Below are positions 1 through 64,000 of a stretch of 64,000 nt of DNA, in pieces. The notes below the pieces were generated by a model. That model saw only the letters and a program-made list of their open reading frames with translations, had not been told where the DNA came from and did no database searches. This stretch comes from Rhizobium sp. CC-YZS058 (lineage in GTDB: Bacteria > Pseudomonadota > Alphaproteobacteria > Rhizobiales > Rhizobiaceae): assembly GCF_034720595.1 (NCBI RefSeq), contig NZ_JAYESJ010000001.1, positions 3,188,001-3,252,000 of the forward strand, in the 5' to 3' direction. Both the position numbers and the translations under genes were made by a program. Every line of letters begins with the position of its first letter. Position 1 is the stretch's first letter.

Positions 1-964
1 CCTGGCCGGTCGCGTAGCTGGCGCTGCTGTCGGCGAGCTGGACATAGATGGAGGCAAGTTCCGCCGGCTGGCCGGGGCGACCGAGCGGCGTATCGCCGCC
101 GAACTGCATCAGCTTCTCCATGGTGGCGCCGCCCGAAACCTGCAGCGGCGTCCAGATCGGCCCCGGCGCCACGCCATTGACGCGGATGCCCTTGGGTCCG
201 AGCTGCTTGGCCATCGACTTGGTGAAGTTCATGCCGGCCGCTTTCGTCATGGCATAATCCACCAGGTTCTCCGAGGGATCATAGGCCTGTTCGGAAGTGG
301 TCTGGATAATGGCCGAGCCCGGCTTCAGATGCTTGAGCGCCGCCTTGGTCAGCCAGAACATCGCATAGATATTGGTCTTCATCGTCGCGTCGAAGGCTTC
401 GGACGTGATGTCGGTGAGGGCCTGGGCCTGCTGCTGGCGTCCGGCATTGTTGACGAGGATATCGAGACCGCCCAAGGCCGCAGCCGCGTCCTCCACCAGC
501 TTCTGGCAGAAGGCCTCGTCGCGCAGGTCGCCCGGCAGCGCCACGCCCTTGCGGCCTTCCTTTTCGATCAGCGCGATCACCTCGCGCGCATCCGGCTCTT
601 CGTCGGGCAGGTAGTTGATCGCCACATCCGCGCCTTCGCGGGCATAGGCGATGGCGGCGGCGCGCCCCATGCCAGAATCGCCGCCGGTGATCAGCGCCTT
701 GCGGCCGATCAGCCGGCCGGAGCCCTTGTAGGAGGTCTCGCCATGATCGGGCTTCGGCACCATCTTGCCGGCCAGGCCCGGAAAGGGCTGTGACTGCCTT
801 TCGAATGGCGGCTTGGGATATTTGGTCGTCGGGTCTTCCAGCATGGAAGCCTCCTTCTCGGTGGTGGTTTGGCCAAAGGCCGGCATAGCGGACGCGGCAA
901 GCGTCGCCGTGGTGGCGGCAAGCACGCTGCGCCGCGTCAGGGAGAAATCGGGTGGGGAGGACAT
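1..964 (-). CDS. SDR oxidoreductase with Tat signal, YghA-like (partial)
   Basis: The reading frame starts at an ATG at 962-964 and runs off the left edge of the window, so the last residues are missing. The N-terminus (TRRSVLAATTATLAAS, ending AMPAFG) looks like a Tat signal peptide. The body is a classical NAD(P)-dependent short-chain dehydrogenase: TGGDSGMGRA cofactor motif, NNAG, and YAMTK as the YxxxK active site. The SDR part, beginning near an internal Met (LEDPTTKYP follows), matches what I recall of E. coli YghA and glucose/ribitol dehydrogenase-like stress proteins, which lack the exported extension. The substrate cannot be read from the sequence. If the internal ATG near 844 is the true start, the protein would be cytosolic. 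Confidence 0.85.
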   Translation of the reverse strand, partial: MSSPPDFSLTRRSVLAATTATLAASAMPAFGQTTTEKEASMLEDPTTKYPKPPFERQSQPFPGLAGKMVPKPDHGETSYKGSGRLIGRKALITGGDSGMGRAAAIAYAREGADVAINYLPDEEPDAREVIALIEKEGRKGVALPGDLRDEAFCQKLVEDAAAALGGLDILVNNAGRQQQAQALTDITSEAFDATMKTNIYAMFWLTKAALKHLKPGSAIIQTTSEQAYDPSENLVDYAMTKAAGMNFTKSMAKQLGPKGIRVNGVAPGPIWTPLQVSGGATMEKLMQFGGDTPLGRPGQPAELASIYVQLADSSASYATGQ

Positions 965-1100
965 GGTTCTTCTCTACGATTGAGGTGCTGGCGGCCGGGA
1001 GCGCGATCAAGGGTCAGCAGGGCAAGCTCCCAGCAGCGCACGCGAAAGACTGGCAGGCGTTCGATGGAACGCCGGCCAGCCTTTCGCGCGGCGCAAAAGG

Positions 1101-1280
1101 TCAATGCTTGTTCTCGAGGGACTGCTCGACCGCCTTGCGGCTGTTGCCGACGGACTTCACCGCCTCGGCGACCTTGTCCTTCGACACGCCTTCCTTTTCC
1201 GCCTCGTAGCGAAGTTCATGATCCTGTCCGGCTGCGACCCGGGCCCGGTCCTGGTTGCGCCCGCGCGTGGTGGTCGACAT
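1101..1280 (-). CDS. small DUF3606-like protein
   Basis: A 59-residue basic, hydrophilic protein. The start is placed at the ATG at 1278-1280 because an AAAGGAG ribosome-binding site lies just upstream on the minus strand. The sequence is rich in Lys, Arg, Glu and Ala (core EGVSKDKVAEAVKSVG) and resembles the short DUF3606 family found widely in rhizobia. That family has no known function. It stands alone between two SDR genes, with no signal peptide or membrane segment. The family assignment is from memory of the family pattern. Confidence 0.65.
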   Translation of the reverse strand: MSTTTRGRNQDRARVAAGQDHELRYEAEKEGVSKDKVAEAVKSVGNSRKAVEQSLENKH

Positions 1281-1468
1281 GGTGCATCTCCTTTGTTCAA
1301 CCTGCCGAACAAACACGATGCGAGTCCCGAAGTTCCGGCAGCGGTGCAGGAAGAGCGGTTTTGACGGCTGAAAGCCGGGGATGCACCGGAGAGCGCATGG
1401 ACTTTTCCGGCCCGGCTTGCTGTCATGGATCCCCGCCTCGGTCCGAAAATCCTTACCTGGAGAACCCT

Positions 1469-2236
1469 ATGACCCGCCCGATCTTCGACCTGTCCGGCCG
1501 CCGCGCGCTCGTGACCGGGGCAAGCCGCGGGATCGGCCAGACGATTGCGCGGGCCTTGGCCGAAGCCGGCGCCGATGTGGCCGTCACCGCCCGCAGCACC
1601 GCGACGCTGGACGAGACCCGGTCCCTCATCGAGGCAAGCGGGAGACGCGCGGTGGCGCTGGCCCAGGATGTGCGCGATGTGGAGGCCTGCGCAAGGGTTA
1701 CGGCCGAGGCTGCGGCGGCGCTTGATGGGCTCGATATCCTGGTCAACAATGCCGGCTTCGAACAGGTCAGCCCCTCGCTCGATGTCGACGAGGCGCTCTG
1801 GGACCAGATCCTCTCCACCAATCTGAAGGGCGCCTTCTTCTGCGCCCAGGCGGCAGGGCGGATCATGGCGCCGGCCGGACAGGGGTCGATCATCAATCTC
1901 TGCTCGCTCACCTCCTATGTGGGTATTCCGACAGCGGTTCCTTACGGCGCGTCCAAGTCCGGCCTGCTGGGTGTCACCCGGGCGCTGGCTGCGGAATGGG
2001 CGCCGAAGGGCATCCGCGTCAATGCGATCGCTCCCGGCTATTTCCGCACGGCGATGACCGAAGTCTTCTACGAAAACCAGGCCTGGCAAGAGACCATGCT
2101 GGCGAAGATCCCGCAGGGGCGCTTCGGCCAGGACAGCGACATCGGCGGCGTCGCCGTGTTCCTCGCAAGCGACGCCGCCGCCTATGTCAACGGTCACTGC
2201 ATCCCGGTGGACGGCGGATTCCTTGCGTCGATCTGA
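1469..2236 (+). CDS. SDR oxidoreductase (gluconate 5-dehydrogenase-like)
   Basis: A 255-residue classical short-chain dehydrogenase that would reduce or oxidise a secondary alcohol with NAD(P). Visible motifs are TGASRGIG near residue 16, NNAG near 90, a Ser in the LCSLTSY stretch, YGASK as the YxxxK active site, and a C-terminal DGGF. The start at 1469 follows CTGGAGAACCCT and gives normal family length; the open frame upstream of it is not needed. It points toward the transporter operon beginning at 2504 but is separated from it by about 270 bases holding a separate promoter. It could therefore be a companion enzyme of that pathway or an independent gene. Gluconate 5-dehydrogenase or 2-deoxygluconate 3-dehydrogenase are only closest-family names. 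Confidence 0.85.
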   Translation: MTRPIFDLSGRRALVTGASRGIGQTIARALAEAGADVAVTARSTATLDETRSLIEASGRRAVALAQDVRDVEACARVTAEAAAALDGLDILVNNAGFEQVSPSLDVDEALWDQILSTNLKGAFFCAQAAGRIMAPAGQGSIINLCSLTSYVGIPTAVPYGASKSGLLGVTRALAAEWAPKGIRVNAIAPGYFRTAMTEVFYENQAWQETMLAKIPQGRFGQDSDIGGVAVFLASDAAAYVNGHCIPVDGGFLASI

Positions 2237-2388
2237 GCGTCGGCGCACGACAGGCTGTGAACAGACAGCGGCGGACGCTTGTGTTTTGGCCTCAGACGGA
2301 AAGAAATAGCTGACAAAAGCAGCAGCCAACCAATGACTGCACAAAAACTGCGCATGCTGTGCTGCAGCGCAAAATATGTTCAGTTTCG

Positions 2389-2421
2389 TTGACGCATCTT
2401 GTACAGGCCTGTATAGACAAG
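2389..2421 (+). promoter_or_regulatory. sigma-70-type promoter with overlapping HutC-type operator
   Basis: TTGACG at 2389-2394 and TATAGA at 2412-2417 are separated by exactly 17 bases, which is a good housekeeping promoter. Overlapping the spacer and -10 is the palindromic stretch 2398-2421, which begins CTTGTACAGG and ends CCTGTATAGACAAG. The second part resembles HutC-family operators of the CTTGTAT..ACAAG type. A HutC-like repressor is encoded in the operon (9065-9814), so autoregulation by blocking the -10 is the natural inference. Confidence 0.65.
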
Positions 2422-2503
2422 TCACGACAGAAGCGGCGCTGCGACGACGGCGACGCGTAAGGACAAGGCCCCGATCGGGCCAAGGGCAGTGAGGGGAAAC
2501 GCC

Positions 2504-3640
2504 ATGGGCGTTGCTGGCGCCGGGTTCCGGCAGGCCGTATCCGCAGCCGAGGCCATTGCCGTTTCGGTCAAGCATGTCGGCATGCGGTTCGGCCCGGTGG
2601 ATGCGGTCAAGGATGCATCGTTCGATTTGCCGCGCGGCCGCTTCCTCACCATTCTCGGCCCGTCCGGCTCCGGCAAGACGACGCTGCTGCGCATGATCGC
2701 GGGCTTCGACCGGCCGACCAGCGGCGAGATCTTCATCAATGGCGCCCCGGTCAGCGCCGTGCCGCCGCATGCCCGCGCCATCGGCATGGTGTTCCAGAAG
2801 CTGGCGCTCTTCCCGCACATGACCGCCGCCGAAAACGTGGCCTTTCCCTTGAAGATGCGCCGGCATGATGCGCGCACCATCCCCGCCAAGGTCGAGCGCT
2901 ATCTCGATCTCGTCCGGCTCGGCGGCTATGGCGAGCGGCGGATCAACGCGCTGTCCGGCGGCCAGCAGCAGCGCGTCGCCATTGCCCGTGCGCTGGTGTT
3001 CGAGCCGGACCTGCTGCTGCTCGACGAGCCGCTCGCCGCACTCGACCGCAAGCTGCGCGAGGAGATGCAGCTTGAATTCCGCCGCATCCAGAAGGAGCTC
3101 GGCGTCACCACCATCAACGTCACGCACGACCAGCGGGAAGCGCTCGTCGTGTCGGACGAGGTGATCGTCATGGACGGCGGACGCATCCAGCAGAAGGCCC
3201 GGCCGGTAGAGGCCTATCGCAGCCCGGCCAATGCCTTCGTGGCGAATTTCATTGGCGTCACCAATTTCCTTGAAGGCCGCGTGATCGCGGTCGACGGCCC
3301 GGCGGTGACGATCGAGGCGGCCGGCGTGCAGATCGCGGGCATTGCGGCGGAAGCGGGCCTTGCGGTGGGCGCCGCCTGCGCTGGGGCGATCCGGGCCGAG
3401 CAGATCCGCATCGCGCCGCTCGAAGCGCGGCTCGACGGGCTGTCCACCCTGGTCGAGGCGCATGTCGAGGACTGCATCTTCGAGGGCGAGCGCATGGTCT
3501 ATGAGCTGCGCGTGCCAATGCTCGGCGGCGCCCTGATGCGCGTTTTCGACCATGATGCCGAATCCCACCTTCAGTTCAGCGCGGGCGACGCGGTGCGCCT
3601 CGGCTGGAATGTTCGAGACATGCACGTCTTTCGAAAGTGA
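2504..3640 (+). CDS. ABC transporter ATPase, PotA-like
   Basis: A 378-residue ATPase of the spermidine/putrescine-type (CUT1-like) importers, working at the inner face of the membrane with the two permeases that follow. Walker A GPSGSGKTT is at about residues 52-60, the Q-loop at MVFQ near 95, the signature LSGGQQQR near 150, and Walker B LLLLDEP near 170. The C-terminal 90 residues form the TOBE-type regulatory domain expected for this class. The ATG at 2504 is preferred over a GTG at 2489 because GAGGGGAAAC lies just upstream. It is the first gene of the long operon. Substrate is not polyamine by necessity; this family also imports sulfonates, phosphonates and metals. Confidence 0.9.
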   Translation: MGVAGAGFRQAVSAAEAIAVSVKHVGMRFGPVDAVKDASFDLPRGRFLTILGPSGSGKTTLLRMIAGFDRPTSGEIFINGAPVSAVPPHARAIGMVFQKLALFPHMTAAENVAFPLKMRRHDARTIPAKVERYLDLVRLGGYGERRINALSGGQQQRVAIARALVFEPDLLLLDEPLAALDRKLREEMQLEFRRIQKELGVTTINVTHDQREALVVSDEVIVMDGGRIQQKARPVEAYRSPANAFVANFIGVTNFLEGRVIAVDGPAVTIEAAGVQIAGIAAEAGLAVGAACAGAIRAEQIRIAPLEARLDGLSTLVEAHVEDCIFEGERMVYELRVPMLGGALMRVFDHDAESHLQFSAGDAVRLGWNVRDMHVFRK

Positions 3641-3674
3641 CCCCGAGAAGGTCCAGCCAGAGGAGAATGCTTCA

Positions 3675-4790
3675 ATGTCAGACGAGAAGATCCTGTCCGC
3701 GAGCCTGCGCCGCCGGACCCTGCTTGCTTCGATAGCGGCGGCCGGCGCATCCGCTGGCCTCTCCACGCTGGGCGTGCCCCGCGCCTTTGCGCAAGAGCCG
3801 GAAAAGCCGGCCGAAATCATCGTGCGCGCCTGGGGCGGCAGCTGGGTCGATGCGCTGAAGGCCGGCGTCTCCGACAGCTTCACCAAGGAAACCGGCATCG
3901 CGGTTCGCCACGACCTGACCGAAGACAACGAGATCCAGCCGAAGGTCTGGGCGGCCGTGGCGCAGAAGCGCGTGCCGCCGATCCACATCAACTGGGACAC
4001 GACGACCAATGCCACGAAATCGGCGCTGCGCGGCGTGACCGAGGATCTCTCGGACCTGGCGAACCTGAAGAACGCCACCGACCTCGCCAAGCCGGTCGGC
4101 CTCGACGGTTATCCGATCGTCAACACCTACGGCTATGTCTATGTTCTGGCCTATCGCCCATCCGCCTTCCCCGATGGACCGCCGAAGAGCTGGAAGGACC
4201 TGCTGGACCCGAAGCTGAAGGGCCGCATCGCGCTTTATAATGACGGCATCGGCTTCCATTTCCCCGCCCAGGTCGCCGGCGGCGGCAAGCTGGAGGATAT
4301 CCCCGGCAACATGCAGCCCGCCTGGGATTTCATCACCAAGATCAAGGCGCAGGACCCGCTGCTCGGCGAGGATCCGGATTTCACCACCTGGTTCCAGAAG
4401 GGCGAGATCGACGCCGCCTGCACCATCTCCACCAATGCGCGCGAAGCCAAGAAGAACGGCATCGAGATTGCCTGGGTGGTGCCGGAGGAAGGGGCGAAGT
4501 TCGATACCGATGGCCTGTGGATCCCGAAGGGCCTGCCGGAAAACGAGCTCTACTGGGCCAAGCAATATATCAACCACGCGCTGACCAAGGAGGCGCAGCA
4601 GATCTGGCTCGACGGCCTCGGCCTGCCGGGCGTTATCCCGGGCGTCAACCCGCCGGCCGATCTCGCAAACGATCCCTCCTACCCGACCAAGGACGAGGAC
4701 TTCAAACACCTCATCCGCATCTCCTCCAAGGTGCAGGTCGAGAATGAGAGCCAGTGGTTCGCCAAGTTCAAGGAAATCATGCAGGGCTGA
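3675..4790 (+). CDS. ABC transporter substrate-binding protein, PotD-like
   Basis: A 371-residue periplasmic binding protein. It carries an N-terminal export signal with three arginines (LRRRTLL, residues 11-17), suggesting Tat export, and a likely cleavage after AFA near residue 39. The mature part has the PotD/AfuA-type two-lobed fold, with the opening strand IIVRAWGGSW and an SWKDLLDP motif. The start has AGGAGAATGCTTCA upstream. It follows the ATPase by 34 bases. An unusually stable hairpin follows its stop codon. The ligand cannot be assigned from sequence; the neighbouring alcohol dehydrogenases suggest a hydroxylated organic compound. Confidence 0.88.
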   Translation: MSDEKILSASLRRRTLLASIAAAGASAGLSTLGVPRAFAQEPEKPAEIIVRAWGGSWVDALKAGVSDSFTKETGIAVRHDLTEDNEIQPKVWAAVAQKRVPPIHINWDTTTNATKSALRGVTEDLSDLANLKNATDLAKPVGLDGYPIVNTYGYVYVLAYRPSAFPDGPPKSWKDLLDPKLKGRIALYNDGIGFHFPAQVAGGGKLEDIPGNMQPAWDFITKIKAQDPLLGEDPDFTTWFQKGEIDAACTISTNAREAKKNGIEIAWVVPEEGAKFDTDGLWIPKGLPENELYWAKQYINHALTKEAQQIWLDGLGLPGVIPGVNPPADLANDPSYPTKDEDFKHLIRISSKVQVENESQWFAKFKEIMQG

Positions 4791-4799
4791 GCCCGGCAG

Positions 4800-4832
4800 C
4801 GCCTGCCGCCGGAGCAAGCCCGGCGGCAGGCG
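4800..4832 (+). terminator. GC-rich intra-operon hairpin after potD-like gene
   Basis: A perfect 13-bp stem (CGCCTGCCGCCGG at 4800-4812 with its complement at 4820-4832) and a 7-base loop lie between the binding-protein gene and the first permease gene. There is no T-run, so it is more likely a 3' mRNA-stabilising or partial-termination element, which would make the binding protein more abundant than the permeases. Confidence 0.6.
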
Positions 4833-4858
4833 TCCCATCCACGGTGAAGGAAGGCCCC

Positions 4859-5803
4859 ATGCGCACGCCTCGTGCCGCCTATCCCCTGACATGGCGCGTG
4901 ATGGATGCGCTGGAACGCCTGGCGGCGATGGTGTGGCCTGCCCGCTTCGGCAGTGCGTTGCCCTATCTCATGCTGCTGCCGGCGCTTCTCTTGGTCGGGC
5001 TCCTGGTGCTCGGCCTCGTCGAGATCGGCGACACGAGCCTGCGCACGCTGGACACCAGCACCTTCCTGCTTTCGGATGTCCGGACGCTCGACAATTACCG
5101 CCGCGTGCTGACGGAGCCCTTCTTCCTGACGGTGGCGAGCCGCAGCCTGATCGGCGCACTGATCGTGACTGTGGTCACGCTGATCTTCGCCTTTCCCTAT
5201 GCCTATCTCATGGTGCGCACGCCGTCGTCCGGCCTGCGCAAGCTGCTGCTCGTCGCACTGTTCCTGCCCTTCTTCATCGGCCAGGTGGTCCGCGCCTATG
5301 GCTGGCTGATCATTCTCGGCAGCCAGGGCATGGTGAACGAGGCGCTCGGCCTCGTCGGCGTGCCGCCGATGCAGCTTCTCTACAATTACCCGGCCGTGCT
5401 TTTTGGCCTCGTGCAGTACATGCTGCCCTTCGCGGTCCTGATGCTGGCGCCGGCGCTGACGGCGATACCCGCGGAACTCGAGGCTGCCTCCGCCTCGCTC
5501 GGCGCCAACTGGCTGCGCACCTTCCGCCATGTCGTCCTGCCGCTCGCCCGCCCGGGTCTGGTCGGCGCAGGGCTTGTGGTGGTGACGCTGTCGCTCACCG
5601 ACTTTGCCATTCCCGCCATTCTCGGCGGCGGGCGGCAGGATTTCATTGCCAATGCGATCTACGACCAGTTCTTCCGCACCTCCGACCAGGGCATGGGAGC
5701 CACGCTGTCGCTGATGCTGGTCGCGGTCGGCTCCATGCTGGTCGGCGTCGTCTTCCTGCTGTTCGGCGCAGGCACGCTGGCGATGGGCGGCGAGCGGAAA
5801 TGA
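4859..5803 (+). CDS. ABC transporter permease, PotB-like
   Basis: A 314-residue inner-membrane permease of the PotB type. About six hydrophobic segments are visible, beginning with LPYLMLLPALLLVGLLVL. An EAA-type loop (AELEAASASLGANWLRTF) that contacts the ATPase is followed by the usual PLARPGL stretch. The ATG at 4859 follows GAAGGAAGGCCCC; the longer upstream reading would run through the hairpin. It pairs with the PotC-like permease seven bases downstream to form the channel of the importer. Confidence 0.88.
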   Translation: MRTPRAAYPLTWRVMDALERLAAMVWPARFGSALPYLMLLPALLLVGLLVLGLVEIGDTSLRTLDTSTFLLSDVRTLDNYRRVLTEPFFLTVASRSLIGALIVTVVTLIFAFPYAYLMVRTPSSGLRKLLLVALFLPFFIGQVVRAYGWLIILGSQGMVNEALGLVGVPPMQLLYNYPAVLFGLVQYMLPFAVLMLAPALTAIPAELEAASASLGANWLRTFRHVVLPLARPGLVGAGLVVVTLSLTDFAIPAILGGGRQDFIANAIYDQFFRTSDQGMGATLSLMLVAVGSMLVGVVFLLFGAGTLAMGGERK

Positions 5804-5810
5804 GGATGCC

Positions 5811-6611
5811 ATGACCGGAAGCCGCAGCAAGTCCGTCACCCTCTGGACCTTCGTCACCCTTGCCCTGCTCATGCTCTCGGCACCGACCATCGTCGTGCTC
5901 GGTGCGTCGTTTACGGCCGGCAACATCATCACCTTCCCGCCGGACGGCTTCTCGCTGCAATGGTACGCCAAGATCGCGCAGGCGAGCGATCTGCGCCAGG
6001 CCTTCTGGCGCTCGCTCATCGTCGCGGCCATCTGCACGCTCGTCTCTATCCCGGTGGGCACGCTGGCCGGGATTGCGCTTGCCAAGTATCGGGTGCGCTT
6101 TGCCCGATCCATGCAGGTCTACCTGCTCCTGCCCTTCACCATTCCGCTGATCGGCTCGGGCATCGGCATGATGCTCGTCTTCGGCAATCTGGGCGTTCTC
6201 GGCCAGCTCTGGCCGGTCGGCCTCGCCTGCGCCGTCATCAACCTGCCCTTCATGATCTGGGCGGTGACGGCGAGCGCCAGCAATCTTTCCCCCGATCTCG
6301 AGCTGGCCGCTGCCAATTGCGGGGCGCCGCCGCTGCAGCGCTTCCTCTACATCACCCTGCCCGCCGTGCTGCCCGGCGTCATCACCGGATCGCTGCTGAT
6401 GTTCATCCTGGCGCTCAACGAATTTCTGGTCAGCCTGCTGCTGGTCGATGCCCGCAGCGTCACCCTGCCGGTCCAGATCTACAACTCCATCCGCTCGATC
6501 ATCACGCCGGATCTCGCCGCCATTTCCGTCGTGTTCATTCTCTGCGCCGGCCTGGCGATCGCAGCGCTCGATCGCTTCGTCGGCCTCGACATCTTCCTGA
6601 AATCCAAGTGA
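5811..6611 (+). CDS. ABC transporter permease, PotC-like
   Basis: A 266-residue second permease of the same importer. It has six hydrophobic segments and a PotC-style EAA loop (DLELAAANCGAPPLQRF). Its start lies seven bases after the stop of the PotB-like gene, so translation is probably coupled. The next gene, the HisD-family dehydrogenase, starts 60 bases downstream on the same transcript. Together, genes 2504-6611 form a complete importer (ATPase, binding protein and two permeases). Confidence 0.88.
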   Translation: MTGSRSKSVTLWTFVTLALLMLSAPTIVVLGASFTAGNIITFPPDGFSLQWYAKIAQASDLRQAFWRSLIVAAICTLVSIPVGTLAGIALAKYRVRFARSMQVYLLLPFTIPLIGSGIGMMLVFGNLGVLGQLWPVGLACAVINLPFMIWAVTASASNLSPDLELAAANCGAPPLQRFLYITLPAVLPGVITGSLLMFILALNEFLVSLLLVDARSVTLPVQIYNSIRSIITPDLAAISVVFILCAGLAIAALDRFVGLDIFLKSK

Positions 6612-6671
6612 TTTTTGAAATCCAAGTGAGCGGCCTTTCAAAGGCCCCCTGCCAGAGCCAAGGACAAACCC

Positions 6672-8000
6672 ATGACCGACGTGTCTTTCTACGAATATGC
6701 GGCACTGACCGCGGAGGAAAAGGCGGCCCTTCTGCGCCGGTCGGAAACCGACCTTTCGAGCTTCATGGAAAAGGTGGCGCCGATCCTGGAGGCCGTGCGG
6801 ACCGAGGGCGATGCGGCGCTGGCCCGCTTCGGCCGCGACCTCGACAAGGCGGACGTGACCGAGGCGACGCTGAAGGTCACCGAGGCGGAATTCGACGCCG
6901 CCTTCGGGCTTGTCGATGACAGCGTGGTCGAGTCGATCCGCTTCGGCATCGACAACATCCGCCATTTCCACGAGGAGCAGAAACCGGAGGCCATGTGGCT
7001 GAAGGAGATCCGCCCCGGCGCCTTTGCCGGCGATCGCTTCACCCCTATCCAGTCGGTGGCGCTCTATGTGCCGCGCGGCAAGGGCTCCTTCCCGTCCGTG
7101 ACCATGATGACCTCGGTGCCGGCGGTGGTGGCCGGCGTGCCGAACCTTGCCATCGTCACTCCGCCGGCGCCCGATGGCACGGTCGATGCCGCGACGCTGG
7201 TCGCGGCGCGGCTGGCGGGCGTGGAAACGGTCTACAAGGTTGGCGGTGCCCAGGCCGTCGCCGCCGTGGCCTATGGAACGGAAACGGTCAAGCCGGCGCT
7301 CAAGATCGTCGGCCCGGGAAGCCCCTGGGTGGTGGCCGCCAAGCGCGCGCTGGCCGGCGTCATCGACACCGGCCTGCCTGCCGGCCCGTCCGAGGTGATG
7401 ATCCTTGCCGACGACACGGTGCATGGCGGCCTTGCGGCCCTCGACCTGCTGATCGAGGCGGAACACGGCCCGGACTCCTCCGCCTATCTCGTCACCCACA
7501 GCCGCCGCGTGGCGGAAGAGGCGCTGGCCGCCCTGCCCGACCACTGGGCGCAGATGAGCGAGCAGCGCGTGGCCTTCTCCAAGGCGGTGCTGACCGGCAA
7601 GACCGGCGGCATCGTGCTGACCTCGTCGATCGAGGAGAGCTACGCCTTCGTCAACGCCTATGCGCCCGAGCATCTCGAGCTGCTCTCGGAAGAGCCCTTC
7701 ATCCATCTCGGCCATATCACCGAGGCGGCGGAGATCCTGCTCGGCACGCATACGCCGGTCTCGATCGCCAACTTCTCGCTGGGGCCGAACGCGGTGCTGC
7801 CGACCAGCCGCTGGGCGCGCACCTTCGGTCCGCTCTCCGTGACGGATTTCGTCAAGCGCTCCTCGATCGGCTATGTCACTGCGCCCGCCTACCCGGAGTT
7901 CGCCCGGCATTCGCACAATCTGGCGCTCTACGAGGGCTTCTCCTCGCATGCGCTGGCCGTGTCGCCGCTGCGGGCGCGCTACCTGAAAAAGGGAGCCTGA
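6672..8000 (+). CDS. HisD-family alcohol dehydrogenase (HpsN-like), not histidine biosynthesis
   Basis: A 442-residue member of the histidinol dehydrogenase family, which oxidises a primary alcohol in two steps to a carboxylate with NAD. The general-base pair of HisD is kept (APEHLEL, Glu333-His334), as are VGGAQA, the His of the first zinc motif (His265) and the C-terminal His426. Other HisD metal or substrate positions have changed: the zinc-ligand Gln is Glu262 (EAEHGPD), the Asp ligand is Asn367 (SIANFSLG), and the NHVLPT histidine is Ala374 (GPNAVLPT). Such changes, with no his genes nearby, fit the catabolic branch typified by sulfopropanediol 3-dehydrogenase HpsN. The actual substrate is inferred only to be a primary alcohol imported by the upstream transporter. 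Confidence 0.8.
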   Translation: MTDVSFYEYAALTAEEKAALLRRSETDLSSFMEKVAPILEAVRTEGDAALARFGRDLDKADVTEATLKVTEAEFDAAFGLVDDSVVESIRFGIDNIRHFHEEQKPEAMWLKEIRPGAFAGDRFTPIQSVALYVPRGKGSFPSVTMMTSVPAVVAGVPNLAIVTPPAPDGTVDAATLVAARLAGVETVYKVGGAQAVAAVAYGTETVKPALKIVGPGSPWVVAAKRALAGVIDTGLPAGPSEVMILADDTVHGGLAALDLLIEAEHGPDSSAYLVTHSRRVAEEALAALPDHWAQMSEQRVAFSKAVLTGKTGGIVLTSSIEESYAFVNAYAPEHLELLSEEPFIHLGHITEAAEILLGTHTPVSIANFSLGPNAVLPTSRWARTFGPLSVTDFVKRSSIGYVTAPAYPEFARHSHNLALYEGFSSHALAVSPLRARYLKKGA

Positions 8001-8003
8001 CCC

Positions 8004-9017
8004 ATGAAGGCGGTGCGGCTGCACGCGGCGCAGGATCTGCGGCTGGAGGAGGTAGAGGCCCCCTCCGCCCCGCCCCGCGGCCATGTGACGCTTGCCGTCC
8101 GTGCCGCCGGCATCTGCGGCTCCGACCTTCACAACTTTCGCACCGGACAATGGATCACCCGCAGCCCCTCCACCGCCGGCCATGAGTTCTGCGGACGGAT
8201 CATCGCGGTGGGCCGCGATGTCAACGGGCTGTCGGTGGGCGATCTGGTGGCAGCGGATTCCCGCTTCACCTGCGGCGTCTGCCCGGCCTGCCGCAGCGGA
8301 CGCGGCCAGATCTGCGAAGCGCTCGGCTTTGTCGGCGAGGCCTGCGATGGCGGCTTTGCCGAGGCGGTGACCCTGCCGGCCGCGCTTCTGCACCGGCACG
8401 ATCCGGCCCTGCCCCCTGCTGTGGCCGCCATGGCCGAACCGCTTGCCGTGGCGCTCCACGCCGTGCGCCGCCTGCGCCCGCCCCCGGGCGAGCCGGTTCT
8501 GGTCCTCGGGTGCGGCACGATCGGCGGGCTCTGCGCGCTGCTTCTGTCCCGCCTGCACGAGGGGCCGCTGCTTCTGGCCGATCTCAACGCCGAAAAGGCG
8601 GCCCTTGTGGCAGAGGTCTGTGCGGGACGGGCGATCGAGCTTTCGGCCGACACCGTTGCCGCGGCCCTGCCCGGCGGCCGGCTGCGCTATGCGCTGGACG
8701 CGACCGGTTCGGTGGCGGCGATCGAAACGGCGCTTTCGCTGCTTGCCGGCGGCGGTGCCTTGGCACTGGTTGGCATTTCGCATGGCCGGCTGTCGCTTGA
8801 TCCGAACCATCTGGTCGAGCGCGAGATCGCTCTTCTCGGCTGCCACGCCTTCGGTGACGAGCTGCCGGAGGCCATTGCCCTCCTTCCCGAGCTCGCGCCG
8901 GCGCTCCTGCGCTTCGTGACCGTGCTGCCCGGCCTGGATGCGGTGCCGGACGCCTATGAACGGCTGCTGCGCGGCGAAGGGCACGGGCTGAAGACCATCA
9001 TCCACGTGGCCGATTGA
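8004..9017 (+). CDS. zinc-dependent polyol/alcohol dehydrogenase
   Basis: A 337-residue medium-chain dehydrogenase of the sorbitol/idonate dehydrogenase group. Catalytic zinc residues are Cys38 (GICGSDLHN) and His60-Glu61 (AGHEFCG). The structural zinc site is complete, with Cys90, Cys93, Cys96 and Cys104. The Rossmann motif LGCGTIGG is near residue 170. It starts three bases after the HisD-like gene, so the two are almost surely co-translated. This class oxidises secondary alcohols of polyols. A role in interconverting stereoisomers of the substrate before the HisD-like step, as proposed for companion dehydrogenases in dihydroxypropanesulfonate degradation, is an inference. Confidence 0.85.
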   Translation: MKAVRLHAAQDLRLEEVEAPSAPPRGHVTLAVRAAGICGSDLHNFRTGQWITRSPSTAGHEFCGRIIAVGRDVNGLSVGDLVAADSRFTCGVCPACRSGRGQICEALGFVGEACDGGFAEAVTLPAALLHRHDPALPPAVAAMAEPLAVALHAVRRLRPPPGEPVLVLGCGTIGGLCALLLSRLHEGPLLLADLNAEKAALVAEVCAGRAIELSADTVAAALPGGRLRYALDATGSVAAIETALSLLAGGGALALVGISHGRLSLDPNHLVEREIALLGCHAFGDELPEAIALLPELAPALLRFVTVLPGLDAVPDAYERLLRGEGHGLKTIIHVAD

Positions 9018-9064
9018 GGCGCGCGCCTGACCGCGCGCTGCCGAACAAGGCGGAGACAAGCACC

Positions 9065-9814
9065 ATGGAGACGCTCCCGAATTCCGCCTCGCCGCTCTAC
9101 GAGAAGGTGAAGGACTTCGTGCTGGGCAATATCGGCAGCGGCAAATGGGGCCGCAACACGCGCCTGCCCTCGGAAAACGACCTGGTTCTCACCTTGGGCG
9201 TCTCGCGCATGACGGTCAACCGCGCGCTGCGGGAACTGACCTCGGAGGGCCATCTGCGCCGCATCCAGGGGGTCGGCACCTTCGTCGCGCCGCCGCGCCC
9301 GCAATCGACGCTGATCGAGATCAGCAACATCGCCACCGAGGTCAAGGCTCGGGGCAGTCGCTTCCGTGCCGAGGTGGTGGCGCTGGAGCGGATCGAGACC
9401 CCGGCGCCCGAACTGCTGATCGCCTTCGAATTCGACACGGTGCGCCCGGTCGACCATTCGGTCGTGCTGCATTTCGAGAACGACGTGCCGGTGCAGCTGG
9501 AAGAACGTTTCGTCAATCCGGCGCTTGTCTCCTTCTATCTGGAGCAGGATTTCACCCGGATGACCACCTACGACTATCTGCAGAACGCCACGCCGCTGAC
9601 CGAAGTGGAGCACCTGATCAGCGCCATGCCGGCCGGGCCGGAACAGGCGGCGCTGCTGCAGATGCGCAGCGGGGACAGCTGCCTCGTTCTCCACCGCAAG
9701 ACCTGGTCCGGCCCGATCATCGCCACTGTCAACACGCTGACCTATGTCGGCAGCCGCTATGTGCTCGGCAGCCGCTATGTGCTCGGCAGCCGCTATCTGC
9801 ACGGCGCCAAATGA
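9065..9814 (+). CDS. GntR/HutC-family repressor
   Basis: A 249-residue transcription factor. The N-terminal winged helix (about residues 12-75) contains the GntR signature LPSENDL and SRMTVNRAL. The C-terminal UTRA ligand-binding domain (about 95-240) resembles HutC. The ATG at 9065 follows GGCGGAGACAAGCACC and gives family length. It is embedded inside the operon it probably controls, and a HutC-type palindrome overlaps the operon promoter at 2389-2421. Its extreme C-terminus holds a duplicated VLGSRY unit caused by an 18-base tandem repeat. The effector is probably the pathway substrate or an intermediate; urocanate is unlikely because no hut gene is present. Confidence 0.87.
   Translation: METLPNSASPLYEKVKDFVLGNIGSGKWGRNTRLPSENDLVLTLGVSRMTVNRALRELTSEGHLRRIQGVGTFVAPPRPQSTLIEISNIATEVKARGSRFRAEVVALERIETPAPELLIAFEFDTVRPVDHSVVLHFENDVPVQLEERFVNPALVSFYLEQDFTRMTTYDYLQNATPLTEVEHLISAMPAGPEQAALLQMRSGDSCLVLHRKTWSGPIIATVNTLTYVGSRYVLGSRYVLGSRYLHGAK
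9748..9796 (+). repeat. 18-bp tandem repeat (2.7 copies) at the 3' end of the hutC-like gene
   Basis: The unit CGGCAGCCGCTATGTGCT occurs at 9748-9765 and 9766-9783 and continues for 13 bases to 9796. It is in frame and encodes repeated GSRYVL, lengthening the C-terminus of the regulator without breaking it. Such repeats can expand or contract by slippage. Confidence 0.85.
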
Positions 9815-9827
9815 AACGAGACCGAGA

Positions 9828-11123
9828 ATGACCGCATCCGTGAGCCGCACGGCCGAAATCCGAAAGGTCGCCCGGGAGGGAGACAGCAAGGGCGCCGAGG
9901 CGATGCTGTCCGCCCTTCTCGCCGATCTGTTCTCCATCCGCCCGCGCGGACTGGCGATCAATCACGACCAGTACAGCCTGAATTCGCTGAACGGCTTCTT
10001 CGAAACGGACGACGGCGCCTTCTTCTTCAAGTTTCACCAGGAGGAGGGCGAGGAGGCGATGAGCGGCGAATATTACCGCGCCGACCTGCTTGCCCGGGCT
10101 GGCCTGCCGGTCGACCAGCCGGTTTTGATGTCGGTGCTCCCGGGCGAGCAGATCCTCGTCTATCGCCGCCGCAGCGATCCGCGCTTTTCCGATGTCCTGC
10201 GGGCGCTGGATCTCGCAGACGAGCCGGAGGAACGCGCGCGCGCGGTGGCTGCGGAAAAGGCGCTGAATGCCGAGGTGCTGCGGGTCTACCAGGAGACGCT
10301 GCACCCGGTCTCTCCGGCCGAGGTGGCGGCCGAGCCGATCCACCGGCTGTTCTTCGAGCGCCTGATCGATTCGCCGGCCGGCAGCTTCCCGGGTGGGCGG
10401 CTGTCGCGATTCTATGTCGGCCAGAGCTTTGCCTTTCCGGGGCTGACGCTCGATTGGGACCGCTTTTCCGCCCTGCGCCTCTGCGTGAACGGCATCCTCT
10501 ACCGCGACAGCATCGGCGCTCTGTTCGAGGCGGCGAAGGCCCGCCTTGCCCCCACCATGATAGCGGATGCCGGCGGCGTGACCGCCCATGGCGATGCCCA
10601 CAACGCCAATGTGTGGTACGAGCGCCGGGGCGAAGCGGCGCGGCTTGCCTTCTTCGATCCCGCCTTTGCCGGCGACCATGTGCCGAGCTTGCTGGCCGAG
10701 GTGAAGACCACCTTCCACAACATCCTGGCCCATCCGCTCTGGCTCTATGATCCCACGCTGGCGAGCGACCGGTTCTTGGCCGAGGCGGCGCTCGACGGTG
10801 ACATTCTGCGCGTGACGACCAACCATGGCCTCAGCCCGGTCCGCCGCGATCTGCTGGCCGCCAAGGCGGACGGCCTCTGGCGGCCCCTGCTCGCCAGCCT
10901 GAAGGACCGCGGTCTTCTGCCGGAAGATTGGCGGCGGGTGGTGCGGCTGGCGCTGTTCCTCTGCCCGACCCTGGTGATGAACCTGCGTGCGGGCGCTGCC
11001 TCCCACACGCCCACCTCCTCGCTGATCGCCTTTTCGACTGCCGTCATGGCCGGCAGCGAGCCGGTTGACGGCGAGGACCTGATGACCCGCTTCTTCGACG
11101 CGATCGACCCCAACCGAGGCTGA
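9828..11123 (+). CDS. APH-fold phosphotransferase of unknown substrate
   Basis: A 431-residue protein with the landmarks of the aminoglycoside phosphotransferase/choline kinase fold. Lys68 (FFFKFH) fits the ATP-binding lysine and Glu81 its partner. The catalytic loop is HGDAHNAN at residues 254-261, and Asp277 (FFDPAF) would bind magnesium. It is therefore probably an active small-molecule kinase. It begins 13 bases after the repressor gene and ends one base before the FMN dehydrogenase gene, so it belongs to the same operon. I do not recognise a characterised close relative. Phosphorylation of the imported compound or of a pathway intermediate is the working guess. Confidence 0.75.
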   Translation: MTASVSRTAEIRKVAREGDSKGAEAMLSALLADLFSIRPRGLAINHDQYSLNSLNGFFETDDGAFFFKFHQEEGEEAMSGEYYRADLLARAGLPVDQPVLMSVLPGEQILVYRRRSDPRFSDVLRALDLADEPEERARAVAAEKALNAEVLRVYQETLHPVSPAEVAAEPIHRLFFERLIDSPAGSFPGGRLSRFYVGQSFAFPGLTLDWDRFSALRLCVNGILYRDSIGALFEAAKARLAPTMIADAGGVTAHGDAHNANVWYERRGEAARLAFFDPAFAGDHVPSLLAEVKTTFHNILAHPLWLYDPTLASDRFLAEAALDGDILRVTTNHGLSPVRRDLLAAKADGLWRPLLASLKDRGLLPEDWRRVVRLALFLCPTLVMNLRAGAASHTPTSSLIAFSTAVMAGSEPVDGEDLMTRFFDAIDPNRG

Positions 11124-11124
11124 C

Positions 11125-12273
11125 ATGCATCTGATCAATGTCGAGGATTACCGCCGCCTCGCCCGCCGCCGCCTGCCGAAGATCTTCTTCGACTATATCG
11201 ATGGCGGCTCCTTCGACGAGCAGACCATGCAGGCGAACCGCACGGATTTCGCCGGTTACGAGCTGAAGCAGACCGTGCTGGTCGAGCCGAAACCGCAGGA
11301 CCTGTCGACCGACTTTCTCGGCGTGCGGCAGGCCCTGCCCTTCATGCTCGGCCCGGTCGGCTTCCTGGGGCTCTATTCCGGGCACGGCGAGGCGAAGGCG
11401 GCACGGGCCGCCCATGCGGCCGGGATTCCGCTCTGCCTGTCGACCTTCTCGATCGCCTCGCTCGCCGATCTGCGGGCCGAGACCGCCGGTCCGCTGCACT
11501 TCCAGCTCTACGTGCTCGATGACCGGGAGTTGACCGAAGAGTTCCTGGCGGCCGCGCGGGCTGCCGCGGTCGACACGCTGTTCGTGACGGTCGATACGGC
11601 CATTACCGGCATTCGCGAGCGCGATGTGCGCAACGGGTTTCGCTCCCTGACCCGGCTGACGCCCGCCCTCCTCGCCCGTTTTCTCCTCAGTCCCCATTGG
11701 CTGCTCGACATGGCGCGGAGCGGGCACCCTTCAGTGCGGGCGATCGAGCATCGTCCCGATTTCGGACGTGGCGCGCTGGAGCAGGCGGCCAATCTCTCCC
11801 GCCGCATCGACAAGACACTATCCTGGACGGACATCGCCTGGCTGCGCGCGCGCTGGCAGGGCAAGCTGATCGTCAAGGGCGTGCTCTCGCGCGAGGATGC
11901 GGTGCGGGCCCGCGATCTCGGCTGCGACGGCGTGGTGATCTCCAACCACGGCGGCCGGCAGCTGGATGGGGCAACCAGCACCATCCGCGCCCTGCCCGGC
12001 ATTCGCGCCGCGGTCGGCCCGGGCTTTTGCCTGCTGCTCGATGGCGGCATTCGCCGCGGCACCGATATCGTCAAGGCGATCGGCCTCGGGGCGGATGGCG
12101 TCATGCTCGGCCGAGCCTATGCCTACGGCCTGGCCGGCGCCGGCGAGCGCGGCGTCGCCGACATCATCGCCATCCTGACCCGCGAGATCTCGATCAGCCT
12201 CGCCCTGATGGGCGTCGCCTCGATCGACGCCTTGAAGGCGGATGGCCCATCGCTGGTCCTGCCCCGGCGCTAG
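11125..12273 (+). CDS. FMN-dependent 2-hydroxyacid dehydrogenase (LldD family)
   Basis: A 382-residue flavoprotein of the lactate/mandelate dehydrogenase and glycolate oxidase family. These enzymes turn a 2-hydroxyacid into a 2-oxoacid and pass electrons to the quinone pool or oxygen. The active-site segment SNHGGRQLDG (His275, Arg278), Lys251 (IVKGVL) and the phosphate-binding LLDGGIRRG motif are intact. It is the last gene of the operon and starts one base after the kinase gene. It is the logical next step after the HisD-like enzyme, which would produce a 2-hydroxyacid from a 1,2-diol. L-lactate itself is possible, but no lactate permease accompanies it. Confidence 0.87.
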   Translation: MHLINVEDYRRLARRRLPKIFFDYIDGGSFDEQTMQANRTDFAGYELKQTVLVEPKPQDLSTDFLGVRQALPFMLGPVGFLGLYSGHGEAKAARAAHAAGIPLCLSTFSIASLADLRAETAGPLHFQLYVLDDRELTEEFLAAARAAAVDTLFVTVDTAITGIRERDVRNGFRSLTRLTPALLARFLLSPHWLLDMARSGHPSVRAIEHRPDFGRGALEQAANLSRRIDKTLSWTDIAWLRARWQGKLIVKGVLSREDAVRARDLGCDGVVISNHGGRQLDGATSTIRALPGIRAAVGPGFCLLLDGGIRRGTDIVKAIGLGADGVMLGRAYAYGLAGAGERGVADIIAILTREISISLALMGVASIDALKADGPSLVLPRR

Positions 12274-12446
12274 CTGCGCGCTCCATCGGCTTTTCCGCAT
12301 AGGCTGACTGACAAGTTGCCGTACCCGTTCCCGCAGACTTGGGGTCTGTGAGCTTCTCTTGCACCGCACCCTCATCTCGCGGATGCGATTGTGAAAAATT
12401 CACATCCGGTCATCCACAGACGGCATGAATCGCGCCCGATGCATCA

Positions 12447-12488
12447 TTGACACGCGCTTGAAACTCTCGATAACTGTTGTCAGACATC
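12447..12488 (+). promoter_or_regulatory. promoter and GntR operator before the frl-like operon
   Basis: TTGACA at 12447-12452 and GATAAC at 12469-12474 are 16 bases apart. Right after the -10 lies GTTGTCAGACATC (12476-12488), which matches the palindrome GTTGTCnGACAAC seen three more times between 19.4 and 20.5 kb, except at the second-last base. A regulator bound here would cover the transcription start. The rest of the interval 12274-12525 shows nothing else I can name. Confidence 0.55.
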
Positions 12489-12525
12489 TTACAAAATGTC
12501 ACCGGGAACAAATGGGAGAACCCTG

Positions 12526-13350
12526 ATGAAGCTCTTGACGCCACTTCTGGCCGGCCTTGCCATGCTCGCCGCTGCCGACACCGCCTTTGCCGGCGAAACG
12601 CTCGACCGCGTGATGGAAAACAAGGCGATGGTCGTCGCCACCAACAGCAGCTGGCCGCCCCAGAGCTTCCTGGACGACAACAATGAGATGGTCGGCTTCG
12701 ACATCGACGTCTCGCGCGAGATCGCCAAGCGCCTCGGCGTCGAGGTCAGCTTCCAGACCCCCGACTGGGCAACGCTCACCGGCGGCCGCTGGCAGGGTCG
12801 TTACGACCTCGGCGTCGGCTCGGTAACGCCGACCAAGGCGCGCGCCCAGGTGATCGATTTCGCCGGCGTCTACTACTATAGCCCCTATGTCTACGTGGTG
12901 CACAAGGACAGCACGGCCAAGACCGTCGCCGACCTCAAGGGCAAGGTGATCGGCGTCGAAACCGCCACCACCTCCGAAGATTTCGTCCGCCATCAGCTGG
13001 AAATCGATGCGCCGGGCGTGCCGCCGGTCGAATACAAGCTCGAGCCGGGCGAGATCCGCACCTTCGCCGATTCCATGCTGCCCTTCGACGACCTTCGCCT
13101 CGGCGATGGCGTGCGCCTCGACGCGGTGATCGCGCCGGAGCAGACGGCCAAGAACGCGATCAAGAACGGCTATCCGCTGCGCATCCTCGATGATGGCTAT
13201 GCCTTCCGCGAGCCGCTGGTCGTGATCGGCGAAAAGGTCGATCCGGAATGGACCGCCAAGGTCGGCGGCATCATCGCCGAGATGAAAAAGGACGGCACGC
13301 TCGCCAGCCTGACCACCAAGTGGTACGGCAAGGACTACAGCGCCGACTAA
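12526..13350 (+). CDS. polar amino acid-type ABC substrate-binding protein
   Basis: A 274-residue periplasmic protein of the PF00497 type (solute-binding family 3). A Sec signal peptide occupies about residues 1-22 (ending TAFA). The start at 12526 follows GGGAGAACCCTG, giving normal length. It is the first gene of the importer that includes the permease at 14806 and the ATPase at 16649. Because the same locus encodes FrlB- and FrlD-like enzymes, the ligand is inferred to be a glycated amino acid (fructosamine) rather than a free amino acid. A stable hairpin follows its stop codon. Confidence 0.87.
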   Translation: MKLLTPLLAGLAMLAAADTAFAGETLDRVMENKAMVVATNSSWPPQSFLDDNNEMVGFDIDVSREIAKRLGVEVSFQTPDWATLTGGRWQGRYDLGVGSVTPTKARAQVIDFAGVYYYSPYVYVVHKDSTAKTVADLKGKVIGVETATTSEDFVRHQLEIDAPGVPPVEYKLEPGEIRTFADSMLPFDDLRLGDGVRLDAVIAPEQTAKNAIKNGYPLRILDDGYAFREPLVVIGEKVDPEWTAKVGGIIAEMKKDGTLASLTTKWYGKDYSAD

Positions 13351-13359
13351 GGACCCGGC

Positions 13360-13382
13360 GGGAGGCAGCCTCGCTGCCTCCC
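13360..13382 (+). terminator. hairpin after the binding-protein gene
   Basis: A perfect 9-bp stem (GGGAGGCAG at 13360-13368 with CTGCCTCCC at 13374-13382) and a 5-base loop are followed by CTTTC. It sits inside the operon between the binding protein and the FAD enzyme. It is probably a partial terminator or mRNA 3'-end stabiliser. Confidence 0.6.
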
Positions 13383-13507
13383 CTTTCGCGCGCGTGGCGT
13401 CTTCTGCCGCAGCGCGCGTGCGGCCGCCGCTTTCGCTCACACGATGGCGAACGCACCGCTCTGGCCAGTCCGCATCTTTCCTCTTCCGCAGCCCTTGCGA
13501 GCATCCC

Positions 13508-14788
13508 ATGCGCTATCCCGATACCTATTACCGCCGCACCATGGCCGATGCGAAGACGCGTCCGGCGCTTGCCGGCACTCTGGAGTGCGACACGCTGATC
13601 GTCGGCGGCGGGCTTGCCGGCTTGACGACCGCGCTGCAGCTTGCCCGCGCCGGCGTTTCCGTTGTCGTGCTGGAGGCGGAGAGCGTCGGCTTCGGCGCAT
13701 CCGGCCGCAATGGCGGGTTTGTCAGCCCCGGCTTCGCCACCGGGAGCGAGGCGATCGCCCGCGCGGCAGGGCCCGACAATGCCCGCGCCCTGCATCTCTT
13801 GTCGATCGAAGGCGTCGATTTCGTGCGCGAGACGATCCGCACGCTCGGCATCGCCGATGCGCATGTGCAGCCCGGCATCATGAGCGTGCTCCGCCAGGAC
13901 GGCGGCGACAGCCTGAAGACCTATGCCGACGCCATGCGCCGCGATTATGACTACACGCTGGAATTTCTCGGCAAGGACGCGGTGCGCAGCCATCTCAAGA
14001 CGGACCGCTACTTCCAGGCGCTGCGCGACCCCAACGCCTTTCACATGCATCCGCTCAACTATCTGCGTGCCGTCGCCGCCGAGATCGAGCGGCTGGGCGG
14101 ACAGATCTTCGAAGGATCGGCCGTTACCCGCTGCGCGCTCGACGGCGCGGAAAAGCAGGCGCACACGGCGAACGGCCTGGTCAAGGCGCGGCGCGTGGTC
14201 TTTACCACCGGCGGCTACACCGGCTCCCTCGTCGGCAAGCTCAAGCGCGCCTTCCTGCCGATCGCCACCTATGTGATGCTGACCGAGCCGGCGCCCGAGC
14301 TGATCCGCACCGCGATCGCGACGCGCGACGCGATCGGCGACAACCGCCGTGCCGGCGACTATTACCGCCTCGTGGAAAACGGAGAGCGCATCCTCTGGGG
14401 CGGGCGCATCACCACGCGCGCCGCCTCGCCGGCAGCGCTTGCCCGCGAACTCCGCCGCGAGATGACCACCACCTATCCGCAGCTGAAGCCGCTCAAGACC
14501 GAGCTCGCCTGGTCGGGCCTGATGTCCTATGCCCGCCACCTCATGCCCCAGATCGGCGAAATGCAGCCGGGCGTCTGGCACTGCACCGCCTTTGGCGGCC
14601 ATGGGCTGAATACCACGGCGATCGGCGGCAAGCTGGTGGCCGAGGCGCTGCTCGGGCAGTCCGATCGCTACCGCCTGTTCAAGCCGTTCGGGCTCGTCTG
14701 GGCCGGCGGCTATGCGGGGCTCGCCACGGCCCAGCTCACCTATTGGAAACTGCAGGCCCAGGACTGGTGGCGCGAGCGCGCTGCCTGA
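13508..14788 (+). CDS. FAD-dependent amine oxidoreductase (DAO family)
   Basis: A 426-residue flavoprotein of the D-amino acid oxidase superfamily. It opens with a PuuB-like MRYPDTYY and has the dinucleotide-binding motif GGGLAGL near residues 33-39, GASGRNGG near 66-73 and a C-terminal FGGHGLN flavin contact. These enzymes cleave C-N bonds of amines or amino acids oxidatively. In this locus it could act on a fructosyl-amino acid, parallel to the kinase/deglycase route, or on the released amine. The start is the ATG after GCATCCC at 13508; the start is less certain than the identity because no strong ribosome-binding site is visible. Confidence 0.85.
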   Translation: MRYPDTYYRRTMADAKTRPALAGTLECDTLIVGGGLAGLTTALQLARAGVSVVVLEAESVGFGASGRNGGFVSPGFATGSEAIARAAGPDNARALHLLSIEGVDFVRETIRTLGIADAHVQPGIMSVLRQDGGDSLKTYADAMRRDYDYTLEFLGKDAVRSHLKTDRYFQALRDPNAFHMHPLNYLRAVAAEIERLGGQIFEGSAVTRCALDGAEKQAHTANGLVKARRVVFTTGGYTGSLVGKLKRAFLPIATYVMLTEPAPELIRTAIATRDAIGDNRRAGDYYRLVENGERILWGGRITTRAASPAALARELRREMTTTYPQLKPLKTELAWSGLMSYARHLMPQIGEMQPGVWHCTAFGGHGLNTTAIGGKLVAEALLGQSDRYRLFKPFGLVWAGGYAGLATAQLTYWKLQAQDWWRERAA

Positions 14789-14805
14789 GCGGCAAGGAAA
14801 GACCC

Positions 14806-15777
14806 ATGATCGGACGCTTGATCCTCTCTTATCCCGTCGCCGCAAAGCGGCTCGGCGGCCTTCTGGTCCTGCTGCTGGTGGCGGCCGCGCTCTATGCCAT
14901 GGGCATCAGCGCCACCTGGATGGGCAAGCTCGTCCCATCGCTGGCCGACTGGCTGAAGGAAAACAAGCAGCTTGGCCGGGCGCTGTCGGCGATAAGCATC
15001 GCGCTCGTGCTGGCGATCAACTGGCGGCTGCTGCAGCTCCTGCCACGGCGGATGCAGATCGTCGCCATCTGGGTCGAGCTCTTTGCGCTCCTGATGCTGT
15101 TCTTCTATTCCTTCGATCTCTCCTTCGCCTTCATCGCCCGCAAGATCGGCTTCATGATCTCGCAGGGCGTGGTCACGACGCTCTATATCTCGGCGATCTC
15201 GATTGCGATCGCCACGCTGATCGCGCTGGCTGGCGCTATCGCGAAGCTGTCGAAGAACGGCGCCGTCTACGGTCTCGCCACCTTCTACACCTCGCTGTTT
15301 CGCGGCCTGCCGCTGCTGATGCAGATCTACATCATCTATCTCGGCCTGCCGCAGGTGGGCTATGTGATCAGCGCCGTGCCGGCCGGCATTCTCGCGCTGT
15401 CGCTGTGCTACGGCGCCTACATGACTGAGATTTTCCGCGCCGGGATCGAGAGCATTCCGCGCGGCCAGACGGAAGGCGCCACCGCGCTCGGCCTCAGCCC
15501 GAACCAGACGATGTTCCTCGTGATCCTGCCGCAGGCGATGCGGGTCATCGTGCCGCCGACCGGCAACCAGTTCATCGCCATGCTGAAGGATTCCTCGCTC
15601 GTCTCCGTCGTCGGCGTGTGGGAGATCATGTATCTCGCCCGCACCCAGGGCCAGACAGAGTTCCGCCATATCGAGATGCTGATCACCGCCTCGATGATCT
15701 ACTGGATCCTCTCGATCGGGCTCGAAATGCTGCAGTCGCGCATCGAAGCCCATTTCGGCCGCTTCAATGCCCGCTGA
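14806..15777 (+). CDS. amino acid-type ABC transporter permease
   Basis: A 323-residue permease of the His/Glu/Gln/Arg/opine class. It is longer than the usual 220-240 residues, with extra N-terminal membrane segments before the conserved core. The EAA motif region (EGATALGLSPNQTMFLVILP) and the GLPLLMQIY stretch are typical. The start at 14806 follows AAGGAAAGACCC. It overlaps the next gene by 11 bases. As the only permease of the locus, it would form a homodimeric channel with the ATPase encoded at 16649. Confidence 0.88.
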   Translation: MIGRLILSYPVAAKRLGGLLVLLLVAAALYAMGISATWMGKLVPSLADWLKENKQLGRALSAISIALVLAINWRLLQLLPRRMQIVAIWVELFALLMLFFYSFDLSFAFIARKIGFMISQGVVTTLYISAISIAIATLIALAGAIAKLSKNGAVYGLATFYTSLFRGLPLLMQIYIIYLGLPQVGYVISAVPAGILALSLCYGAYMTEIFRAGIESIPRGQTEGATALGLSPNQTMFLVILPQAMRVIVPPTGNQFIAMLKDSSLVSVVGVWEIMYLARTQGQTEFRHIEMLITASMIYWILSIGLEMLQSRIEAHFGRFNAR

Positions 15778-16636
15778 TCTTGCCCTGCAGCCGGCGCGCG
15801 CCAATCTGCGCGCCGCGCTTCTGGTGCCTCTCGCCTTCTCCGCCTTTTCCGGAACGGATGCGCTGGTCAAGCGGCTGACGGAGAGCCTGCCGGTGCCGCA
15901 GGTCACGGCGATGATCACCTTGGTCGCGCTCCTCCTCGTCATCCTTGCGGCGGCCGCAACCGGGCGGGCGCGCGCGCTCTGGCCGCGCCATCCTGGGCTC
16001 GCCGTCCTGCGGGCGGTCCTTCTGGCCGGCGATACGCTGCTGATCTACTATGCCTTCAGCGCCCTGCCGCTCGCCGATGCCTATGTTCTCGCCTTCCTGA
16101 CCCCGGTTCTGGTTGCGCTCCTTGCCGCCCTCTTTCTCCACGAGCGCCTGTCGCGTCTGGCCTGGCTCGGCGTCATCGCCGGGTTTGCCGGCGTCATCGT
16201 AGCGCTGAAGCCGGGAGAAACGGCGCTGACCTTCGGCCACGCGGCGGCACTCGGCTCCGCCCTCCTCTTTGCCCTGTCGCTGGTGCTTCTGCGCCGCACG
16301 AAGGCAGGGGAATCCGATCTCGCGCTCGTCGCGAGCGTGCTCGTGGTCCTGACCCTGCTGTCGCTCGCCACCGCGCTCGCCGCCGGCGCCTTCATGGCCG
16401 TGACCATGGGCCTGGCAGGCCTCGCGTCCCTCGCCGGGCTTCTGCTCTTCACCGGCCATATGCTGCTCGTCCGCGCCTTCCGGCTCGGCGATGCCTCGGT
16501 GGTCGCTCCCTTCCAATACAGCCAGATCCTGTGGGGCTGCCTCTACGGCGCCCTGTTCTTCGGCGCGCCGGTGGAAAGCCATACGCTGGCCGGCGCCGCC
16601 ATCATCATCCTGTCAGGCTGGCTGGTCCTGAAATAG
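15767..16636 (+). CDS. EamA/DMT-family transporter
   Basis: A 289-residue integral membrane protein with about ten hydrophobic segments in two repeats, as in the drug/metabolite transporter superfamily. Its start overlaps the end of the permease gene and its stop is 12 bases before the ATPase gene, so it is embedded in the importer operon. Members export amino acids, sugars or their derivatives. Export of the amino acid or sugar released by the pathway is plausible but not shown. Confidence 0.85.
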   Translation: MPADLALQPARANLRAALLVPLAFSAFSGTDALVKRLTESLPVPQVTAMITLVALLLVILAAAATGRARALWPRHPGLAVLRAVLLAGDTLLIYYAFSALPLADAYVLAFLTPVLVALLAALFLHERLSRLAWLGVIAGFAGVIVALKPGETALTFGHAAALGSALLFALSLVLLRRTKAGESDLALVASVLVVLTLLSLATALAAGAFMAVTMGLAGLASLAGLLLFTGHMLLVRAFRLGDASVVAPFQYSQILWGCLYGALFFGAPVESHTLAGAAIIILSGWLVLK

Positions 16637-16648
16637 ACGGAGATTGTC

Positions 16649-17395
16649 ATGTCCCCCGAAACACCCCCCGGAATCCGCCTTTTGGGCGTCAACAAGTGGT
16701 ATGGCAGCTACCATGCGCTGAACGACATCACCCTCGACATCGCGCGCAAGGAGCGGATCGTCATCTGCGGACCGTCGGGCTCGGGAAAATCGACGCTGAT
16801 CCGCTGCATCAACCGGCTCGAAGAGCATCAGAAGGGCTCGATCATCGTCGATGGCATCGAGCTGACCGATGATCTGAAGAAGATCGACGAGGTGCGCCGC
16901 GAGGTCGGGATGGTGTTCCAGCACTTCAACCTGTTCCCGCATCTGACCATTCTGGAAAACTGCACGCTCGCGCCGATCTGGGTGCGCAAGATGAGCAGGA
17001 CCAGGGCCAACGAGATCGCCATGCACTTCCTGGAGCGCGTGCGGATTCCCGAGCAGGCGACGAAATATCCGGGCCAGCTTTCTGGCGGCCAGCAGCAGCG
17101 CGTGGCGATCGCCCGCGCGCTCTGCATGAACCCGAAGGTCATGCTGTTCGACGAGCCGACCTCGGCACTCGACCCGGAAATGGTCAAAGAGGTTCTGGAC
17201 ACCATGGTCAGCCTGGCCGACGAAGGCATGACCATGATCTGCGTGACGCATGAGATGGGGTTTGCCCGCCAGGTGGCCGACCGCGTGATCTTCATGGATC
17301 AGGGCCGCGTGCTGGAACAGGCTCCGCCCGCCGCCTTCTTCGACAACCCCCAGCACGACCGCACCCGCCTCTTTCTGAGCCAGATCCTGCACTGA
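16649..17395 (+). CDS. amino acid-type ABC transporter ATPase
   Basis: A 248-residue ATPase of the GlnQ/HisP class. Walker [10 protein letters not shown], the Q-loop MVFQHFN, the signature LSGGQQQR, Walker [15 protein letters not shown] and the switch histidine (VTHEMGFA) are all present. It completes the importer with the proteins encoded at 12526 and 14806. It is the last plus-strand gene before the convergent kinase gene 86 bases away; the short gap shows no clear terminator. Confidence 0.92.
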
Positions 17396-17481
17396 CGCGC
17401 TGTCCGGCGAAGCGGGAACGGGGACGGAAGAGCCAGTCCGGCAACCCGCTCGCCGGATGCGGTCTTCGAGGTCCGCCCCGT

Positions 17482-18300
17482 TTACTCTTCGAGCCGGCCT
17501 GGAGTCTGGGGAAAGCCGCCGACATGTTCGCAGGTTCGGGCGGCGCAATCCCGGCCGGCCTGCAGGCTGAGCGACAGGTCGCCACCGGCGAGAAAGGTGC
17601 CGAGGAAGCCGGCGATGAAGCTGTCGCCCGCCCCCGTCGTGTCAACCACCGTCACAGGGCGGATGCCAACGTCCGCAACAGCGCTGCCGTCGCTGGCGGT
17701 CGAGCCGTCGCCCCCGCGCGTGACGACGGCGAGTGCTGCGCCCTTCGAAAGAAGATCGGCCAGCATCCGCTCGGCTGCCGCGCGGTCCTCCCCGGCCGAG
17801 GCGAAGGCAATCCGCAGGCCCTCGACACCCAGATGAACGGGATCGTTGTTGACAGAAAGATCCTGGGACACCGACGTGCCCGCCGCTGCCATGGCCCGGC
17901 GCACAAGGCCGCGATCGCGAATCCAGCCGAGATGGACATGGTCCATGGAGGCCAGCACCGCGAGCGCCTCGGCGTCGGGTCGATAATCGGCGCAGACGCC
18001 GAAGGATTCATAGGCGAAGACGCGATCGCCCGACGGGGTGCTTTCGATGTCGGTATAGGCGGTTTCGCCCGGCAGAATGCTGAGATGGTCGGTGCGGACG
18101 CCATTTGCGACCAGGATCTCCCGCGTGCGTCGCCCATCCGCATCTGCGCCGACGGCCCCGAAATAGAAGGCCTCGTGGCCGAGCGCGGCAAGCTGGACCG
18201 CGACATTGACGGCATTGCCGCCGATCAACGATTGATTGACGGGCGACTTGAAGCGATCGACGCAATTGTCGCCGACGACGGCGAAGCGGAGACGGGACAT
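17482..18300 (-). CDS. PfkB-family kinase, fructoselysine 6-kinase (FrlD)-like
   Basis: A 272-residue ribokinase-fold sugar kinase. The N-terminal GDNCVD (residues 10-15) and GGNAVNVAV (27-35) and the C-terminal DTTGAGDSFIAGFL (catalytic Asp226) match E. coli FrlD as I remember it, more closely than general fructokinases. FrlD phosphorylates the 6-position of the sugar in a fructosyl-amino acid. It follows the SIS-domain gene on the minus strand with a 120-base gap, consistent with kinase and deglycase acting in sequence. The gap holds a small GC hairpin (18397-18411). Confidence 0.8.
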   Translation of the reverse strand: MSRLRFAVVGDNCVDRFKSPVNQSLIGGNAVNVAVQLAALGHEAFYFGAVGADADGRRTREILVANGVRTDHLSILPGETAYTDIESTPSGDRVFAYESFGVCADYRPDAEALAVLASMDHVHLGWIRDRGLVRRAMAAAGTSVSQDLSVNNDPVHLGVEGLRIAFASAGEDRAAAERMLADLLSKGAALAVVTRGGDGSTASDGSAVADVGIRPVTVVDTTGAGDSFIAGFLGTFLAGGDLSLSLQAGRDCAARTCEHVGGFPQTPGRLEE

Positions 18301-18420
18301 GGAACCTCAGCCTGACGATGGATATGGCAAGGCCGCACATGCCGGTCGGGCATCTGCGGCCTGTTTGGGAAGCCCCTCAGCCGAGGCGAAGGGTGGGGCG
18401 CAGCATGCGCCGGTGCGGGC

Positions 18421-19434
18421 TCAGTAGGCAACCTTCTTGTAGTAGCGGCGCGTGGTGAGCGGATGGTTGCGCATGACTTCCAGATGGGCGCTGATGCGCT
18501 CGAGCACGGTGGCCAGCAGGATCGGCGAGATCAGCCCGCGCACATCGGCCGAAATGCCCGGAAGCGCGAAATCGGCAGTGTCGAGCACGGTCAGCTTGTC
18601 GGTGTAGCTCGGCGCGAAGGTTTCGATGCGTTCGGCAAGCGGCCGGGCCTCGTCCTCGCCCTTGAAGAGAATGACGCTGACGCCCTTCTCCACCAGTTCC
18701 AGCGTACCGTGGAAGAAATCGGAAGCGTGGACCGGGCGGGTGCGGATCCACTGCATTTCTTCCAGGATGCACATGCCGTAATAGAAGGCCTCCGGCCAGA
18801 CATTCCCGGCGCCGGTGATGATGTGATAGTCGGAGCCGGCGAGGATGCGGGCGAAGGCTTCCGCCTTGTCCTCATAGGCGCGCTTGACCTCGAGCAGCAG
18901 CTTCGGCAGCCCCTGCAATTCGCCGACGATGCGGGAATACTCGGCCAGTTCGCCGCGGTGCTTCATGATCGACAGCGCGATGTAGAGCGACTGCAGATAG
19001 AAGGATTCGCAGGACGTGTCGTCTTCGGCAAAATTGACGAAGACATGGGTGCCGCCCTTGCCGAGCGGCGTTTCCTCATGGCCGACCAGGGTGATGACGG
19101 TCGCACCGATCTCCTTGACCTTGGCGAGCAGGGCGACGCTTTCCTTGGTGGTGCCGGAAAGCGACGGCATGACGACGATGGACTTCGCGGTCAGATTGGC
19201 CGAGCCGGTGATGACGAGTTCGGCGGTCAGATCGATGAAGGACGGGAAGCGCGACCGGCGCTGGAGGAGCTGGTGGGCCGGCTGCATGAGAATGGCCGCG
19301 CCGCCGGTGCCGAGAAAGAAGACATTGTCCGCGCCGGCAGCCAGGCATTCGCCGATCACCGCATCGAAACGGGCCGCAAAGCCGCTCGCGCCCGACTGGA
19401 TGCGCAGGAACCGATCTTCGTCGAAATTCAGCAT
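18421..19434 (-). CDS. SIS-domain fructosamine 6-phosphate deglycase (FrlB-like)
   Basis: A 337-residue protein with two SIS domains but no glutaminase domain. The first domain carries the sugar-phosphate loop LGTGGAA (about 41-47) and SLSGTTKES (91-99). The C-terminus RRYYKKVAY resembles that of FrlB. FrlB cleaves fructosyl-amino acid 6-phosphate to glucose 6-phosphate and the amino acid. The start at 19434 is chosen because AAGGGAGAGCTTC precedes it; in-frame ATGs further upstream lack such a site. The promoter region carries the GntR palindrome at 19483-19495, downstream of a TTGACA at 19515-19520 on the minus strand. Confidence 0.8.
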   Translation of the reverse strand: MLNFDEDRFLRIQSGASGFAARFDAVIGECLAAGADNVFFLGTGGAAILMQPAHQLLQRRSRFPSFIDLTAELVITGSANLTAKSIVVMPSLSGTTKESVALLAKVKEIGATVITLVGHEETPLGKGGTHVFVNFAEDDTSCESFYLQSLYIALSIMKHRGELAEYSRIVGELQGLPKLLLEVKRAYEDKAEAFARILAGSDYHIITGAGNVWPEAFYYGMCILEEMQWIRTRPVHASDFFHGTLELVEKGVSVILFKGEDEARPLAERIETFAPSYTDKLTVLDTADFALPGISADVRGLISPILLATVLERISAHLEVMRNHPLTTRRYYKKVAY

Positions 19435-19482
19435 GAAGCTCTCCCTTGTCATGAGCTGCCGCGACATCTCCGCCCCGGCAAT

Positions 19483-19495
19483 GTTGTAAGACAAC
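19483..19495. promoter_or_regulatory. GntR operator, frlB-like promoter
   Basis: GTTGTAAGACAAC is a perfect inverted repeat (5-3-5). It lies about 50 bases upstream of the SIS-domain gene start, where the -10 of the minus-strand promoter (TTGACA at 19515-19520) should be. Confidence 0.65.
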
Positions 19496-19617
19496 TGACA
19501 TCACTGCCGTTCCGTGTCAAGCCAGGGAAGCGGTGATTGCCATCGAGGCGAGCGGCTGATCTCCATGGTGAAGGCGGACGCAGCGCACGGGGATGGGGCC
19601 TGCTTGACCTTTGCAGA

Positions 19618-19630
19618 TTTGTCAGACAAG
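19618..19630. promoter_or_regulatory. GntR operator, regulator promoter
   Basis: TTTGTCAGACAAG contains the core TTGTCAGACAA. It lies 35 bases upstream of the preferred start of the GntR gene and just downstream of TTGACC (19604-19609), suggesting autoregulation. Confidence 0.6.
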
Positions 19631-19664
19631 ACAGCAGAACTCTCACACCCGGCCGAGGTCAGTT

Positions 19665-20396
19665 TTGGACGAGCCCCTTCGCGACACGCGCACCCTGGTC
19701 ATCCAGCTTCGCGACCGCATCGCCGATCTGATCCGCGATGAAGGCCTTGGCCCGGGCGACAAGCTGCCGACCGAAGCGCAGCTGACCGCCCGTTTCAAGA
19801 TCTCCCGTCCGGCGCTGCGCGAGGCTCTGAAACTGCTGGAACAGGACGGGGTGATCACTGTCGAGCACGGACGCGGACGCTTCATCTCCGCCATGTCGGC
19901 CGTGCATGTGGATCGGCCGATCACCGTCTTCGAAAGCGTCACAGACATGGCGCGCCAATATGGCTACCAGCCGAAAAACAAGGTTCTTTCGATTGCCGAG
20001 GAAGCGCCGGACGAGATCATCGCCCGCCAGCTTCACCTGCAGCCCGGCGAGCGGGTCATCCGGATCGAGCGGTTGCGGCTCGAGGGCGACACGCCGATCA
20101 TGTACTGCCTCGATTATGTGCCGCGCAGCCTGATCCCGGCGCGACTCTACGATATCGACTGGAGCGGTTCGCTCCTGGCGCTGCTCGACGAGCACAAGCA
20201 GCGCCCGCGCATGTCGGCCGCCTCGGTCAAGGCCGTCATGCTGCCGGACGAGGTGGTGGCGCGCAACGACCTGCGCGACTTCGGCCCCGCGCTGCTGATC
20301 ACAGAGACCTGCTTTAGTGCTGCCGGCCTGCCGGTGATCTACGCGATCGACTACCACCGCGGCAGCTACTTCACCTTCAGCCTGGTGCGCAAATAG
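19665..20396 (+). CDS. GntR-family (UTRA) regulator of the frl-like locus
   Basis: A 243-residue regulator if translation begins at the TTG at 19665, which follows CCGAGGTCAGTT. An upstream TTG at 19611 would place the operator inside the gene and is less likely. The winged helix shows LPTEAQL and SRPALREALKLLEQDGVI; the rest is a UTRA effector domain. The gene lies between the divergent deglycase operon and the convergent zinc dehydrogenase. Four copies of one palindrome in the locus make it the likely regulator of the importer, kinase/deglycase and its own gene, matching FrlR of E. coli in logic. Confidence 0.82.
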   Translation: MDEPLRDTRTLVIQLRDRIADLIRDEGLGPGDKLPTEAQLTARFKISRPALREALKLLEQDGVITVEHGRGRFISAMSAVHVDRPITVFESVTDMARQYGYQPKNKVLSIAEEAPDEIIARQLHLQPGERVIRIERLRLEGDTPIMYCLDYVPRSLIPARLYDIDWSGSLLALLDEHKQRPRMSAASVKAVMLPDEVVARNDLRDFGPALLITETCFSAAGLPVIYAIDYHRGSYFTFSLVRK

Positions 20397-20437
20397 CAGC
20401 GGTCGGACCCTGCCCTGCAGACACTGCCATCCGTCAG

Positions 20438-20450
20438 GTTGTCTGACAAC
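20438..20450. promoter_or_regulatory. GntR operator-like palindrome between convergent genes
   Basis: GTTGTCTGACAAC is the best copy of the locus palindrome (5-3-5, perfect). It lies between the stop codons of two convergent genes, where no promoter is expected. It may be an auxiliary operator for looping or a remnant of an older arrangement. Confidence 0.5.
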
Positions 20451-20467
20451 ATGGCTTTTGTATCGGT

Positions 20468-21508
20468 CTAGAACCGGTCGATGACGGTGATGCCAAGGTC
20501 GCGGGAGGCGTCCATGCCTGTCAGGAGCGGCACGGCTTCTTCCAGGCCGACATGGCGGCCGATCAGCTTCTGCGGCGCGATCTTGCCAGCCTCGATCATG
20601 GCCAGCATCGCCTCGTAGCGCCAGGCCTGCATGCCATGGCTGCCGTAGATTTCGAGCTCGTGCCCGATCACCTGCGCCATTGGAATTTGCGGCGTCGCGT
20701 GGGCGCCGAGCATGAGGCCCACCTGCACATGCCGGCCGCGCCGGCGCAGGTTGCTGATCGAATGGAAGCAGGTGGTGGGATGGCCGAGCGCATCGATGGA
20801 GACATGGGCGCCACCGCTGGTGATATCGCGGATGGCCGCCACCACGTCCGGCACGTGCGCCGCGTTGACCGTGGCCACCGCCCCGCAGCGCCTGGCGAAA
20901 TCCAGCTTGTCGTCGACGATGTCGACGGCCACCACCTGCGCACCGAGCGCGGCGGCGATCATGACGGCAGAAAGGCCCACGCCGCCGCAGCCATGCACCG
21001 CCACCCAGTCGCCCGGCCTGGTGCGAGCCTGGTCCACCACCGCGCGGAACGAGGTGGCGAAGCGGCAGCCAAGGCTTGCCGCCGTGGCATCGTCGATCGT
21101 GTCCGGCAGCGCGACGAGATTGGTCTCGGCAAAATCGATCGCCACATAGTCGGCGAAAGAGCCCCAATGGGTAAAGCCCGGCTGGAACTGGCTGGGGCAG
21201 ACCTGCTGGTTGCCGGAGCGGCACTCGCTGCACCGGCCGCAGCCGGAGACGAAGGGAACGGTGACTCGGTCGCCCGCCTTGAAGCGCGTGACCCGCCGCC
21301 CGGTGGCGACGATGCGGCCGGCAAATTCATGGCCCGGCACATGCGGCAGGCGGATATCCGGATCATGCCCCATCCAGCCATGCCAATCGCTGCGGCAAAG
21401 ACCGGTCGCGCCGACGGCGATGACCACGCCCTCCTCGCTCGGCGTCGGATCGTCCACGGTGACGATTTCCGGAGATACCCCGAACTGCTCGTACAGCATG
21501 GCTTTCAT
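20468..21508 (-). CDS. zinc-dependent alcohol dehydrogenase
   Basis: A 346-residue medium-chain dehydrogenase. The catalytic zinc motif is [10 protein letters not shown] with GHEFAGR, and the structural zinc cysteines are in [17 protein letters not shown]. The Rossmann stretch GCGGVGLSA is intact. The ATG at 21508 has AGGAGAGG upstream on the minus strand. It ends next to the frl-like regulator and may belong to that regulon, but only a weak operator match (near 21567) lies upstream. The substrate is unknown; a hexose- or aldehyde-related alcohol would fit the context. Confidence 0.83.
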
Positions 21509-21691
21509 GGCGCGCGCCTCCTCTCCTGATCGGTCACCACGGCGCGGTTCGCAGCCGCGGTCCTGTCTTCTGACAGATTTGCCGGCTCCTATTGAGGGCT
21601 GCGGGCGACCTCGGTTCGGCGGTCCTGCGACAGTGTGGACCAGAGAAGGGACTCGCGGCCTGTTGACAAACCCACCCCGTTCCATGCAAAC

Positions 21692-21709
21692 GTAACGGTA
21701 TAACATTTC
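21692..21709 (+). promoter_or_regulatory. Zur-like operator before the COG0523 gene
   Basis: GTAACGGTATAACATTTC is an imperfect palindrome centred on TATA. Its right half TATAACATTTC agrees with the alphaproteobacterial Zur half-site as I recall it. It ends 21 bases before the GTG start of the COG0523 gene, where a repressor would act. TTGACA at 21663-21668 may be part of the promoter. Confidence 0.6.
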
Positions 21710-21730
21710 ACTTAATGCAGGAGCTGCTCC

Positions 21731-22933
21731 GTGAAGACGCTTCCCGTCACCGTGTTGTCCGGCTTTCTTGGCGCTGGCAAGACGACACTGCTCAATCACG
21801 TGCTCGCCAACCGCGAGGGTCTGCGCGTGGCGCTGATCGTCAACGACATGAGCGAGGTCAATATCGATGCCGCCCTGGTGCGCGATGGCGGCGCCAATCT
21901 TTCGCGGACCGAGGAACAGCTGGTCGAGATGACCAATGGCTGCATCTGCTGCACGCTGCGCGACGATCTTCTGCGCGAGGTGCGCCTGCTCGCCGAACAG
22001 GGCCGCTTCGATTATCTGCTGATCGAATCGACCGGCATCGCAGAGCCGCTGCCCGTGGCCACCACCTTCGACTTCCGCGACGAAGACGGGCGCAGCCTGT
22101 CCGATGTCGCGCGGCTGGATACGATGGTGACCGTGGTCGATGCCGCCAACCTGCTGCGCGACTATGCCTCGACGGACTTCCTGGCCGACCGGGGCGAGAC
22201 AGCCGGCGATGGGGACGGACGGACCCTGGTGGATCTGCTGGTCGAACAGATCGAATTCGCCGATGTTGTGGTGCTGAACAAGGTCAGCAGTGCCAGCGCG
22301 CAAGAGCGTGCCGCCGCCCGCACGATCATTGCCGGGCTCAACCCGGATGCCCGGCTGATCGAGGCCGATTTCGGCCAGGTGCCGCTCGCTGAAATCCTCG
22401 GCACCGGCCGCTTCGACTTTGCCAAAGCGGAAACGCACCCGCTCTGGTTCAAGGAGCTGCACGGCTTCAAGGATCACGTGCCGGAAACCGAGGAATACGG
22501 GATCCGCTCTTTCGTCTACCGCGCCCGTCGCCCCTTCGATCCCCAACGTTTCCAAGCCTTCATCGATCGCAGCTGGCCGGGCGTGGTGCGCGCCAAGGGC
22601 TTTTTCTGGCTGGCCACCCGGCCGCAGCATGTGGGCGAGCTGAGCCAGGCCGGCGCCTTTGTCCGCACGGCCAAGCGCGGGCTCTGGTGGAGCGCGGTGC
22701 CCAAAACGCGCTGGCCGGACGATCCGGGCTTCCGCGCCATGATGGCCCCCTTTCTCGATCCGGTCTGGGGCGACCGCCGCCAGGAGATCGTCTTCATCGG
22801 CGCAGAGCCGATGGACGAGGCCTGGATCCGCCGCGCGCTGGATGACTGCCTGATCGAGGCCGACCGCTTCACCCCCGAACGCTGGCGCGCCCTGCCCGAC
22901 CCCTTCCGCAGCTGGGACCAGCAGGCAGCCTGA
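21731..22933 (+). CDS. COG0523 GTPase (zinc-related metallochaperone type)
   Basis: A 400-residue G3E-family GTPase. The P-loop GFLGAGKTT is at residues 11-19 and the metal-binding CxCC motif (CICC) at 71-74; the C-terminal CobW_C domain follows after about residue 265. The guanine-specificity motif reads NKVS rather than NKxD. The GTG start at 21731 has AGGAG seven bases upstream. The Zur-like box in its promoter suggests expression under zinc shortage, as for ZigA/YeiR-type proteins that deliver zinc to client enzymes. The cobalamin riboswitch just downstream raises the alternative of a cobalt role (CobW), which I consider less likely. Confidence 0.82.
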
Positions 22934-23012
22934 CCATGACCTCGCACCAGCAACCGGCAGTCGTGGCCGCGCGTCTTGACAGAGCTGCCATCGCGGCCCT
23001 AACTGCACGAGA

Positions 23013-23192
23013 CGGTTCCCGAGGCCAAGCCGGAGGGATTAATAGGGAACACGGTGAGGACAACCCGAATGGGGCCGAAGCCGTGGCTGCCCCCGCAACT
23101 GTATGCGGTGAGGTTCTGCCGAACATGCCACTGGTCGCGAGACCGGGAAGGCCGGCATCGCCTTCGACCCGCAAGCCAGGAGACCTGCCGTC
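23013..23192 (+). promoter_or_regulatory. cobalamin (B12) riboswitch
   Basis: The 473-base gap before the ABC transporter contains the ordered landmarks of an adenosylcobalamin aptamer: GGGAACACGGTG (about 23045-23056), GGCTGCCCCCGCAACTGT (about 23085), GCCACTGG, CGGGAAGG, and the closing B12 box AAGCCAGGAGACCTGCC near 23173-23189. It is oriented with the downstream ABC operon, which it should switch off when B12 is abundant. About 210 bases of leader follow before the ATPase start and would hold the expression platform. Open frames across this gap are not credible genes. Confidence 0.93.
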
Positions 23193-23406
23193 ATCTGACG
23201 TAACAACCGAACGGGGTGTTTCGGGAAGCGTTGAGCCGTGGCTGCGCGCGATTGCGTGCCGGCCTGTCTCATCCTTCGCATCCCAAACGGACGAAGGATG
23301 ACATGTGCCCTTATCTCTCCCGCTCCACCCCTCCGCGGCGTCTGCCCCGCCGACCGGCCATGCTTGCCCTGACGATGGCGAACCGGCCAGTTTTGGGGAG
23401 GCGTTC

Positions 23407-24219
23407 ATGACCCCAGCATCCCGGCCGGCAATCCTGTCCGCCGAGGGCCTCGGCTATCGCGCCCCCTTTGGCCGCAGCCTGTTGCGCGACGTCACGCTGT
23501 CGATCGAACCGGGCGAGCGGCTGGCCATTGTCGGCCCGAACGGCGCCGGCAAGACGACGCTGCTGCACATGCTTTGCGGCATGCTGCGTCCGAGTAGCGG
23601 CGCCATCAGCCTGCTCGGCCAGCCGCTGGCCGCCCTGAAACCCGCGGAGCGCGCGCGGCGGATCGCCGTTGTCGGGCAGGCCGACCAGCCGGATCGGCGC
23701 ATCGCGCTCGGCGATTATGTCGCGCTCGGCCGCATTCCCCATGGCGGCGCCATGCCGCGACGCGAGGAGCTGACCCTGATCGACGACGCGCTGGCGCGCT
23801 GCGGCCTTGCCGCACTGGCGCGGCGCGAGATGGGCTCGCTCTCCGGCGGCGAGCGCCAGCGGGCCCAGATCGCCCGTGCCATCGTGCAGCAGCCGCAACT
23901 CTTGTTTCTCGACGAGCCGACCAACCATCTCGATCCACAGGCGCGCGGCCTGCTGCTCGGCCTCGTCGCCGATCTCGGCCTGACGGTGATTGCCGTACTG
24001 CATGATCTCCATCTCGTCCCCGGCTTCGCCACCAAGGTGGCAATCATCAAGGACGGCACCCTGGTGACGAGCGGCCCGCCCCAGCAGGCTCTATCGCGCC
24101 ACGCGGTGCGCGATGTGTTCGGCATTGATCTCCTGCGCCTGCCCCATCCGCATGAAGACCGCGAACTGACCATTTTCGACATCCCCTTCCCGCATGATCT
24201 CGGAGCCCGTCCCTCATGA
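23407..24219 (+). CDS. FecE/BtuD-like ABC transporter ATPase
   Basis: A 270-residue ATPase of the iron-siderophore/B12 importer class. Walker A GPNGAGKTT (43-51), the signature LSGGERQ and Walker B LLFLDEPTNHLD are present. The start at 23407 follows TTGGGGAGGCGTTC; a longer frame from 23305 lacks such a site and would add an odd N-terminus. It is the first gene behind the cobalamin riboswitch and overlaps the binding-protein gene by four bases. Riboswitch control makes B12, a corrinoid precursor or cobalt chelate the expected cargo. Confidence 0.87.
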   Translation: MTPASRPAILSAEGLGYRAPFGRSLLRDVTLSIEPGERLAIVGPNGAGKTTLLHMLCGMLRPSSGAISLLGQPLAALKPAERARRIAVVGQADQPDRRIALGDYVALGRIPHGGAMPRREELTLIDDALARCGLAALARREMGSLSGGERQRAQIARAIVQQPQLLFLDEPTNHLDPQARGLLLGLVADLGLTVIAVLHDLHLVPGFATKVAIIKDGTLVTSGPPQQALSRHAVRDVFGIDLLRLPHPHEDRELTIFDIPFPHDLGARPS

Positions 24220-25172
24220 AGCGCGTCTCTTTCGCTCTGCTCGCCACGCTCGCCAGCCTTGCCGCCGGCCCGGCGCTTGCCTATCCCGTCACCGTCGACA
24301 ATTGCGGCACGCCGCTGACCTTCGACCACGCGCCGCAGCGCATGGTGGTGCAGGACATCAACATGTCGAAAATGGCCTTCGCGCTCGGGCTTCAGCCGCA
24401 GATGGTCGGCGTCGCCGGCATCTCCGGCTGGTACAAGCTGGATGACGCCTTCAAGGCGCAGCTGGGCGCGATCCCGGAGATCGCCCCGAAATATGCGACC
24501 ATGGAAAACCTGCTTTCCGTCGATCCCGATCTTCTCTTCGCCGGCTGGTATTATGGCCTGAAGCCGGGCGGCGAGGTGACGCCGGATACGCTGAAGCCCT
24601 ATGGCATCAAGACGCTGCTTCTCAGCGAGAGCTGCATCCATGTCGACAAGAACCGTCCGCCGGCCTCCATGGACCTGCTGTTCGGCGATATCGAGCGGCT
24701 GGGGACGATCTTCGACAAAGCGGCCGAGGCCAAGGCGCTGGTGGACGGTTGGAAGGCCGAGCTGGCGTCGATCGAGGCCAAGGTCGGCGCCAATCGCGAC
24801 ACGCGCGTCTTCCTCTATGATTCCGGCGAGGACAAGCCGTTTACCGCCGGCAAGTTCGCCATTCCTTCCGCGATGATCGCCGCAGCCGGCGGCCGCAACA
24901 TCATGGACGACATGGAGACGAGCTGGGGCACGACCGACTGGGAAACCGTGGCGGCGCGCAACCCGCAATTCCTGGTGCTGCTGGATTACCAGACCGACAG
25001 CGGCTACCGGAAGCTGCTCGACTTCCTGAAGGCCCATCCAGCGATGAAGGAAACCGACGCGGTGAAGAACGAGCGCTTCGTGGCACTGCGCTACGAGCAG
25101 CTGACGCCGGGGCCGGACAATGTCGCCGCGATCGGCGCCATGGCCCGTGCCATGCATCCGGAAGCCTTCTGA
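24216..25172 (+). CDS. BtuF/FecB-like periplasmic binding protein
   Basis: A 318-residue binding protein of the TroA/BtuF superfamily. The signal peptide covers about residues 1-22 (ending ALA). The mature chain opens with VTVDNCGTPLTF and QRMVVQDINMSKMAFALGL, the usual first strand and helix of this class. The start shares ATGA with the end of the ATPase gene and the stop is two bases before the permease gene. It would bind the cargo in the periplasm for the FecCD-type permease. Whether this is cobalamin or another metal chelate cannot be told from these residues. Confidence 0.85.
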   Translation: MKRVSFALLATLASLAAGPALAYPVTVDNCGTPLTFDHAPQRMVVQDINMSKMAFALGLQPQMVGVAGISGWYKLDDAFKAQLGAIPEIAPKYATMENLLSVDPDLLFAGWYYGLKPGGEVTPDTLKPYGIKTLLLSESCIHVDKNRPPASMDLLFGDIERLGTIFDKAAEAKALVDGWKAELASIEAKVGANRDTRVFLYDSGEDKPFTAGKFAIPSAMIAAAGGRNIMDDMETSWGTTDWETVAARNPQFLVLLDYQTDSGYRKLLDFLKAHPAMKETDAVKNERFVALRYEQLTPGPDNVAAIGAMARAMHPEAF

Positions 25173-25174
25173 CC

Positions 25175-26188
25175 GTGCAGGCTCGCTTTTTCCTCGGCAT
25201 CGGCGCGGCCGTTCTCGCGGTCGCGCTGCTTGCCTGTGCCTGCGTCGCCTATGGCTCCACGGTCATTCCGCTCCCCGACATCCTTGGCGCGATCGGCAAG
25301 CTGCTCGGGCTTGGCGATGGCGCGCCGATGACCCCGATCGACCGGATCGTCACCGACCTGCGCCTGCCGCGCGCCATACTGGCGATTGCGGTGGGGGCTG
25401 GGCTCGGCGTCATTGGCCTTCTGCTGCAGACCGTCACGCGCAACGATCTCGCCGATCCCTTTCTCTTCGGCCTGTCGGCGGGTGCTGCGGCGGGCGCGGT
25501 GGCGGTCATCACCCGCATCGGCGACAGGCTCGGCGTGCTGACCCTGCCGATCGCCGCCTTTTGCGGCGGCATGTGCGCCACCGCCGTGGTGCTGCTCCTT
25601 CTTCGCCGGGCGGCGGGCTATGGGCCGGAGCGGCTGGTTCTTGCCGGGCTCGCCGTCTCGTTCCTCTTCACCGCGCTTACCAATTACCTCGTCTTTTCCG
25701 GCGATCAGCGCGCCGCCCATTCGGTCCTGTTCTGGACCATGGGCGGGTTGGGCCTCGCCACTTGGCAGAACATCGGCATCGGCCTGTTCGGGGCTGCGCT
25801 GGCGCTTGTCTACGCGCTGCTGCGCCACCGGGCGCTGGATGCGCTTCTGGCGGGCGAGCAGACGGCCGAAAGCCTTGGCATCTCGGTGACCCGCCTGCGC
25901 AACACGACCTTTCTCGTCGCAAGCTTCGCCACGGCGCTGCTGGTTTCCATCGCCGGCGTCATCGGCTTCATCGGCTTGATGATTCCGCATGTGGCGCGCG
26001 CCTTTGCCGGTCCGCTGCATGCGCGGCTGGCCGTCGCCTCGGCCGTGATGGGAGCGGCGCTCCTGCTCGGCAGCGATCTCCTTGCCCGCACCCTGCTGCC
26101 GCCGCAGGAACTGCCCGTCGGCGTCGTGACGAGCTCAATCGGCGCCGCTTTCGTCATGGCGCTCATCCTCAAGCCGCGGCGGAGCTGA
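25175..26188 (+). CDS. FecCD/BtuC-like ABC transporter permease
   Basis: A 337-residue permease with about ten hydrophobic segments. It carries the family landmarks LRLPRAILAIAVGAGLGVIG and GFIGLMIPHVAR, the latter being the ATPase-contact region. Translation begins at a GTG at 25175, right after the binding-protein stop. It probably works as a homodimer, as BtuC does. It ends 10 bases before the stop of the convergent AraC-family gene, so transcripts may overlap. Confidence 0.88.
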   Translation: MQARFFLGIGAAVLAVALLACACVAYGSTVIPLPDILGAIGKLLGLGDGAPMTPIDRIVTDLRLPRAILAIAVGAGLGVIGLLLQTVTRNDLADPFLFGLSAGAAAGAVAVITRIGDRLGVLTLPIAAFCGGMCATAVVLLLLRRAAGYGPERLVLAGLAVSFLFTALTNYLVFSGDQRAAHSVLFWTMGGLGLATWQNIGIGLFGAALALVYALLRHRALDALLAGEQTAESLGISVTRLRNTTFLVASFATALLVSIAGVIGFIGLMIPHVARAFAGPLHARLAVASAVMGAALLLGSDLLARTLLPPQELPVGVVTSSIGAAFVMALILKPRRS

Positions 26189-26198
26189 CGGTCCCCGC

Positions 26199-27089
26199 TC
26201 AGCCGCGGTGCAGCCGCAGCCAGTGGCCGGGCGTCATGCCGAAGGCCTTGCGGAAATGCCGCGTCAGATGCGCCTGGTCGGCAAAGCCGGCTTCCGCGGC
26301 TGCAAGCGCCAGAGGTCGGCCGCCGCGCAGCGCGCGCCGCGCGAGATCCAGCCGCCGCATGATCTGGTAGCGGTGCGGGCTGGTGCCGGTCAACCGGCGG
26401 AACTGCCGGGCGAGATCATAGCGGTCGAGCCCGGTGGCCGCCTCCAGCGCCTCCGAGGACACCGTCTCAGTACACTGCTCCCGAAGCAGGGCGCAGGCGG
26501 CCAGCACTGCCGCCCGCGCCGGCGCCCCGACCGCCCGCCGCGGCGCGCGGGCCTGACGGGCAAGACCGGCGGCAATGCGGACCATGACGTCATCCATCAT
26601 CAACGCGGCAGGCGCATGATCGAGGTCCGACAGAAGCTCGGACAGCGCCCCGGCCAGCGCGTCATCGCTGACGACCGGATCGGGTGCGAACGGCAGGGCG
26701 GACCGGTGCGCCTCCACCGCCCCGATCAGCGCCGGCGGCACATAGATCATCCGGTAGACGAGGCCGTCCTCCGTTCCGGCCGCGCCGTCGTGCAGCTCGT
26801 CCGGATGCAGCACGATCACCTGCCCCGGCTGGCTGAAGCGCGCGATGCCCCGATAGCGGAAGGTCTGCACGCCATGCAGCGTCAGGCCGAGCGCATAGGT
26901 ATCGTGGCGATGCGGCGAGAAGCCGTTGCCGTGGAAGCGGGCCTCGATCCGCTCGAGCTCCTCCGGCCCCGGCGCCAGCCGCAAGCGATCACCGAAGCGC
27001 TGCGGTGTGCACGAACGTTCAAGACCGGAAGCGGCGACCCGCGCTAGCTGCGATCCCTCGTGAAGACCCAGACCGGAGTTTGCAGACAT
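26199..27089 (-). CDS. AraC-family regulator
   Basis: A 296-residue regulator. The N-terminal cupin-like effector domain (HRHDTYALGLT and FRYRG) is followed by two helix-turn-helix units in the last 100 residues (ALEAATGLDRYDLARQFRR and AEAGFADQAHLTRHFRKAFG). The most upstream sensible start, at 27089, shares its CATG with the start of the divergent DUF2000 gene. It lacks a clear ribosome-binding site, so the true start is uncertain. Regulators of this arrangement often control a neighbouring exporter or metabolic gene; here the adjacent DUF2000 gene is the only obvious target. Confidence 0.83.
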   Translation of the reverse strand: MSANSGLGLHEGSQLARVAASGLERSCTPQRFGDRLRLAPGPEELERIEARFHGNGFSPHRHDTYALGLTLHGVQTFRYRGIARFSQPGQVIVLHPDELHDGAAGTEDGLVYRMIYVPPALIGAVEAHRSALPFAPDPVVSDDALAGALSELLSDLDHAPAALMMDDVMVRIAAGLARQARAPRRAVGAPARAAVLAACALLREQCTETVSSEALEAATGLDRYDLARQFRRLTGTSPHRYQIMRRLDLARRALRGGRPLALAAAEAGFADQAHLTRHFRKAFGMTPGHWLRLHRG

Positions 27090-27495
27090 GTTCGACACCA
27101 AGATCGCGATCGTCCTGCGCGACGACCTTGCCATGTGGCAGAAGCTCAACGTCACCGCCTTTCTTGCCAGCGGGATCGTGGCAACGCATGCGGGGATCAT
27201 CGGCGAAGCCTATCGGGATGCGGCGGCCCATGTCTACAGCCCGATGATGATCCAGCCGGTCATGGTGCTGTCGGCCGATCAGGAGACGCTGCGCGCCATT
27301 CACACGCGGCTCCTCGCCAGTGGACTACAGGCTGCCGCCTATGTGGAGGAGATGTTTGCGACTGGCCACGATGTCGCCAATCGCGCCGTCTTTGCCGAGA
27401 CCACACTGGAAACGGCGCGGCTCGTGGGCCTCGGCCTGCGGGCCGAGCGCAAGCTCGTCGACAAGGTGATGAAGGGCGCGCGCATGCATCCCTGA
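27088..27495 (+). CDS. DUF2000 family protein
   Basis: A 135-residue soluble protein whose whole length matches the DUF2000 family (opening FDTKIAIVLRDDLAMWQKLN). The family is structurally related to peptidyl-tRNA hydrolase 2, but its role is not established. No signal peptide or membrane segment is present. It is transcribed divergently from the AraC-family gene, with start codons overlapping in a single CATG, and is followed by a hairpin shared with convergent hemN. Confidence 0.8.
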   Translation: MFDTKIAIVLRDDLAMWQKLNVTAFLASGIVATHAGIIGEAYRDAAAHVYSPMMIQPVMVLSADQETLRAIHTRLLASGLQAAAYVEEMFATGHDVANRAVFAETTLETARLVGLGLRAERKLVDKVMKGARMHP

Positions 27496-27513
27496 CGGCA
27501 GGACATCCTGCCG
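27496..27513. terminator. bidirectional hairpin between DUF2000 and hemN
   Basis: CGGCAGG (27496-27502) pairs perfectly with CCTGCCG (27507-27513) around the loop ACAT. It lies between two convergent stop codons only 22 bases apart, so it probably ends both transcripts, although the T-runs are short. Confidence 0.55.
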
Positions 27514-27517
27514 CCCT

Positions 27518-28864
27518 TCAGACAGCCAGCGAATGGCGGGCGGTGCTGCCGGCGCGATAGGCGTCGAACTCGGCCGCCACCAGCCGCGCCATCTTGCGCG
27601 CATCGCCCGCAACGCGAAAGGTTTCGCCCTCCGCCACCAGCCCGCCGCCAGCCTGCGCCAGCGCCAGCGCCGTCGAGAGCACAGGCTCCGCCGCCCGGCC
27701 GAAGCGTCGGAGAAGATCGCGCGACGAGAGGGAGAAGTCGCACATCAGCCGTTCGATCACCGCGCCGCGCACCTCATCGTCGCTGGACAGCGCAATGCCC
27801 TTGACCGTCGCGAGCCGGCCCTCGGCCATCCGCCGTGCATAATCACCCTGAGCGGCAGCATTCTGACAGTAGCCCTGCGCGAAACGGCTGACGGAGGAGG
27901 CGCCGAGCCCGATCAGCGTGCGGCAGCCATCATCCGTATAGCCCTGGAAATTGCGGCTGAGCCGGCCCTCCCGCGCAGCGCGGGCCAGGCTGTCGCAGGG
28001 CAGCGCAAAATGATCGATGCCCACGGGCATGTAACCCGCCGCTTCGATGGCGGTTTCCGCCGCGCCGACCAGCGCCAGCCGCGCCTCCGGCCCGGGAAGG
28101 CTCGCCGTGTCGATCATGGTCTGGTGCTTCTTGAACCAGGGCACGTGTGCATAACCGAACAGGGCGATCCGTTCCGGCCGCAGGCTCAGGGCCTGGCGGA
28201 CCGTTGCACCGAGGCTTTCCAGCGTCTGCTGCGGCAGGCCGTAGATCAGGTCGAAATTGATGGAGGGCACGCCGCGCGCCCGAAGGCCGTCGACCACGGC
28301 GGCGGTGCTCTCGAAGCTCTGCTCCCGGTTGATCGCCTTTTGCACGGCGGCGTCGAAATCCTGGATGCCGATGCTTGCCCGCCGGAGCCCGATGTCGCCG
28401 AGCGCGTCGAGCCGGGCCGGATCGATCGTCGTCGGCTCGATCTCGACGCTTAGCCGGCAGTCCTCGGCAAGGGTGAAGTGTTCGGCGGTGAAGGCCTGCA
28501 GGGCGCGCATGTCCTCCGGCGTCAGAATGGTCGGCGAGCCGCCGCCCCAGTGGATCTCGCCGACGACGCCCCGTCCGACAAGCCGCGCGCCGACCAGACG
28601 GATCTCCTCTTTGAGCGCCGTCAGATAGGCCGCGACCGGCCCGTACCGCAACGTCTGGCGGGTATGGCAGGCGCAGAACCAGCAGAGGCGCTCGCAATAG
28701 GGAATATGGAGATAGAGCGAGACCCGCTCGCCTTCCGCCACCTGATCGAGCCAGCCGAGAACCGTTTCGTCCGTAACCCCGGCATGGAACTGCGGCGCGG
28801 TGGGATAGCTCGTATAGCGCGGCACGGTGGTGGAAAGCAGCATGTGCGAGGGCATGGCAGTCAT
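27518..28864 (-). CDS. hemN: oxygen-independent coproporphyrinogen III dehydrogenase
   Basis: A 448-residue radical SAM enzyme that decarboxylates coproporphyrinogen III to protoporphyrinogen IX without oxygen. The iron-sulfur motif is CERLCWFCAC (Cys57, Cys61, Cys64 plus Cys66), the CX3CX2CXC form typical of true HemN rather than HemW. It is preceded by YLHIPY and followed by HWGGGSPTIL. The N-terminus VPRYTSYPTA is also characteristic. Its start lies seven bases after the cydC stop on the same strand. It is therefore the last gene of a cydD-cydC-hemN operon headed by an FNR box, which fits a need for heme when oxygen is scarce. Confidence 0.93.
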   Translation of the reverse strand: MTAMPSHMLLSTTVPRYTSYPTAPQFHAGVTDETVLGWLDQVAEGERVSLYLHIPYCERLCWFCACHTRQTLRYGPVAAYLTALKEEIRLVGARLVGRGVVGEIHWGGGSPTILTPEDMRALQAFTAEHFTLAEDCRLSVEIEPTTIDPARLDALGDIGLRRASIGIQDFDAAVQKAINREQSFESTAAVVDGLRARGVPSINFDLIYGLPQQTLESLGATVRQALSLRPERIALFGYAHVPWFKKHQTMIDTASLPGPEARLALVGAAETAIEAAGYMPVGIDHFALPCDSLARAAREGRLSRNFQGYTDDGCRTLIGLGASSVSRFAQGYCQNAAAQGDYARRMAEGRLATVKGIALSSDDEVRGAVIERLMCDFSLSSRDLLRRFGRAAEPVLSTALALAQAGGGLVAEGETFRVAGDARKMARLVAAEFDAYRAGSTARHSLAV

Positions 28865-28871
28865 GAGGGTC

Positions 28872-30497
28872 TCACAGGGTCATGGTCCGCAGCGCCGCGC
28901 CTTTGAGCGGGCGATGGCTGGACAGGACGAGGATGCGATCGGAGAGGCGGGCGATGAGCCGCGCCATGATCCGCTCGGCCTGATCGGCGTCGAGATGTTC
29001 GGTCGGCTCGTCGAGGAGCAGGATCGGCCGGTCGGAAAGCAGCGCACGGGCGAGGTTGAGCCGCTGCGCCTCGCCGAGGGAGAGCTGCTCCTGCGCGATC
29101 CAGCCGTCGAGCCCGTGCTCGGCAAAGCGCGGCTCAAGCTCGACCGCGGCCAGCGCGTCCCAAAGATCGGCATCGCTGCGGCCGGGCGCAAAACAGTTGG
29201 CGCGCAGGCTGTCGGAAAGGATGGCGGCATCGTGCAGGCAGAGCATGCTCGCCGCCCGCCGCGCCAGCGGGCCGAGCCGGCCGTGATCGCAGGCCAACAC
29301 GTCATCTCCCAGCCAGCCGGCGATCTGCTTCAGCAGGCTGGTCTTTCCGCAGCCGCTCGGCCCCCGCAGCACCAGCGGGCTGCCAGCGACAAGGTTCAGG
29401 TCGACGGCCATGCCGATCGTCCGGCCATCGGGCGCGCGGCGCGTCAGATGGGTGGCGGAGACAGCCTGCATCGCCGCCGCGCCGATCGCCCCCAGACCCT
29501 CCTCCCCGAGGGACCGGGTTGCTGGATCAGGCGCGGCGGTGCCGGTCTCAGCCAGGCGGGCCTGCGCATGGTCGCGGCGCAGCCGGGCGAGAAGGCTTCG
29601 TGCGAGACCCTGCAGGGTTTCGCCGAAGGCAAGCCAGGAGAAGGACAGGAACAGCGGTGTGAGCAAGTCCTCGCCGCGCGCGCCGGCAAGCCAGGCGGCG
29701 AGAAAGACGAGGATGGCCATCAAGGGTCCGGCAAGCCCGGCCAGGAGGTCGAGCCGCGCCTGGACGAGCCGGATCGCCTTGCCCGCCGCCCGCGCCTGCG
29801 CCAGCGTGGCGAAGGCATGCTGCATCTCCTGGTGAAAGGCCCCTTCGGCCTTGAGCGGCACGAGAGCGGCAAGCGTGCGGCCAAGCGCGGCGGCCGCCTG
29901 CCGGCGCCCGTCCTGCACTCCGCGCCAGAGGGGATCGGCCTGGCGGAGCGTGGCACGGGCAGCGAGCCAGAAGAGGCCGATGCCCGCCAGCAGCGCCGGA
30001 AGCGCCAGGGGCGCCAGCCAGGCCGTGGCACCGGCAAGCAGCGCGAGGCCGAGTGTCGCGGTCATGAGCGGCAATCCGGCCCGCAGCCGCGCATAGTCGA
30101 CATCCTCGACATCGTCGAGATAATCGGCAAGGGCCTGCGGACGGCCGAGCTGCCAGCCGGCAAGGCGGACGGACGGGCGCGCGGCGAGCACCGAGAAGAG
30201 GTGCGCCCGCCGCTGGCACTGGTCCTCGAGCGCGGCCCTGTGGCCGGACAGCCGCTCGCCATATTTTGCGGCAACCCGGCCGATCGCGAAGAGCCGCACC
30301 AGGGCGCCCGGAATATGGAAATTGAAGGTCAGCGCCGCCGCCGACAGTCCTGCAAGCGCCACCGCGCCCAGGAACCAGGCCGACAGTCCGCCGAGCAGCA
30401 GCCCGCAGAGGAGTGCTCCCAGCGCGCAAGCCAGAGCGGGCCGCCAATGCCTGGACCGCGTCGGTTCAGTGAGAGTCCGGTGGGACGCCTTCCTCAT
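28872..30497 (-). CDS. cydC: cytochrome bd assembly ABC exporter subunit
   Basis: A 541-residue fused membrane-ATPase half transporter. The N-terminal half has about six membrane segments. The ATPase shows Walker A GPSGCGKTS, a signature LSLGEAQR and Walker B ILLLDEPTEHLD. With CydD it forms the heterodimer that exports thiols (glutathione, cysteine) and is required to assemble cytochrome bd. Its ATG overlaps the cydD stop (ATGA), so the two are translationally coupled. The signature has Leu-Gly-Glu in place of Gly-Gly-Gln, suggesting a degenerate site. Confidence 0.9.
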   Translation of the reverse strand: MRKASHRTLTEPTRSRHWRPALACALGALLCGLLLGGLSAWFLGAVALAGLSAAALTFNFHIPGALVRLFAIGRVAAKYGERLSGHRAALEDQCQRRAHLFSVLAARPSVRLAGWQLGRPQALADYLDDVEDVDYARLRAGLPLMTATLGLALLAGATAWLAPLALPALLAGIGLFWLAARATLRQADPLWRGVQDGRRQAAAALGRTLAALVPLKAEGAFHQEMQHAFATLAQARAAGKAIRLVQARLDLLAGLAGPLMAILVFLAAWLAGARGEDLLTPLFLSFSWLAFGETLQGLARSLLARLRRDHAQARLAETGTAAPDPATRSLGEEGLGAIGAAAMQAVSATHLTRRAPDGRTIGMAVDLNLVAGSPLVLRGPSGCGKTSLLKQIAGWLGDDVLACDHGRLGPLARRAASMLCLHDAAILSDSLRANCFAPGRSDADLWDALAAVELEPRFAEHGLDGWIAQEQLSLGEAQRLNLARALLSDRPILLLDEPTEHLDADQAERIMARLIARLSDRILVLSSHRPLKGAALRTMTL

Positions 30498-32074
30498 GCC
30501 GCTTCCTCCTGGACAAGCCTGTCGCCGAGTGCAATGCGCTGCGCGGCGGCCTCGATCAGCGCGCGGTCGTGGGTGGCGACGAGGACGAGGCGGCGGCGCG
30601 CCATATGGGTCAGCGCCGTGCGCACCAGCGCCGCCGTCATCGGATCGAGCTTGGCGGTCGGCTCATCGGCCAGAACCGGGCCATCGGCCAGAAGCGCGCG
30701 CGCGATCGACAGGCGCAGCCGCTGGCCGCCCGAGAGGTTGACGCCACCCGCCCCCACATGCAGCGGCATGGTGGGGTCGCCGGCAAGGCCGACGCGGGCC
30801 AGAACATCGTCCAGGCGCGTGGCGTCGATCCGCGGCGCGGGCCAGGCGATCGCCTCGCCGAGCGTTCCTTCGGGCACGAGGCAATCCATGCCGATCCAGC
30901 GGGTGTGGTGCCTGAGGGGAGCGCCCTCGCCGTCGATGCCGGCGAGACCGCGCAGCAAGGTCGTTTTGCCGGAGCCGCTCGGGCCCGTGAGAACCACGAG
31001 GCCCGCGGCCGGCAGGCTGGCGCGGATCGCAGACAGCGCGAGCGGCACAGGAGGCGCGGCGCATGTCGGCGCCAGCAGCCGGTCGAGCGCCGCAGCCGCG
31101 GCCTCACCTTCCGCCTTGGCATGATACTGCTCGGAGAAGCGGCGGAAGGGGGCGAAATAGTCCGGCGCGATCATGAGAATGAACAGGCTCTGCCACAGGG
31201 CAAGCCCTGCAAAGCCCGGCAACGCCATCAGCTTCAGATGGCCGAGGCCAAGGAAGACGGCGAGCATGGCGATGGAGAGCGAGGCGAAGAAATCGATGAT
31301 CGCCGCATTGAGGAAAGCGATCCGCAGCACGTCCATGGTGCGGGAGGCGAGACTGTCGAGCCGCGCGTCCAGCTTGGCGGACTCCTGCGGCAGGGCATGG
31401 TGGGCGAAAATGGTCGGCAGGGCGCGGATCCGATCGGCGAACTGCCCGGCGAGATGACCGAATTCCGCCTCCTGCGCCTGCGCGCGCTGGCGGATCAGGC
31501 CGCCGACGAGCGCGAAGAAGACGATCATCACCGGCGTCAGCAGCAGGACGAGGACGCAGGCCTGCCAGGAGACGATGGCAAGGGCGGCGGCAGCGAGCAG
31601 CGGACCGAGACCCATCATCCGCCGCGCCGCCTGGTGGCCGACCACGAGGGAGGCGATCGCTTCCGGATGGCGCTGCAGCGAAACGATCAGCGATCCGGCG
31701 CCGATCGCCTGCGCCGTGCGGGCCGGCATGGCCTGCAGCACCGCCTCGGCGGCCGCGCCGACCGCGTCGGCCACCTCCGCCTCGCCGCGCAGCGCCGCAG
31801 CTTCGGCACGATAACCGGCGAGCGTAGAGAGGGCGAGGCTGGCGAGGAGGGCGGCGAGAAGGCGGAAATCGAAAGAGCCCTCCATTACGGCACCGCCAAT
31901 CAACGCGGCGCCGAGCCCGAGGAAAGCGAGGCGCGCCAGGAGGCGGCCGACCTGGGAGCGGAGCACAAGGCGCAGATGCGGATCGGCTGCGCGGCGGGCA
32001 AGCGCCAGCATGCCCGTATCAGGGGTGGGATCGGCCGGCAGGCGGCGATGTGAAAAGAGGCGTCTTAGTGTCAT
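30494..32074 (-). CDS. cydD: cytochrome bd assembly ABC exporter subunit
   Basis: A 526-residue partner of CydC. About six membrane segments precede the ATPase domain, with Walker A GPSGSGKTT, signature LSGGQRLR and Walker B PVLADEPTAKLD (Ala in place of a usual hydrophobic residue). The start at 32074 (MTLRRLF) is preferred over a frame extending upstream through the FNR box. It is the first gene of the minus-strand cydDC-hemN operon, divergent from cydAB. Confidence 0.9.
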   Translation of the reverse strand: MTLRRLFSHRRLPADPTPDTGMLALARRAADPHLRLVLRSQVGRLLARLAFLGLGAALIGGAVMEGSFDFRLLAALLASLALSTLAGYRAEAAALRGEAEVADAVGAAAEAVLQAMPARTAQAIGAGSLIVSLQRHPEAIASLVVGHQAARRMMGLGPLLAAAALAIVSWQACVLVLLLTPVMIVFFALVGGLIRQRAQAQEAEFGHLAGQFADRIRALPTIFAHHALPQESAKLDARLDSLASRTMDVLRIAFLNAAIIDFFASLSIAMLAVFLGLGHLKLMALPGFAGLALWQSLFILMIAPDYFAPFRRFSEQYHAKAEGEAAAAALDRLLAPTCAAPPVPLALSAIRASLPAAGLVVLTGPSGSGKTTLLRGLAGIDGEGAPLRHHTRWIGMDCLVPEGTLGEAIAWPAPRIDATRLDDVLARVGLAGDPTMPLHVGAGGVNLSGGQRLRLSIARALLADGPVLADEPTAKLDPMTAALVRTALTHMARRRLVLVATHDRALIEAAAQRIALGDRLVQEEAA

Positions 32075-32108
32075 GCCGCCGTTCTGGCATGGCGCGGCAG
32101 GCGGCGGG

Positions 32109-32122
32109 TTGATCCAGATCAA
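32109..32122. promoter_or_regulatory. FNR/FixK box between cydD and cydA
   Basis: TTGATCCAGATCAA is a perfect TTGAT-N4-ATCAA anaerobox. It lies 35 bases before cydD and 56 bases before cydA, so one bound dimer could activate both directions. An FNR-type protein is encoded at 35602-36324. Confidence 0.88.
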
Positions 32123-32177
32123 GATGCGGCTGTGAAAACCGCGCTATCGCTCGGCCATTCTTCGGAAAGGTTGACCC

Positions 32178-33758
32178 ATGATCGATCCCATTCTCGTCGA
32201 GCTTTCGCGGCTGCAATTCGCGCTGACGGCTCTTTACCACTTCCTCTTCGTGCCGCTGACCCTCGGCCTGTCCATCATGATCGCCATGATGGAGACGGTG
32301 TTCGTCATGACCCGCCGGACCATCTGGCGCGACATGACCAAATTCTGGGGCGTGCTGTTCGGCATCAACTTCGCGCTCGGTGTCGCCACCGGCATCACCA
32401 TGGAGTTCCAGTTCGGCATGAACTGGGCCTATTACTCGCACTATGTCGGCGACGTCTTCGGCGCACCGCTGGCCATCGAGGGCCTGATGGCCTTCTTCCT
32501 GGAGGCCACCTTCGTCGGCCTGTTCTTCTTCGGCTGGGAGAAGCTGACCGCGCGGGCGCATCTGATCGTCACCTGGCTGATGGCGCTCGGCACCAATTTC
32601 TCCGCGCTCTGGATCCTGATCGCCAATGGCTGGATGCAGAACCCGGTCGGCTCGGCCTTCAATCCGGACACGATGCGCATGGAGGTGACCGACTTCATGG
32701 CCGTGCTGCTCAATCCGGTGGCTCAGGCGAAGTTCGTCCACACGGTTTCGGCCGGCTATGTCTGCGGTGCCGCCTTCGTGCTGGCGGTGTCGGCCTTCTA
32801 TCTGCTGCGGGGCCGCCATGTGGCGCTCGCCCGGCGCTCCTTCGTCATCGCCGCCGCCTTCGGGCTGGCCTCTGCTCTCTCCGTCATCGTGCTCGGCGAC
32901 GAGAGCGGCTATGCGATCACCGATAACCAGAAGATGAAGCTCGCCGCCATGGAGGCGATGTGGGAGACCGAGCCGGCCCCGGCCGCCTTCACCCTGTTCG
33001 GCCTGCCGGACATGGACGCCCGCAGCACCGCCTTCGGCATCCATATCCCCTATGTGATGGGCCTGATCGGCACCCGCTCGCTCGACCGGGAGATCCCGGG
33101 CATTACCGAGCTGGTGGCCAAAGCGGAAGGGCGGATTCGCAACGGCCTGATCGCCTACGACGCGCTGGAAACGCTTAAGGTCGACCGCGCCGATGCGGGA
33201 GCCCGCCAGCGCTTCGAGGCCGCCTCGCAGGATCTCGGCTATGCGCTGCTGCTCAAGCAGTTCATCGAAGATCCGCGCCAGGCGAACGACGCGCAGATCA
33301 AGGATGCGGCCTGGTCGACCGTGCCGCATGTGCCCTCGATCTTCTTCACCTTCCGCCTGATGGTGCTGTCGGCCTTCGTGCTGCTCGTCGTCTTCGCCGT
33401 GTCGCTCTGGCATACGATCCGCGAACAGCAGGCGCCGCGCTGGCTGCTGACACTGGCGCTCTTCGCGCTGCCGCTGCCCTGGCTTGCCGCCGAGCTCGGC
33501 TGGTTCGTGGCCGAATTCGGCCGCCAGCCTTGGATCATCGAAGGCGTGCTTCCGACCTTCCTCGCCACTTCGGAACTGGGCGTGACCGATCTCCTGATCA
33601 CCATCGCTCTCTTCACCCTCGTCTATGGCGCGCTCGCGGTGGTCGAGGTGCGGCTGATGCTCGCCGCCATCCGCAAGGGCCCGGAGATCGGCAAGACCTT
33701 CACGCCCCGCTTCGAGCCGACCTCTCCCCGTCCCGGCCAGTTCCAGCCGGCCGAATGA
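32178..33758 (+). CDS. cydA: cytochrome bd ubiquinol oxidase subunit I
   Basis: A 526-residue inner-membrane heme subunit. Recognisable pieces are the N-terminal LSRLQFALTALYHFLFVPL with its heme-ligand histidine, the Q-loop stretch KLAAMEAMWETEPAP, and GRQPW near residue 450. The subunit oxidises quinol and reduces oxygen with high affinity without pumping protons. AAGG upstream of 32178 supports the start. It is first in the cydABX operon and shares an FNR box with cydDC-hemN. Confidence 0.95.
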   Translation: MIDPILVELSRLQFALTALYHFLFVPLTLGLSIMIAMMETVFVMTRRTIWRDMTKFWGVLFGINFALGVATGITMEFQFGMNWAYYSHYVGDVFGAPLAIEGLMAFFLEATFVGLFFFGWEKLTARAHLIVTWLMALGTNFSALWILIANGWMQNPVGSAFNPDTMRMEVTDFMAVLLNPVAQAKFVHTVSAGYVCGAAFVLAVSAFYLLRGRHVALARRSFVIAAAFGLASALSVIVLGDESGYAITDNQKMKLAAMEAMWETEPAPAAFTLFGLPDMDARSTAFGIHIPYVMGLIGTRSLDREIPGITELVAKAEGRIRNGLIAYDALETLKVDRADAGARQRFEAASQDLGYALLLKQFIEDPRQANDAQIKDAAWSTVPHVPSIFFTFRLMVLSAFVLLVVFAVSLWHTIREQQAPRWLLTLALFALPLPWLAAELGWFVAEFGRQPWIIEGVLPTFLATSELGVTDLLITIALFTLVYGALAVVEVRLMLAAIRKGPEIGKTFTPRFEPTSPRPGQFQPAE

Positions 33759-33779
33759 ACGCACTGAAGGACTAGGATC

Positions 33780-34931
33780 ATGTTCGATTTTCTCTTCGAC
33801 TACGCCGTGCTGCGGGTCATCTGGTGGCTCCTTCTCGGGGTGCTGCTGGCCGGCTTCGCCATGACCGACGGCTTCGACCTCGGCGTCGGTGCTCTGCTTC
33901 CCTTCGTCGCCAAGACCGACGCCGAGCGGCGCGTGGCGATCAACACGGTCGGCCCGGTCTGGGAAGGCAACCAGGTCTGGTTCATCCTCGGCGGTGGCGC
34001 GATCTTCGCCGCCTGGCCGGCCCTCTATGCGCTGAGCTTCTCGGGCTTCTATCTCGCCATGTTCCTCGTGCTGCTGGCGCTGATCCTGCGGCCGGTCGGC
34101 TTCAAGTACCGCTCGAAGAAGCCCGATCCCGCCTGGCGCCAGCGCTGGGACATCGCGCTCTTCATCGGCGGCCTCGTTCCCTCGCTCATCTTCGGCGTGG
34201 CGATCGGCAATGCGCTGCAGGGCGTGCCCTTCCACTTCACCAGCGATCTGCGCCCGATCTACGAAGGCACCCTCTTCGGCCTGTTGAACCCGCTGGCGCT
34301 CTATTGCGGCCTCGTCTCGCTCGCCATGCTGGCCATGCACGGGGCAGCCTGGCTGGCCTTCAAGGCGGAGGGCATCGTCGCCGCCCGGGCTGCGCGGTTC
34401 GGCGCCACCGCCGCAGTGCTGACGGCGCTGCTCTTCCTCGGCGGCGGCTTCCTCGTGCGCTTCGGCCTGCTCGGCGGCTATGCGGTGACCTCGCCGATCG
34501 CCTGGGCCGATCCGTCCAATCCGCTCTACAAGACGGTCTCTGTCGATCCCGCCGCCTGGCATGCGAACTTCGCCGCCGTGCCGCTGCTCTGGGTGGTCCC
34601 CGGTCTCGGCATTGCCGCGGCACTGCTCGCCGCCCTCGGCTTCAAGGCCCGCCAGGGGGGGCTCACCATGCTCGCCAGCCTGCTCTCGGTCGGCATGATC
34701 GTCGCCACCGTCGGCATCTCCATGTTCCCGATCCTACTGCCTTCCAGCACCAATCCGAACCATTCGCTCGCCGTGTTCGACGCCTCCTCGAGCCTTTCGA
34801 CGCTGCGCACCATGCTGTTTGCGACCCTGGTCTTCATGCCCCTGGTGCTTGCCTACACGGCCTGGGTCTACAAGGTGCTCTGGGGCAAGGTCACCGTTGA
34901 AACCATCGATGCCGGCACGACCTCCTATTGA
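33780..34931 (+). CDS. cydB: cytochrome bd ubiquinol oxidase subunit II
   Basis: A 383-residue membrane subunit with about eight to nine hydrophobic segments. The N-terminal GFAMTDGFDLGVGALLPF is the family signature. It follows cydA by 21 bases. It pairs with CydA around the hemes of the oxidase. The small cydX gene follows 36 bases later. Confidence 0.95.
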   Translation: MFDFLFDYAVLRVIWWLLLGVLLAGFAMTDGFDLGVGALLPFVAKTDAERRVAINTVGPVWEGNQVWFILGGGAIFAAWPALYALSFSGFYLAMFLVLLALILRPVGFKYRSKKPDPAWRQRWDIALFIGGLVPSLIFGVAIGNALQGVPFHFTSDLRPIYEGTLFGLLNPLALYCGLVSLAMLAMHGAAWLAFKAEGIVAARAARFGATAAVLTALLFLGGGFLVRFGLLGGYAVTSPIAWADPSNPLYKTVSVDPAAWHANFAAVPLLWVVPGLGIAAALLAALGFKARQGGLTMLASLLSVGMIVATVGISMFPILLPSSTNPNHSLAVFDASSSLSTLRTMLFATLVFMPLVLAYTAWVYKVLWGKVTVETIDAGTTSY

Positions 34932-34967
34932 GGCCAGCCGGTCAGAAAGTCTCGAAAGGAGACCGCC

Positions 34968-35099
34968 ATGTGGTATTTTTCCTGGATCCTCGGCCTCGGA
35001 CTGGCTGCGACTGTCGGGGTGCTGAACGCCCTCTGGTACGAGCTGCGCGTGCTGCGCGACACGCCGGCCGATGAGATCGCCCCGCTCGACACACCGTGA
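34968..35099 (+). CDS. cydX: CydX-like small subunit of cytochrome bd
   Basis: A 43-residue protein with a single membrane helix, opening MWYFSWILGLGLA, the pattern of CydX/YbgT. CydX stabilises the heme site of the oxidase. The ribosome-binding site CGAAAGGAGACCGCC is strong. It lies between cydB and the hemerythrin gene on the same strand, completing cydABX. Its shortness makes it easy to miss. Confidence 0.9.
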   Translation: MWYFSWILGLGLAATVGVLNALWYELRVLRDTPADEIAPLDTP

Positions 35100-35111
35100 C
35101 GGCACGCCGCC

Positions 35112-35645
35112 ATGTCCGGTATCGAGCGCCCTGCCGGGGAGGGCCCTTCCCCGGCGTTACCGACGACCGCCGACCGGCCGCCGATGCATTATGCCCAGAT
35201 CGACCTGGCGCGCATTCACCACGAGATGCTGCTGCTCTGCGACGAGCTCGAGCAGATCGCCGACGCGCTTCCCGACGGGGTGGATCGTCTGCAATGTCTC
35301 TCCCTGGCCGGCAGCCTGCTGCCGGTCCTGCGCGGCGGGCATCGGTTCGAGGAGGAGACGATCTATCCCGCCGTGGCGCGCGCCGGCGAAGAGGCGGTCA
35401 TTCGCCGGCTCAAGACCGAGCATCTGGAAGACGACAGCAGTGCGCAGGAGCTGACGCAGGTTCTGCTGGCCATCGGACAAGGACATCCGATCTACAATCC
35501 CGAGGCGGTCGGCTACATGCTGCGCGCCTTCTTCGGCACGATGCGCCGCCATATCGCCTTCGAACGCGACCACCTTCTGGGGCAGGCGGCGGCCTGCGAT
35601 CTCAATCGCCAGCCCGGCGCGCCAGCCGGTGCAGGTCGTGGATGA
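35112..35645 (+). CDS. hemerythrin-like (HHE) protein
   Basis: A 177-residue helical protein with histidines and carboxylates spaced as in hemerythrin domains: IHHEMLLLCDEL, GGHRFEEETIYPAV, KTEHLEDD and MRRHIAFERDHLL. Such di-iron proteins bind oxygen or nitric oxide or serve as sensors and stores. It starts 12 bases after cydX, so it is probably the last gene of the cydABX transcript. Its 3' end overlaps the convergent FNR gene by 44 bases. The role alongside cytochrome bd (oxygen or NO handling) is inferred. Confidence 0.8.
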   Translation: MSGIERPAGEGPSPALPTTADRPPMHYAQIDLARIHHEMLLLCDELEQIADALPDGVDRLQCLSLAGSLLPVLRGGHRFEEETIYPAVARAGEEAVIRRLKTEHLEDDSSAQELTQVLLAIGQGHPIYNPEAVGYMLRAFFGTMRRHIAFERDHLLGQAAACDLNRQPGAPAGAGRG

Positions 35646-36324
35646 GGACGTGCCGGCTGTTTTCGAGCTGGATCAGCCCGTCGGTGCGCAGCTTGGTCAG
35701 CTGGCGGCTGACGGTCTCGATGGTGAGGCCCAGGAAATCGGCGATCTCGCCGCGGGTGAGCGGCAGATCGAACGCGGCGCTGCGGCGATCGGGGTCGGCG
35801 GCGGGGTCGATGTGACGGGCGATCATCAGGAGGAAGCTCGCGACCTTCTCCGCGGCGGTCTTGCGGCCGAGCATCACCATCCAGTCGCGCGCCTGGTCGA
35901 GCTCCTTGAGTGCCTGCTGGAAGAGCCGATGTTCCAGTTCCGGCTGATCGGCGATCATCCGCTCCATGGTCCCGCGCGGGAACGAACAGAGATCGACCTC
36001 GGTCGCGGCCTGGGCGGTGATGACACTCTCTGTCCCGAAGGGCCGGCCGACGAAATCGGGCGCGAATTGTAGGCCGACGATCTGCTGTCGCCCGTCGGAC
36101 AGGGTCTTGGTCAGCTTGACGACGCCGGAGAGGAGATTGGAATAGTGGTCGACGACCTCGGCATCGCCGACGATCTCGGCGCCCGGCTCCGCCTTCTGCT
36201 TGCTCGATGTCTTGGACAAGGCGAGAAGCTGCGCCGGGCTGAGCGCGCCGCAGACCCCGCGATGGCGCGCCTCGCAGGCCGCACAGAGCGCCGGAATCTC
36301 GCTGTTGTGTATGTCCTTGCGCAT
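35602..36324 (-). CDS. fnrN: FNR-type oxygen-sensing regulator (FnrN)
   Basis: A 240-residue Crp/Fnr-family activator. Cys14, Cys17 and Cys25 (CAACEARHRGVC) with Cys113 (VDLCSF) are the expected 4Fe-4S ligands, so it should sense oxygen directly. The cyclic-nucleotide-like domain is followed by the helix-turn-helix with TIETVSRQL, whose E..SR residues read TTGAT-N4-ATCAA. The start at 36324 (MRKDIHN) is preferred, but an ATG at 36381 would add 19 residues. The FNR box at 32109 marks the adjacent cyd and hemN operons as targets. I found no such box in front of its own gene. Confidence 0.9.
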   Translation of the reverse strand: MRKDIHNSEIPALCAACEARHRGVCGALSPAQLLALSKTSSKQKAEPGAEIVGDAEVVDHYSNLLSGVVKLTKTLSDGRQQIVGLQFAPDFVGRPFGTESVITAQAATEVDLCSFPRGTMERMIADQPELEHRLFQQALKELDQARDWMVMLGRKTAAEKVASFLLMIARHIDPAADPDRRSAAFDLPLTRGEIADFLGLTIETVSRQLTKLRTDGLIQLENSRHVLIHDLHRLARRAGD

Positions 36325-36512
36325 CCGCGCGCCTGCACTTTCGCTCCACGCGCCGAGGCCCCCTGCAGCCACGGCCAGCATGGCCGAAACCCTAGTGGAT
36401 CGCGCGCCTCAGGTCCAGAACCGACCAAGCGCGCGTTCAACACCCTCCCATGCAATGGCGAGCGAACAGCAGAAGACACCCGGAGGCCGGGAACCCGGGC
36501 TGCTCTCCGCAT

Positions 36513-37034
36513 TCAGCGGCGCGCTGCCTCGGCATAGTCCGCGTCGGAAACCTTCTCGGCCCAGGTGACGGCCGTGCCGTCCAGCGCTTCGGCGACCGCG
36601 AAATGGGTCATGCCCTCGTTCTCCACCGCCCCATGCCAGTGGCGCACCTGCGGCGGAATGAAGACGACATCGCCCGGACCGACGCGCAGCGCAGCCTCGC
36701 CTTGCTTCTGGACCAGGCCGTGGCCGGCGACGATGAAGAGGGTCTGGCCGAGCGGATGGCTGTGCCAGGCCGTGCGCGCCCCGGCCGAGAACGTAACCGT
36801 GGCCCCGCCAATCCGCGCCGGGCCCTCCGCCTGGTAGAGGCCGGACAGGCGGACGGTGCCGGAAAAGAAGGCCTCCGGCGCCGGCGCCTCGTCCGCGCCG
36901 GAGGGAATGAGGGTCAGCCTGTCGCTCGACACGGCCGACATGGCGGGCGGCGCATCCCGCCGCCGTTCCTCGGCTGGAAGGCCCGTGGCGGCCATGGCGG
37001 AGGCGGCAAGCGTGGCGGCAAGGATGGAACTCAT
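36513..37034 (-). CDS. exported cupin, (R)-hydroxynitrile lyase-like family
   Basis: A 173-residue single-domain cupin with an N-terminal hydrophobic signal (SSILAATLAASAMAATGLPA). The metal-binding motif is WHSHPLGQTLFIVAGHG, and the second motif contains PPQVRHWHGA. The C-terminal half (TAVTWAEKVSDADY) resembles the manganese cupins first known as Granulicella hydroxynitrile lyase; that activity is probably incidental. GAAAGGAAGA upstream supports the ATG at 37034. It is the last gene of the five-gene set controlled by the divergent LysR regulator. Confidence 0.8.
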   Translation of the reverse strand: MSSILAATLAASAMAATGLPAEERRRDAPPAMSAVSSDRLTLIPSGADEAPAPEAFFSGTVRLSGLYQAEGPARIGGATVTFSAGARTAWHSHPLGQTLFIVAGHGLVQKQGEAALRVGPGDVVFIPPQVRHWHGAVENEGMTHFAVAEALDGTAVTWAEKVSDADYAEAARR

Positions 37035-37152
37035 GATCGTCTTCCTTTCGGCATGAGGTATCGAGGGCCGGCCCGCGCTTTGCGGGCCGGTCCGGTGCTT
37101 GGGGTCGTCTGGTTGCCGAGCGCCGCCCTCTTGGGCGGCAGCAAGTCGTGCC

Positions 37153-38169
37153 TCAGACGCGCAGGAGCGTCTTGATCGCCCGGCGCTCGTCCATGGCGCG
37201 GTAGCCTTCCGCGACGTCGGCAAGCGGCAGTTCGAGGTCGAAGACCTTGCCGGGATTGATGCGGCGCTCCAGGATGAGGTCGATCAGATGCGGCAGATAG
37301 CGGCGAACGGGCGCCGGCCCGCCCATCAGGCTCTTCTGCTGGAAGAACAGCGTCTGTCCGTCGATCTGCACGCCATGCGGCACGCCGACGAAGCCGATCT
37401 TGCCCCCCGGGCGGGCACAGTTCATGGCCTGGCTCATCGATTCCTGGGTGCCGACGCATTCCAGCACGGAGTCGGCACCGACCCCGTCGGTCAGCGCCTT
37501 GACGCGGGCGATCCCGTCCTCGCCCCGCTCGGAAACGATGTCGGTCGCCCCGAATTCAAGCGCCAGATCCTGCCGGCTCTTGTGCCGGCTCATGGCGATG
37601 ATGCGCGCGGCCCCCAGTTGCTTGGCGGCCAGGACACCCATCAGCCCGACCGCGCCATCGCCGACCACGACCGCGGTCGCCCCCTCCTTCACGCCCGCGG
37701 CATCCGCCGCATACCAGCCGGTGCCGAGCACGTCGGAGGCGGCGAGGAGGCTTGGGATCAGATCGTCGGAAGGCATCTCGTCGGTGGCGATCAGCGTGCC
37801 ATCGGCCAGCGGCACGCGCGCATAGGGCGCCTGCGCCCCGGTCATGAACTCGCGCTGCTCGCAGGATGACTGGAAGCCGAAGCGGCAATGCGGACAGGTG
37901 TTGTCGGAAATGCAGAAGGAGCCGACGACGAACTGGCCCGGCCGAACGGTCTTCACCGCCGCGCCCACCTCGACCACGACGCCGCAATATTCATGGCCCA
38001 TATGGGCCGGCCCGTTGCTCGGCTGCAGGCCGCGATAGGGCCAGAGGTCCGAGCCGCAGACGCAGGAGGCGGAAAGCTTGATGATGGCATCGGTCGGCTT
38101 CTCGATCCGCGGTTCCGCCACCTCGTCGCAGCGGATATCGCCCTTGCCGTGAAGAACAGTCGCACGCAT
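37153..38169 (-). CDS. zinc-dependent alcohol dehydrogenase
   Basis: A 338-residue medium-chain dehydrogenase. The catalytic zinc motif CVCGSDLWPYRG and GHEYCG are present. The structural site is altered: CISDNTCPHCRFGFQSSC has cysteine spacing different from the usual CxxCxxC. The Rossmann stretch VVGDGAVGL is clear. Related proteins act on aromatic or short-chain aldehydes and alcohols with NADPH. It lies between the cupin and hydrolase genes on the minus strand, in an operon-like row. Confidence 0.83.
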   Translation of the reverse strand: MRATVLHGKGDIRCDEVAEPRIEKPTDAIIKLSASCVCGSDLWPYRGLQPSNGPAHMGHEYCGVVVEVGAAVKTVRPGQFVVGSFCISDNTCPHCRFGFQSSCEQREFMTGAQAPYARVPLADGTLIATDEMPSDDLIPSLLAASDVLGTGWYAADAAGVKEGATAVVVGDGAVGLMGVLAAKQLGAARIIAMSRHKSRQDLALEFGATDIVSERGEDGIARVKALTDGVGADSVLECVGTQESMSQAMNCARPGGKIGFVGVPHGVQIDGQTLFFQQKSLMGGPAPVRRYLPHLIDLILERRINPGKVFDLELPLADVAEGYRAMDERRAIKTLLRV

Positions 38170-38242
38170 GTCTCTCTCCTCGATGGGTGTGAACGGCCCC
38201 GCCTGCCCGGCGGGGCAGAACGGGAGCCGCGACTACATTAGC

Positions 38243-39325
38243 TCAGGCAAGAGTCCGTTCGAAGAAGGCCGCGATCCGGTCGAAGGAAATCTTGTCCATC
38301 CGGTCGTAGAGATCGACATGGCTGGCGCCGGGAACGATCACCAGCTCCTTCGGATCGGCGGCCTTGGCGAAGGCCGTTTCGCTGAAGTAACGCGAATGGG
38401 CCTTTTCGCCGTGGATCAGCAGCAGCGGCCGCGGGGCGATCTCGGCGATATAGGTCAGGATCGGCATGTTCATGAAGCTCATCGGCGTCGTCTGCGACCA
38501 GGCATTGCCGGAATTGACGGCGCGGGGATGATAGCCGCGCGGCGTGGCGTAGTAATCGTGGTAATCCACGACGAATTGCGGCTCGCCGCCCTTCAGCGGC
38601 GGGTTGAAGGGTGGCTGGTAGGCCGGCGTGCCCTGTTCGGCATCGACCCAGCGCTGCCGGCTCATCTGCTCCAGCGCCTCAGCGCGCTGTTCCGGGGTCA
38701 TGCTGTCGAAATAGCCCTTCGCCATGACGCGGGTCATGTCGTACATGGTGCTGGCGACGACCGCCTTGACGCGCTTGTCCACGGCAACCGCATTGAGCGC
38801 CATGCCGCCGAAGCCGCAAATGCCGATAATGCCGATCCGCTCCCGATCGACCGCCGGCTGCAGGCCGAGGAAATCGACCGCGGCACTGAAGTCCTCCGTA
38901 TTGATATCGGGCGAGGCGATGTTGCGCGGCTCGCCGCCGCTTTCGCCCGTATAGGAGGGGTCGAAGGCGAGCGTGACGAAGCCGCGCTCGGCCATGGTCT
39001 GGGCATAGAGGCCGGAGGACTGCTCCTTGACCGCGCCGAAGGGACCGCTGACGGCAAGTGCGGCCAAGGGCGCATCGCCGCGCGCCTTGGGCATGTAGAG
39101 GTCGCCGGAAAGCAGGATGCCGTAGCGGGTCTTGAAGGACACCTTCCGGTGGTCGACCGCCTCGATCTTCGGGAAGGTCTTGTCCCAGATCTCGGTGGCA
39201 CCGCCGCTTTCGGCTGCGGCGATTGCGGGGGTGATGCTCATCACCGCCATGGCGACGCCGGTCGCCTTCATCAGGCCCCGGCGGGTCGGGTTGAAGTCAT
39301 CGGCTGGGTCATACGGCATGGGCAT
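38243..39325 (-). CDS. Tat-exported alpha/beta hydrolase
   Basis: A 360-residue hydrolase of the dienelactone hydrolase/YcjY-like type. The N-terminus has a Tat signal (TRRGLMKATGVAMAVMS, ending IAAAE), so it should act in the periplasm. The nucleophile elbow reads GICGFGG, with Cys at the position of the usual Ser, as in dienelactone hydrolase. A C-terminal PGASHVDLYD supplies the histidine. CTCAAGGAGTGCCC precedes the ATG at 39325. The natural substrate is unknown. It is part of the LysR-controlled row. Confidence 0.82.
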   Translation of the reverse strand: MPMPYDPADDFNPTRRGLMKATGVAMAVMSITPAIAAAESGGATEIWDKTFPKIEAVDHRKVSFKTRYGILLSGDLYMPKARGDAPLAALAVSGPFGAVKEQSSGLYAQTMAERGFVTLAFDPSYTGESGGEPRNIASPDINTEDFSAAVDFLGLQPAVDRERIGIIGICGFGGMALNAVAVDKRVKAVVASTMYDMTRVMAKGYFDSMTPEQRAEALEQMSRQRWVDAEQGTPAYQPPFNPPLKGGEPQFVVDYHDYYATPRGYHPRAVNSGNAWSQTTPMSFMNMPILTYIAEIAPRPLLLIHGEKAHSRYFSETAFAKAADPKELVIVPGASHVDLYDRMDKISFDRIAAFFERTLA

Positions 39326-39384
39326 GGGGCACTCCTTGAGGTGAGGACATGGTGAGGGAAGGCCGTGTCGAGATGAGAGGGGAC

Positions 39385-39852
39385 TTAGCGAAGGACGTCG
39401 ATACGCAGCGGATAGCGGCCGGAGACATGGAGCGCCTCCATGCCCGTATCGAAGCGGCCGAGGCGCACGAGCCCCGGATGCTTGTAGGGACCGAAGAACA
39501 TGGCGAGGTTGCCCCAGGGCATGTAGTAGCAAAGGTCGTAGGGCTGCTCGTTGTCGAACGGGCCGTTGCCCTCCACCGTCAGCTTGCGCGGCAGATAGGC
39601 GATCTTCTCATTGCCGCCGAAATCCTCGATGGTCAGGTCGAGCGGCAGCAGGGCGAAGAAGTCGCGCGCGGAGGGATTGTCGTAGAGCGTTGCGGTCAGC
39701 ACATGCTCGGCAAAGGTCAGGGTGATGCGCATGCGGGTCCTGTCCTGGTTGTTCGGGTCTGTGGCGGCCTGCACGGCTCGAGGGCCAAGTGCGAAGGCGG
39801 CGCAGCCGGCGATCAGGCGGCGGCGGTTGAGCCTTGGGCAAAGCGGGGTCAT
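39385..39852 (-). CDS. exported cyclophilin-like fold protein
   Basis: A 155-residue protein with an N-terminal signal (LNRRRLIAGCAAFALGPRAVQA), possibly Tat. The remainder fits the cyclophilin-like family seen next to oxidoreductases: MRITLTFAEHVLTATLYDN, DLTIEDFGGNEKIAYLP and DLCYYMPWGNLAMFF. No peptidyl-prolyl isomerase activity is established for this group. Its start shares ATGA with the stop of the MFS gene, so it is translationally coupled to it. Confidence 0.8.
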   Translation of the reverse strand: MTPLCPRLNRRRLIAGCAAFALGPRAVQAATDPNNQDRTRMRITLTFAEHVLTATLYDNPSARDFFALLPLDLTIEDFGGNEKIAYLPRKLTVEGNGPFDNEQPYDLCYYMPWGNLAMFFGPYKHPGLVRLGRFDTGMEALHVSGRYPLRIDVLR

Positions 39853-41057
39853 GCCTGTCGCCTTTCGGAAAGCCGCCAGGCAGCAAGGGCAGCCAGCGCG
39901 GAGCCGCCGAGCAGCATGGCGGAAAGGAGGAAGGTTGCCTGCCAGCCGAGGCTGTCGAACATCAGGCCGCCGAGCGAGGCGCCGGCAGTGATCGCCAGCT
40001 GGATGACGGCCACCTGCAGCCCGCCGCCGGCCTCTGCCTCGTCCGGCAGGGCGCGGCTGAGCCAGGTGCCCCAGCCGACCGGGGCCGCCGTGCCGAGAAA
40101 GCCCCAGCCGATCAGGGCGGCAAAGACCGGCGCCTCCGCCCGGCCGACGACAAGGAGAAGCAACGCGAGCCCGGCCATGAGCAGGGGAATGCCGATGAGC
40201 AGGCTGAAGAGCCGGCGGCCGAGGAGATGCCCGATCGCCACGGTGCCCGCAGCGCCAGCAAGCCCCATGGCCAGCAGCATCAGCGACAGGGTTTCGATGC
40301 CGACCCCGGTTACCTGTTCCAGAAACGGGCGCAGATAGGTGAACAGCGCGAACTGGCCCATGAACAGCATCAGGATCGCCGCCATGCCGAGCGCGATCGG
40401 CCGCCGCCCGAGCAGCCTCAGGACGCCAAGGGCCGAGCCGCCGGCGCGCGGGGCGAGCGCGGGAAGGCTGATCCATTGCCAGAGAAGCGCCAGCAGGCCG
40501 ACCGGCACGACGAGGAAGAAGGCGCCGCGCCAGCCGATCATTGCGCCGAGCAGGCTGCCGAGCGGCGCGGAGATCGTGGCGGCGACGGCATTGCCGGCGT
40601 TGAGCAGGGCTAGCGCCTTTGGCACCTCTGCCTGCGGCACGAGCCGCATGACGATGGCAGTGGACAGAGACCAGAAACCGCCGACCGCGACGCCGAGCAG
40701 CGCGCGCCCGACCATGAGCAGCGGATAGGACGGCGAGAGCGTGACGATGATGCCGGACAGAACGAGGAGACCCGTCAGCCCGAGCACGACCGCGCGCCGG
40801 TCGAGCCGCCGGGTCAGCCCGGCGAGACAAAGGCTGGTTGCGACGGCAAACAGCCCGGAGATCGAGATCGCCTGGCCCGCGTGACCCTCGGTCACGCCGA
40901 GATCGGTCGCAATCGGTGTCAACAGGCTGACCGGCATGAATTCGGACGCGATCAGGGTGAAGACGCAGAGTGTCATGGAGAACACGGCGCTCCAGGCGCC
41001 GCGCCGCGTCGGCTCCCCGTCCATCACTGTCATCGGCGCGATCGTCATGGCGTTCAT
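39849..41057 (-). CDS. MFS efflux transporter (AraJ/sugar-efflux type)
   Basis: A 402-residue transporter with about twelve membrane segments. The opening SEFMPVSLLTPIATDLGVTE and the RALLGVAVGGFWSLS stretch are typical of the AraJ/YdhP/NepI drug and nucleoside exporters. The ATG at 41057 has GAAGGACGG upstream. It is the first gene of the minus-strand row and diverges from the LysR gene. Export of a toxic small molecule also processed by the exported hydrolase and cupin is a reasonable inference. Confidence 0.85.
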   Translation of the reverse strand: MNAMTIAPMTVMDGEPTRRGAWSAVFSMTLCVFTLIASEFMPVSLLTPIATDLGVTEGHAGQAISISGLFAVATSLCLAGLTRRLDRRAVVLGLTGLLVLSGIIVTLSPSYPLLMVGRALLGVAVGGFWSLSTAIVMRLVPQAEVPKALALLNAGNAVAATISAPLGSLLGAMIGWRGAFFLVVPVGLLALLWQWISLPALAPRAGGSALGVLRLLGRRPIALGMAAILMLFMGQFALFTYLRPFLEQVTGVGIETLSLMLLAMGLAGAAGTVAIGHLLGRRLFSLLIGIPLLMAGLALLLLVVGRAEAPVFAALIGWGFLGTAAPVGWGTWLSRALPDEAEAGGGLQVAVIQLAITAGASLGGLMFDSLGWQATFLLSAMLLGGSALAALAAWRLSERRQA

Positions 41058-41133
41058 CCGTCCTTCGGCAAGCTTCGAGGGGAAGATAAAACCGAGCCAT
41101 TCCCCCAACAATCCGTGCTAAACGGCATGGACC

Positions 41134-41148
41134 TATCGAAATTCGATA
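41134..41148. promoter_or_regulatory. LysR-type operator palindrome
   Basis: TATCGAAATTCGATA is a perfect 15-base palindrome containing the T-N11-A pattern of LysR-type sites. It lies 24 bases before the LysR gene and 77 bases before the divergent MFS gene. Confidence 0.7.
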
Positions 41149-41171
41149 TGAATAAGCGGAGAGGATGCGCG

Positions 41172-42098
41172 ATGCAGCGTGAGGATATGAAGGACCTGAT
41201 CTGGTTTCTGGAAGTGGCGAAGGCGCGCAGCTTCACCCGCGCCGCCGCCCAGCTCGGCACCTCGCAATCGACGCTGTCCCACACGATCCGCCAGCTGGAG
41301 GCGCGCCTTGGCGTCCGCCTTCTGACCCGCACCACCCGCAGCGTCTCGACGACGGAGGCCGGCGAGAGGCTCCTGCAGTCGCTGGCGCCGCGGTTCGAGG
41401 AGATCGAAGCGGAGCTCGCCGGTCTCGTCGCCTATCGCGACACGCCCTCCGGCACGGTGCGGCTCACCCTGTCAGACCACGCGCTGCAGGGCCTGGTCTG
41501 GCCGAAGCTCGCCCGCATTCTCGCCCGCTATCCCGACATCCGCGTCGAGCTCTACAGCGACAACGGCATGCGCAACATCGTGGAAGAGCGCTTCGATGCC
41601 GGCGTTCGGCTGGGCGAAAGCGTGGACAAGGACATGATCGCCGTGCGCATCGGCCCGGACTGGCGGCTGCGCGCGGTCGCTTCCCCCGCCTATATCGCGC
41701 AGCGCGGCATTCCGCTGACCCCGCAGGATCTCGTCGGCCACCTGTGCATCAACATGCGCCAGGTCAGCTGGGGCGGCTTCTACAGCTGGGAGTTCGAGAA
41801 GGACGGACGGGAGGTGCGCGTGCGCGTCGACGGGCAGCTGAGCTTCAACACCTCGCTCGCCCAGATCGACGCGGCCATCCGCGGCTATGGCATCGCCTAT
41901 GTGCCGGAAGATCTCGTCGAAGAGCCGCTTGCGCGCGGCGCGCTGCGAGCCGTTCTGGATGACTGGAGCCCGCCCTTCAGCGGCTATCACCTCTATTACC
42001 CGAGCCGCCGCCAGATGTCGCCCGCCCTTGCCGTCATTGTCGAGGCGCTTCGCCACCGGCCGGGAGCAGCGCCGCCACACGCGGATCTTGCGAGTTGA
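41172..42098 (+). CDS. LysR-family regulator
   Basis: A 308-residue regulator with an N-terminal winged helix (FLEVAKARSFTRAAAQLGTSQSTLSHTIRQLE, given here only as its opening) is better located as residues 9-40, followed by a periplasmic-binding-like effector domain. The ATG at 41172 is chosen because GAGAGGATGCGCG lies just upstream. It is divergent from the MFS-cyclophilin-hydrolase-dehydrogenase-cupin row and has a perfect palindrome in the shared promoter. It belongs to the AaeR/DmlR-like group that responds to small aromatic or carboxylic compounds; the inducer is unknown. Confidence 0.88.
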   Translation: MQREDMKDLIWFLEVAKARSFTRAAAQLGTSQSTLSHTIRQLEARLGVRLLTRTTRSVSTTEAGERLLQSLAPRFEEIEAELAGLVAYRDTPSGTVRLTLSDHALQGLVWPKLARILARYPDIRVELYSDNGMRNIVEERFDAGVRLGESVDKDMIAVRIGPDWRLRAVASPAYIAQRGIPLTPQDLVGHLCINMRQVSWGGFYSWEFEKDGREVRVRVDGQLSFNTSLAQIDAAIRGYGIAYVPEDLVEEPLARGALRAVLDDWSPPFSGYHLYYPSRRQMSPALAVIVEALRHRPGAAPPHADLAS

Positions 42099-42242
42099 CG
42101 TGGAAAAAAGGTCGCGCCGTCGGTACGATAGGGTACAGGGGAGGACTGGCGGGTGGTCATTGCCTTCGTCAGGGCGCATGCTGGACCCTGCTTCGGCTCG
42201 TCGCGGCACGAGAGCGGGCTCGTCACCGCAAGGGAAGCGGGG

Positions 42243-42965
42243 ATGACCATCACACAGGGCAAGATCACCAACCGGCTGCTGCGCGCCTTGTCGCCCAATG
42301 AATTCGCATGCCTTGCTCCGCACCTAGAGCCCTATGTGCTGCCGTTGCGCCATACGCTGGTGGAGGCCGACACACCCACGGCCTATGTTTGGTTTCTGGA
42401 AAGCGGCCTGGCCTCGGTCATCGCCTCCAACGGGGATGACGAGGAGGTCGAGGTCAGCCATATCGGACGCGAAGGCATGAGCGGGCTGCATGTTCTGCTG
42501 CAGACGGACAGCACACCGAACCGGACCTTCATGCAGGTCGAAGGAACGGGACTTCGCGCACCCTCGGCCGCCATTTGCGCTTTGTTCGACAGCAACAAGG
42601 GCATCCGCGATCTTCTGCTGCGCTATGTCTTCACGGCTTCGCTGCAGCTTGCCCATTCGACGCTGGCCAATGGCCGCTACACGATGCACGAGCGTCTCGC
42701 CCGTTGGCTGCTGATGTGCCACGACCGGATCGACGGCGACCACCTGCCGCTCACCCATGAATTCTTGTCGCTCATGCTGGGCGTGCGCCGTTCGGGCGTG
42801 ACCAACGAGCTGCATATCCTCGAAGGCATCCACGCCATCCGCGCAACCCGGGGCGATATCCATGTCATCGACCGCGCGCGGCTCGAGGAAATCGCCGGCG
42901 GAAGCTATGGACGACCGGAGGAGGTCTATGACCGGCTGATCGGCAAGCCGGCCGCCGGCAGTTGA
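42243..42965 (+). CDS. Crp/Fnr-family regulator without iron-sulfur cysteines
   Basis: A 240-residue protein with an N-terminal cyclic-nucleotide-like domain (ADTPTAYVWFLESGLASV) and a C-terminal helix-turn-helix (LMLGVRRSGVTNELHILEG). It lacks the cysteine cluster of FNR and the recognition residues E..SR, so it should read a different site. Proteins of this group are common and largely uncharacterised in rhizobia. The ATG at 42243 after GGAAGCGGGG is chosen. It stands alone between the LysR gene and the arsenic genes. Confidence 0.82.
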   Translation: MTITQGKITNRLLRALSPNEFACLAPHLEPYVLPLRHTLVEADTPTAYVWFLESGLASVIASNGDDEEVEVSHIGREGMSGLHVLLQTDSTPNRTFMQVEGTGLRAPSAAICALFDSNKGIRDLLLRYVFTASLQLAHSTLANGRYTMHERLARWLLMCHDRIDGDHLPLTHEFLSLMLGVRRSGVTNELHILEGIHAIRATRGDIHVIDRARLEEIAGGSYGRPEEVYDRLIGKPAAGS

Positions 42966-43004
42966 GACCTGATCGCCCGTCCGTCATGGGCCGGTCGGCG
43001 GAAG

Positions 43005-43427
43005 TCAGAGAACCCTGCGTCCCTCGCCATCGAAGACCACCTCGCCATCCTCCTTGACGAAAGCGCCGCGCGGCGTGTCCGGCAGGATCTCCAGCACCCG
43101 CTCCGAAGGACGGGCGAGGCGCGTGCCGAGCGGCGTCACCACGAAGGGCCGGTTGATCAGGATCGGATGCGCAAGCATCGCGTCGATCAGGGCCTCGTCG
43201 CCGAGAGTCTGATCATCAAGGCCGAGATCCAGATAGGGCGTGCCCTTCTCCCGGATCGCCTCGCGCACACGAAGACCCGCAGCCGCGATCATCGCGACCA
43301 GCGTCTCCCGGCTCGGCGGCGTCGCCAGATAGTCGATCACCTGCGGCTCGATGCCGGCATGGCGGATCAGCGCCAGGGTGTTGCGGGAGGTGCCGCAGGC
43401 AGGGTTGTGGTAGATGGTTGCGTCCAT
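43005..43427 (-). CDS. arsC: glutaredoxin-dependent arsenate reductase
   Basis: A 140-residue ArsC of the E. coli plasmid R773 class. The catalytic Cys11 lies in YHNPACGTSRNT, and the conserved arginine-rich NRPFVVTPLGTRLARP follows. It reduces arsenate to arsenite using glutathione and glutaredoxin. It is the last gene of the arsR-arsN2-acr3-arsC operon, two bases after the acr3 stop. Confidence 0.93.
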   Translation of the reverse strand: MDATIYHNPACGTSRNTLALIRHAGIEPQVIDYLATPPSRETLVAMIAAAGLRVREAIREKGTPYLDLGLDDQTLGDEALIDAMLAHPILINRPFVVTPLGTRLARPSERVLEILPDTPRGAFVKEDGEVVFDGEGRRVL

Positions 43428-43429
43428 GG

Positions 43430-44464
43430 TCAGATCTCCTTCTGCACGACACGGGAAACAGCCTGGCCGCGTTCGTACCAGCCGCGGCTGCGATTGACGA
43501 TGGCGACCACCGAAAGCATGACCGGCACTTCGATCAGCACGCCGACCACGGTGGCGAGCGCCGCACCCGACTGAAAGCCGAAGAGGCTGATGGCGGCCGC
43601 GACCGCAAGCTCGAAAAAGTTCGAGGCGCCGATCAGCGCCGAGGGGCCGGCCACGCAATGGGCCTCTCCGCTCAAGCGATTGAGGAGATAGGCGAGCCCC
43701 GAATTGAAATAGACCTGGATCAAGATCGGCACGGCGAGCAGCGCGATGACGCCTGGCTGGGAAAGGATCTGCTCGCCCTGAAAGCCGAAGAGCAGCACCA
43801 GCGTGGCAAGCAACGCTGCAAGCGACAGCGGCTGCAGCCGCGCAGCGAGTTTCGCCGAATCGGTCATGCGGCGCAGGAACTGGGCGACGATGACCGGGAG
43901 CACGATATAGAGCAGGACCGAGAGGATCAGCGTGTCCCAGGGCACGGAGATGGCGGACAGGCCGAGCAGGAGGCCGACGATGGGCGCGAAGGCGACGATC
44001 ATGATGGCATCGTTGAGCGCCACCTGGCTCAGCGTGAAGTGTGGCTCGCCCCTGGTCAGGTTCGACCAGACGAAGACCATGGCCGTGCAGGGGGCGGCGG
44101 CGAGCAGGATGAGCCCGGCGATGTAGGAGTCGATCTGCGCCTCCGGCAGATAGGGCCGGAACAGCCAGCCGATGAACAGCCAGCCGAGCAGTGCCATGGA
44201 GAAAGGCTTGACCGCCCAGTTGATGAAGAGCGTCACGCCGATGCCCCGCCAATGGCGCCCGACCTGGCCGAGCGCGGCGAAATCGATCTTGAGGAGCATG
44301 GGGATGATCATCAGCCAGATCAGCACCGCCACCGGCAGATTGACCCGCGCCACCTCCACGGCTGCGATGGCCTGGAAGACGCCGGGCATGAGATGGCCGA
44401 GCGCGATGCCGACGAGGATGCAGAGGGCCACCCAGAGGGTGAGAAACCGTTCGAAGCGGCTCAT
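43430..44464 (-). CDS. arsB: ACR3-family arsenite efflux permease
   Basis: A 344-residue transporter with ten predicted membrane segments. It is of the ACR3 rather than the ArsB class. The conserved transport cysteine is Cys126 (AAAPCTAMVFVWS), and TRGEPHFTLSQVALND is characteristic. It exports the arsenite made by ArsC. It lies four bases after arsN2. The symbol arsB is used loosely in rhizobia for this family; acr3 would be more precise. Confidence 0.92.
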   Translation of the reverse strand: MSRFERFLTLWVALCILVGIALGHLMPGVFQAIAAVEVARVNLPVAVLIWLMIIPMLLKIDFAALGQVGRHWRGIGVTLFINWAVKPFSMALLGWLFIGWLFRPYLPEAQIDSYIAGLILLAAAPCTAMVFVWSNLTRGEPHFTLSQVALNDAIMIVAFAPIVGLLLGLSAISVPWDTLILSVLLYIVLPVIVAQFLRRMTDSAKLAARLQPLSLAALLATLVLLFGFQGEQILSQPGVIALLAVPILIQVYFNSGLAYLLNRLSGEAHCVAGPSALIGASNFFELAVAAAISLFGFQSGAALATVVGVLIEVPVMLSVVAIVNRSRGWYERGQAVSRVVQKEI

Positions 44465-44468
44465 GGGC

Positions 44469-44915
44469 TTAAACCTTGATTCGGTGGACGAGAAGCGAGG
44501 CGGACGCGGGACAGAGATGTTGCGCCTGTTGGGACTGGCGGATCGCTGCCGGTGCCGCTGTGCGATCGATGTGCGAAAAACCGAGCCGCTCGAAAAACGG
44601 CGCCGCCTCCTCCGTCAGGAGAAAGAGTTCGGCGACGCCGAGGTGGACGGCCTGGGCCAGCAGGGCGGAAACGATGGCCTGGCCGTGCCCCTGCCCACGG
44701 CTTTTCGGAAGGACGACGACCGACCGCAGCAAAGCAATCGCCCCGTGCAGTTCAAGGCCGCCGAAACCGATCGCTCGGCCATCGTCATCGAACCGGTAGA
44801 AGCGCCGGCCTGGCTCGGCGAGGTCGTCGACCGGCAGCCGCGCAGTGGACAGGGCCGCGCGAAGATCGTCTGCGGCCGGATCGATCGGCGTGATCGCAAG
44901 ACCCGTCGTGCTCAT
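44469..44915 (-). CDS. arsN2: ArsN2-like GNAT acetyltransferase
   Basis: A 148-residue acetyltransferase with the acetyl-CoA loop LPKSRGQGHGQAIVSAL and the C-terminal AAPFFERLGF motif. In arsenic operons this form is called ArsN2; ArsN1 relatives acetylate phosphinothricin-like arsenic antibiotics, but the role of ArsN2 is less clear. Its start shares ATGA with the arsR stop, and it is followed closely by acr3, so it is an integral member of the operon. Confidence 0.8.
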   Translation of the reverse strand: MSTTGLAITPIDPAADDLRAALSTARLPVDDLAEPGRRFYRFDDDGRAIGFGGLELHGAIALLRSVVVLPKSRGQGHGQAIVSALLAQAVHLGVAELFLLTEEAAPFFERLGFSHIDRTAAPAAIRQSQQAQHLCPASASLLVHRIKV

Positions 44916-45265
44916 TGCGCCTTCACCTCCTGAGGGGAGCAGCAGACCGACACGGCAGCTGCAGGAGCGCAGATCTCGGGGTGGCCGGAGCAGCAGTCTT
45001 CCATCAGGAAGCGGACGAGCTCGGCCAGCGAGGGGTAGCTCGCACTGTAGATGATCGAGCGGGATTCCCGCCTTTGATCGATGAGGCCGGCACGATCGAG
45101 TTCCTTCAGGTGGAAGGACAGACTGGAAGGCGAAAGTCCAAGCGCCTCCGCAATCGCCCCGGCCGCCATGCCTGCGGGTCCGCAGACAACGAGCTTTCGC
45201 ACAATCTGCAGCCGGGTTTCCTGCGACAGAGCGGAGAATGCGGCAAGCGCACGGTGATCATCCAT
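44912..45265 (-). CDS. arsR: arsenic-responsive repressor
   Basis: A 117-residue winged-helix repressor (LSPSSLSFHLKELDRAG as the recognition region). The metal-sensing site is not the helix-3 CVC of plasmid ArsR. Instead it has C-terminal cysteines Cys91, Cys92 and Cys99 plus a second pair, Cys108 and Cys109, resembling the arrangement in Acidithiobacillus and Corynebacterium-type ArsR. The start at 45265 lies right next to a palindrome (45269-45290). It is the first gene of the arsenic operon. Confidence 0.9.
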   Translation of the reverse strand: MDDHRALAAFSALSQETRLQIVRKLVVCGPAGMAAGAIAEALGLSPSSLSFHLKELDRAGLIDQRRESRSIIYSASYPSLAELVRFLMEDCCSGHPEICAPAAAVSVCCSPQEVKAQ

Positions 45266-45268
45266 GAT

Positions 45269-45290
45269 TCGATATCCGTTGAAATATCGA
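45269..45290. promoter_or_regulatory. ArsR operator
   Basis: TCGATAT (45269-45275) and ATATCGA (45284-45290) form a perfect 7-bp inverted repeat with an 8-base gap, directly in front of arsR on the minus strand. Position and AT-rich symmetry fit ArsR/SmtB-family sites. Confidence 0.7.
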
Positions 45291-45441
45291 ACAAGACCTA
45301 ACCTCATCCGCGCCTTTTGGCAAGCGTCGGGTCTGCGTTCATTGCCATTCCCACCGTTCGCAGCCCTTGCCGCCTTGCGCTGCCGCCACCAGGCTCTAGC
45401 TTCAGGCGCAGATCAAGGTTCCGCTTCACAAAGGTCAGCCC

Positions 45442-46152
45442 ATGAAACCCGCGCTCATCTGCCTGATGATCACCTCTCCTGACGGAACCCTGCATCCGAG
45501 CAAGCTGACCCAAAGCCCGGACGGCAGCCGGTCGGACTGGTCCACGCTCTACGAACAGATCCATGCGGAGCATGGCGGCGACGCCTGGATGGTGGGGCGG
45601 GTGACGATGGCCGAAATGTCGAAAGCGGGTCCGCATCCGGTCGAAAACCCGCAGGCAGTCGCACGCCCCGCACATTTCGCGAACCGCGCGGCCAAGAGCT
45701 TCGGGATCGCCATCGATCGAAGCGGCACGCTGCATTTCGACAAAGGCGAGCTGTTCGGCGATCATATCGTCGTCCTGCTTGGCCATGACGTGCCGGACAG
45801 CCATTTGGCGGAACTGGCGCAAGACGGCGTCTCCTATCTCCTGTCTGACACCGAGGAGATGAACATCGGCGCCATGCTGGAGACGCTCAACCGCGAACTC
45901 GGCATCACCCGCATCCTGCTCGAAGGCGGGGCCGGCACCAACGGCGCCCTGCTGGCCGCCGGGCTGGTGGACGAGATCAGCCTGGTCGTCGCCCCCGCAC
46001 TCGACGCCCGCAAGGGCGCCGACCGGGTGATCGAGTTTGGCGAAGAAGGCCTTGCCGGCAAAGTGGAACTCTCCCTCCTCGCCTGCACCCCATTGCCCCA
46101 CGGCGCCGTGCACCTGCGCTACAAGACCGTGGCGCCGTCTTCGGGAGCATAG
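45442..46152 (+). CDS. RibD C-terminal domain (dihydrofolate reductase-like) protein
   Basis: A 236-residue stand-alone reductase of the RibD_C fold. The motifs MVGRVTMAEM and ILLEGGAGTNGALLAAGLVDE correspond to the NADPH-binding part of RibD. No deaminase domain is present, so it is not a complete riboflavin enzyme. Stand-alone members reduce unidentified small molecules. It is divergent from arsR and convergent with the SDR at 46192. Nothing ties it firmly to the arsenic operon. Confidence 0.8.
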   Translation: MKPALICLMITSPDGTLHPSKLTQSPDGSRSDWSTLYEQIHAEHGGDAWMVGRVTMAEMSKAGPHPVENPQAVARPAHFANRAAKSFGIAIDRSGTLHFDKGELFGDHIVVLLGHDVPDSHLAELAQDGVSYLLSDTEEMNIGAMLETLNRELGITRILLEGGAGTNGALLAAGLVDEISLVVAPALDARKGADRVIEFGEEGLAGKVELSLLACTPLPHGAVHLRYKTVAPSSGA

Positions 46153-46191
46153 GCTCGGGGACGTGAACGAAGGAGGACAGGTCGACTCTCG

Positions 46192-46968
46192 TCAGGGATG
46201 ATGAAGCACACTCAGGCCGCCGTCGACCGTCAGGCAGGTGGCGGTCATGAAGGGGCATTCGTCGGAGATCATGAAGAGAGCGGCCAAAGCGATCTCGCTC
46301 GGCGCCGCGATGCGGCGGCCGGGGTGCAGCGACAGGGTCTCCGCCTCGGCGGCGGCCGGGTCGGGAAAGCTGTTCCAGTAGTCGATCACCTTCTGCGTCC
46401 GGACATAGCCGGGCGCCAGCGCATTTACGCGCACGCCGTGTGCCGCATATTCGAGCCCCAGCGCCTTGGTCATGCCGAGCAGCGCATGCTTGGCGACCGG
46501 ATAGGGGAAGGTGTGGGGAATGATGGTGAAGGCATGGGTGGAGGCGATGTTGAGGATGACGCCGCCTCCGGCCGCGATCATGCCCGGCAGCACCGCGCGG
46601 CTGCAGTTCCAGGCGCCCTTGAGGTTGATGTCGAAGCAGCGGGTCCAGTCCTCGTCGCTCAAGGAGAGCGCTTCGGAAAAGACGTTGACGCCGGCATTGT
46701 TGACCAGCGCGTTGAAGGCGCCGATCTCCACCGCCGCCTGGCCGATCGCCGATGAAATCGCCGCGGCGTCGGTGATGTCCGCCGTGGCGGAAAGGATATG
46801 GGCTCTCTGGTCGCGCAGCCGCACGGCCTGTTCTTCGAGCAGCGGTCCGTCCCGATCGATCAGCAGCAGGGCCGCACCTTCCTTCGCGAAGGCCTCGGCC
46901 ATGGCAAGGCCGATGCCCTGCGCGGCGCCGGTGATGACGATGCGCTTGCCGGCAAGACGATCGGTCAT
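46192..46968 (-). CDS. SDR oxidoreductase of the galactonate cluster
   Basis: A 258-residue short-chain dehydrogenase. TGAAQGIG lies near residue 14, NNAG near 90, and PYPVAK supplies the YxxxK active site. The C-terminal DGGLS is typical. Its start is four bases after the stop of the galactonate dehydratase gene, so it is co-transcribed with it. It may oxidise the sugar imported by the divergent ABC transporter (for example D-galactose or L-arabinose) to its lactone; this assignment comes from context. Confidence 0.85.
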   Translation of the reverse strand: MTDRLAGKRIVITGAAQGIGLAMAEAFAKEGAALLLIDRDGPLLEEQAVRLRDQRAHILSATADITDAAAISSAIGQAAVEIGAFNALVNNAGVNVFSEALSLSDEDWTRCFDINLKGAWNCSRAVLPGMIAAGGGVILNIASTHAFTIIPHTFPYPVAKHALLGMTKALGLEYAAHGVRVNALAPGYVRTQKVIDYWNSFPDPAAAEAETLSLHPGRRIAAPSEIALAALFMISDECPFMTATCLTVDGGLSVLHHP

Positions 46969-46972
46969 GATC

Positions 46973-48121
46973 CTACCACTCCGCGACGCTGCCGTCGGCA
47001 TGGCGCCAGACGGGGTTGCGCCAGCGATGACCTTCCTTGGCCCGCTCGATCACATAGGCCTCGTTGACCTCGATGCCGAGGCCGGGCCCCTGAGGGATCG
47101 AGACGAAGCCATCCTCGTAATGGAAAACCTCCTTGTTGGAGACGTAGTCGAGAATGTCGTTGCCGGTGTTGTAGTGGATGCCGAGGCTCTGCTCCTGGAT
47201 GAAGGCATTGTGGCTGACGGCATCGACCTGCAGGCAGGCGGCCAGCGCGATCGGACCGAGCGGGCAATGCGGCGCCAGCGCCACGTCATAGGCCTCTGCC
47301 ATGGCCGCGATCTTGCGGCATTCGGTAATGCCGCCGGCATGCGAAAGATCGGGCTGGAGAATGTCGACATAGCCATCGGCCAGCACGCCCTTGAAGTCCC
47401 AGCGCGAATAGAGCCGCTCGCCGAGCGCGATCGGCGTGGAGCAATGATTGGCGATCTCCTTCAAGGCCTCCCGGTTCTCCGAAAGCACCGGCTCCTCGAT
47501 GAACATCAGCTTGAACTGCTCGAGTTCCTTGGCCAGCACCTTGGCCATGGGACGATGGACGCGGCCGTGGAAGTCGACGCCGATGCCGATGTTCGGGCCG
47601 ATCGCATCGCGGATGAGGCCGATCGTCTGCACCGCCTTGTCGAGCTTCTCGTTGGTGTCGACGATCTGCAGTTCCTCGCAGCCATTGAGCTTGATGGCCT
47701 GGAACCCGCGCGCCACGACCTCGCGGGCATTGTTGGCGACATCGCTCGGCCGGTCGCCGCCGATCCAGCTATAGACCTTGATGCGGTCGCGCACCTGGCC
47801 GCCGAGCAGCGAATGGATCGGCGCGCCGAGTGCCTTGCCCTTGATGTCCCACAGCGCCTGGTCGATGCCGGCAATGGCCGACATATGGAGGGCGCCGCCG
47901 CGGTAGAAGCCGGCGCGATACATGACCTGCCAGTGATCCTCGATCAGGAACGGGTCCTTGCCGATCAGATAGTCCTCGAGCTCGTGCACGGCCGCCTGGA
48001 CGGTCAGCGCCCGGCCCTCGACCACCGGCTCGCCCCAGCCCGTAATGCCCTCGTCCGTTTCGATCTTCAGAAACATCCAGCGCGGCGGGACGATGTAGGT
48101 GGTGAGCTTGGTGATTTTCAT
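46973..48121 (-). CDS. dgoD: D-galactonate dehydratase
   Basis: A 382-residue enolase-superfamily enzyme that dehydrates D-galactonate to 2-keto-3-deoxygalactonate. It follows E. coli DgoD over its full length as I recall it: [19 protein letters not shown] at the start, metal ligands in VDFHGR (near 183), FIEEPV (near 208) and LGERLYS (near 235), catalytic APHCPLGP near 285, and DGSVAEW at the end. It overlaps the regulator gene by ATGA. With the SDR and the sugar importer it forms a non-phosphorylating galactose or galactonate route; the kinase and aldolase are not in the window. Confidence 0.93.
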
Positions 48122-48921
48122 GACGAGACTCGTTCTGACAGCGGACGGGCGGAGCGCTCGGCCGGAATGGGATGTTTCTTCATCGCAATGGCAAGGTCGC
48201 GCGCCGCGACGTCGAGCATGCGGTTGACGCAATCGCGCGCGGCCGCCTTGTCGCGCAGGCGGAGCGCTTCCACCAGCTGGCGGTGCAGCTCCACCGCCTC
48301 GCCGCGCGCATCCGCCGCCTCGTTGGAGGCATGGAGCGAAAATTCGAGCGCCGCTTGGATGATGCTGATGAGCTGCTGGAAGACCTGGTTGTGGCTGGCC
48401 TTGAGCAAGGCCGCATGGAAGGCGACATCGGCCTTGGTGAAGGCCTCCAGATCGCCTTCCGCATCGCGCATGCACTCCCAGGCCCGCTCGATCTCCGCCA
48501 CCTCCTGCATGGTGGCCCGCTCGGCGGCGAATTCGGCCGCGAAGGGCTCCATGGCGCGCCGGGCCTCCAGCACGCAGCCGAGAAGATCATATTCGAAGAT
48601 GCGCGGACCGATCCACTCGAGCACCTGACCGTCGAGGATGTTCCACTCGTCCTTGCCGCAGACGATGGTGCCGACGCGCGAGCGACCCCGCACCAGGCCT
48701 TTCGATTCCAGGATCTTCAGCGACTCGCGAATGACGGTGCGGCTGACGCCGTAGCGCAGGCAGAGCTCGGCCTCGGTCGGCAGAAAGCCACCGATGGCGA
48801 AGACCTCGTCGAAGATGTCGGTGGCGATCGTCCGCGTGATGTTCTTCTGGACGCGCGGACGCCGGGGAGCCGCGTCTCCCTGGTCTGCCTCCAGGCGCTT
48901 CGTGAGCTTGTCTGCGGCCAT
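48118..48921 (-). CDS. FadR-type GntR regulator of the galactonate/sugar cluster
   Basis: A 267-residue regulator. The winged helix carries [20 protein letters not shown], and the C-terminal part is the all-helical FCD effector domain with metal-binding histidines (for example DVAFHAALL). GAGGAGG lies nine bases before the ATG at 48921. It is first in the minus-strand transcript with dgoD and the SDR, and diverges from the ABC importer. A 9-bp inverted repeat in the shared promoter is its likely operator. DgoR of E. coli belongs to the same class and responds to galactonate. Confidence 0.87.
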
Positions 48922-49037
48922 TACCACTCGCCTCCTCGTCAACGCCGGCGCATGGCGTTGATCCGTGACCTGTTTCGCCGGTGAAGGCAACGGTCGAATC
49001 CCCTCCCCTCTTTGCCACAGCGGGACGCCATATGCAA

Positions 49038-49072
49038 TTCATCATACAAGTCAGATTGACGGTTATGATGAA
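49038..49072. promoter_or_regulatory. inverted repeat in the dgo/ABC divergent promoter
   Basis: TTCATCATA (49038-49046) and TATGATGAA (49064-49072) are perfect 9-bp inverted copies with a 17-base gap. They overlap a TTGACG (49057-49062) that can serve as -35 for the plus-strand importer. The site lies 51 bases before the binding-protein gene. Confidence 0.65.
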
Positions 49073-49122
49073 ACACATTATCCCGATAGCACTGCTTGCG
49101 CAGTCAAAGTGGGAGAGAGACA

Positions 49123-50106
49123 ATGGGAATGTTCAAGAAAGCGCTGCTTGCCGGCGCCGTGCTGCTGATGGCCGCCGGCTCCACCCTCGCTGCCGACGTC
49201 AAGATCGGCTTCATCGTCAAGCAGCCGGAAGAGCCCTGGTTCCAGGACGAATGGAAGTTTGCCGACGTGGCCGCCAAGGAGAAGGGCTTCACGCTCGTCA
49301 AGATCGGCGCCGAGGACGGCGAAAAGGTTCAATCGGCGATCGACAATCTCGGCGCGCAGGGCGCCCAGGGCTTCATCATCTGCACGCCCGACGTCAAGCT
49401 TGGCCCGGGCATCGTCGCCAAGGCAGCCGCCAACGACCTGAAGGTCATGACGGTCGACGACCGGCTGGTCAATGCCGATGGCAGCCCCATCGAAGACGTG
49501 CCGCATATGGGCATTTCCGCAACCAAAATCGGCGAGGCCGTTGGCCAGACGCTCGTCGACGAGATCAAGAAGCGGGGCTGGGACATGAAGGACGTCGGCG
49601 CCATCCGCGTGTCCTATGACCAGCTTCCGACCGCGGTCGACCGCGTCGATGGCGCTCTTTCGGTTCTCAAAGCCGCAGGTTTCCCCGAAGCCAACATCTT
49701 CGACGCGCCGCAGGCCAAGACCGATACGGAAGCGGCGCTGAACGCCGCCACCGTCGTGCTCAACAAGAACGCCGCCATCAAGCATTGGGTCGCCGTCGGC
49801 CTCAATGACGAAGCCGTTCTCGGCGCCGTGCGCGCCAGCGAGACGGTCGGCATCCCGGCCGACAGCATGATCGGCGTCGGCATCGGCGGTGCGGATTCGG
49901 CGATCAACGAGTTCAAGAAGCCCACCCCCACCGGCTTCTTCGGCACGGTCATCATCTCGCCCAAGCGGCACGGCTACGAGACGGCGCTCAACATGTATGA
50001 GTGGGTCGCCAACGAGAAGGAACCGGAAAAGCTCATCCTGACCGCCGGCCAGCTCGCGCTTCGCGACAATTATGAGGCCGTGCGCAAGGATCTCGGCATC
50101 GAGTGA
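49123..50106 (+). CDS. sugar ABC substrate-binding protein, AraF-like
   Basis: A 327-residue periplasmic protein of the ribose/arabinose-binding family. The signal peptide covers about residues 1-24 (ending TLAA). The mature part opens DVKIGFIVKQPEEPWFQDEW, which is the pattern of L-arabinose-binding AraF. The ATG at 49123 follows GGGAGAGAGACA. It is first in the importer operon. AraF-type proteins bind L-arabinose, D-galactose and D-fucose, which agrees with the neighbouring galactonate dehydratase. Confidence 0.87.
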   Translation: MGMFKKALLAGAVLLMAAGSTLAADVKIGFIVKQPEEPWFQDEWKFADVAAKEKGFTLVKIGAEDGEKVQSAIDNLGAQGAQGFIICTPDVKLGPGIVAKAAANDLKVMTVDDRLVNADGSPIEDVPHMGISATKIGEAVGQTLVDEIKKRGWDMKDVGAIRVSYDQLPTAVDRVDGALSVLKAAGFPEANIFDAPQAKTDTEAALNAATVVLNKNAAIKHWVAVGLNDEAVLGAVRASETVGIPADSMIGVGIGGADSAINEFKKPTPTGFFGTVIISPKRHGYETALNMYEWVANEKEPEKLILTAGQLALRDNYEAVRKDLGIE

Positions 50107-50126
50107 TCCGAAACAGGATCAGACCT

Positions 50127-50148
50127 GCCCGGCGGCAAGCCGCCGGGC
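50127..50148 (+). terminator. GC-rich hairpin after the araF-like gene
   Basis: GCCCGGCGG and CCGCCGGGC pair perfectly around CAAG between the binding-protein and ATPase genes. There is no T-run. A role in stabilising the upstream message or partly terminating transcription is likely. Confidence 0.6.
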
Positions 50149-50169
50149 CACTCCGCTTCCGGTGAGACC

Positions 50170-51702
50170 ATGCAGAGCTTTCTCGACTTCAAAGGCCTTT
50201 CCAAGGCCTATCCCGGCGTGCAGGCGCTGTCGGACGTCTCCTTCTCGGTCGCCAGGGGCGCGGTCCATGGGCTGATGGGGGAGAACGGCGCCGGCAAGTC
50301 GACGCTGATCCGCCTGCTCTCCGGCGACCAGTCCGCCGACAGCGGCGAGATCGTCATCGACGGCGTGCCGCAGCGCTACCGTTCGGTCAGCGACGCCTTC
50401 CAGGCCGGCGTCATCGTCATCCACCAGGAACTCCAGCTCGTGCCCGAGCTGACGGTGGCCGAAAATCTCTGGCTCGGCCGCTTCCCGGGCCGGGCGGGCG
50501 TGATCGACCGTAAGCGGCTGCAGGGCGTCGTCCGCGACAAGCTCTCCGAGATCGGCATCGACATCGACCCCGACCGCAAGGTCGCCTCCCTTTCGCTCGG
50601 CGAGCGCCAGATGGTCGAGATCGCCAAGGCGGTGATGGCCGATGCCCGCGTCATCGCGCTCGACGAGCCGACCTCCTCGCTCTCCTCGCGCGAAAGCGAG
50701 ATCCTCTTCGCCCTGATCGACCGCCTGCGCACCCAAGGCAAGGTCGTTCTCTACGTCTCGCACCGGCTGGACGAGATCTTCCGCCTCTGCGACAGCCTGA
50801 CGGTGCTGCGCGACGGCAAGCTCGCCGCCCACCATCCCGACATCGCCCATGTGACCCGCGACCAGATCATCTCCGAAATGGTCGGTCGCGAGATCGCCAA
50901 TATCTGGGGTTTCCGGCCCCGTCTCCTCGGTCCCGTCCGTCTCGAGGTCAGGGAGATCGCCGGCCGCAAGCTGCGCCAGCCGGCGAGCCTGTCCGTGCGC
51001 CAGGGCGAGATCCTCGGCCTCTTCGGCCTGATCGGCGCCGGACGCAGCGAAGCGGCCCGGCTGATCTACGGAGCCGACAGCCGCACGCAGGGAACGGTCA
51101 GCGTCGACGGCGTGCCGGTCCGGCCCGACAGCCCCCCGGATGCGATCCGCGCCGGCCTCGTGCTCTGCCCTGAAGACCGCAAGGCCGAGGGGATCGTCCA
51201 GGGACGCAATATCGAGGAAAACATGGCGATCTCCTCGCGCCGGCACTTCTCCCGCTTCGGCATCCTGCAGCCGAAGAAGGAGGCGGAGCTTGCCGAACGC
51301 TTCATCGCCAAGCTCCGGGTGCGCACCCCCTCGCGCCGGCAGGATATCGTCAATCTGTCCGGCGGCAACCAGCAGAAGGTGATCCTTGGCCGCTGGCTCT
51401 CCGAGCAGGGCGTCAAGGTGCTGATCATCGACGAACCGACCCGCGGCATCGACGTCGGTGCCAAGTCGGAAATCTACGATATCCTCTACGAACTCGCCTC
51501 CGATGGCATGGCGATCATCGTCATCTCCAGCGAGCTGCCCGAGGTGATGGGCATCACCGATCGGATCCTGGTGCTGTGCCAGGGCCGGATAGCGGCGGAC
51601 CTTCCGCGCGACCAGTATGACGAGCGGCGCATTCTGGCAGCCGCCCTGCCCGACGTTTCCAATGCCAGCGAGCTTCCCAACCAACAGGTCCATGCGCGAT
51701 GA
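50170..51702 (+). CDS. sugar ABC transporter ATPase, AraG-like
   Basis: A 510-residue double ATPase of the AraG/MglA type. The first domain has Walker A GENGAGKST, signature SLGERQ and Walker B IALDEPTSSL. The second has a degenerate Walker A region (GLIGAGRSEAA) but keeps LSGGNQQKV and IDEPTRGID. This asymmetry is normal for the family. It overlaps the permease gene by ATGA. It powers uptake of the AraF-bound sugar. Confidence 0.9.
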   Translation: MQSFLDFKGLSKAYPGVQALSDVSFSVARGAVHGLMGENGAGKSTLIRLLSGDQSADSGEIVIDGVPQRYRSVSDAFQAGVIVIHQELQLVPELTVAENLWLGRFPGRAGVIDRKRLQGVVRDKLSEIGIDIDPDRKVASLSLGERQMVEIAKAVMADARVIALDEPTSSLSSRESEILFALIDRLRTQGKVVLYVSHRLDEIFRLCDSLTVLRDGKLAAHHPDIAHVTRDQIISEMVGREIANIWGFRPRLLGPVRLEVREIAGRKLRQPASLSVRQGEILGLFGLIGAGRSEAARLIYGADSRTQGTVSVDGVPVRPDSPPDAIRAGLVLCPEDRKAEGIVQGRNIEENMAISSRRHFSRFGILQPKKEAELAERFIAKLRVRTPSRRQDIVNLSGGNQQKVILGRWLSEQGVKVLIIDEPTRGIDVGAKSEIYDILYELASDGMAIIVISSELPEVMGITDRILVLCQGRIAADLPRDQYDERRILAAALPDVSNASELPNQQVHAR

Positions 51703-52649
51703 CGTCCTTGAAGAAACTCCTCCTCGGCGAACAGGGCCTCGTCGTCATCTTCGCCATCGCCTTTGCCATCGTGGCGCTGACCGTTCCGAACTTCCTGACC
51801 GAGCGCAACATGCTGGGCCTGCTGCAGTCGGTCGTCACCATCGGCATCGTCGCCTGCACGATGATGTTCTGCCTCGCCTCGCGTGACTTCGATCTCTCCG
51901 TCGGCTCGACCGTCGCCTTTTCGGGCATGGTCGCGGTCATGGCTTCGAACGCCACCGGCTCGATCCTGATGGGGCTCATCGCCGCCCTGCTTTGCGGCGG
52001 CGCCGTCGGCCTCGTCAACGGCGTCGTCATCGCCCGCTTCCGCATCAATGCGCTCATCACCACGCTCGCCACCATGCAGATCGTGCGCGGCCTGGCGCTC
52101 ATCGCTTCCGATGGCCGCGCCGTCGGCATCAACGATCCCGGCTTCTACCAGCTGGCGCTGTCGAAATTCTTCGGCATCCCGACGCCGATCTGGGTGATGG
52201 CGCTGTTCTTCCTCGTCTTCGGCTTCGTGCTGAACCGCACCGTGTTCGGCAAGAACACGCTGGCGATCGGCGGAAACCCGGAAGCCTCGCGGCTGGCCGG
52301 CGTGCGCGTTTCCTCCATGCGGATCTGGATCTTCGCCCTGCAAGGTCTCGTCTGCGCCGTGGCCGGCGTTCTGCTCGCCTCCCGCATCACCTCCGGCCAG
52401 CCGAATGCGGCGACAGGCCTGGAGCTTTCGGTCATTTCGGCCTGCGTGCTGGGCGGCGTCTCGCTGGCCGGCGGCCGGGCCGCCATGACCGGCGTCATCG
52501 TCGGCGTGCTGATCATGGGCATTGCCGAGAACGTCATGAACCTGCTCAACATCCAGGCGTTCTATCAATATGTGGTGCGCGGCCTGATCCTGCTGCTTGC
52601 CGTCCTGCTCGACAACCTCCGCTCGGCCGCTGCCGGACGCAGGACCTGA
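51699..52649 (+). CDS. sugar ABC transporter permease, AraH-like
   Basis: A 316-residue permease with eight to ten membrane segments. The motifs FDLSVGSTVAFSGM, GLVNGVVIARFRINALITTL and GNPEASRLAGV are typical of the ribose/arabinose class. It completes the three-gene importer as a homodimer. No terminator is obvious in the 71 bases before the next gene. Confidence 0.9.
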   Translation: MTSLKKLLLGEQGLVVIFAIAFAIVALTVPNFLTERNMLGLLQSVVTIGIVACTMMFCLASRDFDLSVGSTVAFSGMVAVMASNATGSILMGLIAALLCGGAVGLVNGVVIARFRINALITTLATMQIVRGLALIASDGRAVGINDPGFYQLALSKFFGIPTPIWVMALFFLVFGFVLNRTVFGKNTLAIGGNPEASRLAGVRVSSMRIWIFALQGLVCAVAGVLLASRITSGQPNAATGLELSVISACVLGGVSLAGGRAAMTGVIVGVLIMGIAENVMNLLNIQAFYQYVVRGLILLLAVLLDNLRSAAAGRRT

Positions 52650-52720
52650 GAAGCACGACACGCTGTGGCTCTTGCATGCGGCTCCCCGATCTCCGACAGT
52701 CAGCGGCGGAGGACAGACCC

Positions 52721-53443
52721 ATGTGCAATCTTTACAACCTCACCACCAGCCAGGCGGCGATCCGGGACTTTGCGCGCGCCGCGCGCGATGTTCTCGGCAA
52801 TATGGAGCCGACGATCGACGTCTATCCCGACCGCCTCGCCCCCATCGTGCGCAACGCGCCGGATGGCGTGCGGGAGCTTGCCGCGGTGCGCTGGGGGATG
52901 CCGAGCTCGCGCCAGGCGCTGTTCGAGGCCGCGAGCAAGCGGGCCGACAAGCTGCGGGCCAAGGGAAAGCCGGTCGATTTCGACACGCTGCTGACGATGG
53001 AGCCGGATGGCGGCACCACCAATGTGCGCAACACGGCAAGCCAGCACTGGAAGCGGTGGCTCGGCGTGGAAAACCGCTGCATCGTGCCGCTGAACCGCTT
53101 CGCCGAGCCGGACCCGGCCAGCAAGCAGGACGGGGGACGAACGCCGAATGCCTGGTTTGCCGGTGACGCGAGCGAGCCGCTGATGGCCTTCGCCGGCATC
53201 TGGGTGAAGGATTGGACGAGCGTGCGCAAGGTGAAGGAAGGGCTGATCACCACCGATCTCTACGCCTTCCTGACCTGCCCGCCGAACAGCGTGGTGGGCG
53301 CCGTGCACCCGAAGGCCATGCCGGTGATCCTGAAAAGCGCCGAGGAGGTCGATGCCTGGCTGACCTTGCCTTGGGAGGAGGCGAAGGCCCTGCAGCGTCC
53401 GCTGCCCGACGACGCGCTGATCCGCCTGCCACCGCTTGCCTGA
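52721..53443 (+). CDS. SRAP (SOS response-associated) protein, YedK/HMCES family
   Basis: A 240-residue SRAP-domain protein. The catalytic Cys2 follows the initiator Met (MCNLYNL), and the conserved HPKAMPVIL histidine lies in the last third. Such proteins form a covalent thiazolidine link to abasic sites in single-stranded DNA and protect them. The ATG at 52721 must be the start because Cys2 has to become the N-terminus. It stands between the sugar importer and a convergent gene, with no obvious operon partner. Confidence 0.9.
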   Translation: MCNLYNLTTSQAAIRDFARAARDVLGNMEPTIDVYPDRLAPIVRNAPDGVRELAAVRWGMPSSRQALFEAASKRADKLRAKGKPVDFDTLLTMEPDGGTTNVRNTASQHWKRWLGVENRCIVPLNRFAEPDPASKQDGGRTPNAWFAGDASEPLMAFAGIWVKDWTSVRKVKEGLITTDLYAFLTCPPNSVVGAVHPKAMPVILKSAEEVDAWLTLPWEEAKALQRPLPDDALIRLPPLA

Positions 53444-53487
53444 CAAGGCGGAACTGACGGCAGACTGCCCATCAAGAGGGAACCTGC

Positions 53488-54744
53488 TTAGCTCCGGCGC
53501 AGCACGTCCTGCCATTCGGGATGGCGGTCGATCTGGGCCTTAGCGAAGGGGCAGAGCGGAATGAGGGAGATGCCGTCGCGCCGCGCATCCTCGACCGCCT
53601 GGCGCACCAGACGCTCGCCGACCTTGCGCCCGCGCAGGGCGGCCGGAACCTCCGTATGGTCGATGATGATCAGCCCCTCGCCGGCCCGGCTATAGGTCAT
53701 CTCCGCTTCGATACCATCGAGCACCAGGAGATAGCGGCCCTTGGCCGGCCCGTCCTGTCGCTCGACCGCGCCGTCGGCCGCGGCTGGATCGGCGGCCGGC
53801 TGATGCGGATCGGCCGGGCGGACGCGACCTGCCTCTCCCTGCGCGCATTCCAGCTCCGCGCGATCCCAGTGCCCCAGCGTGGCCGCCGCCTCATAGGTTG
53901 ACAGGAGGAAGGACAGCAGCGCCGCATCGGGATCTTCCGCCTGCTGCACGGCCTCATAAGGCAGGATGAACTCGCCGAGCGTCTCGCTCCAGAACGCGGC
54001 CTCGGGCTTGATAGAAGCGGCGCGATAGCCGCCGGGCGCCGGATAGGCATAGGCGTAGAAGGCCGGATAATCGACGCCGCCGCCACCGCCCGGCCAGAAC
54101 CCGGCCGAGGAAACCTCGCGGTCATAGGCCTCCTGCGCCACACTGTCCGGCAGGGCCGGAATACCGCCGCCATGGCGCGCGGCCTTAGCGCCGGAAAAGC
54201 GGGTGACGGCGAGATCGAAACTGCCCCAGAACAGGTGCACCGGGCTCGATTTGCCGAGAAATCCTGTGCGAAACTGCTTGAAGACGCGATCGACCGCAAT
54301 CAGCCCCTGGTGGAAGCGCCGCACGGCCATGCCGTCATAGGGACGGTCGCGATCATCCTCGGCGAAGGGAACAGGAAAGGGCACCTCGTTCGGCTGACCA
54401 TTGAAGACCGGAGTGCCGCCGAGCTCGGCGATCAGCTGCAGGAAGGCGGCGTGAAAAGCGGCGACCGTCATCGGCCCAAGCGCGAAGGAGGCGGTTGCGC
54501 CCTCGCCGTTCTGGCCGACGACACGGTGGTCGTGGAGATCGAACAGGATCTCGATGCCCGCACCATCCGGGATGGGCGAGGATGTCAGCCCGCGCGGCGT
54601 GACATAGAAGGTCGCGTTCCAGGAGTGGTTGAGCCAGGGCGTGTGCGCCAGCCGATACTTGCCGGCAATCTGCAGGTACAGGTGCAGGGCCGTGCAGGTC
54701 TCGCGCCAGCTGAGATAATCGAGCGGGGCCCAAGAACAGGGCAT
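53488..54744 (-). CDS. DUF5996 protein fused to a YjdJ-like N-acetyltransferase
   Basis: A 418-residue protein in two parts. Residues 1 to about 300 match the DUF5996 family (opening WAPLDYLSWRETCTALHLYL, with QIAGKYRLAH and VHLFWGSFDLAVTRFSG). After a low-complexity Ala/Pro/Glu linker, residues about 335-418 form a small GNAT-like domain with the acetyl-CoA loop RGRKVGERLVRQAVEDARR and the C-terminal CPFAKAQI of YjdJ-type acetyltransferases. The two parts are in one uninterrupted frame. Neither part has an assigned substrate. No signal peptide is seen. Confidence 0.8.
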   Translation of the reverse strand: MPCSWAPLDYLSWRETCTALHLYLQIAGKYRLAHTPWLNHSWNATFYVTPRGLTSSPIPDGAGIEILFDLHDHRVVGQNGEGATASFALGPMTVAAFHAAFLQLIAELGGTPVFNGQPNEVPFPVPFAEDDRDRPYDGMAVRRFHQGLIAVDRVFKQFRTGFLGKSSPVHLFWGSFDLAVTRFSGAKAARHGGGIPALPDSVAQEAYDREVSSAGFWPGGGGGVDYPAFYAYAYPAPGGYRAASIKPEAAFWSETLGEFILPYEAVQQAEDPDAALLSFLLSTYEAAATLGHWDRAELECAQGEAGRVRPADPHQPAADPAAADGAVERQDGPAKGRYLLVLDGIEAEMTYSRAGEGLIIIDHTEVPAALRGRKVGERLVRQAVEDARRDGISLIPLCPFAKAQIDRHPEWQDVLRRS

Positions 54745-54823
54745 GGGGTTCTCCTTCCATCACGAGCGAGACGCCCGCATCTGCGAGAGCGGCCCGCCAT
54801 GCGGCTTGGCCGAGTGTCGGGTC

Positions 54824-55759
54824 TCAGCCGGGCAGCGGCACGAATTCGTCGTGATCATCGACCGGCAGGTCGAACAGGCCCTGGCCCCAGTTCTGCGCCC
54901 TCCAGTCTTCCTTGGCGGCCTCCAGCCGCTCGCGCGAGGAGGAGACGAAGTTCCACCAGATGTGGCGGGGACCACCGAGCGTCGCGCCGCCGAGGATCAT
55001 CAGCCGCGCCCCGCGCGCCCCCGCCTCCACCGTGATGCGATCGCCGGGGCGCAGCACCATCATCTGCGGCGCATCGAAGGTCTGGCCGGCGATCGAGACC
55101 GACCCGTCGACGATATAGAGACCGCGATCCTCGTGCTCGTCGGGCATGGGGAAGCGGCGGCCGGGCTCCAGGCGAACATCGGCATAGAAGGTCTCGGAAA
55201 ACAGCGTGGCCGGCGCCTTCGCCCCGTAGGCTGTGCCAAGGATCAGGCGCACGGACACGCCTTCGTCTTCGATCATCGGCAGGCTGTCTTCGCCGTGATG
55301 CTCGAAGAGCGGCGCCATGTCTTCATGCTGCTCCGGCAATGCCAACCAGGTCTGGATGGCAAAGAGGCTGTGCGGCCCCTGGCGCCCGGCCTGCGATGTC
55401 CGCTCCGAATGTGAAACGCCGCGGCCGGCCACCATCCAGTTCAAGGCGCCGGGGCGGATGATCTGGTCGGAGCCGATGCTGTCTCGATGATGCAGGTCGC
55501 CGCGGAAGAGATAGGTGACGGTGCCGAGCCCGATATGGGGATGCGGCTGCACGTCGATACCCTTGCCTGTGAGGAACTCCGCAGGGCCGGCCTGGTCGAA
55601 GAAGATGAAGGGCCCGACCATCTGCCGCTTGGGCGCCGGCAAGGCGCGGCGAACCTCGAAGCCGCCAATGTCGCGCGAGCGCGGAATGATCAGAGTTTCG
55701 ATCGAATCCAGGCTCGTCGCATCCGGGCAGCCGGGGGACAGCGCGGGGTTCCAGCTCAT
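54824..55759 (-). CDS. pirin family protein
   Basis: A 311-residue bicupin of the pirin family. The metal site is in the N-terminal cupin (HPHIGLGTVTYLF and later WMVAGRGVSHSER). The C-terminal pirin_C domain follows from about residue 190. Some bacterial pirins have quercetinase activity, others modulate metabolic enzymes. It is followed on the same strand by the DUF5996 fusion gene 79 bases away, so they could share a transcript. Confidence 0.88.
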   Translation of the reverse strand: MSWNPALSPGCPDATSLDSIETLIIPRSRDIGGFEVRRALPAPKRQMVGPFIFFDQAGPAEFLTGKGIDVQPHPHIGLGTVTYLFRGDLHHRDSIGSDQIIRPGALNWMVAGRGVSHSERTSQAGRQGPHSLFAIQTWLALPEQHEDMAPLFEHHGEDSLPMIEDEGVSVRLILGTAYGAKAPATLFSETFYADVRLEPGRRFPMPDEHEDRGLYIVDGSVSIAGQTFDAPQMMVLRPGDRITVEAGARGARLMILGGATLGGPRHIWWNFVSSSRERLEAAKEDWRAQNWGQGLFDLPVDDHDEFVPLPG

Positions 55760-55908
55760 GGACGATCTCCTCGGACGCGATGGCGCCGAGCACGGGCCCG
55801 ACGGGCCGTACTCGGCAAGTCATGCCTTACTCTAGCATGTTTTGGTCCCGCGTCTGCCCCGCAGCGCGCTCGGCTTGAAGGTTGGATCGGATCAACGGGC
55901 GACGCCCG

Positions 55909-56676
55909 TCAGTGCAGGCCGAACAGGCCGAGCAGGGTCTCGCGCTGGCGGACGAAGGCAGGCGCGGTGCGATCGCGCGGGCGGGGGAGGTCGATCTCGA
56001 TCAACCGTGGCGCGCCGCCCTTGTCCCGCGGCAGGATGAGGATACGATCCGACAGGAAGATCGCCTCCTCGAGATCATGGGTGACGAGCACCGTGGTGAC
56101 CGCCTCCTCCTGCCAGATGCGGGCGAGTTCCTGCTGCATGCCGATCTTCGTCATGGCATCGAGCGCGCCGAGCGGCTCGTCGAGCAGCAGGATTTCCGGC
56201 TTGACCGCCAGCGCCCGCGCAATGCCGACCCGCTGGGCCATGCCGCCCGAAAGCTGACGCGGATAGGCCGCTTCATAGCCTTTCAGGCCAACGAGATCGA
56301 CATAGCGCTGCGCGGTCCGGCGCGCCGTCTCGCGCGGCAAGCCCTGCGTTTCCAAGCCGAAGCCGATATTGTCGATCACCGTCAACCAGGGCAGAAGCCG
56401 GGGCTCCTGGAAGATGACCGCCCGCTCGCGGCCGACGCCGGAGGTCGGCCGGCCATCGATCAGCACCTCGCCGCCATCGGCCTCTTCGAGCCCGGCCAGG
56501 ATGCGCAGCAGCGTCGTCTTTCCCGAGCCGCTGGCGCCGACGATGGCCAGGCTCTCGCCGGGGCGGATGGTCAGGCTGAGATCTTTCAGCACCGGCAGCG
56601 GCCGGCCGTTGAGGGTGAAGGACTTGGAGAGGTGGCGCAGGCTCACCTCCCCCCGCTCGGCAGGTTGCAGGGCCAT
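55909..56676 (-). CDS. SsuB-like ABC transporter ATPase
   Basis: A 255-residue ATPase of the nitrate/sulfonate/taurine importers. It has Walker A GASGSGKTT, the Q-loop VIFQEPRLLPW, signature LSGGMAQR and Walker B ILLLDEPLGALD. It is last in a four-gene minus-strand operon with the binding protein, permease and flavin monooxygenase. The LLPW and LSGGMAQR motifs are standard for the Ssu/Tau class. Aliphatic sulfonates or thioethers are the probable cargo. Confidence 0.9.
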   Translation of the reverse strand: MALQPAERGEVSLRHLSKSFTLNGRPLPVLKDLSLTIRPGESLAIVGASGSGKTTLLRILAGLEEADGGEVLIDGRPTSGVGRERAVIFQEPRLLPWLTVIDNIGFGLETQGLPRETARRTAQRYVDLVGLKGYEAAYPRQLSGGMAQRVGIARALAVKPEILLLDEPLGALDAMTKIGMQQELARIWQEEAVTTVLVTHDLEEAIFLSDRILILPRDKGGAPRLIEIDLPRPRDRTAPAFVRQRETLLGLFGLH

Positions 56677-56688
56677 CGATCCGGTCCT

Positions 56689-57669
56689 TCAGTTGCTCGC
56701 CGAATCTGCGCTGTAGAGAATGGTCTTGGCCACGAGTTGGCCGGGCTTGAGCTTGCCTTCGCGCTCCAGCACGTCGATCCAGAACTGCAGGTCGCGGTCT
56801 ACCGCCTTGCCGCCGGGGCGCACGCCGAAGCCGCGGAAATACTGGGCGAGGTCGGGATTCTCGCCGCGCTCCGCAAGCGCCTTGGCGAAAATCACCTTGG
56901 TTTCCTCCGGATGCTCGCGCGCGTAATCGAGCGCGCGCTGCGACTGCTCGACGAAGATCTTGGCGAGGTCGGGATGGGCGGCAATGAAATCGCGCCGGAG
57001 CACGATGAAGCCGCCGGCGATCTCGCCCAGCACATCCGTATCGTCGAAGACGGCGCGCAGACCGCCGTTCTTCCTGGCCGCGCCTTCGAAGGTCGTCTGC
57101 CAATAGCCGAAGGCAGAGACATCCACCTGGCCGGAGCGGAGCACCTGCTCCAGCTGCGGGCCCGGCACGACCACCAGATTGGCGGCATCGGACGGCAGAC
57201 CGACCGAATGCAGCGCTTCGCGCACCGTGTAGTCGAGATGGGCGCCGAGCGTGTTGACGGCGATGCTCTTGCCGGCCAGGTCCTTGATCGTCCTGATCGG
57301 GCTGTCTTCCGGCACGTAGAAGATCGATTGGACCTCGTCATTGATGCCGTTTGAGGGATAGGCGGCGACGAAATCATTGCCGCCGGCAATGGAGTTGAGC
57401 ACGGCAGAGGTGGCGGCGCTGCCGATCTCGACATCGCCGGAGGCGAGCGCAATCAGCGAGGCCGGGCCGCCGGCGGCATAGCCGACATTCTCGAGCGTGA
57501 TGCCGGTGTCCTTGAAATAGCCGAGCTCGTCGGCAAGCTCATAGGCCGAGAGCCCGCCCTGGCTGGCCAGATAGCGGAAGGGCACGCTGTCGGCCGCCTG
57601 GGCAAGGGTTCCGCCAAGCCCGAGGGCAAGCGTGGCGGAGAGAAGAAGCAGGCGCGGATGAAGGGTCAT
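56689..57669 (-). CDS. SsuA-like substrate-binding protein
   Basis: A 326-residue binding protein of the nitrate/sulfonate/bicarbonate type. The signal peptide covers about residues 1-25 (ending AQAA). The mature region has FRYLASQGGLSAYELADELGYF and GPASLIALASGDVEIGSAAT, the typical first half. The gene lies 12 bases before the ATPase gene. Unlike three other binding-protein genes in this window, it is not followed by a strong hairpin. Confidence 0.87.
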   Translation of the reverse strand: MTLHPRLLLLSATLALGLGGTLAQAADSVPFRYLASQGGLSAYELADELGYFKDTGITLENVGYAAGGPASLIALASGDVEIGSAATSAVLNSIAGGNDFVAAYPSNGINDEVQSIFYVPEDSPIRTIKDLAGKSIAVNTLGAHLDYTVREALHSVGLPSDAANLVVVPGPQLEQVLRSGQVDVSAFGYWQTTFEGAARKNGGLRAVFDDTDVLGEIAGGFIVLRRDFIAAHPDLAKIFVEQSQRALDYAREHPEETKVIFAKALAERGENPDLAQYFRGFGVRPGGKAVDRDLQFWIDVLEREGKLKPGQLVAKTILYSADSASN

Positions 57670-57722
57670 GGCGATAAACCTTTTGAGAGAACTCTTGAGG
57701 GAAAATGGTCGTGTCGCGCCGG

Positions 57723-58562
57723 TCAGGCCCAGCGGCAGAGGCGGCGTTGCAGAAGAACAAGCGCGGCATTGGCAGCCAGCCCCAGGATCGCCAGAAGCAG
57801 GATGGCGGCGAACATCAGCGGGATCTGGAAATTGTATTGGGCATTCATGACCTGGAAGCCGATGCCCTTGTTGGCGCCGATCATCTCGGCCGCGATCAGC
57901 AGGAGGAGCGCTGTCGTGGAGGACAGCCGCAGGCCGACGAAGATGGCCGGGACGGAGGCCGGCAGCACGACGCGGCGGAAGATGGCAAGCGAGCCGGCGC
58001 CATAGGTCCGCGCCATCTCGATCAGCCTGGCATCCACCTGTTTTACCCCACCGATCGTGGCAAGCAGGATGGGGAAAAGCGTTGCCCAGAAGATGACGAA
58101 GACCTTGGAGGTTTCTCCAAGACCAAGGAGAAGGATGAAGACCGGATAGAGCGCCAGCGCCGAGGTCTGGCGAAAGAACTGCAGCAGCGGATCGAGCGCC
58201 TCTTCGACGACCCGCACCTGGCCCATGAACAGGCCGAGCGGAATGCCGAGCGCGACGGCTGCGGCGAAGGCAATTCCGGAGCGCTGCAGGCTGATGGCAA
58301 TGTCATCGAGCAGCGCGCCGCTGGCGAGACCCTGATAAAGGGCGAGGAGAATGCGATCGAGCGGCGGAAAGACCGAGGGGTTGACCCAGCCGAAGGTGGC
58401 GGACGCCTGCCAGAGTGCCAGAAAGGCAAGGACGAGGCCGTATCGCCGCAGCAAAGGCGCAGCGCCGCCCGCGGCAGCCGCCAGCCAGGAAGGGTCGGCG
58501 GTGGATCTGGACTGGGCGCCGATACCGAAGGCGCGGGCCTGGAGGAGATCGTCGACGGACAT
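57723..58562 (-). CDS. SsuC-like ABC transporter permease
   Basis: A 279-residue permease with about six membrane segments. The EAA-type loop region reads YGAGSLAIFRRVVLPASVPA. The ATG at 58562 follows GAGGAGCGTG on the minus strand; a longer frame upstream would overlap the monooxygenase gene. It starts ten bases after the monooxygenase stop. Confidence 0.87.
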   Translation of the reverse strand: MSVDDLLQARAFGIGAQSRSTADPSWLAAAAGGAAPLLRRYGLVLAFLALWQASATFGWVNPSVFPPLDRILLALYQGLASGALLDDIAISLQRSGIAFAAAVALGIPLGLFMGQVRVVEEALDPLLQFFRQTSALALYPVFILLLGLGETSKVFVIFWATLFPILLATIGGVKQVDARLIEMARTYGAGSLAIFRRVVLPASVPAIFVGLRLSSTTALLLLIAAEMIGANKGIGFQVMNAQYNFQIPLMFAAILLLAILGLAANAALVLLQRRLCRWA

Positions 58563-58572
58563 CACGCGCTCC

Positions 58573-59922
58573 TCACTCGGCGGCCTGGAGCCGCGGCTGC
58601 GCGGCCCAGCGATTGACGGGGAACGGCAGGCCGAGGTTTTCGCGCAGGGTCCGCCCTTCATAGGCAGTGCGGAACAGGCCGCGCCGCTGCAGCTCGGGGA
58701 TCACCAGATCGACGAAATCCTCAAGCCCTGTCGGCAACCAGGGCGGCAGAATGTTGAACCCGTCCGCCGCCTCGTTTTCGAACCAGTCCTGCAGCGTATC
58801 GGCGATCTGCACCGGCGTGCCGACCACGGTGTAGTGGCCCCGCGCCGAGGCGACCCACTGGTACAGCTGGCGGATCGAGAACTGGTTCTCGTCGGCGATC
58901 TGGCGGATCAGCGCCTGACGGCTCTTCATGCCCTCCGTCGGCGGTGCCGGCGGCAGGGGCCCATCAAGGTCGTATCCATGGAGATCCAGCGTGCCGCCGG
59001 TCAGGCCGTTCAGGAGGCCGATGCCGTCTTCCTCGAGGATCAGCCCGGTCAGACGGTCGTATTTTTCCCGCGCTTCCGCCTCCGTCCGCCCGATGAAGGG
59101 AGAGACGCCGGGCATGACCAGAATATGGGCCGGGTCGCGGCCGAGCGCGCGCGCGCGGGCCTTGATGTCTCGGTAGAAGGCCTGCGCGGTCCCGATGTGC
59201 TGGTGGGCGGTGAAGATGACCTCGGCGGTTTCCGCCGCCAGCCCGCGCCCATCCTCCGATTGCCCGGCCTGCACGACGACCGGATGGCCCTGCGGCGACC
59301 GCGCCACATTGAGCGGGCCGCGCACCTGGAAATGCGCGCCGCGGTGATCGGCCTCGTGCAATTTGGCCGGGTCGTAGAAGACGCCGCTCTCCTTGTCGCG
59401 CAGGAAGGCATCGTCCTCGAAACTGTCCCAGAGCGCCTTGACGACCGCGACATGTTCGCTGGCGCGCCGGTAGCGCTCTGCATGGGGCAGCTGCGTTTCG
59501 CGGTTGAAGTTCTGGGCCGTGGCGTCGCCGGTCGTCGTCACCACGTTCCATCCTGCACGGCCACCCGAGATCAGATCGAGCGAGGCGAACTTTCGCGCCG
59601 TCGTATAGGGCTCTTCATAAGTGGTCGAGGCAGTGGCGATGAAGCCGAGATGCGTCGTGAAGGGTGCGAGCGCGGAGAAGAGGGTGACCGGCTCGAAGCC
59701 CGCCACCTTGGCATTGCCACCTTCCCGCGCACCACCAAAGCCGATCGCCAGATTGTCGGCCAGGAAATAGGCGTCGAACAGGCCGCGCTCGGCCGTCAGC
59801 GCCAGCTGCTTGTGAAACGCGTAGCTCACCGCCCCGTCGGCCGGCTGATCGGGATGGCGCCAGGAGGCGATGTGCTGCCCGCCGCCCGGCAGGAATGCGC
59901 CCAGTCTAATCTTGCGTGTCAT
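58573..59922 (-). CDS. NtaA/SnaA/DszA-family FMN-dependent monooxygenase
   Basis: A 449-residue class C flavin monooxygenase (bacterial luciferase fold) that uses reduced FMN supplied by a separate reductase. The opening RKIRLGAFLPGGGQHIASWRH and the core GRAGWNVVTT are hallmarks of the nitrilotriacetate/dimethylsulfide/dibenzothiophene group. It is first in the operon with the Ssu-like importer, so it should oxidise the imported substrate, probably releasing sulfite or splitting an amine. No flavin reductase gene is visible nearby. The exact substrate is open. Confidence 0.88.
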   Translation of the reverse strand: MTRKIRLGAFLPGGGQHIASWRHPDQPADGAVSYAFHKQLALTAERGLFDAYFLADNLAIGFGGAREGGNAKVAGFEPVTLFSALAPFTTHLGFIATASTTYEEPYTTARKFASLDLISGGRAGWNVVTTTGDATAQNFNRETQLPHAERYRRASEHVAVVKALWDSFEDDAFLRDKESGVFYDPAKLHEADHRGAHFQVRGPLNVARSPQGHPVVVQAGQSEDGRGLAAETAEVIFTAHQHIGTAQAFYRDIKARARALGRDPAHILVMPGVSPFIGRTEAEAREKYDRLTGLILEEDGIGLLNGLTGGTLDLHGYDLDGPLPPAPPTEGMKSRQALIRQIADENQFSIRQLYQWVASARGHYTVVGTPVQIADTLQDWFENEAADGFNILPPWLPTGLEDFVDLVIPELQRRGLFRTAYEGRTLRENLGLPFPVNRWAAQPRLQAAE

Positions 59923-59955
59923 GGCAGGTCCTCTCGCATCGCTGATGGGACCTAC

Positions 59956-59969
59956 AGACTACATAGTCT
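59956..59969. promoter_or_regulatory. inverted repeat before the monooxygenase operon
   Basis: AGACTA-CA-TAGTCT is a perfect 6-bp inverted repeat, 34 bases upstream of the monooxygenase start, in an AT-rich patch (TATAATGTTAATAG) that stands out from the GC-rich surroundings. It is probably the operator or core promoter of the operon. The rest of the 59923-60137 gap holds nothing else I can name. Confidence 0.5.
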
Positions 59970-60137
59970 ATAATGTTAATAGAGAAATGGATTTGCGTCG
60001 GTGCTGGTTCAGCGCGAATTGGTTTTGCGCCAAACGGACCGGCGCAATGGCATTGCATCCCCTCGTCCGATACCCACCCGGCGCACCGGCCCATGAAAGC
60101 GGGTCGGGAAGGCAGCGCCACCCCGACCCCGACCATC

Positions 60138-62189
60138 CTAGCGAAGCATGGCCGCGACGTTGCCGCCATCGACGGTGAGGACGGCGCCGGTGGATGTGCG
60201 GGCGGTGGCGAGATGAAGGAAGGCCTCCGCCACATCGGCGCTGGTCACCTCCCGCTTCAGCAGGTTGCCGCGCATATAGACCTCGGGCGTCACCGCCCGG
60301 GCGCGGGCGCGTTCTTCGACCATGGCGTCGGTCATCAGCCCCGTGCGGATGCGGTCCGGATTGACGGCATTGACGGCGATGCCATCGGCGGCATGTTCCA
60401 GCGCATATTGGCGCATCAGCGCCATCAGCGCCGCCTTGGAGGTGCCGTAGGGGCCGAACTCCGCGCCCGGATTGACCGCCTGCTTGCTGACGTTGAAGAC
60501 GATCGAGCCGCCCGTTCCCTGCGCCTTCATCCGCCGCACCGCCGCGCGCGCCACATAATGATGGCTCCAGAAATTGAGATCGAAGGCAGCCTTGAAGCGA
60601 TCGTCGGGCACGTCGAGCAGCGCGCCCTGGAAGGCCGCGCCAGCATTGGAAATCAGGATATCGATCCCGCCATAGGCCTCGACGACCCGGTCGATCGCCG
60701 CGGCGGCAGCCTGCGCATCGGTGAGATCACAGGCGATGCCGAGGCCGCCGAGGCGGCGCCCCTCGCTCTCCACGCGCGCGGCATCGACGTCCAGCAGCGC
60801 GACTTCCGCGCCCTCCGCCTTCAGCCGCTCGGCAACCGCCAGGCCGAGGCCGCCCGCGCCCCCGGTGATGACGGCCACCTGACGGGTCAGCGGCTTTTCC
60901 ACCTGCTTGGCGAGCTTGACCTGTTCCAGCGACCAATATTCGATGTCGAACAGGTCTTCCTCCGACAAGGCCTCGAAGCGGTCGATGCCTTCCGCGCCGC
61001 GGATGACCTCGATGGTCGCTTCCGCCACATCGGCGGAGATCCGCGCGGCCTTCCGGGTCGGGCCGGCGGCAAGGAGACCGATGCCGTCGATGTAGAAGAC
61101 CCGCGGCATGGGATCGAGCATGGTCTTGCCGCCGCCGCTGCGCGCATTGTTGCGGGCGAAATAGGCGCGATAGGCCTCCGCATAGTCGACCACGGCCTGG
61201 CGGGCCTGTTCCGCCCAGACGTCGAGCGCGCCCGCCCGCGGGGCCGGCAGGGCAACGCCATAGCGCTTGATGTGGATGACATGCTCCGGCGTCGCATTGC
61301 CGCGCTGGACGAGATCGGCGACATTCGGTGCGCCGCAGAAATCGAGGATGGCGTCGTTGACGCGGTGTTCGAGGATGAAGCGGCGGAACCGCCCCTCCTC
61401 CGCGCCCGGCAGGGCCAGCGCGCCGCGCAGGATGGGCGCGATCTCCGCGATCGGAGCCAGCGCCGCGCCCTGCGCCACATGCGTTCCGAACGGTGCCGGA
61501 TTGCCCTGTGCAATGCGCGTCTCGGCCCGGTCGATCGCTTCGATCATGGCCTCATAGGCAATGCGCGGATCGTCCGACCAGGTGAAGATGCCGTGCTTCA
61601 GCAGGATCATGCCCGGCGCATCCGGCCGCTCGGAAAACGCCTTGAGGCAGGCCTTCGAAAGATCGAAGCCCGGCATGACATAGGGAACGACGATCATTTC
61701 CGGGAAGAGCGCCCGGATGATCGCCTCGCCGTTCGGCTGGTTGGTCAGGGCCACGATCGCATTGGCATGGGTGTGGTCGACATGCTTGAACGGGAGGATG
61801 GCATGGAGGATCGCCTCGACCGAGGGGTTCGGCGCCGACGGATCGAGCAGCAGCCGGCGCTGCAGCATCACCATGTCGTCGTCGCTCAGGCGATCGTACT
61901 CGACCATGGCCTTCAGCGGTGCGAGCCGGAGCGCTGGCAAGCCCGCCGGCTCGATCTTGCCCATGTCCCAGCCGCTGCCCTTGACGCAGAGCACCTCGAC
62001 CGGGGTGCCGTCATGGTCGTTCATCACCGTCTTGACCGAGGTATTGCCCCCGCCATGCAGAACGAGCTGCGGCACCGAGCCGAGCAGCCGGGTCGTATAG
62101 GTGCGGATCGCCACATCGCGGTTGATGCCCCGCGCTTCATATCCGGAAACCACCGACTGGAATTCGGCATCCGACCATTTCGACTGCAT
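60138..62189 (-). CDS. bifunctional aldolase / short-chain dehydrogenase (RhaE-like fusion)
   Basis: A 683-residue fusion. Residues 1 to about 400 form a class II aldolase domain (VLHGGGNTSVK, and the metal-site pattern HVDHTHANAI with a later KHGIFTWSDD). Residues about 435-683 form an SDR domain (TGGAGGLG, SNAGAAF, YGTSK active site, DGGN). The known relative is the RhaE/YuxG rhamnulose-1-phosphate aldolase/lactaldehyde dehydrogenase. The ATG at 62189 follows GAGGGAGAGAC; an upstream GTG is less likely. The divergent SorC regulator and a PfkB kinase nearby suggest cleavage of a phosphorylated ketose, with immediate oxidation of the aldehyde product. L-rhamnose is the nearest known sugar but is not proven. 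Confidence 0.87.
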   Translation of the reverse strand: MQSKWSDAEFQSVVSGYEARGINRDVAIRTYTTRLLGSVPQLVLHGGGNTSVKTVMNDHDGTPVEVLCVKGSGWDMGKIEPAGLPALRLAPLKAMVEYDRLSDDDMVMLQRRLLLDPSAPNPSVEAILHAILPFKHVDHTHANAIVALTNQPNGEAIIRALFPEMIVVPYVMPGFDLSKACLKAFSERPDAPGMILLKHGIFTWSDDPRIAYEAMIEAIDRAETRIAQGNPAPFGTHVAQGAALAPIAEIAPILRGALALPGAEEGRFRRFILEHRVNDAILDFCGAPNVADLVQRGNATPEHVIHIKRYGVALPAPRAGALDVWAEQARQAVVDYAEAYRAYFARNNARSGGGKTMLDPMPRVFYIDGIGLLAAGPTRKAARISADVAEATIEVIRGAEGIDRFEALSEEDLFDIEYWSLEQVKLAKQVEKPLTRQVAVITGGAGGLGLAVAERLKAEGAEVALLDVDAARVESEGRRLGGLGIACDLTDAQAAAAAIDRVVEAYGGIDILISNAGAAFQGALLDVPDDRFKAAFDLNFWSHHYVARAAVRRMKAQGTGGSIVFNVSKQAVNPGAEFGPYGTSKAALMALMRQYALEHAADGIAVNAVNPDRIRTGLMTDAMVEERARARAVTPEVYMRGNLLKREVTSADVAEAFLHLATARTSTGAVLTVDGGNVAAMLR

Positions 62190-62267
62190 GTCTCTCTCCC
62201 TCACCTATTCGCTGACCCGCTGCTGCGCGCCTATCGCAAAGCCTACGGCTTCGTCCGGTCTTCTACA

Positions 62268-62295
62268 AATGCTATAGAGCATTGACAATAGTCAA
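62268..62295. promoter_or_regulatory. two adjacent palindromes in the aldolase/SorC divergent promoter
   Basis: AATGCT-ATAG-AGCATT (62268-62283) and TTGAC-AATA-GTCAA (62282-62295) are both perfect inverted repeats and overlap by two bases. They lie 79-106 bases upstream of the aldolase gene and 73-100 bases upstream of the SorC-family gene. They are the likely operators for this regulator. Confidence 0.65.
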
Positions 62296-62367
62296 CCCGC
62301 AATTGGATCGTGTTGATCAAGGTCGGGTTTCGTGTCAGTCAGAGGCAGAACCCACTGGAAGACCCCC

Positions 62368-63348
62368 ATGCCCCGCGACGACCTTGGATCCGTTTCGCCG
62401 CCGATCCCGGCAGAGTTCGACGACGCGATCGTCTGGGCCGCCTGGCTCTATTACGAAGACCAGCTGACGCAGCACGAGATCGCCAAGCTGCTCGGCGTTT
62501 CGCGCGCCACCATCGTCAATTACCTCCAGGAAGCGCGCAAACGCGGCATCGTGCGCATTCTTATGAATGCCGAGGTTGCCACCCGCACCGACATTGCCCG
62601 CAGCCTGGCCGAACGCTACGGGCTGGAGCAGGCCATGGTGCTGCCGGCGCAGGCCGATGACAGCCATGCCGCGACGCTGCAGGCGCTGGGCGCCGGCGGA
62701 GCACGCCTGATCGAGCGGCTGCTCAAGCCGGGCGACACGATCTGCGTGTCCTGGGGGCGCACCGTGCTGGCTGTCGCCGAAGCGCTGCAGCTTCCCCGGC
62801 CGCTCGACGGCCTGAGCGTCGTGCAGGTGACCGGCGCTTCGGCCGGCAATCGCGCCTTTTCGGCCGAATTCTGCACCGCCATCATGGCGCGCAACCTTTC
62901 CGCCGTCAGCGTCAACATGGTGGCACCCGCCGTGCTGAGCTCGCCGGAGCTGCGCGATGCGCTGATGGGCGAACCGGTGCTGCGCCGCCAGTTCGCGCGG
63001 ATCAGCCAGGCCAATCTCATCGTCTTCGGCGTCGGTGCGCTGGGGCCGGACAGCACCATGCGCATTGCCGATGTGACCGACAATTCCGAAATCGACGACT
63101 ATGCCGCGGAAGGAGCGGTGGCCGTGCTGATCTGCCGCTTCCTCGACAGGGAGGGCCGCCAGATCAGCCGCGCCTTCGACCGGCGCGTCATCGGCATCGA
63201 GCTCGAGGATCTCAGCCGACTGCCGAAGCGTCTCTGCGTGGCGGGCGGGGCGAACAAGACGACGGCGATCCGCGCCGTGCTGAAGGGCGGCTACGCCACC
63301 CACCTCGTCACCGACATGGGCACGGCGACCCGCCTGCTCGCCGAGTGA
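62368..63348 (+). CDS. SorC/DeoR-type sugar-binding transcriptional regulator
   Basis: A 326-residue regulator. The N-terminal helix-turn-helix (about residues 33-55: LTQHEIAKLLGVSRATIVNY) is followed by a SorC sugar-phosphate-binding domain with GDTICVSWGRTV and AGGANKTTAIRAVLKGG. The ATG at 62368 after ACTGGAAGACCCCC is preferred over a GTG at 62332. It is divergent from the aldolase-dehydrogenase fusion and convergent with the PfkB kinase. Effectors in this family are phosphorylated sugars or polyols. Confidence 0.88.
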   Translation: MPRDDLGSVSPPIPAEFDDAIVWAAWLYYEDQLTQHEIAKLLGVSRATIVNYLQEARKRGIVRILMNAEVATRTDIARSLAERYGLEQAMVLPAQADDSHAATLQALGAGGARLIERLLKPGDTICVSWGRTVLAVAEALQLPRPLDGLSVVQVTGASAGNRAFSAEFCTAIMARNLSAVSVNMVAPAVLSSPELRDALMGEPVLRRQFARISQANLIVFGVGALGPDSTMRIADVTDNSEIDDYAAEGAVAVLICRFLDREGRQISRAFDRRVIGIELEDLSRLPKRLCVAGGANKTTAIRAVLKGGYATHLVTDMGTATRLLAE

Positions 63349-63367
63349 GCGGGCGGGCCTCCCGGGC

Positions 63368-64000
63368 TCAGGCTGCCTTGCGCGGTGCGCTGGCCATGAA
63401 GGCGCGGGTCTCGTCGAAGGAACGGATGCCGGCATCCGAGCCGAGCCCTGTCGCCACCAGCGCGGCGGAGGCCTGGGCAAACATCAGCGCGGTGCGCAGC
63501 TCCATCTTGTGATGCAGCGCGGCGATGAAGCCGGCATCGAAGGCATCGCCGCAGCCGGTCGTGTCCACCACGTCGATGGCGAAGGCCCCTTCGCGCACCA
63601 CGGTGCCGTCAGCCCCCATGAAACAGACCCCCTCGCCGCCCAGCGTGAAGACGCAGTGCTGGACGCCGCGATCGAGGAAGAAGCGGCCGGCCTCCTCGAC
63701 GCCCGAGGCACCGGAGATCTGCCGGGCTTCCTCGATCGAGGGCATGAAATAATCGATGAACGGGAAGAGCGGTTCGATCAAATCGAGCGTACCGTCATTG
63801 GCGCCCAGAAGATCGAATGTGGTGATGCGGCCCCGCGCCTTGGCGGCGGCCAGCAGCGCCCGGCTCGGCTCGCCGTCGAGCTTGGCCAGCAGGCCGGTGC
63901 CGCCCAGATGGACGATCGGAGCGGCCAGCACCGCGTCGAGCCGATCCTGCGCGATCTCGAAATGATCGGAGGCGCCGCGCGCATGCAGCGCCGGCCGCTC
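63368..64000 (-). CDS. PfkB-family carbohydrate kinase (partial)
   Basis: The C-terminal 210 residues of a ribokinase-fold kinase; the start lies beyond the right edge of the window. The catalytic stretch DTTGCGDAFDAGFIAAL contains the base Asp, and FMPSIEEARQISG and TLGGEGV are typical of the family. It converges on the SorC regulator gene and may belong to the same sugar pathway as the aldolase fusion, supplying its phosphorylated substrate. The specific sugar is not readable from this part. Confidence 0.87.
   Translation of the reverse strand, partial: ERPALHARGASDHFEIAQDRLDAVLAAPIVHLGGTGLLAKLDGEPSRALLAAAKARGRITTFDLLGANDGTLDLIEPLFPFIDYFMPSIEEARQISGASGVEEAGRFFLDRGVQHCVFTLGGEGVCFMGADGTVVREGAFAIDVVDTTGCGDAFDAGFIAALHHKMELRTALMFAQASAALVATGLGSDAGIRSFDETRAFMASAPRKAA

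Follow-up and report, generated by a model that had tools for sequence, protein, structure and literature searches.

The nine same-strand genes at positions 2389..12273 of the window (the whole 64,000-nucleotide stretch of Rhizobium sp. CC-YZS058 DNA analysed here) are, in our favoured reading, an accessory branch of the HutC regulon, which would make histidine from a compound that is probably an imidazole alcohol. The gene set, its operator, the linkage to histidine utilisation (hut), a distinct HisD subfamily and a small-molecule kinase fold were established by computation. A literature search returned no described function for the kinase family or the HisD-like subfamily; the hut link now suggests a role for both, and narrows the substrate hunt to a few candidates open to testing in a laboratory strain. 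The labels that the operon parts carry on Klebsiella and Pantoea plasmids would mislead metabolic models.

Table 1. Features of the operon and its upstream neighbour (positions in the window).
Feature	Position	Strand	Evidence
SDR dehydrogenase	1469..2236	+	PF13561, PF00106
HutC-type operator region	2395..2423	.	core TGTATAGACA at 2410-2419
PotA-like ABC importer ATPase	2504..3640	+	PF00005+PF08402
PotD-like ABC importer substrate-binding protein	3675..4790	+	PF13416, 155 bits
PotB-like ABC importer permease	4859..5803	+	PF00528
PotC-like ABC importer permease	5811..6611	+	PF00528
HisD-like dehydrogenase, separate subfamily	6672..8000	+	PF00815, 446 bits
Zinc alcohol dehydrogenase	8004..9017	+	PF08240, PF00107
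HutC-type GntR/UTRA repressor	9065..9814	+	TIGR02018
APH-like small-molecule kinase, unnamed family	9828..11123	+	invariant residues, predicted fold
LldD-like FMN 2-hydroxyacid dehydrogenase, optional	11125..12273	+	PF01070, 411 bits

The sequence-only reading had proposed a nine-gene uptake-and-oxidation operon under a HutC-type repressor and operator, and all of these are indeed present (Table 1). The gene set is conserved among bacteria and frequent in root-nodule bacteria. The extent of the system was redrawn, however: the nine genes stand, but the SDR gene, upstream of the stretch first described, is a member of the conserved core, 70 of the 80 related loci having a homologue (50% identity or more), whereas the FMN dehydrogenase is optional, being in view at only 18 of the 80. 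The zinc alcohol dehydrogenase, probably of the secondary-alcohol type, was found in 76 loci, and a HisC-like transaminase gene, divergent to the SDR gene, in 32. A promoter scan found no sigma-70-like site. The statement that no such pathway has been described also held, as a literature search, with most subscription journals outside it, gave no substrate assignment for the operon.

HutC-subfamily repressors are a broad group that senses many ligands, and urocanate is the known inducer of HutC. The repressor of the operon is over the cut-off of TIGR02018 (261.7 bits against 220), and is of the HutC type. The palindrome TGTMTAKACA at 2410-2419 is the sole copy within the window, none being found there for the SDR gene itself; the HutC-subfamily consensus, as excerpted from PMC4494728, is NyGTMTAKACNy. 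Throughout the 4.77-Mb genome it occurs at exactly two sites, the second of which, C1:1264426, is the divergent hutC / hutIHGU promoter, while the reversed-pattern control gave 0 sites. Across the related loci, GTMTAKAC lies near the start of the SDR gene in 44 of 70, of potA in 24 of 34 and of hisD in 25 of 76 cases, with a background of 0.083 per kb overall. When 13 kinase genomes (our own and 12 of the 18 others) were searched, 27 of 43 operator sites fell at one of the two loci (up to 12 kb from the kinase or 6 kb from HutH) and 16 at neither; in the 12 other genomes the reversed control was as frequent overall (50 vs 41 operator sites).

Among 297 genomes of the order the kinase is present in 19, each of which encodes HutH, compared with 147 of 278 kinase-free genomes (Fisher 1.2e-5), and by genus the figures are 9/9 with and 62/114 without the kinase (0.01), both values being uncorrected for relatedness. 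HutH lies within 10 kb of the kinase in 12 of the 19 genomes, spanning four of nine genera, and linkage of the kinase locus to hutF, hutI, hutH, hutG and hutU recurs in several genera, with several arrangements; the operon of the window lies about 1.9 Mb away from the hut operon of its genome. Hut genes (at least 45% identity) are in view at 9 of 70 core loci, these being the 80 minus 10 in which the SDR, HisD-like and kinase genes are not all in view; weaker matches were left out, such as a 32% HutH-like protein in L047, with which the count becomes 10. The in-operon hutC is missing in 8 of the 9 hut-adjacent loci versus 10 of the 61 elsewhere (Fisher 3.6e-5). Furthermore, HisD-like relatives sit 3' of co-oriented hut genes in two genomes of one family (L136 and L148), where no kinase, SDR or zinc alcohol dehydrogenase was recognised alongside by eye. 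In 11 further kinase genomes, no HutH above the cut-off lies within 10 kb of the kinase; the nearest is about 20 kb away (G567), and a weaker HutH-like gene lies about 10.1 kb away in G537. One search gave nine kinase genomes besides our own, eight of which were examined, with G796 left out. Two of the 11 further genomes, G829 and G727, of about 2 Mb and 94% completeness, encode the HisD-like protein and the kinase, but HutH was not found, nor was a second HisD-family match. These cases tell against the favoured reading, as do the 1.9-Mb distance in our own genome, the many ligands of the HutC subfamily, the operator sites at neither locus, the frequency of the reversed control and the lack of an operator at the SDR gene of the window.

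We infer the step order, substrate, product and inducer of the pathway as follows. The ABC importer would take up a nitrogen-rich compound, most likely an imidazole alcohol or polyol such as L-histidinol, imidazolyl-propanediol, imidazoleglycerol or imidazoleacetol. Secondary alcohol groups would be the targets of the SDR and of the zinc dehydrogenase, the kinase would phosphorylate a pathway intermediate, and the HisD-like enzyme would oxidise a primary alcohol to a carboxylate. Histidine would most likely result, or else imidazole-lactate or -pyruvate, which the optional FMN dehydrogenase and the HisC-like transaminase could convert into histidine. HutH, HutU, HutI, HutG and HutF would then break down the histidine, and urocanate arising en route would relieve repression at both the operon and the hut promoters.

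The importer and the kinase bear on an alternative substrate, a histidine-sugar or -polyol conjugate (opine- or Amadori-like), whose polyol the enzymes would dismantle to free histidine for hut. Among the 80 related loci the importer is Pot-type in 36 and Tau/Ssu-type in another 36, the two types never occurring together. None of the four subunits in the window reached the NCBIfam PotA/PotB/PotC/PotD polyamine-importer cut-offs, the ATPase scoring 347.7 bits with TIGR01187 (cut-off 355.6). A ligand class could not be drawn from the structure of the binding protein, since its AlphaFold model is poor (mean pLDDT 53.2) and its profile relatives are remote and mixed. The kinase is covered by no Pfam or NCBIfam model at cut-off (PF01636, 15.7 bits against a gathering cut-off of 23.2), and a sequence search of the PDB gave no relevant match. 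Its predicted fold, together with K68, E81, H254-G255-D256, N261 and D277, which are invariant across 26 kinase sequences and which we take to be catalytic, matches the APH/choline-kinase superfamily. An apparent in-frame TGA in the G683 and G886 kinases turned out to be just the ordinary stop at the C terminus. A conjugate would also accommodate the hut linkage, and the SDR, zinc dehydrogenase and kinase fit polyol chemistry; in addition, agropine- and mannopine-binding proteins are among the PDB relatives of the binding protein, and a putative fructosamine-3-kinase (3f7w, rank 10, E 1.4e-3) among the kinase fold matches. We nevertheless consider it unlikely, as those PDB relatives are remote (below 50 bits) and include polyamine binders, and the HisD-like genes that follow hut genes in L136 and L148 call for no conjugate.

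A salvage route is also conceivable, although improbable, in which part of histidine biosynthesis would run as catabolism. An intermediate of that pathway that has lost its phosphate, imidazoleglycerol or imidazoleacetol, would be re-phosphorylated by the kinase and taken on to histidinol by housekeeping HisB/HisC/HisN or by the linked HisC-like enzyme, and the Glu/Asn-type HisD would make histidine, to be degraded by Hut or retained by histidine auxotrophs. This would account for the optional HisC-like gene, and for the retention of the HisD-like protein and the kinase in the two genomes without HutH or another HisD; if true, the kinase would have a new activity and HisD would gain a third subfamily.

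An orthologous operon with the same gene order lies on pSymA of S. meliloti 1021 (hisC3-SMa0391-0396-hisD2-SMa0402), and operator sites were located at 210200 and 211230 in NC_003037; as this record bears no annotation, the locus tags were assigned from gene order and papers. This operon, the hut link and the divergent HisC-like gene were absent from the sequence-only reading. According to Table 2 of PMC2912261, seen in excerpt, hisC3, SMa0391-0396, hisD2 and SMa0402 are down 8- to 24-fold in a tolC mutant of this strain, and hutU, hutG and hutH drop alongside them in the same array data; the excerpted text sets the hut genes against the his biosynthesis genes, and terms the importer a system of unknown function. 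Since ntrBC and other nitrogen genes also drop there, the co-variation of the operon with hut is not specific. Kinase matches occur in 107 plasmid records, chiefly from Sinorhizobium and Rhizobium, and the operon core is also found on Klebsiella and Pantoea plasmids, its parts being annotated as 'histidinol dehydrogenase', 'alcohol dehydrogenase' and 'hypothetical protein'. The common nitrogen-gene drop in the tolC mutant, the PotA-like subunits, the breadth of the HutC subfamily and the two kinase genomes without HutH are consistent with a nitrogen source unrelated to histidine (a polyamine or other amine), the hut link then reflecting shared nitrogen-scavenging regulation through HutC paralogues. 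However, the varied linkage with five hut genes, the unreached polyamine-importer cut-offs and the confinement of the operator to two sites genome-wide speak against it, and we give it little credence.

The HisD-like dehydrogenase passes TIGR00069 (416.2 bits), as does the sister protein of L136, and the genome has a second, usual-type hisD apart from the operon. Its signature (E262, N367, F368, A374, F140 and R135) was found in 80/80 operon-type proteins and, among the matches listed, in 0/23 true HisD and other paralogues; the usual-type set comprised 9 of 30 fetched loci and our own, and the paralogues came from 20 stretches hand-chosen among those matches. The aligned metal ligands are Glu, His, Asn and His in 80/80, whereas Gln and Asp are kept in all 23 others, and six intermediate HisD-family proteins share the Glu and Asn. 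The operon type forms a clade apart in the HisD tree, a tree in which long branches meet. The catalytic Glu-His and the imidazole-contacting Glu are also kept in 80/80, but have no diagnostic value, since apart from one gap they occur in the other paralogues as well. Because the metal ligands are unlike those of true HisD, the substrate may be something other than histidinol. An analogy with HpsN had been proposed, but the motif His and the sulfonate-contacting Lys of HpsN are both replaced by Phe in 80/80, as mapped through the paralogues L146 and L147 (both G-R-Y-S-H), CpHpsN itself lying outside the alignment. The scheme first suggested, in which a non-imidazole 1,2-diol, such as a C3 diol bearing a sulfonate or phosphonate, is oxidised in turn to a 2-hydroxyacid and a 2-oxoacid, would suit the HisD family, the FMN enzyme, the two alcohol dehydrogenases and the Tau/Ssu-type importers, and its order of oxidations is in itself conceivable. 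As a whole it is very unlikely, since the published HpsN signature is absent from the protein, which falls into a subfamily of its own, its PDB match is nearer to HisD (4g07, 259.5 bits) than to HpsN (8v35, 173.7), the FMN dehydrogenase required for the last step is seldom in view, and the hut linkage is left unexplained.

Among known systems, PsiK and methylthioribose kinase share the predicted fold and catalytic residues of the kinase, with only 8-12% identity, while the S. meliloti kinase is 72% identical, in an operon with the HisC-like gene as an extra. HpsN, the DHPS-3-dehydrogenase, shares the HisD superfamily and possibly the two-step oxidation of CH2OH to COOH; in the excerpts of PMC11382572 it has the motif G-R-Y-A/S-H with His126, and the sulfonate-contacting Lys353, and our protein lacks this His and Lys as well as the Gln and Asp ligands. 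True HisD, with Gln, His, Asp and His as ligands (PMC5585171 and PMC11382572, in excerpt) and a Glu that contacts imidazole in MtHDH (PMC5585171, likewise), has in common the fold family, the catalytic Glu-His, this Glu and the two His ligands; the HisD-like protein differs at the metal site, where Glu replaces Gln and Asn replaces Asp, and further in having Ala for a nearby His, PRG instead of PGG, and a catabolic context. Finally, the proteobacterial hut regulon (HutC, HutHUIGF; PMC5343134, as excerpted) has the HutC-type repressor and operator in common with the operon and is physically linked to its genes in many genomes, and to this regulon the operon adds, beyond what those excerpts mention, the importer, the SDR, the zinc alcohol dehydrogenase, the HisD-like enzyme and the kinase.

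The gene set of the operon shares an operator with the histidine utilisation (hut) genes, is linked to them in the genomes of relatives, and holds a distinct HisD subfamily together with a small-molecule kinase. We scanned one genome per species (84,980 species) with a profile of the APH-like kinase, and took the best 80 of the 213 relatives as loci, counting a gene as present when a homologue of at least 50% identity was in view. Among these best 80, the HisD-like gene was found in 77, the zinc ADH gene in 76, the SDR gene in 70, the HutC-type gene in 57, potA in 34 and the FMN dehydrogenase gene in 18. The SDR, HisD-like, zinc ADH and kinase genes were in view together in 70 loci, the other ten being mostly short stretches; in locus L086, the kinase gene stands by itself within 21 kb. 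These counts place the SDR inside the system and make the FMN dehydrogenase optional. The importer was of the Pot type in 36 loci and of the Tau/Ssu type in 36, never both, with neither in view in eight. Furthermore, a HisC-like transaminase gene was in view in 40/80 loci, lying divergent to and within 600 bp of the SDR gene in 32; that of locus L064 scored 587 bits against NF003496 (cut-off 540). It is absent from the window, and its closest homologue in the own genome is 36% identical.

We then investigated the operator, using the HutC-subfamily pattern NyGTMTAKACNy as given in PMC4494728. TGTMTAKACA occurred once in the window (0/100 shuffles) and at two places in the whole own genome (reversed control, 0): the window promoter and a site between a HutC gene (281.6 bits) and hutI-hutH-hutG-hutU, the HutH of which scored 724 bits (cut-off 539). 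In related loci, GTMTAKAC was located near the SDR start in 44/70, the potA start in 24/34 and the hisD start in 25/76, with a background of 0.083 per kb across all related-locus DNA. In 12 of the 18 further kinase genomes, the pattern was no commoner than its reversed control (41 vs 50 sites). With the own genome added, 27 of the 43 sites were close to the kinase (12 kb or less) or to HutH (6 kb or less), and the remaining 16 were close to neither gene. It is the placement of the sites, rather than their frequency, that is telling for the hut link.

An order-wide survey of 297 Rhizobiales genomes, with profile cut-offs for HutH, detected the kinase in 19 and HutH in 166 (154 above the cut-off). 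HutH was present in all 19 kinase genomes, as compared with 147/278 lacking the kinase (Fisher P = 1.2e-5, treating genomes as independent and ignoring kinship), and by genus in 9/9 versus 62/114 (P = 0.01, kinship ignored). In 12/19 genomes, from four of the nine genera, no more than 10 kb separated HutH from the kinase, where random placement predicts ~0.08 genomes. The arrangement varies by lineage: hutUGHI-hutF-hutC adjoins the FMN dehydrogenase or kinase end, hutGHI is divergent to the SDR, or hut genes lie past a Tau-type importer. The in-operon hutC was found in only 1/9 copies with hut genes in view and in 51/61 elsewhere (Fisher P = 3.6e-5), from which we infer that the cluster left hut loci carrying a HutC copy, or moved in the reverse direction.

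An orthologous operon is present on pSymA of S. meliloti 1021; since that record carries no annotation, hisC3 (SMa0387), SMa0391-0396, hisD2 (SMa0398) and SMa0402 were assigned by gene order and papers. In a tolC mutant (PMC2912261, Table 2), hisC3 (-11.4), SMa0391 (-15.6), SMa0392 (-8.3/-23.5), SMa0394 (-10.5), SMa0396 (-10.1), hisD2 (-10.6) and SMa0402 (-8.4) dropped together with hutU (-10.3), hutG (-11.5) and hutH (-7.7). Its authors contrast the hut genes with histidine biosynthesis genes, and describe the function of the importer as unknown. Because ntrBC and many nitrogen genes dropped too, this co-variation is supportive of the hut link but not specific. In addition, the AbcR1/2 sRNAs target SMa0392 mRNA (PMC8844928), the SMa0391 protein was lower in PMC12542648, and hut genes and polyamine-type importers of R. 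phaseoli were induced by root exudates (PMC8581550); the accessible portions of these three papers name no substrate.

Outside the order, all eight stretches that were read have the kinase gene and a HisD-like gene carrying the EAEH motif no more than 8 kb apart, and the N..A motif was matched in seven. In 11 further kinase genomes, the 10 kb on either side of the kinase held no HutH above the cut-off, and two of these genomes, G829 and G727 (~2 Mb, 94% complete), had no HutH at all, nor any HisD-family match besides the HisD-like protein. In these two, either the HisD-like enzyme makes histidine, or histidine is salvaged, or the HisD-like and kinase pair has another use. Klebsiella and Pantoea plasmids carry a Tau-type importer with HisD-like, kinase, zinc ADH and SDR genes; no hut gene was matched beside these clusters, save an annotated N-formylglutamate amidohydrolase in the Klebsiella stretch.

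Coordinates of operator sites, gene clusters and neighbouring features
Feature	Location	Remarks
Operator, window promoter	window 2410-2419	TGTMTAKACA
Operator, hut operon	own genome C1:1264426	TGTMTAKACA
HutC-type protein C terminus	window 9744-9814	imperfect tandem repeat in translation, GSRYVL x2 then GSRYLH
Amino-acid-type ABC importer genes and DAO-type FAD oxidase	window 12526-15777	adjoin operon; set not seen straight after operon in related loci
Second HutC-type cluster	L101:6869-10054 (own genome C1:3637869-3641054)	HutC-type repressor (272.8 bits), HisC-like transaminase, LldD-like FMN dehydrogenase, the same trio as in the operon system; adjoins apparent LysR and PhyH-type dioxygenase genes (by eye)
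HisD-like and kinase pair, G829	C1:935523-936770 (L202)	glutamine-amidotransferase-like gene adjoins (by eye)
HisD-like and kinase pair, G727	C36:2994-4223 (L203)	glutamine-amidotransferase-like gene adjoins (by eye)
Klebsiella michiganensis plasmid cluster	L188:7825-16991	adds alpha-hydroxy acid oxidase
Pantoea plasmid cluster	L189:10012-16984	
HisD-like gene apart from the kinase of its genome (G085)	L134:7020-12079	68% identical; apparent Tau-type importer, HAD phosphatase, further on class III aminotransferase (by eye)
HisD paralogues with HpsN-type Lys, lacking the motif His	L135, L137, L138, L140-L144, L150, L151	

We also compared the HisD-like enzyme with its family. The metal ligands of HisD and HpsN are Gln, His, Asp and His (PMC5585171, PMC11382572), and HpsN has in addition a motif His, and a Lys that contacts the sulfonate (PMC11382572). 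All 80 operon-type proteins have Glu for Gln, Asn for Asp with Phe directly after it, Phe at the place of the HpsN motif His, Ala for a nearby His, and PRG for PGG; Gln, Asp and PGG are retained in 23/23 other HisD-family proteins (10 usual-type HisD, 13 paralogues). Six intermediates (50-70% identical) have Glu, Asn and PRG, and five keep the nearby His. All 80 operon-type proteins retain the catalytic Glu-His pair and the Glu in contact with imidazole, but so do the other paralogues. The clade that holds the operon-type proteins (16 tree rows, with Klebsiella, Pantoea and L134 among them) had 100/97 support within a wider Glu/Asn group, which sits on a long branch and drew a tool warning that long branches meet. 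Among its deeper members, L136 and L148 (one family) have the HisD-like gene following hut genes on the same strand, with hutI, hutH, hutG and hutU of L136 above their cut-offs and HutH found in the genome of L148; those of L133, L139 and L145 are located elsewhere. Judged by residue signature, clade and gene context, the HisD-like enzyme is neither a standard HisD nor an HpsN, to which the sequence-only reading had likened it. Among the 13 other paralogues, 11 keep the HpsN-type Lys with Met or Leu replacing the motif His, and apparently represent two further HisD types lacking assignment.

The system would probably convert an imidazole alcohol into histidine, or into an imidazole acid that is turned into histidine, with urocanate as the likely inducer. 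The main rival is that a histidine conjugate serves as the substrate. The sulfonated or phosphonated C3 diol proposed from the sequence alone is disfavoured. Our literature search, with most subscription journals outside its reach, found no published substrate for the operon. Compared with HisD, the HisD-like enzyme differs in the Glu/Asn residues of its putative metal site and in PRG, but shares the catalytic Glu-His and the imidazole-contacting Glu. Compared with HpsN, it lacks the motif His and the sulfonate-contacting Lys as well as the Gln and Asp ligands.
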